Positions 1 through 38,607 of a stretch of DNA of 38,607 nucleotides are shown here, in pieces. The number at the start of each line of letters is the position of its first letter. Position 1 is the stretch's first letter. Location: NCBI GenBank assembly GCA_002731275.1, contig PCBK01000087.1, positions 1-38,607 on the forward strand, given 5' to 3'. Origin of the DNA: Deltaproteobacteria bacterium. Its GTDB lineage: Bacteria; Myxococcota_C; UBA6777. The notes beneath the pieces were generated by a model. The model worked only from the letters and a program-made list of their open reading frames with translations, was not told the DNA's origin and searched no databases. The position numbers and the translations under genes are program-made.

Positions 1-87
1 AACACAAAGCGTTGGATCTTCCTTTCAGCAATGCAGGGCGTTGCATCCCCCTCTCACCAACGCAAAGCGTTGGATCTTCCTTGAAAA
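1..87. repeat. Three 29-bp tandem units
   Basis: Three units start at about 1, 30 and 59. Units 1 and 3 share the core AAAGCGTTGGATCTTCC. Unit 2 is a diverged copy in which the core reads GGGCGTTGCATCCCCC. Each unit opens with a short inverted repeat. In unit 3 it is perfect (AACGC at 59-63, GCGTT at 67-71), and in unit 2 a T.G wobble keeps the pairing. The array runs straight into the larger hairpins described next and may extend to the left of the window. No gene is seen here: a minus-strand open frame at 25-459 is built only from this repetitive DNA. Confidence 0.75.
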
Positions 88-544
88 CCTAACGGTTTTC
101 TTGGATAGAATGGCTGATGACAGCCATTCTGGACGGATGCGCCAAGGGAGTTGGTTGCAAAGGGGAAATGGGATGATTGCTGTCTGCATGGGGTTTTGAG
201 GGGGGGTCTTTAGACCTGCCCAATTCTGAACGATGCGAGGCCGAAGGCATCGCGTACCCTTTCTATAGGCCCAGGTTTTCACCTGGGTGAACGGCCATTC
301 GTATCCTAATTGCCATACGTATGTGGTTACGTTCGTATCCTGAACACCGTCCATATGTGGTTGTGTTCGTATTTGTTTGGTGTGTCTTTGTGGATGGTTT
401 TCGAGAGCGGGGTAATGGCTTGAATGGTTGGATAGAGGTATTCGTTTGGTTGGTATCACCGGGTTAAAACCCGGTGCTATAGATAAGGTACGCTCGCCTC
501 AAGGCTTCGCATTGATCTGAGTGCGGTGGGACTCAAAGTCCCAC
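83..544. repeat. Cluster of perfect hairpins with unrelated stems
   Basis: At least seven short perfect inverted repeats lie in about 460 bases. They are: GAAAACC/GGTTTTC at 83-100; a 10-bp stem beginning AGAATGGCTG with loop ATGA at 107-130; GGTCT/AGACC at 205-216; CGATGC/GCATCG at 231-252; CCCAGGT/ACCTGGG with loop TTTC at 270-287; CACCGGGTT/AACCCGGTG at 457-476; and GTGGGACT/AGTCCCAC with loop CAA at 526-544, flanked by CTGAG/CTCAG. The stem sequences are unrelated to one another, but loops are short and the first ones share a GGAT-containing linker. None has a T-tract typical of an intrinsic terminator. This is non-coding repetitive DNA of unknown role; REP-like elements or structured RNA are possible. 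Confidence 0.7.
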
Positions 545-619
545 CTCAGCGCAAGATCGTGATAACATCGAATATATGGTCGGATGCCAGTAGATTAGGG
601 TCTTGTGCTCTTAAATCTT

Positions 620-1354
620 CGTATATATCGGTAGAATGGTCCCTCCTCTCGAAAGGCTTGAGAGGGGGGAAGAGCCGAAGGCTCAGGGTGGAGAGTTTGT
701 TGAGGTGGATGATTGCAAGTGAAGACGCAAAAAACCCGCTGAAAGCTCGAAAGCAAAAGGGAGTCCAAGGATATGGCCCTGCTATATCCGTCTACAAGGA
801 GGGGATGATTTGGTGGAATAAGGGGAGTTTGCGGAGACACAAGTGCAACGTCCGCCGGAACAGCATTCAAGCTAAACCCCGTATATATCGGTTATATACT
901 CCCTTCTACCAAGGTTGGAGAAGGGTTGGGGATGAGGTTTGTTGAGGTGGATGATTGCAAGTGAAGACGCAAAAAACCCACTGCAAATACGCGAGTAGAA
1001 GGGAGTCCGAGGATATGGCCTTGCTATATCCGCCTGCAAGAAGGGGATTGTTTGGTGGAGTCAGGGGAGTTTGCGGAGACACAAGTGCAACGTCCACCGG
1101 ATCAGTTTTATAGCTAAAACTCGTATATATCGGGTAAGTAGTCCCTCCTCTCGAAAGGCTTGAGAGGAGGGATGTCGCGAAGCGACAGGGTGGAGAGTTT
1201 GTTGAGGCGGATGATTGCAAGCGCACGAAGCAAATAAGCCCGACGAGGGCGCTTGCTTTGGACGTAAGTGCAACGTCCGCCGGAACAGTTTTATCGTTTC
1301 CCTCGTGTATATCGTCCGAAACAGTTTTTTATCGAAGTCTATAAGTGCAGCGTC
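620..1354. repeat. Tandem ~250-bp repeat, three copies plus a remnant
   Basis: The landmark CGTATATATCGG occurs at 620, 880 and 1122, and a decayed form (CGTGTATATCG) at 1304, so copies begin 260, 242 and 182 bases apart. Shared blocks include GAGTTTGTTGAGGTGGATGA, GATGATTGCAAGTGAAGACG (altered in copy 3), GGATATGGCC...TATATCC (copies 1 and 2) and a 3' block beginning AAGTGCAACGTCC at 841, 1083 and 1266. A last trace, AAGTGCAGCGTC at 1343-1354, touches the stop codon of the kinase gene. Copies 1 and 3 carry a CCTCTC/GAGAGG hairpin followed by a second small hairpin whose stem differs between them (GAGCC/GGCTC at 672-684, GTCGC/GCGAC at 1174-1186). Copy 2 has a different stem at the first site (CCCTTCT/AGAAGGG, 901-925). 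Open frames across the copies are repeat-driven and not credible genes. Confidence 0.85.
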
Positions 1355-2660
1355 AATCTGATGTAAATATCGCAAAGAGGGCAAACAATCCACCCACGCC
1401 AAACAACAATTTGATGGGAAGGTTATTCGCGAATATCGTCGTGAGCAAGCAGATCACAAAGACAATCCCAAGCGCACCTGTCATTGGAGGCGTTTGTCGC
1501 TTTAGTGTCGATGGTCTTCGTGGCAACTCTAAATGCTCCGGACGCTCCTGGAATTGCTCGGAGAGCGCATGTAATTCGGGGTGTGCGAGGCAATCAAGTA
1601 GCTCCTGAAGAGATGGGCGTTTTGATGGCTCTGGGTCAAGTCCTCGCTGCAACAACATCGTAAGAGGTGGATAAGGCGTCGTCAAGCTCTCCAGATTGTG
1701 TTGATTCTTGAGCATTTCTATGTCTGTAGGCTCTGTGTGACCCTCGGCGAACGGATAACTCTCCGAGAGAACTCTGTGGATGATGACACTGAACGCATAG
1801 ACATCCGCGTACTCGCCCGCTTTGGGATCGTCCTTCTCTGGTGTACCAAATTGTTCGGGGGCGTAGTACGGAACACTACCTACAGAGAGTGTTCGTTGCT
1901 GATCGACCATCGAAAAGTCATAGTCGATAAGTAATATATCCGGCGGAAAAGCTGGTTCTTGTGTCTCCATATCGAGCATCATCAAGATCTGTCCAGGCTT
2001 GAGATCCATATGAGCGATATTGTGTGTGTGTAATACCTGAATGACCTCACCAAGCTCTCGCAATAGATTCAGACGAAGCGTGCGGTCTTTGTGAAACTCC
2101 AACCAATCCCATAGCTGCATATGTCTCAAGTAGGGTTTGATCTGGACATAGGTGTCTTCCCAGAGAAAATGATCGAGCAACTCTTCAACTCTCGGATCAG
2201 GGATCTGGTTCAATCGCTGGATCATTCTCTCCTGGTGGGCAAACATCTCCTTCTGTTTGATGCCGATCACCTTGGGATTGTATACCTTGATCAGGCAGTA
2301 GTATCCGTCTGGATGAGCCCCAACGTAGCTTCGCGAATCCATGCTCCCTTCTTGGAGAGGGTGTAGCACGCCATATGGGCCGTATGATGATTGTAATGGA
2401 GGAAGTGGATCTGGCAGTGGACTGTACCAAGCTTTTCGCCGGTGCATCAAAGGCCTGGAGATATGAATCGATTGCCTCTCCGCGAGTCGACAAAGCTCGA
2501 CAAACAAAGAAGGGTGCTCCTTTGCGAGCGCATCGACAGCCTCCGGAAAGAGTTGTTGCGCATCGAGTAGCGCCTGAAGGTGTTGCTCGTTTTGACTGTC
2601 GAGTGCGGCTTCAACGGCCTCTTCGAAGTCTTTTTTTGTTTGGATAGGTGCTTGTTTCAT
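1353..2660 (-). CDS. Divergent Ser/Thr protein kinase, C-terminal membrane anchor
   Basis: A Hanks-type kinase fold follows about 110 residues of unrecognised N-terminal sequence. The ATP-binding lysine is K125 (CLIKVY). The catalytic loop reads HMDLKPGQ (217-224), so the aspartate D219 and K221 are kept but the usual metal-binding Asn is Gln. The DFG motif is DYD (246-248), APE is at 267-269, and D286 and R348 match the F-helix Asp and late Arg. No clear glycine-rich loop is visible. Two hydrophobic stretches (about 396-411 and 414-432) predict a C-terminal hairpin in the inner membrane. The start is ATG at 2660 with no strong ribosome site. It is divergent from the GH116 gene. Its stop codon abuts the repeat array. 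It may be active with unusual metal coordination, or a pseudokinase. Substrate unknown. Confidence 0.85.
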   Translation of the reverse strand: MKQAPIQTKKDFEEAVEAALDSQNEQHLQALLDAQQLFPEAVDALAKEHPSLFVELCRLAERQSIHISRPLMHRRKAWYSPLPDPLPPLQSSYGPYGVLHPLQEGSMDSRSYVGAHPDGYYCLIKVYNPKVIGIKQKEMFAHQERMIQRLNQIPDPRVEELLDHFLWEDTYVQIKPYLRHMQLWDWLEFHKDRTLRLNLLRELGEVIQVLHTHNIAHMDLKPGQILMMLDMETQEPAFPPDILLIDYDFSMVDQQRTLSVGSVPYYAPEQFGTPEKDDPKAGEYADVYAFSVIIHRVLSESYPFAEGHTEPTDIEMLKNQHNLESLTTPYPPLTMLLQRGLDPEPSKRPSLQELLDCLAHPELHALSEQFQERPEHLELPRRPSTLKRQTPPMTGALGIVFVICLLTTIFANNLPIKLLFGVGGLFALFAIFTSD

Positions 2661-2704
2661 GGTATGAAGGGTACTCTGTCGTGATGGTTCGTGTTACACT
2701 CCGA

Positions 2705-2731
2705 ACAAACCATAACATCGTCATGGTTTGT
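2705..2731. promoter_or_regulatory. Perfect 9-bp dyad in a divergent intergenic region
   Basis: ACAAACCAT (2705-2713) and ATGGTTTGT (2723-2731) form perfect inverted arms around a 9-base centre. The dyad sits between the divergently transcribed kinase (start 2660) and glycosidase (start 2824), where a shared operator would be expected. No T-tract follows on either strand, which argues against a terminator. A role as a transcription-factor site is inference. Confidence 0.4.
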
Positions 2732-2823
2732 GGAGTCAAGTTTCCCTGTTGAATATTGTGCGCAAGAGACCCTCTGCCACCGGTTTGCCTCGGGGCGAGA
2801 GGGGGTGTTGTTGAGGTGAATGG

Positions 2824-5454
2824 ATGAGACATTCATGGTTGAAGAGAGCACAGACATTTGTCCGCGCTAGCTTTGCGTCTTTTCGTTCCGACCGTCATCA
2901 TGGCCCTGTCCATTACCATCCGACCTACCAAACCTACGAAAATACATCCGTTTACAGAGGATTCCCGCTCGGCTCTCTCGGAAGTGGTGGGATGAGCATC
3001 GACACCGCAGGAGGATTTGGAGAGCTACGCACAAACAACAATTGGATGGCACCTATCCGCGATGTGAGAGGCGCCTTTTGGGCCGTCTCCTGTCTGGCAC
3101 AAGGACGACGTGACGCACGCATCCTCAGGCAGTCGCACACAGGCGGAAGGGAGTACAAGAACATCACTCCTGTCCAATACACCTCCTTTCGTGGCAAAGT
3201 CCCCTGTTTTGCGATGCGTTTCGCGGATACGCTGCCTGTCAGCGTGTTGGTCTCTGGCTTCTCGCCGATGATCCCTCACAACACCAAGGACTCCACGCTC
3301 CCCGCCGCGCTCTTCACTGTGACATTGTTCAACGAAAGCCAACAACTGATCGACACGTCTTTCTTGTTCTCATGGGAAAACGTCGTGGGCTATGGTGGGA
3401 CCGGACAAACAGGTGTCTCTTTGTTTCATCAGCTCCCCGTCGCGTTGCGAGGATGGCTTGAACATTCGTCGTCTGCTCCTCATCTCCATCGAGGTGTGTC
3501 CTTACCTGGACTTGTTGGGATCTCCATGTCGCGGGATGAACAGGCTCCGGAGGGGGCGCATCGACGAAGTGTCTTGGGAGAGCATGTCTTGCTCGCAGAG
3601 GCCACACCGGGCGTCTCACTCTCCGTCTGTGAGAGCTGGGATGCCGACGCAAAGAGACCCTGGCTGTTGGAGTCGTTTGTCCAGACTGGCGATATCCCTG
3701 GAGAAGACAATTCTTCGATGTGCCGACCTGCTTCGGCGATCTCCGCGCGGACGTTCTTGCGACCGGGAGAGCATAGAGTCTTACGCTTTTATGTGATCTG
3801 GTGGATGCCCGATCATGTCCTCGAAACAACACCTTACCCGAACGCGATCAGGGGGCAACATGATGGCGAGCGTGTTGGACATTTCTATGAACATTCCTTT
3901 CGCGATCCAGCCTCCCTGTCCGCTTATCTCTACCGCGAAAAGGACAGACTCTACCAACAGACGAGAGAACCCCATCTGCTGATCGAAGAGAGCACATACC
4001 CCCACTGGCTGAAGAACGCGTTGATCAACTCCGCCGATGCTGCCATTACGAATACATTGGTCCCCAAAGATGGGACGATGTACACCATCGAAGGGGTTGA
4101 TTGGCCGTGGTATTTTGGTGGACTGACAGGGACGAATGATCAGCGCCTGTCTTCCCATCCATTCACCTCGACATTTTTTACGGCGCTTGATCGCGCAGAG
4201 CTCGACGCGTTCCGTGCGTTGGTCAGAGATGGGGCGTGTCCACATGGCAACGGCAATTGTGATCTCGCTTTGGGGGACGCCGAGATCCCTTATGGATGGC
4301 CTGTTCAGATCCTGGGCGCGCTCGAAGACCTTGAGTGGCCAGATTTAACGATGTCGCTGTTGCTACAGATTATGCGGTACTACAAACAGACAGGAGACAA
4401 AGCCTACTTGGAGGCTTGCTGGGACGAGATGTTGGAGATGTTTGCGCGCCTCCGTCGCGAAGGTCGCGACAATATCCCTGTGGGAGGAAGCACCTACGAT
4501 ACCTTCTCATTTCCTGGGTTGTTTATGTATACGGCGACTCTTTACCTCGTCGTGCTCGAAGGGTTTGTCGATTTGGCGCGTGAGCGTGATCCAGCGATTG
4601 CCCACTTGGCAGCGGAGTTAAAGCGCTTTGTGCTCCATCAAGTCGAGACGAAGTTATGGGATGAGCGGGGTTTTTATCGCGCAACGGAGAAGAAAGAGAC
4701 GTTGTTCTTTGGATCACTTGCAGGTGTGTGGTTTGCGCGTTATCTCGGCTATCCGTCGCCTCTGCCGCTGCAAAAAGTTCACGCGCACTTGGGGTGGCAG
4801 CATCAATTATTGGTCGCACCACAGGACAGTCTTGGTGGGAAGGCCGCCTTTGAGATCTCGGAGGTGAGTATCGATGGACAGCCTCACATCACGAAGATGA
4901 TGGGTGTCTTTCCGATCCATGCGTACGCCTGGCAGGTTGTCTCGTATCACGGTTTTGCGTCGATATATGCGGGCCGGATCGAAGAAGGGATGACCGCGAT
5001 TCGGATGTTGTATGAACGGATTTGGCAGCGTGGTTGGCCATGGAGCGCTGATCTTTATGGGAACGCAGGGTGTATCTATATGAGCCATCCGGTGCTGTGG
5101 GGGATCACACAGGCCCTGACAGGCGCGGCGCTGGATCTCCCCAAGCAAATTCTGCGCTTCTCGAAGCACACTCTGAGCGCGCTCCATCCCATGTCATCCA
5201 AGATGGCCTTGCCAATCTTTTTTCCATCGTTTTGGGGGATGTTGGTGAGAGAACCCAATTCTCATTATATTTCGTTGCATATCCACAAACATTTTGAAGA
5301 GCCGATTGAGATTCGCGAGATCATCCTTGATGATCTGCATCAGGCGCCTCAATATATCTCATGTTCACCTTCCTGGCGGCTCGAAGCCGGGCAAACATTC
5401 ACATTTTATTGTGCGAGTGATTGGGAGATTCGACCTGCACTCTCTCCCACGTAA
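2824..5454 (+). CDS. GH116 family glycosidase (glucosylceramidase/GBA2-like)
   Basis: An 876-residue protein of the family that includes human GBA2, which hydrolyses beta-glucosides such as glucosylceramide. The N-terminal domain begins with the family-typical GFPLGSLGSGG and continues with FRGKVPCFAMRFAD and FSWENVVG. The C-terminal (alpha/alpha)6 barrel carries YTIEGVDWPW, where E423 lines up with the catalytic nucleophile, and GGSTYDTF, where D559 lines up with the acid/base of the TYD motif. Alignments are by memory of the family, not computed. No signal peptide or membrane segment is seen, so a cytoplasmic enzyme is likely. ATG at 2824 has GAGGTG six bases upstream. The cyclase-like gene starts 36 bases downstream on the same strand, suggesting an operon. 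The natural substrate (glycolipid or oligosaccharide) is unknown. Confidence 0.85.
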   Translation: MRHSWLKRAQTFVRASFASFRSDRHHGPVHYHPTYQTYENTSVYRGFPLGSLGSGGMSIDTAGGFGELRTNNNWMAPIRDVRGAFWAVSCLAQGRRDARILRQSHTGGREYKNITPVQYTSFRGKVPCFAMRFADTLPVSVLVSGFSPMIPHNTKDSTLPAALFTVTLFNESQQLIDTSFLFSWENVVGYGGTGQTGVSLFHQLPVALRGWLEHSSSAPHLHRGVSLPGLVGISMSRDEQAPEGAHRRSVLGEHVLLAEATPGVSLSVCESWDADAKRPWLLESFVQTGDIPGEDNSSMCRPASAISARTFLRPGEHRVLRFYVIWWMPDHVLETTPYPNAIRGQHDGERVGHFYEHSFRDPASLSAYLYREKDRLYQQTREPHLLIEESTYPHWLKNALINSADAAITNTLVPKDGTMYTIEGVDWPWYFGGLTGTNDQRLSSHPFTSTFFTALDRAELDAFRALVRDGACPHGNGNCDLALGDAEIPYGWPVQILGALEDLEWPDLTMSLLLQIMRYYKQTGDKAYLEACWDEMLEMFARLRREGRDNIPVGGSTYDTFSFPGLFMYTATLYLVVLEGFVDLARERDPAIAHLAAELKRFVLHQVETKLWDERGFYRATEKKETLFFGSLAGVWFARYLGYPSPLPLQKVHAHLGWQHQLLVAPQDSLGGKAAFEISEVSIDGQPHITKMMGVFPIHAYAWQVVSYHGFASIYAGRIEEGMTAIRMLYERIWQRGWPWSADLYGNAGCIYMSHPVLWGITQALTGAALDLPKQILRFSKHTLSALHPMSSKMALPIFFPSFWGMLVREPNSHYISLHIHKHFEEPIEIREIILDDLHQAPQYISCSPSWRLEAGQTFTFYCASDWEIRPALSPT

Positions 5455-5490
5455 AGCGCCTTGGATACGAAAGAAGAAAGGTCCACAAAG

Positions 5491-8400
5491 ATGAGCCACA
5501 ATCCACTTGTGCCTTCCTATATCGCCGAACAGGACGCTCTTGGCCATGGCCACGGTGTGTTGAAGGCGACGACACAATTTGTCGATATCTCAGGGTTTAC
5601 GCGCCTGACCGAGAAGCTGATGGAGCACGGAAAAGAAGGCGCAGAGGTCCTCGCACAGACCTTGCAATTCAACTTTGATCCTCTCGTTCGCGCGGTGAAG
5701 CAAGCCGGAGGTTTTATCACAGGTTTCGCTGGAGACGCCTTCACCGCGGTCTATCCCCACGAAGAGGCAACACCCGTCGCGCTACGTGTGTTGCAAGCCT
5801 CTGTAAAAATGCAGGACTTTTTTACCCAACATGGCTTGATCGAGAACCAATATGGTTCTTTCCAATTTGCCGTTAAGATCGGGTTGTCATGGGGAGACGT
5901 CGAGTGGGACATTATCGAGACCGCTGAAGACACCACCACGTATACCTTCTACGGAGAGGGGATTGATGGTTGTGCTGACTCCGAAAAACATGCGGAGAAG
6001 GGAGATATCATCTATGACTCTTCTTTCGCAGGGCAGATCGGAGCGTACGCCTGTGAGCTCCTTGAAGGTGGGTATCGGCGTTTTACGGGGAACTTTTCGT
6101 CATATCTTCCTGCTGTTGTGCAGTCTACGCCGCAAGGTGACGGGGCGCGTTTTGTGCCTGAAGAGATCGCGAACTTCCCTCGCACAGGTGAATTTCGACG
6201 TGTCGCCGTGGTGTTTTTGTCCTTTGATGAACTGCCGTCATTGACGGAGTTAGGCCGGTATCTGCAGCGAGAACTCAATCGGTTTGGTGGGACATTTACG
6301 CGCTTCGACTTTGGTGACAAGGGGGGCAATTGTCTGATGTTCTTTGGTGCCCCGACAGGGCACGAGAATGATGAAGAGCGCGCTGTAGAGTTTGCCTTAC
6401 AATTGATGGATGATCTTGGGGACACCTTCAACATGCGCGCTGGGATCACGCAAAATATCATGTATGTTGGGTTTAACGGTGGTGAGGAGCGTTACGAGTT
6501 TGCGTGTTTGGGGCGGGCTGTGACGATGGCAGCTCGTTTGATGATGAAGGCGGAGTGGGGCGAGCTACGTTGTGGTCCACGGATTTACCAGCGCACACAG
6601 GAGATGTTTACCTTTGCCTCGATCGGCGCAAAGCCCCTCAAAGGGTTCGCGGAGCCTGTGCCTTTGTACTTGGCCAAAGGGCGAAAGAGGCGAGAGGATA
6701 AAGAGCTCGCGTCTATCGCGATGGTGGGACGAGAGGGGGAGCTTCGTCAATTGACGCGAGGGCTCTCTGGGATCTTTTCGGGTCGCGCGGCTGGTTTGTT
6801 CTATGTCGATGGTGAGGCTGGTTTGGGGAAGAGTTATCTCGTCGCGAGCAGTCGCAAGACTTTGATCGAAGCTCGTGGAAGAGAAGCATTCACGTGGCTG
6901 CTTGCGCCAACACACCAAACATTGCGAAGTCCATTTCATCCTTTTATATATGCACTTCGGACATTTGCAGGGCTTGAGCCATCACAGACGAAGGAGGAAC
7001 AGCAGGCCCGCTTTGACGAAGCGATGACCTCGTTAAAGCGTTCACTGCCACAGGAGGCGGCTGCGCTGGCTGGTGAGTTGGTGCGTGTTGATTCGTTTCT
7101 CGCGGCGTTGTTGGGTCTTCAAGTCGAAGGTTCATTGTACGAGCAATTGGAGCCAAGACTTCGTTTTTCGAACACGTTGTCAGCCATTACATCGTGGGTA
7201 CAGGCGCTCGCGTGGGGGCGTCCTCTAATCCTTCAGCTTGAAGATGGCCATTGGCTCGATGACGCGTCCATTCAAGCGTTGCAGATGTTGTTGCAGCGCA
7301 GTTTGTCTTTGCCTATCGCTGTTGTGATGACCAATCGCTTTCGCGATGACGGGACGTCATTTCGCCTCGCCCTTGATGCGTCTGTTCCTGTCGTGCAAAT
7401 CGACTTGAATCGACTCACTCGAATGGGGTTACGTGGGATCGCTGAGGCACAATTGGGGCAGGCGGTCCACGATGATCTCGTGACCTTGCTCGAAGAGAAA
7501 GCCCACGGTAATCCATTGTTTGCCGATCAGATAGTGGGGTATCTCAAGGAACAAGGCGCGCTTCAAGAGGTGGATGGTTTGCTCGCGCCTTTGCAGACGG
7601 GGGTGATCTTGCCAGAGGAGGTGTCATCTGTGTTGATTGCGCGACTGGATCGGCTCGAACCACAGATCAAAGACATCGTACAGGTCGCGTCTATTTTGGG
7701 GCGACAGTTTGGGACGGAGATCCTCAAGGCGATGCTCGCTGATCCTGCGAGTTTTCGCGATATGCTCGAAGGCGCTGCACATGTGGGGATCTGGAAGAAG
7801 AGTCGCTTGAGTGTGTATTACTTTGTCCATGCGTTGATGCGGGACGCGGCGTATGACATGCAAGCCCGGGCGCGGCTTCGAGAGCTTCATAAGCGCGCCG
7901 CCGAGGTGTTTGAAGTCCGGCCCCATGTCTCTGGTGTATATGCGGAGTTGGCGTATCACTACGAGCAAGCGAACGTGATCGACAAGGCGCTGTACTATCT
8001 CGAAAAGGCTGGCGATGAGGCGAGGGACAACTACCAACAGCAGGATGCCTTGGGGTTCTATGAGCGGATGCTCGAACATATGCCTGAGGCTGGAGAGATG
8101 GCGCGGCGTGTGTTTCTGTCTTTTGCGCAGATTATGCAGCTCTTAGGGCGGATTGATGAAGGCCTTGATTATTGTGAGAGGGCCGCAAAGGCGCTCGATG
8201 AACCTGCACCCAAGGTCGCGTACCAGAAGGCATTTCTGATCCAGATGCAGGGCAAATTTGACGACTCATACGCGCTGATCGAGGAGGCGATGCAGTTGGC
8301 TCATGAACTCGGCGACAAGGAGTGGGAAGCGCGTTGTCTGAATTCTTTGGGGGGATTGTCTTTGTACAAGGGAGATGTTGAGGGAGGTAAGCAAAAGCTC

Positions 8401-8970
8401 GAACAGAGTATGCACATCGCACATGAGGCTGGTTTCCCTGAGATCGAGGTGAAGGCGTTGAGCAATATGGCAGGTGTGGCGCTGGCGTTGCAGAAGTTCG
8501 ATGAGGCTGGGGAGTTGTTGCTGCAGAGTTTGGAGATCGCGCGACAATTAAAAGATCGTTGGACGGAGTTCTTGTCTTTGGGGAACCTTGGGGAGCTGCG
8601 TTTGAAGCAAGGAGAGCCGGAGAAAGCGCTTGCGTTTTTGGAGTCTTCCAAAAAGACGGGGGAGGAGATTGGCTCGAAAAATGCGGCATTTCTTGCACAT
8701 TATGCGGCCGCGTTGTCTGCACTTGGGCGTTGGGATGAGGCGAGACTGGTGTGTGGTGAAGCGGAGGAGATTGCCCGTGATTCTGGAAACGTGAAGCACA
8801 TCGTCAGTGTGCTGCTCGTCTCATCGGAGATCCACATTCAAACAGGCGACGCAGACGCGGCGCAGCAGGTCTTACATGAAGCGCTTACACTCGCGACCTC
8901 ATCTGGCCAAAAACCTCTTGAGGACAAGGTCCGCGATGTCCTCGCAAAGATGGATGATGACAGCGAGTGA
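5491..8970 (+). CDS. sAC-like protein: two cyclase-like domains, P-loop ATPase, TPRs
   Basis: About 1159 residues from ATG 5491, preceded by GAAAGAAGAAAGG; an in-frame TTG at 5461 lacks such a site. Domain order matches eukaryotic soluble adenylyl cyclase. Class III cyclase domain 1 has FVDISGFT with metal ligand D32 and GFAGDAF with D82. Cyclase domain 2 (about 235-400) keeps FGDKGG but has FLSFDE where the first metal Asp is expected. The usual VNxAAR motif is altered in both: GIDGCADSEKHA in domain 1 and AVTMAARL in domain 2. Then come Walker A GEAGLGKS (441-448), a Walker B-like LILQLEDGHWLDD near 579-591, and TPR-type helices from about 800 to the end. It is cytoplasmic. It may make cAMP, or be a non-catalytic nucleotide-regulated scaffold. 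It sits 36 bases behind the GH116 gene. Confidence 0.85.
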   Translation: MSHNPLVPSYIAEQDALGHGHGVLKATTQFVDISGFTRLTEKLMEHGKEGAEVLAQTLQFNFDPLVRAVKQAGGFITGFAGDAFTAVYPHEEATPVALRVLQASVKMQDFFTQHGLIENQYGSFQFAVKIGLSWGDVEWDIIETAEDTTTYTFYGEGIDGCADSEKHAEKGDIIYDSSFAGQIGAYACELLEGGYRRFTGNFSSYLPAVVQSTPQGDGARFVPEEIANFPRTGEFRRVAVVFLSFDELPSLTELGRYLQRELNRFGGTFTRFDFGDKGGNCLMFFGAPTGHENDEERAVEFALQLMDDLGDTFNMRAGITQNIMYVGFNGGEERYEFACLGRAVTMAARLMMKAEWGELRCGPRIYQRTQEMFTFASIGAKPLKGFAEPVPLYLAKGRKRREDKELASIAMVGREGELRQLTRGLSGIFSGRAAGLFYVDGEAGLGKSYLVASSRKTLIEARGREAFTWLLAPTHQTLRSPFHPFIYALRTFAGLEPSQTKEEQQARFDEAMTSLKRSLPQEAAALAGELVRVDSFLAALLGLQVEGSLYEQLEPRLRFSNTLSAITSWVQALAWGRPLILQLEDGHWLDDASIQALQMLLQRSLSLPIAVVMTNRFRDDGTSFRLALDASVPVVQIDLNRLTRMGLRGIAEAQLGQAVHDDLVTLLEEKAHGNPLFADQIVGYLKEQGALQEVDGLLAPLQTGVILPEEVSSVLIARLDRLEPQIKDIVQVASILGRQFGTEILKAMLADPASFRDMLEGAAHVGIWKKSRLSVYYFVHALMRDAAYDMQARARLRELHKRAAEVFEVRPHVSGVYAELAYHYEQANVIDKALYYLEKAGDEARDNYQQQDALGFYERMLEHMPEAGEMARRVFLSFAQIMQLLGRIDEGLDYCERAAKALDEPAPKVAYQKAFLIQMQGKFDDSYALIEEAMQLAHELGDKEWEARCLNSLGGLSLYKGDVEGGKQKLEQSMHIAHEAGFPEIEVKALSNMAGVALALQKFDEAGELLLQSLEIARQLKDRWTEFLSLGNLGELRLKQGEPEKALAFLESSKKTGEEIGSKNAAFLAHYAAALSALGRWDEARLVCGEAEEIARDSGNVKHIVSVLLVSSEIHIQTGDADAAQQVLHEALTLATSSGQKPLEDKVRDVLAKMDDDSE

Positions 8971-9350
8971 GTCGAGGCGATGTTTTTTGGGGGGAGGTTG
9001 AATAATCATCAAGGCCTTGCGTCTAAGGCGGCAATAGAAGAAGATCGCTGTGAGGCCGCTACAAAAACCATGATCCCATTTTTGTCGGCGGCAAGGCTAC
9101 TGCAAGGAAAAAAGCGCACGAAGGAGGGCAGTCGATGGAGCCTCAAGCAAGGCATGAGGAGAAGGCATGGCCACCGCCATGTCGACGACGAATCACACAG
9201 CTTGTGGTTTCAACTGCAACCTCAACGTGCGTTTCTTTTTCCTGTATACTTTTTTTCTTGCAGTAGCCTCAGGCATATTGTCATCGCGGTGTCTTTGCGA
9301 TGACCAACTTTGTCGCTCTAATCACCCTTGTTGACAAGAGGAGAGGTTTG
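8971..9350. other. Gene-free interval with a hairpin before the exported protein
   Basis: No credible gene in 380 bases; an open frame at 8980-9303 has no family resemblance and poor composition. A weak hairpin, GCCTT/AAGGC at 9014-9029, lacks a T-tract. A -10-like TATACT lies at 9245-9250, without a good -35. TCATCGC (9281-9287) and GCGATGA (9297-9303) form a perfect 7-bp stem with a 9-base loop, about 47 bases before the next start codon. It could sit in the leader of that gene. Confidence 0.4.
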
Positions 9351-10343
9351 ATGAGTCGTTTGATTTTGGGTTTATCTTTTGCAATGTGTGTCAGTTTGTT
9401 TCACGCACCTGCAGCGCACGCACGTCGTGCGCCACGTATCTGCTTGAAAGCCTCTGCTGTCGCAAGGCAGCTCAAAGCAGCGAAGACACAGGCTCTTCGG
9501 TATGCGCGGTTGTTTGAACGGATGCGTAAGGGAACGTACAAGTCCCACCACGGTTCCGCGCGTACTTTGCAGGGACCGATCATGAGAAAGTTCGCCGATC
9601 ACTTCAAAAAACAAAATATCTACTCACAGTGGAGCAGCTACAAATTGCGCCGCTCTACACTCAACTTTACAAAGGGTAAGTTTACTGCGTTCAAACTTGA
9701 TCTCAGCAAGTTGAACTCCAAAGGTTTTACCCTTGATGGTTTGAAGTCCTCAGGGTGGAAGTTCAAAAAAAGCGCAGGATTGATGCGGCGTGACGAGGAC
9801 ACAGCGCCTTGTCTCGTCAAGAAGAAAATAAGCGCTGCATCGCTCACCAATCTCACCAGAAAATACAGTGCATCTAAACTCCAAGGGATGTACAAGATGA
9901 AGACCTTCCTCAACGCACTCCGTGCGGCGCAGTTGAGTAACTCGATTAACAAGACAAGGACGGCCATCGCGACAGCCAAAAAGACGCTGCGTTATGCGAG
10001 AAAAGCGCGCTACTACAAGCGCAAAGTCCAACGTCTCAATCGTCTGCTGAAGGTGCTCGCGCGTTCTTGTTCGCGTATGCTCAAAAGGAAGCGCAAGCGT
10101 GGTGCGCTTGATCGTACATCCCTTGAAAAGGGCACAACAGTCGCTTCACATGACATCGAAGAAGATGAAGGTATTTGTTCATCCGAGTTTGCATTTGCGG
10201 ATGACACTTCGAGCGCTGATTCTGCGTTGTCTGGTCCGACATTGGGCGCTGGCTTTGAGATCAACTTCCAGACTGTGAACGATATGTTGCAGACGGATGA
10301 GGCCTACAACTCTGGTGCAGAGTCCGCACTTGGTGCCATGTAA
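9351..10343 (+). CDS. Exported basic protein of unknown function
   Basis: Start ATG 9351, with AGAGGAGAGG just upstream. The longer reading from 9300 would bury a good signal peptide. The first 24 residues are a clear type I signal sequence (hydrophobic LILGLSFAMCVSLF core, cleavage after AHA), so the roughly 306-residue mature protein should reach the periplasm or beyond. The body is rich in Lys and Arg with long predicted helices and four or so scattered Cys. The last 60 residues turn acidic (DIEEDEG, FADDTSSADS). No membrane segment follows the signal. I do not recognise a family. Intervals of 380 bases before and 230 after suggest it is transcribed alone. Confidence 0.7.
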   Translation: MSRLILGLSFAMCVSLFHAPAAHARRAPRICLKASAVARQLKAAKTQALRYARLFERMRKGTYKSHHGSARTLQGPIMRKFADHFKKQNIYSQWSSYKLRRSTLNFTKGKFTAFKLDLSKLNSKGFTLDGLKSSGWKFKKSAGLMRRDEDTAPCLVKKKISAASLTNLTRKYSASKLQGMYKMKTFLNALRAAQLSNSINKTRTAIATAKKTLRYARKARYYKRKVQRLNRLLKVLARSCSRMLKRKRKRGALDRTSLEKGTTVASHDIEEDEGICSSEFAFADDTSSADSALSGPTLGAGFEINFQTVNDMLQTDEAYNSGAESALGAM

Positions 10344-10499
10344 GACACTCCCAAAGCTGCCACAAACGCTTCCTTTTCCTTTCTTTCCAACACACCTCTC
10401 CTCTTTGGTTTGCCTTCACACTTTCTCAATTTGTAGCACTTTTCGTCCTTTTGTGATTTGCCCTTCCTGTGGTGCGGGAGTTGTGGTATACATGCAAGC

Positions 10500-10530
10500 T
10501 GTCTTGGTAAGGTGGCCAAGACACATTTTT
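10500..10530 (+). terminator. Hairpin plus T-run ahead of the MscS gene
   Basis: TGTCTTGG (10500-10507) and CCAAGACA (10516-10523) form a perfect 8-bp stem around TAAGGTGG and are followed by CATTTTT. This fits an intrinsic terminator for the upstream exported-protein gene. Because it lies only about 43 bases before the channel start, and a -10-like TATACA lies at 10487-10492, it could instead act as a leader attenuator. The stem is not very GC-rich, so termination strength is uncertain. Confidence 0.4.
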
Positions 10531-10572
10531 GCAGGTCATTGCAGAGAAATCACAGCATTTTTGGAGTATTTG

Positions 10573-12060
10573 ATGCGGAGTCTCAAGAGACTACTTCTGC
10601 CCCTTGTCGTCTTCCTGGCTTTTTTGGGGATTGCGTACTATATGCATGGTTCGTTATCTTCGTTTCGCTCGGAGGCGTTTGACCAAACGCAGAGAATTTT
10701 TTCGTACATCCTCCAAGTGGGGATCTGGTTGTCTGCGGCCTATTTTTTGAACAGGTTGGTGCACGTCTTCATTTGGGATGGCATTGTCTCGGGGGTGTTC
10801 TCTGGTGCGACACCAAGGCTGCTGAAGGATGTTGTTGGCTTTGTGATATATATGGTCGCGATCACGGGGATTGTGGGCTTTGTGTTCAACCGCTCAGTCA
10901 CCGGGATCTGGGCGACATCGGGCGCGATTGGGTTGATCTTGGGTTTTGCGCTGCGCTCGATCATTCTGGATGTCTTCACAGGTTTGGCTATCAACATCGA
11001 CCGTCCCTACAAGATAGGCGATTGGATTATGGTGCATGGTGGTCGTCCTGAGCTTCATATCATCGGCAGCGTGAAGGAGATCAACTGGCGGACGACGCGG
11101 ATCACGACCAAAGATGGGAATGTGCTCATTGTCCCCAACAGTATGATGGGGATGACGATGATCACCAACTTTATGGTGCCAGACGTCCACAACCGCCATG
11201 AGATCTTCTTTACACTGGATTTTTCGGTCCCACCTGATCAAGTTTTACGTATCTTGAACGCCGCGACAAAGGCCGTCTGTACCGAAGATGGACTGAAGGC
11301 TCCTTTGCTCTATCCCAAACCAAAGATCCGCATCATTCGTGCGACGCCGATGGGGGTTGAATACCGCGTACGTTATTGGACCATCCCCAAACATGTATCT
11401 CCAGGGAAAGCTCGTCACATCGTGACAAAGAGTATCCTGGAGCACTTGCAACAGGCGGGCTTGACGCTCGCTTACCCCAAGCAAGATGTGTATCACGAGA
11501 AGATGCCTGTTCGCCAACTCAACTCCCAATCGGTTGAAGACCGTATGCGCTTACTCTCACGGATTGAGCTCTTTGAGAAGCTCTCCAAGGAAGATCTCGA
11601 TCTGCTCGCGACGTCGATGGAGCGGCGATTCTTTGAGGAGAAAGAGGTCTTGATCAAGCGAGGAGACAGTGGGGATTCGATGTTCATCCTCGTTGAAGGT
11701 TTGCTCGAAGTGTTTGCTGATATCCACGGTAATGGAGAAGAGGTGAAGGTCGCGCAGATGGTGCCTGGTCACTTCTTTGGTGAGATGTCGCTGTTAACAG
11801 GAGAGCCACGCTCTGCGACGATTCAGGCATCGACAGACATCATCGCGTACGAGATCACAAAGGAAAATATCAGCATCTTGTTCGGGCGTCGGCCAGAGAT
11901 TGCCGAGAGCATCAGCGAGACCGTCGCGCGTCGTAAGATGAGAGATGTCGAAAAGCGGACCGATATGACGAATGAAGAGAAGGACGAGCAGGCGAGCAGC
12001 TTCTCCACACAAATGCTCAGCAAGATGAAGTCATTTTTTGGGGTGTTTGGGGAAAAGTAA
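10573..12060 (+). CDS. MscS-type channel fused to a cyclic-nucleotide-binding domain
   Basis: 495 residues from ATG 10573 with GGAG at 10563-10566; the frame is open further upstream but has no better start. Hydrophobic helices lie near 6-24, 43-66 and 85-106. The pore-lining helix TM3 of the MscS family follows (about 108-140, GAIGLILGFALRSI). The beta domain includes IDRPYKIGDWI and ITTKDGNVLIVPNS. From about 330 to 450 is a cNMP-binding fold with the phosphate-binding cassette FGEMSLLTGEPRSATI, retaining the Arg that contacts the cyclic phosphate. It should be an inner-membrane channel gated by tension, nucleotide or both. The last 30 bases overlap the end of the convergent TPR gene. It may respond to the cyclase-like protein encoded 1.6 kb upstream. 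Confidence 0.9.
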   Translation: MRSLKRLLLPLVVFLAFLGIAYYMHGSLSSFRSEAFDQTQRIFSYILQVGIWLSAAYFLNRLVHVFIWDGIVSGVFSGATPRLLKDVVGFVIYMVAITGIVGFVFNRSVTGIWATSGAIGLILGFALRSIILDVFTGLAINIDRPYKIGDWIMVHGGRPELHIIGSVKEINWRTTRITTKDGNVLIVPNSMMGMTMITNFMVPDVHNRHEIFFTLDFSVPPDQVLRILNAATKAVCTEDGLKAPLLYPKPKIRIIRATPMGVEYRVRYWTIPKHVSPGKARHIVTKSILEHLQQAGLTLAYPKQDVYHEKMPVRQLNSQSVEDRMRLLSRIELFEKLSKEDLDLLATSMERRFFEEKEVLIKRGDSGDSMFILVEGLLEVFADIHGNGEEVKVAQMVPGHFFGEMSLLTGEPRSATIQASTDIIAYEITKENISILFGRRPEIAESISETVARRKMRDVEKRTDMTNEEKDEQASSFSTQMLSKMKSFFGVFGEK

Positions 12061-13422
12061 GCTCGAAGATGTGGGGAACACTGGGGGGCGTGGGGTGATG
12101 TGGGTTGGCTGTGTGGGAGCAGACTTCGCGATATGAATGATCACGCCAGTAGCGATGGCTGCGCCTCCGATGACAAAGCTGGTCCAGGCTGTCGCGAGCC
12201 ACGCGACGTATTCGGACTCCAACCGTTTAAATTCAGGGCAGTTTTGGCAAGATGTTTCCACCTTCTGCCGTTGTGTGAGCGCTTCGTTTGATTGATAGGT
12301 CGCGATACCACCGAAGATCAACCCTCCTGCACCGACACCGACGAGGAGCCACGTCGCCGGTCCGATGGTTTTTCCTTTGGGAGGAGAGTTTGGACGTTGC
12401 ATCGCCGCGTTTTGTGTCTGCGCAGCGCAATTGATCTCTTGCAAACGTTGTGGGAGTGCCCACTGGTGTCGTTGCTTGAGTTGGCACATTGCGCGTTTCA
12501 ACTCAGTTCTTCTGTTGGTGTACGTGTCCCACATCGTGACAAAGCGCCTACGGGCTTCGGAGTCGCGTTTGAGCAGGATGAGCAGCTCTGCTTGTGAGAG
12601 CAACGCTTGCCATTCAAGGGTCGCACCGTTGGCTTGCTGTACGAGGTTAGGGCGAAGGGCTTGTCTTGTTCGCTCGAACCATTGGTAGGCTTCGAGGTGA
12701 CGGTTTTGTTTGGAAAGCGCCGATGCGTGGTGGTACAAAGACATCGCGTACGCATATCCACGGAGACGGACGAGGGAGATGTACATGCTGATGGAGCGGA
12801 CAGGCTCGATCAATGCGCGCCTCGTGACGGTTGTATAGCCCGGCGCAGAGATCGTGATGGTGATCGTCCCGTCCTGTACGTCGAAATATTTTTTCGTTGC
12901 GTGATTGAGCGCTGTGGTCGTCCTGGCCTGGATTAGACCTGTGCGGTCTTTGATCGCGGTGGTGCTGTGGGTGGGGAGGATTGTGAGGATCAGCTCTGAG
13001 AGCAGCTTGCCTTGGAGTTTGGCAAATTGTCTTTTGAGTCGTTTGTAGTAACGAGAGGCTGGCGAAGGGGCTTGTTTCCACAGAAGCTCCAAGACGGAGC
13101 GAGAGGCGCGATAATCGCGTAAGCGTCTGTACACGACTGCGATGCGAAAGAGCGACTCCCAGCGCCCCTTCACGGCTCTACGGCTGCTCCCTGTGAGGAT
13201 GCGGATGACACGTCGATACCGTCGTATTGCGCCTTTATAACGTCCTCTTCTTACGAGCCGGTTGGCCCGACGGAACTCGGCTCTTGCGCGTCGGTATTTG
13301 CTCCTCGCGTCTGTTTGTCGTGGGACGCAACACAAACACACCATCAACACGCAGAGCGAGAATAGGAGTGAGGGGAGCGGATACGTGAGCTGCGTCAGAT
13401 TGTGTGCGCGGAGGTTTTCCAT
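12031..13422 (-). CDS. Membrane TPR-like protein with a PEGA-like segment
   Basis: 463 residues. A long N-terminus carries a signal or anchor helix (about 17-33, SLLFSLCVLMVCLCC) with a possible cleavage near TDA-R. A highly basic helical region (42-140) has TPR-like spacing. A PEGA-like beta segment lies around 145-219 (DGTITITISAPGYTTVTRRAL). More helical repeats follow, then two hydrophobic helices (about 352-374 and 408-430) and a Pro-rich tail. Such repeat-plus-two-helix proteins often follow kinase genes in myxobacteria. The start lies 33 bases after the kinase stop, so the two are probably co-transcribed and functionally linked. The ribosome site is weak (AGAGAAAG). The 3' end overlaps the channel gene by 30 bases. 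Function unknown. Confidence 0.75.
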   Translation of the reverse strand: MENLRAHNLTQLTYPLPSLLFSLCVLMVCLCCVPRQTDARSKYRRARAEFRRANRLVRRGRYKGAIRRYRRVIRILTGSSRRAVKGRWESLFRIAVVYRRLRDYRASRSVLELLWKQAPSPASRYYKRLKRQFAKLQGKLLSELILTILPTHSTTAIKDRTGLIQARTTTALNHATKKYFDVQDGTITITISAPGYTTVTRRALIEPVRSISMYISLVRLRGYAYAMSLYHHASALSKQNRHLEAYQWFERTRQALRPNLVQQANGATLEWQALLSQAELLILLKRDSEARRRFVTMWDTYTNRRTELKRAMCQLKQRHQWALPQRLQEINCAAQTQNAAMQRPNSPPKGKTIGPATWLLVGVGAGGLIFGGIATYQSNEALTQRQKVETSCQNCPEFKRLESEYVAWLATAWTSFVIGGAAIATGVIIHIAKSAPTQPTHITPRPPVFPTSSSLLFPKHPKK

Positions 13423-13455
13423 TCTGTGCTTTCTCTGTGGTGATTTCGATGTTGC

Positions 13456-15387
13456 CTAGATATCTTTATCTCGGCCAAAGAGATCATCATCATTTTCGCC
13501 ATTTTTTTTGCGCTTCTTGCGCCTTTTGCGCTTTGTCTTTCGATATCTTCGTCTGTATTTTTTACGCCGTCGTACACGCTTCTTTTTCTTGAGGATGAAG
13601 CTCAGGATACGCGATTGTCCTGGGTACCAGGTGTGATCGATCGTGATGTACCCTTTTTTTCTAACCTGGATCGCCGTGGGAGCGAGCTGTGTAAGGGTTA
13701 ACGAACAAGGAGAGCTACAAGGTTGTTTGCCCTCCAAGGTGACAGTGGCTGTTGGCGCTGACTTCACTGTCAATTGGACACGTTGGGGGACGAAGGCTCT
13801 TTTCCTCGCCACCGGGAGTATCGGTTGAGGAGCGGGGATGCGAGATGGTACGGAGATGGCGGAGATGGGACGAACGGTTGGAAGTTGTGTGCGGGGAGGG
13901 GATGTTGGGCGTTGTTTAGCCAGTCGTTTTTGAGGTTGCGTGTCCATGCTCAGGATGTATACGAAGCTGAGCAAACCCGCGATAATTGCGGCGATACCAA
14001 ACCCTCCCAGTAGCAGTATTGTTGTGCGCTTTTTCGATGGTGTCGCTTGCTTGTGGTTTTCCTCAGTCCTCTCCTTGGAGAAATCCGGAGGCGCTGACTC
14101 TGTTGTGGGATGGTAATAGGGAGCCGCAGAGCCTCGAATGGACGGAAGCGATGGCGAGCTTGGCTGAAGTTGCCGTGTGTGTTGGTTGTGTACGTATGAT
14201 CTCGTCGAGGAGATTGGAGTCATTCCATCTTGCTGACCGTGTGGGATGGAAGCGCTCCCGATGGGTACACCGAGTGAGGCTGTGTGTTGGGCGCTGTGTG
14301 AGCTGTTTGGGGTGTGAGAGGTCGGCAGCGGTTGTTGTTGGAGCTGCTTGGCGGGACTACGCGAGCCGCTCTCTGCGTCGAAGTAGGGCTTGGAGTGGAT
14401 CTGTTGGATTCTGGGGAGTGATGGGAGTTCTCGAAGCGCTTGTAACAGCGCTTGCTTGAATGACAGGACGTCTCTCGGTCGTCCTTCTGGGTGGAAGGAC
14501 AACGAAGCGTGGAGCAATTGGGAGAGAGTCGTTCCTTGTAGTGCCGGACAGTGCTTTGTGATGGGGGTCAGTTGGTTCGCGAGCTGCATCGCGAGGACTT
14601 GCTGAAAGGGGCCTTTTGGGATGGGTGTCTGGCCTGTGATGGCTTTATAGATGATGACACCAAGGGCGTAGATATCCGTTCTGTGGTCGACCTTTCGCCA
14701 ATCCCCACTGGCTTGCTCTGGCGACATGTAATGTGGAGTACCAAGCGCCATCTGGGACATGGTCAGGCGTCGGCTCTCGTCTTCTTGGATGACTTTTGCG
14801 ATCCCAAAGTCGAGCACTTTTGGGATCTCTTGTCCGTCGGCTTGTCTATTGAGGAAGATGTTATCGGGTTTGAGATCTCGGTGGATGACGCCTTGCGAGT
14901 GTGCGAGCGCGAGGGCGTCACAGATCCCTGTAAATAAAAAGGCGAGTCGCTCTGGAGAGAAGTGTTCACCGTTGCGAATGGCGCGACCGAGACTGCGCCC
15001 TTCGAGATACTCCATGATCATGAACATGCCGATGTCATCTTGCCAGCCAAAGTCCGCAATGTGCACGACGTTTGGGTGTTGAAGGCGCGATGAGGCGATC
15101 GCTTCGCGTCGGAAACGTTCACATAATTCTTCGTCGGAGGCAAATTGTGGGTGGAGTATTTTGATGGCGTAGTGAGCGTGTGTGTGGATGTGAGCGGCTC
15201 TGTAGACAGAGCCCATGCCACCTTTTCCGATCTTCTCTTCTAGACGGAAGACGTTGATAATTCGACCAATTAAGGGATCAGATTTAGATGTTTTTAGAAA
15301 CGCACCACAAGAAGTGCAGCTCGACCTTTCCGCTGGTTGAGGGGAACCACAAGATACGCAGTGAATGGTCGCCTGTTGCATGCTCAT
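13456..15387 (-). CDS. Ser/Thr protein kinase with zinc ribbon, membrane helix and PEGA domain
   Basis: 643 residues. An N-terminal zinc ribbon uses C10, C13, C24 and C27. The kinase domain (about 47-320) is complete: GKGGMG loop (54-59), K76, HRD (169-171) with N176, DFG (193-195), the APE equivalent SPE (222-224), and D238 in TDIYALG. A Pro/Ser/Gln-rich linker (about 340-455) leads to one transmembrane helix (456-480). Outside the membrane are another linker and a PEGA domain (about 536-600) with a CSSPC pair. The end is a very basic K/R tail (600-628) capped by an acidic stretch. It is predicted to be an active inner-membrane sensor kinase whose extracytoplasmic part may bind envelope polymer. 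It is followed by the TPR/PEGA-like gene 33 bases on, and preceded by its own promoter. Confidence 0.92.
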   Translation of the reverse strand: MSMQQATIHCVSCGSPQPAERSSCTSCGAFLKTSKSDPLIGRIINVFRLEEKIGKGGMGSVYRAAHIHTHAHYAIKILHPQFASDEELCERFRREAIASSRLQHPNVVHIADFGWQDDIGMFMIMEYLEGRSLGRAIRNGEHFSPERLAFLFTGICDALALAHSQGVIHRDLKPDNIFLNRQADGQEIPKVLDFGIAKVIQEDESRRLTMSQMALGTPHYMSPEQASGDWRKVDHRTDIYALGVIIYKAITGQTPIPKGPFQQVLAMQLANQLTPITKHCPALQGTTLSQLLHASLSFHPEGRPRDVLSFKQALLQALRELPSLPRIQQIHSKPYFDAESGSRSPAKQLQQQPLPTSHTPNSSHSAQHTASLGVPIGSASIPHGQQDGMTPISSTRSYVHNQHTRQLQPSSPSLPSIRGSAAPYYHPTTESAPPDFSKERTEENHKQATPSKKRTTILLLGGFGIAAIIAGLLSFVYILSMDTQPQKRLAKQRPTSPPRTQLPTVRPISAISVPSRIPAPQPILPVARKRAFVPQRVQLTVKSAPTATVTLEGKQPCSSPCSLTLTQLAPTAIQVRKKGYITIDHTWYPGQSRILSFILKKKKRVRRRKKYRRRYRKTKRKRRKKRKKNGENDDDLFGRDKDI

Positions 15388-15447
15388 AAAGTGCTGTCAC
15401 CTTCCGTGGAGATGTCGTCCTTTATAGGGAACCTATATAAAGAAGAG

Positions 15448-15475
15448 AGTATGCGTTTTGGTGCCATTCTGTCAA
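15448..15475 (-). promoter_or_regulatory. Sigma-70-type promoter for the kinase operon
   Basis: Read on the minus strand, a perfect -35 TTGACA (15475-15470) is followed by 16 bases and CATACT (15453-15448), four of six matches to the -10. It lies in the 130-base gap between the M42 peptidase stop and the kinase start and would start transcription near 15440. A near-palindrome, CTTTATA/TATAAAG at about 15419-15441, overlaps the expected start site and could be an operator. Confidence 0.55.
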
Positions 15476-15517
15476 GAATGTGGTGTCGTGGAGAGGGTGT
15501 ATGAGTGGGGGAAGAAG

Positions 15518-16543
15518 TTATTGGACAGGGGCTTCGCAGTACGCCTTGAGGAGGCTGAGGGTGGCGCGGAGATCATCGGGGTGGATTGTCTCGGTGATCG
15601 TGTGGATGTAACGTGTGGGGATGGAGAGGGTGATGGCTTTGCTGCCACCGCGACTTCTCTGCAAGGCACCCGCGTCGGTCCCGCCACGTGGGAGGAGTTC
15701 CAGTTGGTGGGGGATGTTGTTCTTCTCCGCGAGCTCGATCATCTGCTCCCGCAGTCCGTGGTCGGAGATCATGGAGCTGTCGAACACTTTGATCGCGGTG
15801 CCTTTGCCCAGCTCGGAGATGTAGTCTTCTTCATCGATACCAGGCGTGTCACAGGCGAGGGTGACGTCGATCGCGATGGAGACATCTGCGTCAACTGTAA
15901 ATGCGCTCGTCACGGCGCCGCGCAGTCCGACTTCTTCCTGGACGGTGAAGACGACGGCGATGTTTTGTGTGGGTTGTGTCAACTCTTTGAGCAGATTGAT
16001 CCCAGTCCAACAAGCTGTTCGGTTGTCCATCGACTTGCAACTGACGTACTGTCCGATCTCGACAAAGTCCTGGTTGAGTGCAACGGGGTCGCCCACGCGA
16101 ACTTTCTTTTTGACTTCTTCTGCAGGGAGTCCAAGGTCGATGTAGAATTCTTTGACCTCGGGTACTTTTTTGCGGTCTTCAGGTGTTGCGATGTGGATGG
16201 GAGGACCACCGGGGTTCATCGTGCCGACGATTTTGCCGCTGCGTGTGTTGATTGTGACTCTTCTGGCGAAGAGGTTTCTGGTGTCGAATCCACCAGCAGC
16301 TTGCACGCGGACATAGCCCTTTTTGTCGATATATCGGACATAGAATCCAATTTCATCCATGTGGCAGGCGACCATCACCCAACGATCAGAACCTTCACAG
16401 AGACGCTTGCAGATCAAATTACCCATGGGGTCGATTTCGTAGCTGTCAACGTGATCTTTTACTTGTTCGAGGATGAAGTCACGTACTTCTTCTTCTCTGC
16501 CAGGTACTCCCTGTAATTCACATAACTGTTGCAGTAATTTCAT
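15518..16543 (-). CDS. M42 family metallo-aminopeptidase
   Basis: 341 residues, a full-length member of the M42 (glutamyl aminopeptidase/FrvX/tetrahedral aminopeptidase) family of cytoplasmic dinuclear metal peptidases that trim peptides from the N-terminus. Expected residues are all visible: H61 in ACHMDEIGF, D173 in SMDNR (bridging Asp), E203-E204 in QEEVG (general base and ligand), D226 in AIDVT, GGTDA at 287-291 and H314 in RYIHT. The start ATG 16543 has AGGA four bases and AGAAGGA further upstream. It lies 180 bases after hrpB on the same strand. Substrate preference cannot be read from the sequence. Confidence 0.92.
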   Translation of the reverse strand: MKLLQQLCELQGVPGREEEVRDFILEQVKDHVDSYEIDPMGNLICKRLCEGSDRWVMVACHMDEIGFYVRYIDKKGYVRVQAAGGFDTRNLFARRVTINTRSGKIVGTMNPGGPPIHIATPEDRKKVPEVKEFYIDLGLPAEEVKKKVRVGDPVALNQDFVEIGQYVSCKSMDNRTACWTGINLLKELTQPTQNIAVVFTVQEEVGLRGAVTSAFTVDADVSIAIDVTLACDTPGIDEEDYISELGKGTAIKVFDSSMISDHGLREQMIELAEKNNIPHQLELLPRGGTDAGALQRSRGGSKAITLSIPTRYIHTITETIHPDDLRATLSLLKAYCEAPVQ

Positions 16544-16724
16544 ACTTCCTCGTCCTTCTCAACGTGGGAATGGAGTTTTTATGAGGTCTCTATCTCGACG
16601 CGAGGTGAAGGTGTGTACCGTTCACCCGACCATCAATGCTTCGATCATCGACCCATATGGATACCAAAATGGCCCCGGGGCGTCAAGCCATTCGAGGCCG
16701 TGATGAGTGGATTGTCTGTCTACT

Positions 16725-19238
16725 TCACTTTTTTTTTCGTTGGGGGCGTTTTTCGGCTTTGGCCGTCCATGGATCTTCAGGCCATGCGTGCTTTGGATAG
16801 CGTTGGCGTAATTCTTTGCGTACGTCTGTGTAAGTGTTCTCCCAAAAACTCCTGAGATCCGTCGTGACTTGCTGTGGGCGCATGTTAGGCGCGAGCAGAT
16901 GGATGAGCACCTCCAGCCGACCTCTCGCGATTCTTGGGGTGTCGTGACACCCAAAGAGTTCCTGGATACGCACGGCGAGGACAGGGTGGGCTTGTGTGGT
17001 GTCATACGAGAGCCGGATACGACTGCCACTGGGAACTTCGATGTGGGTTGGGGCTTCTTTTTCCAGACACTGTAGCTGTTCACGCGTACATTTTGATTTG
17101 AGATAGTCGAGCAGAGGAAACTTTTGAAGCTCTGCAAAGCTCCTCAATCCGTAGCATATCTCTGGCAGCCATGAGATCAATTGTTCTTCATCAAACGCTG
17201 GATACGCCAGTTCCGGGAGCGCTTGTCGTAGGCAGGCGACACGTGCGAGCCACTGCGCTGTCTTCTTTTCATCGAGCTGCAGGGCTTCTTTGAGCTGTTC
17301 TCGTGCTGCCTCAGCGAGCGCTGTAGCGCACGCATCCGGCGAAGGGGTGGGGCCGACTTGCTCTTCGAGGACGAGGTCGAGAAAGCGCCTTCGTTGTTTT
17401 CCGATGACTTTCCCCGAAGCTTCATCGAAGACCGCGATGGTTTCTTCGTGGATGTGTTGTTGAGGAAGCCACGACTCTTCGAGGACGGAGGCTAGGTAGA
17501 CCCGTGCGTCTTTTTGTTGTCTGGAACCTGCGTCTGTGTGGACGCATACGAAGAGCTGTGTGTCCACAGAGGGGCTAGGCTCAAAGAGTCTCACGCCTTT
17601 TCCCTCTACAGTGACAGCTTTGTGGCTTTTTTGGGCGCGTCGGCGCGCGACTCGATCGGGAAATCCTGCGAGGATTGCGCGACGTAGGGCTTCTTCTACT
17701 GGGTACATTGCGTCTGGTGTGTTGCCCCAAGTTTGTTGGACAGTGTTGTACATGGAGGAGGCAATTTTCTCGATTTGTTTGGCGACACCAGGCTTCCAGT
17801 TTGAACGCTTGGGAGGGGTGCGCAGGTGTTGTGTGAGTGTGAGCACCTCCTCGACGACCTCGATGGTTTCGGGTCTGTTCTGGGTCCGTTTGTATGGACT
17901 GCGCTCTGAGATGCGGGCCGCCAACAGGCAACCTGATCTTGTGTGGCCGAGTGTGTGGGCTTGTAAGACACATGCCGCGAGTCGAGGAGAGACTGGAAGG
18001 TTCGCCATTTTGCGTCCTTCAGGTGTCAATGTGTTCGCTTGTAGCGCGTTGAGCCGATGGAGTTGTCGAAGGGCGTCCTCTCTCGCTTCCTCTGAGGGAG
18101 GCTCATACCACGGGAATTGCTGGATATCTGTTTCACCCCATGCGTACAGTTCGAGGAAGGCTGCTGTGCAATCGACGCGATGGATTTCGGCGGGTGCGTG
18201 TGCGTCGAGCTGGCGGTGGGTGAATGAGGTCCAAAGTCGCAGGCAGATCCCGGGCTTGGTTCGACCGGCCCGTCCTTTTCTTTGCTCGGCGGAGGCGAGG
18301 CTGATGCGCTTTGTCTCCAGCCTGTTCATCCCATGCCCCCAATCCATGTGCATCTGTTTGCAGAGTCCTGAGTCGATGACAACGCCTACACCATCGATGG
18401 TCAGAGATGATTCGGCGATGTTTGTCGCGAGGATGATCCGGCGCGATGATTGGGGGGTAATGACCTGTCGCTGTTGATTGAGTGGTAACTCGCCGTAAAG
18501 TGGGAGTAAAAGGATACCTTGCGTCTCAGCCCACTGTGCGAGTTGCTCTTGGGTGTTGAGGATGTCGCGTACGCCAGGGAGGAAGACGAGGATATCATCG
18601 TCTGTTTCGTGCGCAAGTTTTCGTGTGTATTTAGCCGTGAGGACGTGAAGAGGGAGGTCTTCGTCTCGTTCGAGATAGCGAACTTCGACGGGGTGTTGTC
18701 GTCCTTCGCCTTCGATACTTGGGCAAGCGCCGAGGTAGGCGCAGATGTCTGACGGATCGATCGTCGCGCTCATGACGATGATATGAAGGTCTTCATTGGC
18801 TTCTTGTTGGACTTTTCTGGTCATGGCGAAGCACAAATCGAGGTTAAGGCTCCGCTCGTGAAATTCGTCGAAGATCACGCAGCCGACATCTTCTAGGAAG
18901 GGATCACGTTGGAGATATTGGAGATACATCCCCTCTGTCAGGACGATGATCTTTGTTTGCTCGTTGCACTTTTTGTCGAAGCGGACGTGATAGCCGATCT
19001 CTTCTCCGAGCTTTGTGTGGGTCGTCTCTGCCATGCGATGGGCTGCGGAGCGTGCTGCGATGCGCCTGGGGACGACCATCAAAATCTTGGTCGATGTGTA
19101 GATGGAGGTCTCCATTAGTGCGATGGGGACGCGAGTTGTCTTCCCTGAGCCTGTTGGTGATTGTAGCACCAGCGCGGGAAAAGATGTCAGCGAGTCGACA
19201 ATGGACGGAAGCAAGGAGTCTATTGGCAAGCGTTGCAA
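16725..19238 (-). CDS. hrpB: ATP-dependent helicase HrpB (DEAH family)
   Basis: 837 residues, the usual size for bacterial HrpB. Motif I is SPTGSGKTT (27-35), motif Ia PRRIAARS, motif II DEFHERS (124-130, the DEFH variant typical of HrpB), motif III SAT, and motif VI is in the EQRKGRAGR stretch. The conserved C-terminal HrpB region is present, ending in a basic tail. HrpB is a DExH helicase of poorly defined cellular role. The only suitable start is TTG at 19238, with AGAGG about seven bases upstream; no in-frame ATG sits near a ribosome site. The gene is divergent from the small membrane protein at 19446. Confidence 0.93.
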   Translation of the reverse strand: MQRLPIDSLLPSIVDSLTSFPALVLQSPTGSGKTTRVPIALMETSIYTSTKILMVVPRRIAARSAAHRMAETTHTKLGEEIGYHVRFDKKCNEQTKIIVLTEGMYLQYLQRDPFLEDVGCVIFDEFHERSLNLDLCFAMTRKVQQEANEDLHIIVMSATIDPSDICAYLGACPSIEGEGRQHPVEVRYLERDEDLPLHVLTAKYTRKLAHETDDDILVFLPGVRDILNTQEQLAQWAETQGILLLPLYGELPLNQQRQVITPQSSRRIILATNIAESSLTIDGVGVVIDSGLCKQMHMDWGHGMNRLETKRISLASAEQRKGRAGRTKPGICLRLWTSFTHRQLDAHAPAEIHRVDCTAAFLELYAWGETDIQQFPWYEPPSEEAREDALRQLHRLNALQANTLTPEGRKMANLPVSPRLAACVLQAHTLGHTRSGCLLAARISERSPYKRTQNRPETIEVVEEVLTLTQHLRTPPKRSNWKPGVAKQIEKIASSMYNTVQQTWGNTPDAMYPVEEALRRAILAGFPDRVARRRAQKSHKAVTVEGKGVRLFEPSPSVDTQLFVCVHTDAGSRQQKDARVYLASVLEESWLPQQHIHEETIAVFDEASGKVIGKQRRRFLDLVLEEQVGPTPSPDACATALAEAAREQLKEALQLDEKKTAQWLARVACLRQALPELAYPAFDEEQLISWLPEICYGLRSFAELQKFPLLDYLKSKCTREQLQCLEKEAPTHIEVPSGSRIRLSYDTTQAHPVLAVRIQELFGCHDTPRIARGRLEVLIHLLAPNMRPQQVTTDLRSFWENTYTDVRKELRQRYPKHAWPEDPWTAKAEKRPQRKKK

Positions 19239-19385
19239 GGGGAGCCTCTTGGATGATGTGTGGATGTTTTGATTCTTCCTGGACGATTGATACTATGTCC
19301 TCACGAGGACGGCAAGCGCTTCTTGTGTTCGTGGCGTTGCTCGTCAGCGAAGCGGTCGTGCGTTTGGAAGGTTGCATATTCTCGC

Positions 19386-19414
19386 TTGACTTGCTCGTAT
19401 GTGCTTTGTATGTT
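19386..19414 (+). promoter_or_regulatory. Sigma-70-type promoter for the 19446 gene and arcA
   Basis: TTGACT (19386-19391), a 17-base spacer and TATGTT (19409-19414) make a good promoter 32 bases before the small membrane gene. Directly after it, TTGCCG (19416-19421) and CGGCAA (19429-19434) form a perfect small stem at the expected transcription start, just before the AAGGAG ribosome site. It could be an operator or a leader hairpin. Confidence 0.55.
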
Positions 19415-19445
19415 CTTGCCGAATTGAACGGCAAAAGGAGTTCAG

Positions 19446-19691
19446 ATGAAGACATTGGGTTTGTTGTTGGTCATTTTTGTTTCGGTCGTCTTTATTGTGG
19501 TAAGCTCTCTTGGTCCTTTGATGTTTTCGCGCAAGAAGCGTGCGGAGCAGCGGCGCAAAGATCGAGAGTGGGCGCAAGCGCTCCTCGAAGCGGAGCGCAA
19601 GCAGAAAGAGGCAGAGCAGACGTCCTCAGAAGTTGAACAAACTGAGCAAGCTGAACAAGAGGAAGTCCCCACAGAGACGAAAGAAGCGTAG
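19446..19691 (+). CDS. Small single-pass membrane protein
   Basis: 81 residues with a strong AAGGAG site at 19435-19440. Residues 4-27 form one hydrophobic helix (LGLLLVIFVSVVFIVVSSLGPLMF), followed by a KKRAEQRRK basic patch, then a helical, increasingly Glu/Gln-rich tail of about 45 residues likely to be a cytoplasmic coiled coil (N-out, C-in by the positive-inside rule). No family is recognised. The arginine deiminase start is only nine bases beyond its stop, so the two are very likely co-translated. The open frame, ribosome site and upstream promoter together make it a real gene. Confidence 0.75.
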   Translation: MKTLGLLLVIFVSVVFIVVSSLGPLMFSRKKRAEQRRKDREWAQALLEAERKQKEAEQTSSEVEQTEQAEQEEVPTETKEA

Positions 19692-19700
19692 GAGTCTGGT

Positions 19701-20963
19701 TTGGTAAACGTCACATCCGAAGTTGGTAAGCTCAAGCGAGTGTTGGTGCATGAGCCTGGTCGCGAAGTCGATCAGATGACGCCCTCTATGATGGAGGAGT
19801 TGTTATTTGATGATATCCTCGACGGAGAAGGTGCGAGAAGCGAGCATGGGCTGTTTCGACGCACTATGCAGCTGCTTGGGATTGAAGTGTTGGAGAGCCA
19901 GCAGCTGTTGCTCGAATCCCTGCGACAAGAAGGCGCTCTCGAATGGTTTTGGAATGTGTATGCGGGGCGACTTCCCGAAAAAGTCTACACGCAGTTGAAA
20001 GAGCTTGAGGTCGAGGGGCTCGTCAATGCGCTTGTCCATGGTGTCAGGCGAAAGGGCAACAGCGCTGATTTTAAAGATCACGACTTGTTCGATGTCCACC
20101 CAATCCCCAACTGGTGTTTCCAGCGTGATCCCCAGGTTGTGATCGGCAATGGCGTTTTGTTTTGCTCCATGGCGACAAAGGCGCGTCGGCGTGAGACGCT
20201 GCTCAGTCGCTTGATCTTTCGCTTTCATCCCAGCCTCCAAGGGACACCCATCCTCTTTGATGCCTTTGAAGAGGATAAAAAACAGCCCATCTTCTTGGGA
20301 CGTGAGCACCTTCATATCGAAGGGGGTGATCTGCTCGTGCTGTCCAAAGACGTTGTCGCTGTCGGATACTCCGAGCGCACAAATGTCTTGGCGATTCAGT
20401 ATCTCGCGAGAGCCCTCGCACAGATGGAAGACGGACCCAAGTATCTCGTCGTTGTAGAGATCCCGAAGAAGCGGGCATACATGCACCTTGATACGATCAT
20501 GACACCTGTTGATCACGACGCCTGTCTTGTCTATCCCGCGGCGATTATGCCTGGTGGCAGTGAAGAGGCGACCGCGTATGAGTTTGATCTACATGCGAGT
20601 GAATTGACGCCTTCAATGAGGGGCAACGTGTTGCAACTTCTTGCGCGGCGTGGACTCGATTACGAGCCCATTTTGTGTGGAGGGACAGATCCCCTCCATC
20701 AACAACGTGAGCAGTGGACGGATGGTGCGAATACATTCACTCTCGCGCCAGGAATGATCACGCTTTACGACCGCAACCGTGTGACGGCAGATGAACTGAT
20801 CAAGCACGGATTTCGTATTGTCTCCGCAGAAGATCTCGTCCTCGGCCGGGCTGAAGCGGATCTCAACAAACAAGAACGTGTTTGTATTATGTTACCCAGT
20901 CATGAGATCTCGCGTGCACGGGGTGGTCCCCACTGCCTGACACATCCCCTTGAACGATTCTAG
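19701..20963 (+). CDS. arcA: Arginine deiminase
   Basis: 420 residues, normal for arginine deiminase, which converts arginine to citrulline and ammonia in the cytoplasm. Family landmarks in order: VLVHEPGREVDQMTP near the N-terminus, LLFDDIL (35-41), PNWCFQRDP (usual form PNLYFTRDP), HIEGGDLLVL, MHLDTIMTPVD with the catalytic His, and GGPHCLTHPLER with nucleophile C412 near the end. Start is TTG 19701 with AGGAG six bases upstream. No ornithine carbamoyltransferase, carbamate kinase or antiporter gene is beside it, so this is not a standard arc operon; citrulline may feed other metabolism. It follows the small membrane protein closely and ends 48 bases before the PIN-like gene. Confidence 0.92.
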   Translation: MVNVTSEVGKLKRVLVHEPGREVDQMTPSMMEELLFDDILDGEGARSEHGLFRRTMQLLGIEVLESQQLLLESLRQEGALEWFWNVYAGRLPEKVYTQLKELEVEGLVNALVHGVRRKGNSADFKDHDLFDVHPIPNWCFQRDPQVVIGNGVLFCSMATKARRRETLLSRLIFRFHPSLQGTPILFDAFEEDKKQPIFLGREHLHIEGGDLLVLSKDVVAVGYSERTNVLAIQYLARALAQMEDGPKYLVVVEIPKKRAYMHLDTIMTPVDHDACLVYPAAIMPGGSEEATAYEFDLHASELTPSMRGNVLQLLARRGLDYEPILCGGTDPLHQQREQWTDGANTFTLAPGMITLYDRNRVTADELIKHGFRIVSAEDLVLGRAEADLNKQERVCIMLPSHEISRARGGPHCLTHPLERF

Positions 20964-20977
20964 AGGCTGGGTACACT
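20950..20977 (+). promoter_or_regulatory. Candidate promoter for the PIN-like/vault-like pair
   Basis: TTGAAC (20950-20955), a 16-base spacer and TACACT (20972-20977) each match four of six consensus positions. It overlaps the end of arcA and lies about 35 bases before ATG 21012. If real, the pair can be transcribed without arcA; readthrough from arcA is equally possible. Confidence 0.3.
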
Positions 20978-21011
20978 ATGTAAATACTCTCTATTTCAAA
21001 TAGGAAATCGA

Positions 21012-21725
21012 ATGAACAGATCGTTGATGTATCTCGACCAGAATTACGCTTCCAGGATATCGAAATTCCTGATCGGTGACGACGGTCATGCACACTTTGG
21101 TCTGTTACACGACGTTCTCACCCAATCCGATATCTGTATCCCACCAAGTCCCTTCCACGTCCTCGAATTGCTCGACGGCTATCTCAAGCCTTCCTTCCAA
21201 CAACTGTACGGTCATTTTTCGAGAGGCTACTGGGTCCGCCACTGGCAGGACGTGGTGAAGCGACAGGCCATTCATCAACGCGTGGACATCGAAGACTTTT
21301 TGACCACTGAGGGAGATTGGGAGAGTGCGGCTGAGACAGCTCCCCTCACGGACATCGTGACGCTCGCATGGAATGGTTCATTCGTCGAGCGAAAACATGC
21401 GATCACGACGATGTTGCAGCAGCGCCTGCAACCTTTGATCGGGGAGGTGGAGACGCCATTTGTGCGGATTCTTTCCGGTTTGTTGACATTTCGTAGTTTG
21501 AACGAAGAGCGACAGGCGCGAGATTCAGATTTGATCGACTTGTTGATGGCGGCGACAGTTCGTCCGTATGTTCAATGGTTATGTACAGACCGTTTTATGA
21601 GAGAAGGGCTTGAGAAGATTGGAGAAGGCGAAGGGGTTTTCTCTGGTCGCCGACAGGAGGTGCATGTGTTGATCCAGCGATTTGCTCCAGGGACATCCTC
21701 AGTGGGAGGAGCTCATGGAGTATAA
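21012..21725 (+). CDS. Uncharacterised protein, possible PIN-like fold
   Basis: 237 residues from ATG 21012 with AGGAAA upstream. The N-terminus MYLDQN (residues 6-11) puts an acidic residue at the end of a first beta strand. The segment near 168-200 (ARDSDLIDLLMAATVRPYVQ followed by WLCTDRFM) gives D..D...A and TDR spacing, resembling the acidic residues of PIN-like nucleases. This is a by-eye resemblance and no family could be named. If it holds, it would be a metal-dependent RNase or an inactive relative. No signal peptide or membrane helix. The stop overlaps the start of the vault-like gene (ATG 21715) by 11 bases, so the two are probably translationally coupled and act together. Confidence 0.65.
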   Translation: MNRSLMYLDQNYASRISKFLIGDDGHAHFGLLHDVLTQSDICIPPSPFHVLELLDGYLKPSFQQLYGHFSRGYWVRHWQDVVKRQAIHQRVDIEDFLTTEGDWESAAETAPLTDIVTLAWNGSFVERKHAITTMLQQRLQPLIGEVETPFVRILSGLLTFRSLNEERQARDSDLIDLLMAATVRPYVQWLCTDRFMREGLEKIGEGEGVFSGRRQEVHVLIQRFAPGTSSVGGAHGV

Positions 21726-23442
21726 AATGATGAAGAAGTCCGGTGCGTTGCAGGAAGGACTTCCCAATCGAAGTAAAACGAAGCGCAAAGTGCGGCCGAT
21801 GCGGTCGATCTCATCTGCGTCCAATTCACTCCCAATCCAGCAGCAAGTACAAAATTTTTCGGACTTTGGGGAAGAACAGGCGCAGGGGATCTTGAGTGAG
21901 CTGGAGATCGACTCTCTTTTGAATGACAATGTCGTCAATTTTCCGTCGAGTGGACCAGTTGGAGGGGTGCAGAGTATGTCTCCTGCGTTTGCCCAACAAC
22001 AGGCCGATACGCCACCGGGAGGTGGTGACGATGCAGGAGGCGGGGGCGCTGAGCACCCCGATCGCAGGCGCATGTTGAATATGCGCGGTAGACCTATCCA
22101 ACGCAAACCGAATCAACTCAAACACACGGGGCATTTGAATCAAATGGGCTTATTTTCCTATACCGTTTCCGAAGGCCAGCGGGTCTTGATGATCGACAAA
22201 AATGGGCAGGGGAAGATCCTCGACGGTCCTTGCCGTGTGTGGCGTTGGGGAAAACGCATCAGCCACTTGATGCAATATGCAGCCTACCCTGGTGAGTTTC
22301 TGATCGTTCGACACCTCGATGGTTCACAGGAGCACATGCACGGTCCCGCGAAGATCTGGTTTGACCCTCGTATTCACGCTGATATCCAAAAAGAAGACGC
22401 ACTCCAACTCGCAGCAAAAGAGGCTGTTGTCGTCTATTCCCGAAACGAGGGGGACGAAGCCGAAGAGGAGAGCGTGCAGCGGCGGATTGTGATGGGGCCA
22501 GAAGTTTTTGCTCCTCGTCCTGGCGAGTGGCTGCACACATTTTGTTGGCATGGGACGAAGGGGGACGGTTACAAAAAGATCCCGGGTGCTTTGGTTTTTC
22601 AGAAGCTGTGGTTGATGCCCGATCAAATGTACCATGACGTCGAAGATGTGCGAACGGCTGATGATGTCGTCTTGACCATTCGTTTGATGTTGTTCTTTGA
22701 GCTGAAGGACGTCGAACGAATGCTCGATGAGACACACGACCCCATCGGGGATTTTATCAACGCAGCGAGCTCAGACGTGCTCGACCTCGTCGGTCGCTAT
22801 ACGTTCGACGAGTTTAAGACCAAGATCGAGCTGCTCAACGAGATCACGAGTTATCACCAACTCAATACACGCGCTGAGCAGGTGGGTTATCGTATCAACA
22901 AAGTTGTGTACAGGGGATATTCGACGACAGCAGCGCTTCAGTCGATGCATGGTCAGGCGATAGAGGCGAGGACACGTCTCAAGCTAGAGCGTGAGACGGA
23001 GCGTCAGGCCCAAGAGTTGAGTGACTTCAAGCAACAGCGTGAATTCGAGCGCGCAGGGAAGTCGCGAAATGAGAAGACGCACGAGGTTAAGGCAGAGCTC
23101 GAATTGCAAAGACAACGACAATTGCAAGAGATTGAGTTTCGCGAAAAGCAGTGGCAGACAGAGCAAGAGCAGACCGAGAAGAAGCTCGCGCGTGCGTTTG
23201 AGCAGAGAAAGAGAGAGTGGGAGTTGTTGCACGAGCAAAGGCGCCAGGATGCGGAGTTTGCGTTGGAGCAAAAGCGCAAGCTGCACGAGGCTGAGGCGGC
23301 CTATCTGACCCAGCTCAAGGAGATGGGCGTCGATTTGACCTCCTATCTTACACAACATCGTGCAGACCAAGTGATCGAGCTACGTGGTCAGGGAGAGGGA
23401 GTCTCACCACACCTTCACGTTGAGCCAAGCAACCAACGCTGA
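21715..23442 (+). CDS. Major-vault-protein-like / SPFH-type protein
   Basis: 575 residues from ATG 21715, with GGAGGA at 21705-21710; ATG 21727 is an alternative. A low-complexity, Gly-rich N-terminus (1-140) precedes three beta repeats of about 40 residues, each with a GP turn: ILDGPCRVW (168-176), HMHGPAKIWFDP (207-218) and IVMGPEVFAPRPGEWLH (258-274). These resemble the repeats of eukaryotic major vault protein. Residues 295-410 resemble the SPFH-like shoulder (TADDVVLTIRLMLFFEL, NKVVYRGY). From 415 to 535 is a long Glu/Gln/Arg coiled coil like the vault cap helix, with a short tail. Vault protein has about nine repeats, so this is a shortened version. No signal peptide; likely a cytoplasmic self-assembling ring or shell. 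The assignment rests on pattern, not a computed alignment. Confidence 0.75.
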   Translation: MEYKMMKKSGALQEGLPNRSKTKRKVRPMRSISSASNSLPIQQQVQNFSDFGEEQAQGILSELEIDSLLNDNVVNFPSSGPVGGVQSMSPAFAQQQADTPPGGGDDAGGGGAEHPDRRRMLNMRGRPIQRKPNQLKHTGHLNQMGLFSYTVSEGQRVLMIDKNGQGKILDGPCRVWRWGKRISHLMQYAAYPGEFLIVRHLDGSQEHMHGPAKIWFDPRIHADIQKEDALQLAAKEAVVVYSRNEGDEAEEESVQRRIVMGPEVFAPRPGEWLHTFCWHGTKGDGYKKIPGALVFQKLWLMPDQMYHDVEDVRTADDVVLTIRLMLFFELKDVERMLDETHDPIGDFINAASSDVLDLVGRYTFDEFKTKIELLNEITSYHQLNTRAEQVGYRINKVVYRGYSTTAALQSMHGQAIEARTRLKLERETERQAQELSDFKQQREFERAGKSRNEKTHEVKAELELQRQRQLQEIEFREKQWQTEQEQTEKKLARAFEQRKREWELLHEQRRQDAEFALEQKRKLHEAEAAYLTQLKEMGVDLTSYLTQHRADQVIELRGQGEGVSPHLHVEPSNQR

Positions 23443-23454
23443 TTTCGTCGTCAA

Positions 23455-23481
23455 AAGCATATCCTTTGCTTGCTTTTTTTT
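23455..23481 (+). terminator. Probable intrinsic terminator after the vault-like gene
   Basis: AAGCA (23455-23459) and TGCTT (23467-23471) can pair over a 7-base loop, and two bases later comes a run of eight T (23474-23481). The stem is short, but the position, 12 bases after the stop codon, and the T-run fit an intrinsic terminator. The rest of the 212-base gap to the next gene shows no clear promoter. Confidence 0.45.
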
Positions 23482-23654
23482 CTGAGGGGTGTATAAGCCC
23501 TCTTGAAGACTTTTGTGTTCTTTTTCTTCCACATGTGCCAGCCTGTTTGTATGTACTCTCCGAAACATCCAATCATTTATGACTTGCTTTTTTGTGTGTG
23601 AAAACAGAACTTTCATGGTATCGTGTTCAGTTTTGTCAGTGATAGAGGACTTTG

Positions 23655-25025
23655 ATGATTGCATACGCACCCAGTTATCTCAATTTGATCAACCGCGCCG
23701 AAGAGCTCGCCTCCGAGAAGCAATTTGAAGAGGCTGAAGCGCTCTACAGAGAGGCCGCAGAGAACCAGGGACTCGACCTTGATGAGCTGCACGAGCGGGG
23801 CGTCACATTCATGCATAACGGTGAATTTGAAGACGCTTCTTACCCACTGTTGCAAGCCTACGATGCGAATCCTGTTGACTTGTCGTTGATCTTGAGTCTC
23901 TTGCGGCTTGGCTTGTTGAGTCAAAACGAAGAGCAAGCGTTGATGTTCAGCGAGCGTTTGATCGAGCGCAATGCTGGCCACGCAGAGGGACGTGCGTTGT
24001 GTGGATTGGCCTATGAGCTCCAAGGTGATTTGGAGCGGGCGTATGAGGAGCTGGAGTTGGCCATGCAGATGGATCCGACTTCATTTGTCGCCTCTTACAA
24101 CTACGGTCGGTTGATGTTTGAGGACAAGGTCTATCCAGCGGCGATTGAGGCGCTGAAGAAGGCCGTCTTGATGAACCCCGATGATGCCGATGCGCGCTAC
24201 CTCCTCGCAGCCAGTAATCGAGAGCTTGGGCAATTTGATGATGCGATTTTGGAGATGACGATCGCGATTGAGTTGGCTCCAGAAGAATCTGAGATGCATT
24301 TGTTTTACGCCGAGCTGCTCGTGGACGCCGATAAACTCGATGATGTTGTCTACCACATCGAAAAAGCGCTTGAGTACACTGATCCGGATGTTGCGATGCT
24401 TGAGCGGGCTTCCTTTATCTGTCTGCACGGCAATCTATTTGACGCGGCAGCGAATTACACGATCGATCTGCTGGAAAAAGTCCCTGATTACCAAAGAGGA
24501 TGGCTTAACCTATCTCTGTTCCACATGGCCTCTGATCGGATGGAGGAGAGTGAGAAGGCTGTAGATATCGCGATTGAGCTCGATCCTGATGACTGGGAGG
24601 CCCACTTTTTTCTCGGTAATCTCTACAGAAATACGAGCCGTTATGACCAGTCCGAAGCTTCTTATCTCAGGGCGTTTGCGCTGGCTGCGCCTGACGACGC
24701 GTACAAACCGGTTGGAAATCTCGGCGTTGCGCTGATGGAGCGAGCTGTACTGCGGCAGGGGGAGGGGGCAGAGCAGAGCGCTGATGACACCCGCAAGGCG
24801 ATTGAATACCTTGAGCAAGCCGTCTCTTTGTCACCTTCTGGTGAGTTTCGCTTTCATTACAACCTCGCGCTCGCCTACGCCAGCGTCGAAGAAGATTTTC
24901 GCAGCCTCCCGCTGTTAAAAGAGATCCTCAGCCAGGCTCCGAAAGACTCGGAGGAATTCGATGCGGCTCGTGAAATGCTCGACGCAATTGTTGGCAGAGA
25001 GTTACATGAGGAGAGCCCTGCTTGA
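23655..25025 (+). CDS. TPR-repeat protein (first of a paralogous pair)
   Basis: 456 residues from ATG 23655, with AGAGGA upstream. Tandem 34-residue helical repeats run the whole length, with typical TPR positions such as GLAYELQGDLERAYEELELAMQMDP and YNYGRLMFEDKVYPAAIEAL. No signal peptide or membrane helix; a soluble protein-binding scaffold is expected. It shares block-by-block similarity with the gene at 26192: ELASEKQFEEAEALYREAA and QGLDL near the start, and RFHYNLALAYAS near the end. The two are therefore paralogues from a duplication, on either side of an unrelated basic protein. Overall composition is acidic. Partner unknown. Confidence 0.88.
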   Translation: MIAYAPSYLNLINRAEELASEKQFEEAEALYREAAENQGLDLDELHERGVTFMHNGEFEDASYPLLQAYDANPVDLSLILSLLRLGLLSQNEEQALMFSERLIERNAGHAEGRALCGLAYELQGDLERAYEELELAMQMDPTSFVASYNYGRLMFEDKVYPAAIEALKKAVLMNPDDADARYLLAASNRELGQFDDAILEMTIAIELAPEESEMHLFYAELLVDADKLDDVVYHIEKALEYTDPDVAMLERASFICLHGNLFDAAANYTIDLLEKVPDYQRGWLNLSLFHMASDRMEESEKAVDIAIELDPDDWEAHFFLGNLYRNTSRYDQSEASYLRAFALAAPDDAYKPVGNLGVALMERAVLRQGEGAEQSADDTRKAIEYLEQAVSLSPSGEFRFHYNLALAYASVEEDFRSLPLLKEILSQAPKDSEEFDAAREMLDAIVGRELHEESPA

Positions 25026-25433
25026 CGTTGTTTCTGTGGATGGCAAAAAAATCTTCACCTTCCATTTTTCCGTCAGAATCCTTCTTTCTTACGTTTCTTT
25101 TCCCCTTGAGAATCTTTTTGAAAGAAAATGGTTGATTCTTAATGCTTTGAAATGGTTGATATTTTTTCTTGGGGTGGGATGGTGTTGTTACGATTGCTTG
25201 ATTTTTTGCAAAAAATATGAAACATTATCTTCGATGAGCCGATACTTGTTGCAGAACTTGATCTATTTTTGATCATTTTGTAAGAGAATACGGGATACTC
25301 CGTGTGTGCTTTTCATCAAGTCACGATGGTATCGGAGTGTATTCGACAATCAACAACGACTTTTCACAAAAGTCGCAAAAAATATCAGGTACATTCTTTT
25401 TTCGCGCAGGCCAAACAGCAAGGAGACAGGCCG
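25026..25433 (+). other. AT-rich gene-free interval
   Basis: No credible gene in 408 bases. It is clearly more AT-rich than its surroundings, especially 25110-25290. The 11-mer AAATGGTTGAT is repeated directly at 25126-25136 and 25150-25160. A GATC-T-rich-GATC stretch lies near 25260-25275. Several -35-like TTGATT/TTGATC and -10-like CATTAT words occur, but none with ideal spacing. It probably carries the promoter of the basic-protein gene and regulatory sites. Confidence 0.4.
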
Positions 25434-26183
25434 ATGAGTAAAATCAATCACAACCGCCCGATCGATGCGAACGTAGCATTACATCGTACTGATGTGGCGA
25501 CCAACAAAACCGAAGCTCCCCAGCAGGGACAGGGTGTTGAGCGTTCGCAATTCGAGCTAAATGGTACATTTCAGGGGAACAAAGACAACGACCTGAAGTT
25601 TATCGAAAAGCGCAGTAAAATGGACGCGAATGCCCATGTACCGCGTGAACGCTCAGGAGCGGGTGTGCGTGGACCTCGTCGGGGAGAGCAAGCCGGTCGA
25701 AGACGACTTGGACAACGACCTGATCAACTCCACCAGCGCGGATTGAAGAGAGGCCATGTGCAAATCGGTGGCCAGCACCATCGAGGAGAGGTCAGAGGTG
25801 AGTTGAACGCGAACTTCAAGGGAGAGACACATCGTGCGGATGTGTATTCCCGTCCTCACCCCCACAAAAAGCGCTTTGAGATGGGTACACCAAGCCAACG
25901 CAACATGTTGGAGATGAATCAATCTTCAGCGCCTGCTCCGCTAGGTGGCCGCGTCAATTTCCAGCCCGGTAAACTTGATACTCGCGCAGATATCGGCTAT
26001 AGTTCATCTGGAATGACAGGAAGCAACACACGCAACCTCGATATCACTCCAGAATTTGGGTCCAACAAAGGTCAGGTGAACTTTGGTGTTCATGCTCCTG
26101 TTGTCCAGGATTGGGGTGATGTGCCCGCCGCGCTGTCCAATGGTGCACAGATGGCTCTCGGACTTTTCGGTGGTGATAAATAG
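25434..26183 (+). CDS. Unknown basic, low-complexity protein between two TPR genes
   Basis: 249 residues from ATG 25434, with a strong AAGGAG site (25420-25425); the open frame upstream to 25302 lacks one. It is rich in Gly, Asn, Arg, His and Gln, with few large hydrophobics until the last 25 residues (VPAALSNGAQMALGLF). Phrases with a similar pattern recur, such as FELNGTFQGN and GELNANFKGE, suggesting diverged short repeats. No signal peptide or membrane helix; largely disordered or beta-rich. No family is recognised. The TPR gene at 26192 begins eight bases after its stop, so the two are likely co-translated, and the TPR proteins may bind or chaperone this protein. Confidence 0.7.
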   Translation: MSKINHNRPIDANVALHRTDVATNKTEAPQQGQGVERSQFELNGTFQGNKDNDLKFIEKRSKMDANAHVPRERSGAGVRGPRRGEQAGRRRLGQRPDQLHQRGLKRGHVQIGGQHHRGEVRGELNANFKGETHRADVYSRPHPHKKRFEMGTPSQRNMLEMNQSSAPAPLGGRVNFQPGKLDTRADIGYSSSGMTGSNTRNLDITPEFGSNKGQVNFGVHAPVVQDWGDVPAALSNGAQMALGLFGGDK

Positions 26184-26191
26184 AGCAAGAC

Positions 26192-27595
26192 ATGCAAAAG
26201 CATGCCGATACCTACCAAAAGGCGCAAGAAGAACTCAAATCTAGACGTTTTTCCGCCGCAAGGCAGCTCTTCCTCGAAGCTGCTAGCCTCCAAGGGCTTG
26301 ATTTACCCTCACTGATCACACAAGCACAGCGCCTGTTGGATGGTGGAGATATCAAAGCAGCCCTCCAGTTGTATCTCCAAATCTTCGAACACAACCCCAC
26401 AGACATCGATGCGTTGCTCGGCCTTACCAAAGGCGCGTTATTCCTTCATCAACTCGAAGACGCGAACGCCTATCTCTCTGCCTTGTTTGCGATGGACCCC
26501 CAACATCCACAGGCGCTCACGTTACGAGGGCTGCTCGCTGAGGCCAACGGACAGCTCGAAGACGCTTTAGCTGATCTCTCCCTCGCCGTCTCCCTCACAC
26601 CTTCCTCTTTTTTGGCGGTGTACAATCTCGGACGTCTTCAGTTTGATACCGGGAACGTCGAGCTTGCAATGGAGACATTGTCCGATGCGCTCGAAATTTC
26701 GCAGGACTCATCCGATGTCTTCTACTTGCTTGGTTTGTGCTTTGCGAGGAGCGGGAAGAGCGATGATGCCATCGCCCACTTCGAAAAAGCCACGACGATT
26801 TTGCAAGATGACGCTGATCTGTGGATGACGCTCGGTGAGTTTTATTGTGATGTCTACCGCTTTGACGATGCAATCGTCGCGTTTGACAAGAGCTTATCAC
26901 TCTGCCAAGCGGCGGCTCCGTTGTTGGAGCGCGCATGTGCTGCATGTGCCCGGTTTGGTCTTTTTGATGAGGGCGTTGGATATATCGAACAGCTCCTCGA
27001 AGCCCAGCCTGACGACTTTCGTATGCTGTTGAATGCTTCGTTGTTCTACGTGATGACTGGTGATTTCGACGAGAGTGAAGCCTGCCTTCAACGTGCGATG
27101 GAGATCAAGCCTCACCATTGGGAGCCGGGCTTTTTGATGGGCAACTTGTACCGCTCCATCGAGCTCTACGATGAAGCCGAAGAGTGGTATCGAGTGTCTG
27201 TTTCCCACGCCAAACGACCGATCCAAGAGTTCCAGGCGTTAGGTAATCTCGCCGTCACGTTGATGGAAAAACAGGCGATGTGGGATGAAGAGGGTCTGGG
27301 CGATGAGCAGGAGAGTGTGATGGAAGAAGCCGTTACGCTCCTTGAGCGTGTGGTGAAGTTGGCGCCCCCCAAAGAGTATCGTTTTCACTACAACCTCGCG
27401 CTTGCGTATGCGTCGTTGGATCGAAGCCGCAAAGCGGGCGCCGTTCTCGAACATATCCTCAAGGATGTCCCACCAAGCTCCGAGCTTTTTGAGCTGGCTG
27501 GCGATGTTCGCAAGCACATCCTCTCGAAAGTCCCCTCTCTACGAGCCCGACAAAAACGACGCATCAAACGAGGCGTCGGTGGCTCAGGTGCCTGA
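26192..27595 (+). CDS. TPR-repeat protein (second of a paralogous pair)
   Basis: 467 residues made of TPR repeats from end to end, without signal or membrane segments. It is a paralogue of the gene at 23655: compare ELKSRRFSAARQLFLEAA and QGLDL with the same blocks there, and EYRFHYNLALAYAS near the C-terminus. The tail differs, ending in a basic RARQKRRIKRGVGGSG. The start ATG 26192 has only a weak ribosome site, and lies eight bases after the basic-protein gene, so translation probably depends on that gene. Its stop codon directly touches the stop of the convergent gene. Function beyond protein binding is not evident. Confidence 0.88.
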   Translation: MQKHADTYQKAQEELKSRRFSAARQLFLEAASLQGLDLPSLITQAQRLLDGGDIKAALQLYLQIFEHNPTDIDALLGLTKGALFLHQLEDANAYLSALFAMDPQHPQALTLRGLLAEANGQLEDALADLSLAVSLTPSSFLAVYNLGRLQFDTGNVELAMETLSDALEISQDSSDVFYLLGLCFARSGKSDDAIAHFEKATTILQDDADLWMTLGEFYCDVYRFDDAIVAFDKSLSLCQAAAPLLERACAACARFGLFDEGVGYIEQLLEAQPDDFRMLLNASLFYVMTGDFDESEACLQRAMEIKPHHWEPGFLMGNLYRSIELYDEAEEWYRVSVSHAKRPIQEFQALGNLAVTLMEKQAMWDEEGLGDEQESVMEEAVTLLERVVKLAPPKEYRFHYNLALAYASLDRSRKAGAVLEHILKDVPPSSELFELAGDVRKHILSKVPSLRARQKRRIKRGVGGSGA

Positions 27596-28846
27596 TTACT
27601 CTTCAAACTCCTCCACCAACCACGCTTCATCAAGCTCCTCAAAATCGGCCTCAACAGGTGCGACCATGTCGTTGAGTATCTCTCTGCGTGTTTCCATCAA
27701 GTTATCGAGCTTTTCGCCTAGCTGTGGGATATGTCCGAGCAGGTCGTTATAACTTTGGGCGGGCAAGTGAAATAACGTGCCACCCTCTGGTAGCAAGACT
27801 TCTGCGGTCGTTGGATCACCTGTCAACAACGAAAACTCTCCGAAGGTGTCGCCCTCTGTGAGTGTCGCGACGCGCACTTTGCTGTCGTCTTCTGCTGTGG
27901 CCCAAACTTCTGCAGCGCCGTGTAGGAGAATGTACAATCCCGAGGGAGCTTCTCCTTCGTGGATGACCTTGCTCCCTGGTGAGACTTGTTGTAACTCGAA
28001 GGCTTCCATAAGTGCTTGCTGTTTATCTTCTTCTAACTCTTGGAACAATCGCGAAGATTTGATCACGTTGTTGACCAGTCTTTGTCTGAACAGTTGATCC
28101 AGCTCGTTGTGCAGCTGACTATGTGTTTCAGCGAGTCGCTGGAGCATATTGGTGTCGAGCTTCCATGCCATTGAGTGGGAGACGGCTTCTACACTTGCGC
28201 GCCTCGGTACACCTGTCATCAATGACATCTCACCAAGCAGCGCAGGAGCGCGTACTTCTGTGAGCAAGATGTCTTCGCCACTTGATTGTCGTTTTTTGAC
28301 TTGAACATTGCCGTGGGACAGGAGGTAGACCGATTTGTCTGTGCTCCCTTGCTTGATCAGCGCTTGTCCAGGTTTGAGAGGTGTTGGTTCGATCTGAAGG
28401 GCGAGAACGACAAACTCAAGCGCTGTGATCTGTCCAAAAATTGGAATTTCGGGAAAGAGCGCATCTTTGGGAGGGAGTAAGTCGTCCGTTGCCAACCCTA
28501 TCTGGACAGCGAGCTCTTTCAGTGCTTCGTCATCTTCGGGAAGCTCGACCGCGAGTGGTTCTGGTTGGGGAAGGGGGTGGCTCTGACCTTCTTTAGAGCG
28601 ATTGGTCGAGAATGTCTGTGCGAGCTCTGAGAGCAAGCCTGCGACAAGGCCTTGATCGACTTGCAGGCGACACAGCGCAAGCGCTGTGAAGAATTTTCCT
28701 CTCGAAGCAGCGGCTTGGACGGTTCTTTTCCACACTTCGCTGGCTTGGGGGTGTGCCTGTTCTTCGAGGGCTTTGGCCAATGTTGCTCTGTGTTGGATAG
28801 AGTATGGCTTTTCGATCACTGCTGATAAAGCGCTGCGCAATGTCAT
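27596..28846 (-). CDS. Protein with two cyclic-nucleotide-binding-like domains
   Basis: 416 residues from ATG 28846; AGGAG six bases upstream rules out the TTG at 28852. An N-terminal helical part (1-130) is followed by two cNMP-binding folds. Domain 1 (about 140-230) has LGEMSLMTGVPRRASV and keeps an Arg in the phosphate-binding cassette. Domain 2 (about 265-370) has FGEFSLLTGDPTTAEV, in which that Arg is missing, so it probably no longer binds cyclic nucleotide in the usual way. The C-terminus is acidic. There is no DNA-binding, kinase or membrane domain, so it is likely a regulatory subunit acting on a partner. It shares the FGExSLLTG signature with the MscS-fused domain. Stops are back to back with the TPR gene. 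Confidence 0.88.
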   Translation of the reverse strand: MTLRSALSAVIEKPYSIQHRATLAKALEEQAHPQASEVWKRTVQAAASRGKFFTALALCRLQVDQGLVAGLLSELAQTFSTNRSKEGQSHPLPQPEPLAVELPEDDEALKELAVQIGLATDDLLPPKDALFPEIPIFGQITALEFVVLALQIEPTPLKPGQALIKQGSTDKSVYLLSHGNVQVKKRQSSGEDILLTEVRAPALLGEMSLMTGVPRRASVEAVSHSMAWKLDTNMLQRLAETHSQLHNELDQLFRQRLVNNVIKSSRLFQELEEDKQQALMEAFELQQVSPGSKVIHEGEAPSGLYILLHGAAEVWATAEDDSKVRVATLTEGDTFGEFSLLTGDPTTAEVLLPEGGTLFHLPAQSYNDLLGHIPQLGEKLDNLMETRREILNDMVAPVEADFEELDEAWLVEEFEE

Positions 28847-28900
28847 CCTCAACTCCTGTACTGATAGTAGGAAAGAACGTTTTCAGCGCACATTGCGGAG

Positions 28901-28932
28901 AATATACGCTGGTCGGGAGAACGTATCATATT
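28901..28932. promoter_or_regulatory. Imperfect dyad in the divergent gap before the Sel1 gene
   Basis: AATATACG (28901-28908) and CGTATCATATT (28922-28932) form an inverted repeat interrupted by a few bases. It is central in the 199-base gap between the divergent nucleotide-binding gene (start 28846) and the Sel1 gene (start 29046). The AT-rich arms could include -10 elements for either direction; no good -35 was found. An operator role is a guess. Confidence 0.2.
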
Positions 28933-29045
28933 TGCTATGTCTTCGACAATTCTTTTTGTTCGCATGGATTTGCTTTTTTCGCACAATCTGTCCATGATCG
29001 TGTCGTTGTTTTTGGAGATACTCTTTTCTGCGAGGTGAGCGTCCT

Positions 29046-30128
29046 ATGTCCCGAATGTTTCGTTTTTTGTTTGGTGGTCTCTTTTTGCTCTTCGTCTCAA
29101 CAGTTGCGTTTGCATCGACTGCCAAGACTTCCTATCAACAGGCTGAACAGATCCGCATCCAATTTATCAAGACACAGGCTGATAATTATCCTAAACTTGC
29201 TCAAGCCTTGGCTCTTTACGCAAAGGCATGTGCCTCAAAGCACGCGCGTGCTTGTTGGAAGGTCGGATTTTTGTTAGAGACCTATCCAAAGGGACGTGAT
29301 GATTACGCGAAGCAGCTCAAGCTTCCTCCTTTCGCGAAAAAGACAGACAAGCCGCTCTCTCCTCGGCTGTGGTATACACGAGGTTGTTCTTTGCGCCTTG
29401 GAGATGCTTGCTTTTACACGTACCGAGGTCTTGCCAAGCAGGATTCACGACGCGCTTCTCTTTTGCTAAAGCGCGCGTGTCGTTTTAAGAGCGGTGAAGC
29501 CTGTTATCATTTGTATCTCAAGCGCAAGGCAGTGTGGGCAAAAAGCAAGGCTCTGTCCAAGAGAACGAGGACGCGAAGACAACGCGAAACGTATCGTTTT
29601 TCTCGCAAGATCTTTCGCTTCTTCAATGCGGCTTGTCAGCGAGGGGTCGCGAAAGATTGTTATGCGATGGGACACCTTCACTTCAAAGGGATCTTTGGTC
29701 TCAAGCAGCCCAAGGTTGCGTATCGAGTCTTTACTCGTGCGTGCGCTCTTAATTTGGCTGAAGCTTGCGACTATCTCGGCGTGATCGTTGGAGGTGGGCT
29801 TGGCGTGAAGCAGGACTTTAAGGCCGCGCGGGCCTTCCATCAGAAAGCCTGCCAGCTCCATTCGATGGATGGTTGTGTCCACTTTGGAGGCATGGTCTTT
29901 CGGGGCTTGGGAGGCGAAAAGGATTTGATGGAAGCGAGGCGCCAGTTTCGCAACGCGTGCATGAATGATCACGCTCAAGCCTGTCTCTTGCTCGGTGAGA
30001 TGATGCTTCGTGGTGAAGGGGGAGACCGGGATCTGAAAGCCGGCTTCAGAACGTACAAACGAGCTTGTAAATTGAAACATACTGTAGGTTGTCAACGTGT
30101 TCGTGAAATTCAGAAGTATATGAAATGA
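29046..30128 (+). CDS. Exported Sel1-like repeat protein, Cys-rich
   Basis: 360 residues from ATG 29046, with GAGGTGA seven bases upstream. Residues 1-24 form a signal peptide (FLFGGLFLLFVSTVAFA, cleaved after the Ala-rich end). The mature part consists of Sel1-like helical repeats with paired Cys, for example ACDYLGVIVGGGLGVKQDFK and ACLLLGEMMLRGEGGDRDLK, each followed by a conserved AxxxxxxAC. The Cys pattern resembles the Helicobacter cysteine-rich (Hcp) proteins, where disulphides link repeats, consistent with a periplasmic location. The charge is strongly basic. The lipoprotein gene follows 35 bases on. The role is probably protein-protein interaction in the envelope. Confidence 0.88.
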   Translation: MSRMFRFLFGGLFLLFVSTVAFASTAKTSYQQAEQIRIQFIKTQADNYPKLAQALALYAKACASKHARACWKVGFLLETYPKGRDDYAKQLKLPPFAKKTDKPLSPRLWYTRGCSLRLGDACFYTYRGLAKQDSRRASLLLKRACRFKSGEACYHLYLKRKAVWAKSKALSKRTRTRRQRETYRFSRKIFRFFNAACQRGVAKDCYAMGHLHFKGIFGLKQPKVAYRVFTRACALNLAEACDYLGVIVGGGLGVKQDFKAARAFHQKACQLHSMDGCVHFGGMVFRGLGGEKDLMEARRQFRNACMNDHAQACLLLGEMMLRGEGGDRDLKAGFRTYKRACKLKHTVGCQRVREIQKYMK

Positions 30129-30163
30129 TGAGTGGATTTTTGCTGCGAGCGAGGAGTGAGTTG

Positions 30164-30895
30164 ATGAGGTTGTGTAAGCTAGGTGTTGTGTTGTTTGTTG
30201 TGTTGGGGACTGTGCTGGTTGGGTGCAAGCCTTCGCCACAGTTTGTAAAGCCGGATGTGGCGAAGTGGTCTTCGTATATTTGCCGCGATGTACCATTGAA
30301 GCTGGCTGAGTGGAAGGGCGCGAAGAGATTCAAAAGCATGTGGCACCAACAGCTCTGGCTTAAGGGTTGGATGAGTGAGAAGAAAGCCGGAAAGATCGAT
30401 GTGTATTGGGAGTATTTGCAGAACGCGAAGGGGGGACTTCAGCTCGCGAAGGTGTGTGCGAGATTGACGGATTGGAATCCGTGGTTGTATTTCCACTTTC
30501 GTTCCGAGGCGAAGTATCTGAAGGTCAAGGGACAGGATTACATCCGTCTGGTCATTACGCCGACTGTGCGGGGGCCGATTCAGCGGATTAAGACCACAAA
30601 AGATGGGAAGGTCTTCATCAAACGTGTCTCAGGTGCGTTTGCGCAGATTTCACATAGATTCATGATCAGGCCTGGAAAATCGAGAGCGTTCAAAAGAAAA
30701 CCCACCGAATTTGCGAAGGCGAAAGTTGTATTGCCTTCTGGCACTTATACTTGGAGGAGTCGTTCGTGGGCGTCGAAGTTGAGAGAGCAGGTGCCACACC
30801 CAAAAGGGTGGGGTGCAAAGGTGAGGAGCGCTTCTAGCCCGTCGACCAAGCCCTTGGCGAAACCATCGAGTCGACCCGCTGCAAGGAGACCATAA
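30164..30895 (+). CDS. Putative lipoprotein of unknown function
   Basis: 243 residues from ATG 30164, with GAGGAG upstream; ATG 30125, overlapping the previous stop, is possible but would bury the signal sequence. A signal sequence (LGVVLFVVLGT) ends in the lipobox LVGC with C21 as the lipidated residue. Lys follows the Cys rather than Asp, so outer-membrane sorting is plausible. The body has mixed Trp- and Lys-rich sequence, including several WxxxK and KxxW patterns. The C-terminus (about 215-243) is a disordered Pro/Ser/Lys/Arg tail. No family recognised. It is likely co-transcribed with the Sel1 gene and ends nine bases before the convergent ATPase-like gene. Confidence 0.75.
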   Translation: MRLCKLGVVLFVVLGTVLVGCKPSPQFVKPDVAKWSSYICRDVPLKLAEWKGAKRFKSMWHQQLWLKGWMSEKKAGKIDVYWEYLQNAKGGLQLAKVCARLTDWNPWLYFHFRSEAKYLKVKGQDYIRLVITPTVRGPIQRIKTTKDGKVFIKRVSGAFAQISHRFMIRPGKSRAFKRKPTEFAKAKVVLPSGTYTWRSRSWASKLREQVPHPKGWGAKVRSASSPSTKPLAKPSSRPAARRP

Positions 30896-30904
30896 GACAG
30901 AGCT

Positions 30905-33139
30905 TTACGCGCCGATGGAGATCTTGCCCAAGATGCTCTCTGCTCTGTTCATGAGATCACTGAGCGCTTCCATAGCTTGGAGATGTTGTTCTGTTGGAGC
31001 TTGCGCGGTGAGGGTTTTGAGCTGTTCAAAGGAGCGTCGGTTGAACGCAAGTCCCAAGGGGGTCCCTTTTTGCAGGTTGAGCAGGATAGACTCTTGGAGC
31101 AACTGCGCCGCTTGCAAGAGATCTCCTTGTTTGATGAAGACATCGGCCAGTCCTGCGGTTGAACGGGCGAGGCCCATGACGTCGCTGAGTTGTCGTTGGA
31201 CCTCCATGGCCTTGATGATGTATTGGACGGACTCTTCTGCACGTCCTCGACCGATCTCCAATCGTCCCATTGTCTCCCAGACACGCGCGAGTTCCCTGTG
31301 ACGGCCCAATTGGTTGTAAATCTGCGCGGCGACTTTTGTGTGTTGGAGGCTGATGGTGTACGCGTCGGCTTCCCGACCTTTTCGGATGGTAACATGAAGC
31401 GGTAGCCGCGCGAGTAAGTGTTCAGTCTCTGCGAGTTCGAGAAGCGCGACTTCGTCTTTGGGATCTCGTTCGAGGAGATTTTGGAAGATCTCTCTTGAAT
31501 GGTACAGCAGCCTCGTCGCTTGGTGAGGATCACCGAGTCGAATGTAAAGCGCGGCCTGATCGTTGAGCAGTCGTGCCGAGGCGATGGGGCGGTTGTATTC
31601 GAGGAGTTTTCGGCTGACACTCGCGAGCTCACGGAGGGAAGTGTCGAGGGACTTCATGTCTCCTATATCGTAGCTGACGCCGGCATGGAGCGCTGCGATT
31701 CTTCCGAGTAGATCCGCTGGGGGATTGGCCGGGAGTGTCGCTTTGGCGGCATCAAGTGATTCGATCACTTCGGTCAGGGGGGCGATATTACCGAAGACCA
31801 CACCGTGCCATTTGAGTCGCGCAAATTCGAGCAACAGCCTCGCTTCCAGGATTGATTTTTGTCGAGAAGAAGGCAACTCGTCGAGCAGCTCCATCGCTTC
31901 CTGTCCGATCTGGATACCTCTTTTTGTATCACCAATCGACACGAGCTCTTTGATAGCGTCGAGATAGCGTTCGATGGCGAGTTGTGTCTGACCTGCTGCG
32001 TGGAGGTGCTGGGCAGCTCTCGACTGATCTTTTGTGCTCGTAGCCTCCTTGGAAGGGGCTGAGGAGCGTTTGGGATGTGGTGTGTAGGAAGGAGGCGCGA
32101 CGTGTGGGATGGTCTCGTCTTCCACCGTGTCGCTGTTGTCTGTGTCGCTCTGTGGCAGCTCGATCTCAGCGTTGGCTTCGTACAAATCTTCTGTATTGGG
32201 CTGTGTTGTGTTTGTTTCCTCTTGTGGGAGCTCCTCTTGCGCCCTCGTTGGGATGAAGTCCTCATCGATGTCGAGTGAGCTGGTCGCAGGTGCGCGTTGG
32301 GTGTCTTCGACTCCGCCGAGGATATGAGCAAGCTGCTCGTGCCAGTATGCGAGCAGTGAGGGGAGCATCTGATCTTTTAGATGTTCGGCACTTTGGGGAG
32401 GGATAAAGAATGAGGCGTGGCAAAGATCACCAATAGGAGCGCCTGCATCGGATGCTTCTTGTAGTGTCTCCAGAACCTGCCCAAGAGGCATTGAGAGAAG
32501 CTCTGCGACAAGTGTGGCTTCGAAGCTGTTGCCGATCACAGCGGCTGCTCTCATCACACGTAGCACTTGTTTCGGAAGTGTGTTCCACTCAAAGGGCTGG
32601 AATGGACTGTCGTTCTCATCAGTCGTAAAGTCGTGGAAGACGTCTTCATCGTATGTCTCTTGCAGCGCTTGCAAGAGTTCGAGTGATGCGCCCTTTGGCG
32701 CTTCTTGAAAGCGTATGATCCAGGGCAGCTTGAGCTTTGAAGGGTCCATGAGTAAATCTTGGATCACTTCGAGCGCTTGTTTGTCGGCACGATCGACGTC
32801 ATCAAACAAAAGGACAGCACGCCCTGCGGCTTCGAGTGCGAATCTGTTGCAGCTTTCGAGAAAAGCATCTTCGACGATCTGTGTAGGCATCTCTCCTAGT
32901 AACTGATAGCGAAGGCTCCCGTCCTGTGCTGCGCCAGTTCGTTTGCTCTCTGTGCCAAGCCATGTTTGCAGTTGTTCGAGCGCCTTGTGTATTGGACCTG
33001 CGGTGGTCCAAGATTCAGCTCCGTTTAAGCGCAACACCTTCCTACCCGAAGGGGCCCGCAAGAGTGGTGATGCACCAATGAGGACTGTTGGTTTCCCTAC
33101 TCTGGCACGCTCCCAGATCTCTTTCATTGAGACATTCAT
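30905..33139 (-). CDS. ATPase-like/TPR protein lacking a P-loop
   Basis: 744 residues from ATG 33139, with GGAGGTG five bases upstream; ATG 33157 is in frame but lacks one. The first 250 residues look like a STAND/AAA-type ATPase: VLIGASPLLRAPSGRKV (19-35) sits where Walker A belongs but has no GxxxxGK[ST], while AVLLFDDVDRAD (108-119) is a good Walker B. An acidic, Thr/Ser-rich linker (about 285-370) follows. The C-terminal half is TPR-type helices (for example AQLLQESILLNLQKGT). Nucleotide binding is therefore doubtful. It has no signal or membrane helix. It resembles the ATPase-TPR half of the protein at 5491 in outline only. It stands alone on its strand. Confidence 0.75.
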   Translation of the reverse strand: MNVSMKEIWERARVGKPTVLIGASPLLRAPSGRKVLRLNGAESWTTAGPIHKALEQLQTWLGTESKRTGAAQDGSLRYQLLGEMPTQIVEDAFLESCNRFALEAAGRAVLLFDDVDRADKQALEVIQDLLMDPSKLKLPWIIRFQEAPKGASLELLQALQETYDEDVFHDFTTDENDSPFQPFEWNTLPKQVLRVMRAAAVIGNSFEATLVAELLSMPLGQVLETLQEASDAGAPIGDLCHASFFIPPQSAEHLKDQMLPSLLAYWHEQLAHILGGVEDTQRAPATSSLDIDEDFIPTRAQEELPQEETNTTQPNTEDLYEANAEIELPQSDTDNSDTVEDETIPHVAPPSYTPHPKRSSAPSKEATSTKDQSRAAQHLHAAGQTQLAIERYLDAIKELVSIGDTKRGIQIGQEAMELLDELPSSRQKSILEARLLLEFARLKWHGVVFGNIAPLTEVIESLDAAKATLPANPPADLLGRIAALHAGVSYDIGDMKSLDTSLRELASVSRKLLEYNRPIASARLLNDQAALYIRLGDPHQATRLLYHSREIFQNLLERDPKDEVALLELAETEHLLARLPLHVTIRKGREADAYTISLQHTKVAAQIYNQLGRHRELARVWETMGRLEIGRGRAEESVQYIIKAMEVQRQLSDVMGLARSTAGLADVFIKQGDLLQAAQLLQESILLNLQKGTPLGLAFNRRSFEQLKTLTAQAPTEQHLQAMEALSDLMNRAESILGKISIGA

Positions 33140-33491
33140 CGACACCTCCAAATACATGAGTCAATCATCTTCCATAAGGCCATCCACTGGCCCTTGATCA
33201 GGTCTCTACCTGTTTGATGAGATTTCTACCACACTTCCTCTTTTGGTTGGATGATCTGCATCAAAATCATCTGATCGAAACAGTCATTGTGTACCCATGC
33301 GTCCTGATTGTTCATGGTGTTGATTGTTGTATGTTTATGTTTTATTTATGTAAATCATATATGACTCAGGCTTTTTTTTCTTACCGGGGTGCCGACCCAC
33401 CCAACCCGACTTGAGCGCGGATATGTCGTTGTTTTTTCCTTCATAGTGTACGGTTAGATCGAGGATTTTCACGTTTTGGGGTTATGTTGGC
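33140..33491. other. Divergent gap with a candidate promoter
   Basis: This is a 352-base gap without a credible gene. It contains two small stems, GGCCA/TGGCC near 33178-33192 and CAGGT/ACCTG at 33199-33212. An AT-rich tract follows, in which TTGATT (33320-33325), 17 bases and TATTTA (33343-33348) could be the plus-strand promoter of the glycan-modification genes. That would give a leader of more than 130 bases. No clear minus-strand promoter for the ATPase-like gene was found. Confidence 0.35.
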
Positions 33492-34301
33492 ATGGATTCT
33501 GCTTTTAAGGGCGGTCAGGTAGACAGGTTTTACAATGCATGGAGAAAGAGAATGAGCGTTACAAACCAAAGCAATTTAGTCGATCAGAGCTTTTGGAATA
33601 ACAATTACACAAGAGCTGTCCTTCAACCTCCAGCGGAGCACAATCAGGTGCAACCTTGGTACGAGAAGCACATCCCTGGAGGACCTGGCTCCTGTTTGGA
33701 GATTGGTTGTTTCCCTGGACAGTTCCTGGCGGCCTTTGGTGCGATGGGCTACGAGATCAACGGTGTTGATCTCACACCACGCACAAAGTCAGATATGTTG
33801 CCGTGGCTGGAAAGTCTTGGCTACCCGATTGGTGAGATTTACGAGGGGGATTTCTTCAAATTTGATCCTGGTAAACAGTTTGATCTCGTCGCGTCTTTTG
33901 GTTTCATCGAGCACTTCCCTGATTGGGATAGGGTGTTGCAGATGCACATGGATTTTGTTGCGCCTGGTGGATATCTGGTGATCTCCGTGCCGAACTTTCG
34001 TGGCTTTGTGCAAAAAGCGTTGCATTATATGCTGGACAAAGAGAATTACGACAGACATGTGATCTCGGCGATGGCACCTGAGAAGTGGAGAGTCCAGCTT
34101 GAGGGGGATGGGTTCGAGATCTTGGAGAGTGGTTACTTCTCGGCGTTTAGCTTTTGGACGGAAGATGACGGCCAAAACTTGCTCCAACGTGGTGCGGCGA
34201 AGGTGGTCCGCTACATGACCCCGACGTTGTCTCGTCTCCTTCCGAAAAACCAGCCTGCGTACGCTCCGTATTGTGGGGTGGTTGCTCGTCGTCAAGGGTA
34301 A
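33492..34301 (+). CDS. Class I SAM-dependent methyltransferase
   Basis: 269 residues. Motif I is CLEIGCFPGQF (68-78), a form of LDIGCGxG with Phe in place of the second Gly; D93 in INGVDL follows as the ribose-binding acid. Further along are the family-typical FDLVASFGFIEHFPDW and a GGYLVISVPNF strand. This pattern is common in small-molecule or sugar methyltransferases of surface-polysaccharide clusters. The start may be ATG 33492 or ATG 33552, which has GGAG eight bases upstream; motif I is intact either way. It is 15 bases from the deacetylase gene, so it likely forms an operon. Acceptor unknown. Confidence 0.85.
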   Translation: MDSAFKGGQVDRFYNAWRKRMSVTNQSNLVDQSFWNNNYTRAVLQPPAEHNQVQPWYEKHIPGGPGSCLEIGCFPGQFLAAFGAMGYEINGVDLTPRTKSDMLPWLESLGYPIGEIYEGDFFKFDPGKQFDLVASFGFIEHFPDWDRVLQMHMDFVAPGGYLVISVPNFRGFVQKALHYMLDKENYDRHVISAMAPEKWRVQLEGDGFEILESGYFSAFSFWTEDDGQNLLQRGAAKVVRYMTPTLSRLLPKNQPAYAPYCGVVARRQG

Positions 34302-34316
34302 TGAAAGGGGTGGGAT

Positions 34317-35111
34317 ATGTTCGTTTCACGTTACAAACAAAAGTTGAAGTCACTCGCAGGAGGTGTGCTCGCCCGTTCCGGACTTTTTGGACCAGCTCTT
34401 GGAGAGAAAGCCGTGATCCTCGGTTTTCACCGTGTGAATGACGAGAATGAGGACGAGTTGACATATGGTGTCGCGTCTTTTCAGCAGGTGTGCACCTTCG
34501 CCAAAGAGCACTTTCATGTGGTCCCTCTCGACGAGATCGTCTCTCGCCTTGAGAGAGGTCGCTCTGTGAAGGGACTACTCGCGATCACCTTCGATGATGG
34601 ATACGAAGACAATTACACCAACGCTGCACCTGTTCTCGAACAATTGGGACTCCCTGCGACGTTTTTTGTGGTCAGCGGATTCATCGAAACAGAGCATGTG
34701 ACATGGTGGGATAAGTCCATGCCATCGGCTCCAAAGTGGATGTCATGGGAGCAAGTCAACGATTTGCACGCGAGAGGTTTCTCGATCGGCGGCCACACCT
34801 CCACACATGTGGATTTGGGTCGGGTGAGGGGGGATGAAGCGAAGCTGGAGATCCAGCGTTGTCGAGAGGAGTTGATGGAAAAAGTGCCTTGTCATGTCGA
34901 TATGTTCGCATATCCATACGGTCAGCCAGACAACCTGCTCGAAGAAAACCGCCGTGTGATTGCTCGTTCTGGCTACCGCGCGTGTGTCTCTTGTTATGGT
35001 GGAACTGTTTCACCTGGCGAAGATCCCTTCCGACTTCAAAGAGTTCCCATCTCCAACTGGTTCGCATCTGCCAACCAATTTGCCCTTGAAGTGGCGCTTG
35101 GGAGGGCCTAG
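34317..35111 (+). CDS. Polysaccharide deacetylase (NodB domain)
   Basis: 264 residues from ATG 34317, with AAGGGGTGGG upstream. The NodB fold is complete: motif 1 TFDDG (91-95) supplies the general base D93 and metal ligand D94; motif 2 HTSTH (160-164) supplies the two metal His residues; and motif 3 FAYPYGQ is present. These enzymes remove N- or O-acetyl groups from chitin-like, peptidoglycan or exopolysaccharide sugars. No signal peptide is visible, so it probably acts in the cytoplasm on precursors. It lies between the methyltransferase and the GNAT enzyme with gaps of 15 and 2 bases, so the three are one operon. Confidence 0.92.
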   Translation: MFVSRYKQKLKSLAGGVLARSGLFGPALGEKAVILGFHRVNDENEDELTYGVASFQQVCTFAKEHFHVVPLDEIVSRLERGRSVKGLLAITFDDGYEDNYTNAAPVLEQLGLPATFFVVSGFIETEHVTWWDKSMPSAPKWMSWEQVNDLHARGFSIGGHTSTHVDLGRVRGDEAKLEIQRCREELMEKVPCHVDMFAYPYGQPDNLLEENRRVIARSGYRACVSCYGGTVSPGEDPFRLQRVPISNWFASANQFALEVALGRA

Positions 35112-35113
35112 TC

Positions 35114-36184
35114 ATGCCTGTTTCACAACCTGATATCCAGATTCGTCCTTACCAGGAAGGTGATGAATGCGATATTGTGGAGATGTTTGGCAATGTTTTC
35201 TCCCGTGAGCTGTCTCTTGAAGAGTGGCGGTGGAAGTTTGCGGAGAATCCATACGCGCCACCTCTCGCGACAGTCGCCTATGTCGAGGAGCAACTTGTAG
35301 GTCATTACACGATGATGCCTGTTCGTTTGAACGTGATGGGACGCGCCGTTGATGCTGCTCAATCTATTGACACGATGGTCAGTCCATTGTTTCGAGGTCA
35401 GCAGATATTCAAGAAGACCGCGACAGATTGTTACCAGCGCTACAAAGAGAGTGGGGGCAAGTGTGTATTTGGATTTCCGAATGAACAGTCCTATCCTGGT
35501 TTTATGAGGCGATTGCAGTGGAAGAGGATCTCGTATTTGACGGAGTATTCTTTGCGTTTGGGGGTGAGTGGTGTGGTTGAGAAGTGGCTTCCAAGGACGA
35601 GGCTGGCAAATGTCGCGGATCATTTGTACAGAGGAAAACAGAGGGCGTCGTTAGCATTGCAGGGGCAGTTTTATCAACGTCAGAAATCTTATGTGAACTT
35701 TAAAAATGCATCAACAGTACCAGAGGGTATGGACAGCTTTTGGAAAAAGATACGCTCTTACGCGGTCTTCTCTGTTTGGAAGGACAGTCAGTACTTTTCA
35801 TGGCGATACGATCAAAATCCGAAGAGCGATATGCGCTATGCGTATTTGGTGGATGGTGAGGAGATCGTGGCGTTGGCAGTGTATAGGATGGACGACACAA
35901 AAGCGATGCATTTGATGGAGCTGTTGGTTGCTGATTTTGACGTGAAATTAGGGCGGTTGCTGTTATCAAAGATCGCGAAGATTGCGGTGAAGGAGGGAAA
36001 AGACACGCTCGTCTTTGTCGGGCACGATGCGGGTTTTTACGACGCATTGTTTCGCGAGTGGACGAGTCAACCGGCGTTTGGTTTTGTGCTCTGCGCGCGG
36101 GCTTTTGGCCTTGATGAGCTACAGGATATGTTTGTGCAGCCGGGAAATTGGACAATGACGTTGGGGGATATCGATATTTTCTGA
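35114..36184 (+). CDS. GNAT family N-acetyltransferase
   Basis: 356 residues from ATG 35114, two bases after the deacetylase stop and so translationally coupled. The first half fits a GNAT fold: IQIRPYQEGDECDIVEMF at the N-terminus, strands around TVAYVEEQLVGHYTMMPV, and the acetyl-CoA loop region VSPLFRGQQIFKKTA, where R-G-Q-Q-I corresponds to the usual RGxGIG in a looser form. The signature GFPNEQSYPGFMRRLQW is typical of long GNAT proteins in exopolysaccharide clusters. The second half may be a second, degenerate GNAT domain. It likely acylates an amino sugar made accessible by the deacetylase; this is inference. It ends six bases before the convergent tatD. Confidence 0.82.
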   Translation: MPVSQPDIQIRPYQEGDECDIVEMFGNVFSRELSLEEWRWKFAENPYAPPLATVAYVEEQLVGHYTMMPVRLNVMGRAVDAAQSIDTMVSPLFRGQQIFKKTATDCYQRYKESGGKCVFGFPNEQSYPGFMRRLQWKRISYLTEYSLRLGVSGVVEKWLPRTRLANVADHLYRGKQRASLALQGQFYQRQKSYVNFKNASTVPEGMDSFWKKIRSYAVFSVWKDSQYFSWRYDQNPKSDMRYAYLVDGEEIVALAVYRMDDTKAMHLMELLVADFDVKLGRLLLSKIAKIAVKEGKDTLVFVGHDAGFYDALFREWTSQPAFGFVLCARAFGLDELQDMFVQPGNWTMTLGDIDIF

Positions 36185-36190
36185 GGGATA

Positions 36191-36988
36191 TTACGAAGGG
36201 AGGCGGAAGAAGCGTTGGGCATTTTTTGTCGTTGCTTCCGCGACTTCATCGAGTGGCTCATTGCGACATGTCGCGACATGCTGCAGGATATGAGGGAGGA
36301 ACGCCGGTTCGTTTCGGCCTTTTGCTGGCTTGGGGCGTAGATCTCTTGGTGTGAGGAAGGGGGCATCTGTTTCGATCATCAGGCGATTTTGTGGGATCAG
36401 GCTGACGATTTGGCGCAAGTGTGTGCCTCGTCGTTCGTCGCAAATCCACCCTGTGATACCGATGTGGAGATCGAGGTCGATGTAAGCTGTGAGGGTCTTT
36501 TTTGTGCCTGTAAAGCAGTGGACAACTGCGTCGACGAGTTGATCTCGATAGGGGGTGAGGATGTCGAGAAAGCGTTGTTGTGCGTCTCGTTCGTGTAAAA
36601 AGAGGGGTTTCTTGTGTTGGATGGCGAGCTGAATTTGTCTCTCGAAGACCTCTTCTTGTTTGGGTCGTGGAGAAAAGTCTCTGTTAAAATCAAGCCCACA
36701 TTCTCCGATGGCGACGACCTGATCTTGCATTGCGAGTGTGTTGATAAATGCTTCTGTTTGTGGGGTCCACTCTTTGGCATCGTGTGGGTGGACGCCGGCT
36801 GTGGAGTACATCATCTCGGGGTAGGATTGTGCAAGCTCAAGAGCTGCCCGGCTACTGGACTCACAAGTTCCCGTCAGGATCAGGGTAGAGACCTTCGCGT
36901 CCTTCGCCCTTTGGATGACATCCTTTTGATCACGTCGAAAGGATTTGTGGGTCAGGTTGATACCTATATCGATGAGAGAGCGCGTCAT
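36191..36988 (-). CDS. tatD: TatD family metal-dependent DNase
   Basis: 265 residues, very close to E. coli TatD along its length: DIGINLT at the start, TAGVHPHDAKEW (63-74), GECGLDFNRDF (95-105) with metal ligand E96, LHERDA with H132, VHCFTGT with H157, GITGWICDERRG (177-188) and ETDAPFLTPRDL with D208. TatD is a 3'-5' exonuclease/AP endonuclease of the TIM-barrel amidohydrolase group, implicated in DNA repair and DNA fragmentation; it is not needed for Tat export. ATG 36988 has AGAGGA about seven bases upstream. It lies 107 bases after serA on the same strand and may be co-transcribed. Confidence 0.95.
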   Translation of the reverse strand: MTRSLIDIGINLTHKSFRRDQKDVIQRAKDAKVSTLILTGTCESSSRAALELAQSYPEMMYSTAGVHPHDAKEWTPQTEAFINTLAMQDQVVAIGECGLDFNRDFSPRPKQEEVFERQIQLAIQHKKPLFLHERDAQQRFLDILTPYRDQLVDAVVHCFTGTKKTLTAYIDLDLHIGITGWICDERRGTHLRQIVSLIPQNRLMIETDAPFLTPRDLRPKPAKGRNEPAFLPHILQHVATCRNEPLDEVAEATTKNAQRFFRLPS

Positions 36989-37095
36989 GGCTGTGTCCTC
37001 TTTGTGGGTTTGGGTGGTTGTGTGACCGAGAGTTGGTCGTGTGCTCTCGCTATACGGCTCATGTGTTGGTCTGGTTCGGAGGAAGCTGGAGGGGA

Positions 37096-38304
37096 TCAGG
37101 ATTTTGATTGTGTGACCATCGCTTGGATGACCATGTCGTTCATGGATTCGAGTTGTTCGATCAGTGAATCGGGTGGGACTTTGTTGAGTTGGATCGTCGC
37201 GACAGCGGTCTGTGCGCCGTGGAAGACGGTGTTACTCATCTCCGCGATGTTGATGTCAGCTTCTCTGAGCTGTTCCATGACAGCAGCGAGTACACCGACC
37301 TTGTCAAAGTGTCTAACGATCAACTGGCAGGTGGACTTGACCTGTGTTTTGAGGTTGACACAGTTGGCGATTTGGCCGTGCTCCAAAAACCCACGGATGA
37401 TTCTGATGGCTTCAGAGGCTACGGAGAGCTGGGCTTGATTTGTTGATGCGCCGATATGATGGGTGCCCACAAGGTTTGGGTGTGTGAGGATGGGTGCATC
37501 AAATGTATGGTCACCAGAAGAGGGTTCATTGTGGAACACATCGAGTCCTGCGCGCAACCCTCTCTCATTCATCGCCTGTAAGAGCGCTTCTTCGTCGTGT
37601 ATTTCGCCTCGTGAGGTGTTGATAAAGATGGCATTGGGTTTCATCGCGGCGAATTGCTGGGGGCCAAACAAGCCATTTGTCTCGTCTGTAAGGGGGAGGT
37701 GGGCTGTGATAACGTCGGCCTGTGAACACAAATCGTGCAGTGTATCGCAGTATTGGACGCCTGCTTGTTTGGCACCTTCTGGTGTGAGGAAGACGTCCCA
37801 GGCCATGACGTTCATCTCAAACGCGAGCGCTCTCTGTGCGACGGCTCGTCCAATGCGGCCGAACCCAGCGATGCCGATGGTTTTTCCTTTGATCCCGTCG
37901 GCTTTGGCGTACTTCTTTTTGTTCCAGAGGTTGGCGCGAAGATCTGCGGTACATTGGGGGATTTGTCTATCGATGGAGAGCATCAGACCCATCGCGAGTT
38001 CTGCGACTGCGATCGCATTTTTCCCTGGGCAGTTGGCGACATAGATACCTTTTTGGCTTGCGGCGTCGAGATCGATGGTGTTGACACCTGAACCAACGCG
38101 AATGATCAGGATCAGGTCTTTGGCTGCATTGATGGTCTCTTTGGTGACTTTTGTGCTGCGAACACAGAGGATATTGGCCTCGTTTATATTTGCGGGGAGC
38201 TCTCCTGCTGTCAATTGTGGTGCGTTGACGACGTCAAGCCCCAGTGCTTCCATTTCATCGACTTTTTCTTCTGGTAGCTTATCGGCGATCAGTACCTTGA
38301 ACAT
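37096..38304 (-). CDS. serA: D-3-phosphoglycerate dehydrogenase with ACT domain
   Basis: 402 residues from ATG 38304, with a perfect AGGAGG upstream. It catalyses the first step of serine synthesis, oxidation of 3-phosphoglycerate with NAD. The NAD fold has GFGRIG (147-152). The catalytic residues are R232 in NTSRGE, E260 in VFHNEP and H283 in THHIGAS; the residue before the catalytic His is His, where Pro is usual. The C-terminal ACT domain (about 325-402) suggests feedback control by serine, as in short SerA forms without an intervening domain. No serB or serC is nearby. The divergent gap to the gene at 38524 presumably holds its promoter. Confidence 0.93.
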   Translation of the reverse strand: MFKVLIADKLPEEKVDEMEALGLDVVNAPQLTAGELPANINEANILCVRSTKVTKETINAAKDLILIIRVGSGVNTIDLDAASQKGIYVANCPGKNAIAVAELAMGLMLSIDRQIPQCTADLRANLWNKKKYAKADGIKGKTIGIAGFGRIGRAVAQRALAFEMNVMAWDVFLTPEGAKQAGVQYCDTLHDLCSQADVITAHLPLTDETNGLFGPQQFAAMKPNAIFINTSRGEIHDEEALLQAMNERGLRAGLDVFHNEPSSGDHTFDAPILTHPNLVGTHHIGASTNQAQLSVASEAIRIIRGFLEHGQIANCVNLKTQVKSTCQLIVRHFDKVGVLAAVMEQLREADINIAEMSNTVFHGAQTAVATIQLNKVPPDSLIEQLESMNDMVIQAMVTQSKS

Positions 38305-38523
38305 GTTGCCAATCCTCCTGCGGTGTTTGGTGGTTTGTTCCCATGGAGTACCCGACGACGAATAGAAAATCAATGGCCTTCGTTGTCATTTGATGTAGGT
38401 ACCGTTTGACCGTATGAATTGGCCTCTTCGGTCGGGTCGGAAAATGGACAAGTTACGCGCACAACCGTATAGTCTCAACATCGTGTCTATTTAGGCCGTC
38501 GGATAGAAAAAAGGATACGGAAA

Positions 38524-38607
38524 ATGAGACGAAGACAGAAGGTTGTTGCTGAAGCCACAGGCTTTGTGATTCGTCGTCGGCGTAGCGATGCTATGCCTTC
38601 TCCTCAT
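38524..38607 (+). CDS. Start of an unknown gene, cut by the window end
   Basis: An ATG at 38524 opens a frame of 28 codons to the window edge with no stop, beginning MRRRQKVVAEATGFVIRRRR. AAGGA lies upstream at about 38511, with a longer than ideal spacing. The residues seen are basic and not enough to assign a family. The 219-base divergent gap (38305-38523) between it and serA has -35-like TTGACC at 38406-38411 without a matching -10. The start and strand are likely but not certain. Confidence 0.45.
   Translation, partial: MRRRQKVVAEATGFVIRRRRSDAMPSPH

What the first reader, a model, noticed from the sequence alone, without database searches (positions are those of the whole stretch)
21715..23442. 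Short bacterial relative of the major vault protein
Three GP-turn beta repeats, an SPFH-like shoulder and a long coiled-coil cap come in the same order as in eukaryotic major vault protein, in 575 residues instead of about 870. A Gly-rich disordered N-terminus replaces most repeats. If it assembles, the shell would be much shorter than a vault, or a ring. Seen: the motifs. Known: vault architecture. Inferred: homology and assembly.
Basis: partly seen in the sequence, partly recalled or inferred. Interest (0 to 1): 0.8.

Follow-up and report, generated by a model that had tools for sequence, protein, structure and literature searches.

The report
Short bacterial vault-like cage protein
This bacterial gene belongs to an unnamed family that has three of the nine vault-wall repeats, a stomatin-type SPFH domain and a long cap helix, so it probably builds a small open cage; its architecture lies between ordinary SPFH rings and the eukaryotic vault, and the same genome also encodes a full-length vault protein.

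Summary
The ORF at 21715-23442 (575 aa) is real. Its family has at least 39 members in Planctomycetota and Myxococcota-related bacteria, and no Pfam or NCBIfam family claims it. Predicted alone, the repeat region matches only major vault protein (MVP) confidently: Foldseek's top 14 hits are all MVP, and three repeats superpose on rat MVP 320-520 (2.9 A over 144 residues). Profile comparison agrees: repeats match MVP repeats (score 57 against at most 24 for 100 shuffles), while the SPFH domain is nearer stomatin than the MVP shoulder. MVP waist repeats R1-R6 have no counterpart, and no member has a transmembrane segment. The same genome carries a separate full-length MVP, as do 11 of 13 non-planctomycete carriers but none of 26 planctomycete ones. 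New here: cap-helix length is quantised; all 39 proteins differ by multiples of 11 residues (at least nine changes on the tree). By a published SPFH rule this is about two subunits per step, predicting about 34 copies here. Most planctomycete members add an N-terminal MshEN domain. Best reading: a soluble half-vault/SPFH cage, a vault-like relative but not a proven vault. Assembly and function are inferred.

The parts
21715..23442 (+). CDS of the short vault-like protein (575 aa)
   Evidence: open frame, homologues of about the same length with conserved start
21715..21759 (+). conserved N-terminal peptide MEYKMMKKSGALQEG, present in similar form in about 29 of 39 members
21715..22116 (+). residues 1-134, predicted disordered Gly/Ser/Pro/Gln-rich tail; in most planctomycete relatives this place holds a MshEN domain
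   Evidence: pLDDT under 50; MshEN in 21 of 36 members, best E 6.6e-19
22147..22284 (+). vault-type beta repeat 1 (residues 145-190, invariant G171-P172)
22285..22407 (+). vault-type beta repeat 2 (residues 191-231, invariant G210-P211)
22408..22608 (+). vault-type beta repeat 3 (residues 232-298, invariant G261-P262 and PGEW)
22609..22929 (+). SPFH (shoulder-like) domain, residues 299-405
   Evidence: VIA-align Z 13.2, 1.9 A over 109 residues to mouse stomatin SPFH; hhalign to stomatin-type SPFH E 1e-5
22930..23325 (+). long cap helix, residues 406-537 = 132 = 12 x 11 residues (longest of the family)
   Evidence: predicted helix 406-537; length series 99/110/121/132
23326..23424 (+). conserved C-terminal tail GVDLTSYLTQHRADQVIELRG...SPHLHVE, kept in all members

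Best explanation
The protein is a soluble, cytosolic subunit of a vault-like half cage. Shown by sequence and predicted structure: three MVP-type wall repeats, an SPFH domain, a long cap helix and a conserved tail, in MVP order, with the region matching MVP waist repeats R1-R6 absent and no membrane anchor. Inferred from that: the SPFH domains and cap helices pack side by side into a domed ring, the three repeats form a short skirt below it, and the conserved C-terminal tail fills or seals the cap. Because the waist interface is missing, the cage should stay an open cup rather than close into a barrel. The disordered N-terminus, with its conserved end peptide, would hang at the open rim and dock a partner, cargo or second cup; in most planctomycete members a MshEN domain sits there instead. 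Ring size would be set by the cap helix in 11-residue steps of about two subunits each (about 34 copies here, about 28-32 in relatives). Most likely function: enclosing or capping a macromolecular cargo. In the Myxococcota-related carriers it probably works alongside the full vault encoded in the same genomes.
For: Whole-model Foldseek: ranks 1-12 are MVP (E 1e-15 to 1e-10), SPFH proteins follow at 4e-7. VIA-align: MVP Z 15.8, 378 residues aligned, model 145-540 to MVP 320-782 (rmsd 13 A because the long modules bend differently). Repeats alone: top 14 all MVP, probability 0.99-1.00, next hit 0.13; 2.9 A over 144 residues to rat MVP 320-520, while flotillin, prohibitin and stomatin match only one repeat of about 42 residues. 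hhalign repeats against bacterial MVP repeats: P 1e-7, score 57, null maximum 24 in 100 column shuffles; no match to stomatin. No member has a 19-residue window above KD 1.9. Helix lengths are 107/118/129/140 between anchors in 39 of 39 proteins, all steps multiples of 11, at least 9 changes on a tree built without the helix. The published rule copies = 0.1782 x CC1 + 10.22 (PMC12624060) gives 1.96 copies per 11 residues. The same genome has a full MVP whose family profile matches rat MVP at E 1e-56.
Against: No oligomer prediction or experiment. The SPFH domain is nearer stomatins than the MVP shoulder in sequence, so a purely SPFH-like behaviour is possible. The copy-number rule comes from a handful of structures and is extrapolated. 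Kyte-Doolittle hydrophobicity of the helix shows no peak at 3.67 residues, so the hendecad reading rests on lengths only. No conserved gene neighbourhood points to a cargo.
Confidence: 0.66

Rival explanations
1. It is a membrane-domain scaffold like flotillin or prohibitin: the ring sits on the inner membrane through its rim and organises membrane proteins; the vault repeats are only a spacer that lifts the dome.
For: SPFH domain closest in sequence to stomatin type; Z 13.2 over 109 residues to mouse stomatin SPFH. Known SPFH cages except the vault enclose membrane (PMC13100048).
Against: No transmembrane or strongly hydrophobic segment in any of 39 members. The place where SPFH proteins carry their anchor is occupied by three repeats plus a polar tail or a MshEN domain.
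Confidence: 0.2
2. It is an accessory subunit that co-assembles with, or caps, the full-length MVP vault made by the same cell.
For: 11 of 13 non-planctomycete carriers also encode an MVP, against 20 of 235 sampled Myxococcota; counted as five Myxococcota-side lineages, four of five, binomial P about 2e-4. Shared repeat type. Mixed MVP paralogues in one vault are known in trypanosomes and suggested in Dictyostelium (PMC12547018, PMC13100048).
Against: None of 26 planctomycete carriers has MVP, nor do G003 and G076. Not encoded near MVP: different contigs in G000, G002 and G004. The SPFH domain differs from the MVP shoulder.
Confidence: 0.1
3. It forms a closed mini-vault: two cups joined rim to rim through the N-terminal tails.
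For: Conserved N-terminal end peptide at the rim; half vaults join at the N-terminus in MVP.
Against: The MVP closing interface lies in R1 (residues such as Asp39 and Arg42; PMC13347060), which is absent here; the N-terminal region is variable and disordered.
Confidence: 0.1
4. It is an ordinary SPFH protein and the vault likeness is superficial.
For: No curated MVP model passes its cut-off; single-sequence search against solved structures finds nothing.
Against: Repeat-only fold search and profile comparison single out MVP.
Confidence: 0.03

Closest known systems
Major vault protein (MVP; PF01505, PF17794-17796 repeats, PF11978 shoulder)
   Same: Order of repeats, SPFH shoulder, long cap helix; three repeats superpose on MVP 320-520; no membrane anchor
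   Different: Three repeats, not nine; no counterpart of waist R1-R6; SPFH domain nearer stomatin; cap helix 99-132 residues (bacterial MVPs mostly 147 or 166 by a similar count); its own N- and C-terminal motifs; below Pfam cut-offs
[quoted passage not shown]
   Same: SPFH fold (stomatin 1.9 A over 109 residues), following helix, expected domed ring
   Different: Those have one repeat-like SPFH1 unit and a membrane anchor; this family has three repeats and no anchor
Bacterial full-length MVP in the same genome (L046:5670-8213)
   Same: Same repeat type; same cell
   Different: 848 aa, passes MVP_shoulder and Vault_3 cut-offs, its family profile matches rat MVP at E 1e-56; pairwise BLAST with the short protein is insignificant (E 0.04)
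MshEN domain of type II secretion / type IV pilus ATPases (PF05157; PilB, MshE)
   Same: Most planctomycete members carry it N-terminally (best E 6.6e-19)
   Different: Absent from the window protein; the match covers PilB residues 89-177, and no ATPase domain follows

Membership tests
Major vault protein | vault-type beta repeats | tested here: met
   repeat-only model: top 14 PDB hits all MVP; hhalign score 57 vs null maximum 24
Major vault protein | full set of about nine repeats including the waist repeat R1 | tested here: not met
   only three repeats in sequence and model
Major vault protein | MVP_shoulder (PF11978) at the curated cut-off | tested here: not met
   no hit for P0001; best member E 0.017, below cut-off; whole-genome matches to two members 18-19 bits against 25
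Major vault protein | shoulder closer to MVP than to other SPFH domains | tested here: not met
   SPFH vs stomatin profile E 1e-5, vs MVP shoulder E 0.03
Major vault protein | long cap helix after the shoulder | tested here: met
   helix 406-537; whole-model alignment runs to MVP 782
Major vault protein | assembles into a 2 x 39-mer barrel | not testable with these tools
   no multimer prediction or experiment available
SPFH superfamily | SPFH domain fold | tested here: met
   stomatin SPFH Z 13.2, 1.9 A over 109 residues
SPFH superfamily | Band_7 (PF01145) at the curated cut-off | tested here: not met
   no hit for P0001; best member E 0.02
SPFH superfamily (membrane scaffolds) | N-terminal membrane anchor | tested here: not met
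   no hydrophobic segment in 39 members; lipidation or amphipathic binding not tested
SPFH superfamily | ring or dome oligomer | not testable with these tools
   inferred only

The most novel reading that the evidence does not exclude
The family is a surviving intermediate of vault evolution: a soluble SPFH cage with one repeat-like unit extended to three repeats (this family) and then nine (MVP), all within bacteria before the vault appeared in eukaryotes. Its ring size is set digitally by the number of 11-residue units in the cap helix, two subunits per unit.
Probability: 0.3. Interest if true: 0.85.

Novelty: new variant of a known kind. Interest (0 to 1): 0.62.

Why it matters
The vault's function and origin are open questions, and a recent paper treats MVP domains as unique to the vault (PMC13100048). 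A smaller, widespread bacterial relative in cultivable hosts (Nannocystis, Gemmata, Singulisphaera, Limnoglobus) gives a simpler particle to purify and delete. It also gives an architecture between SPFH rings and vaults. The 11-residue steps make a sharp prediction (28, 30, 32, 34 subunits) for how SPFH cages fix their size, testable by EM on natural length variants.

Tried and rejected
Single-sequence phmmer and Pfam/NCBIfam scans of P0001 found only chance coiled-coil hits. BLAST of P0001 against the genome's own MVP gave E 0.04. Plasmid, phage and viral-contig searches gave no relative, so a mobile or viral origin is not indicated. No conserved neighbourhood: the TPR genes downstream and the overlapping 237-aa gene upstream are not shared with other loci, and in Gemmataceae the neighbours are trpB-like and other unrelated genes. 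No Rfam match in the window or the MVP locus, so no vault-RNA-like element was found at gathering thresholds. A weak MVP-profile hit in G003 (C26) was a PP2C-like protein and dropped. Hendecad periodicity in hydrophobicity and residue identity was sought and not seen. Bacterial MVP helices show the 11-residue step only partly: 136/147 in one group, 166 in another, 137 in one sequence. In a wide sample of 386 genomes no member turned up outside the window's own group; the other hits covered only the MshEN part. Two genome searches failed for technical reasons, so the short family's frequency in Myxococcota was not measured; in Planctomycetota it is 7 of 149. The paper naming the MVP nucleotide-pocket residues was not held, so that pocket was not tested.

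Full report
OBSERVATION. The window frame 21715-23442 (+) encodes 575 residues. The three GP-turn repeats, the SPFH-like part and the long helix are all there. Across 36 homologues the GP turns at 171-172, 210-211 and 261-262 are invariant. AlphaFold2 with the family alignment predicts strands at 148-299, an SPFH fold at 303-404 and a helix at 406-537 with high confidence, and a disordered 1-134.

FAMILY. P0001 alone hits nothing meaningful in Pfam, NCBIfam or the PDB sequences. A scan of 84,980 genomes with the four-sequence profile gave 39 loci at 46-56% identity, mostly Planctomycetota (Gemmataceae, Singulisphaera, other planctomycetes, Brocadiia) and Myxococcota (Nannocystis and MAGs). By submitter titles the window's closest relatives are Myxococcota or Deltaproteobacteria MAGs. 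The sampled frequency in Planctomycetota is 7 of 149 genomes, including three divergent, minimal members of about 420 aa that begin directly at the first repeat. No member was found on plasmids, phages or viral contigs. In 21 of 36 aligned members Pfam sees a MshEN domain at the N-terminus (best E 6.6e-19); the family profile aligns this part to PilB residues 89-177. All members keep a C-terminal motif, VDLTxYLTxxxADxVIELRGxxxxPHxHLD or a variant, and about 29 of 39 keep a short N-terminal peptide.

IS IT VAULT-LIKE? Three lines agree. (i) Whole model: Foldseek ranks 1-12 are MVP at E 1e-15 to 1e-10, then stomatin and flotillin at about 5e-7. VIA-align gives MVP Z 15.8 with residues 145-540 on MVP 320-782; the rmsd is large because flexible modules are superposed as one body. 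(ii) Repeats alone (residues 141-302, mean pLDDT 88.5): the top 14 hits are all MVP at probability 0.99-1.00, and the next hit has probability 0.13. Rat MVP 320-520 superposes at 2.9 A over 144 residues with 19% identity, whereas flotillin, prohibitin, erlin and stomatin match only one repeat of about 42 residues. Which three of the nine MVP repeats correspond is not decided by the repeats alone, because R1-R3 score as well; continuity with the shoulder favours the last three. (iii) Profile-profile: with 39 family sequences and 28 bacterial MVPs the repeats match MVP repeats at P 1e-7, score 57, against a maximum of 24 for 100 column-shuffled controls, and do not match stomatins. The SPFH domain matches stomatin-type SPFH at E 1e-5 but the MVP shoulder only at 0.03. 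So the protein combines vault-type repeats with a stomatin-nearer SPFH domain.

A REAL VAULT PROTEIN IN THE SAME GENOME. G000 contig 4 encodes an 848-aa MVP (MVP_shoulder 6e-21; Vault_3 over its cut-off). The bacterial MVP profile matches rat MVP at E 1e-56. Among 39 genomes carrying the short protein, 11 of 13 non-planctomycete ones also have an MVP and none of 26 planctomycete ones do. The Myxococcota background is 20 of 235. Counting five Myxococcota-side lineages (Nannocystis as one), four of five have MVP, binomial P about 2e-4. This suggests, but does not show, a working link; planctomycetes do without it. An earlier count said all myxobacterial carriers have MVP; that was wrong and is corrected there.

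HELIX LENGTH IN STEPS OF ELEVEN. The distance between the conserved YRGY at the SPFH end and VDLT at the tail is 107, 118, 129 or 140 residues in 39 of 39 proteins, including the divergent ones. Every difference is a multiple of 11, and this does not depend on an alignment. On a tree built from the part upstream of the helix, at least nine changes are needed. Gao et al. report that SPFH copy number follows helix length as 0.1782 x length + 10.22 (PMC12624060). Eleven residues then mean 1.96 subunits, and the predicted rings are about 28, 30, 32 and 34. P0001, with 132 residues, would be the largest. This is extrapolation. The helix sequence itself shows no clear 11-residue periodicity in hydrophobicity or identity, and bacterial MVP helices follow the rule only in part.

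MECHANISM. Published vault work says that R1 forms the waist closure, that R1-R6 are the flexible part seen in half vaults, and that SPFH plus helix make the dome (PMC13347060; PMC13100048). This protein keeps what corresponds to the dome and the adjoining repeats and lacks the waist. No member has a hydrophobic segment. The best reading is a soluble open cup with a rim tail (disordered here, MshEN in most planctomycete members) that docks partner or cargo. Shown: architecture, conservation, absence of an anchor, co-occurrence. Inferred: ring assembly, open cup, copy number, rim docking, cargo function. Genomic context gives no cargo clue.

NOVELTY. Searches of open papers found no description of this family; subscription literature was not searchable. 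I do not file it as MVP, because three defining features were tested and not met (nine repeats, shoulder cut-off, shoulder affinity). It is a new variant in the SPFH/vault superfamily.

Noticed in passing
L046:5670-8213 (contig 4 of the window's genome): A full-length bacterial MVP of 848 aa in the same genome; further MVPs in 20 of 235 sampled Myxococcota, and several Nannocystis genomes carry a second, more divergent one.
   Followed up: partly
22930-23325 and the homologous helix in all members: Cap-helix length in the family varies only in multiples of 11 residues (99, 110, 121, 132).
   Followed up: yes
L009, L012, L014, L018 and other planctomycete loci, N-terminus of the homologue: A MshEN domain, otherwise known from secretion and pilus ATPases, is fused to the vault-like core.
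   Followed up: partly
21012-21725 (+): A 237-aa gene without Pfam hit overlaps the start of the vault-like gene by 11 bases; its start (MYLDQNY) and end (LIDLLMAA...LCTDRF) look PIN-nuclease-like by eye. Not conserved next to the other homologues.
   Followed up: no
L160, L161, L162: A divergent, minimal subfamily of about 420 aa in Planctomycetota that starts at the first repeat, without tail or MshEN.
   Followed up: partly
5461-8970 (+): A 1169-aa protein with a nucleotide-cyclase domain, AAA ATPase and TPR repeats; the nearby gene 10297-12060 has mechanosensitive-channel and cyclic-nucleotide-binding domains.
   Followed up: no
19701-20963 (+): An arginine-deiminase family protein (PF02274, E 9e-71) that falls below the arcA equivalog cut-off.
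   Followed up: no
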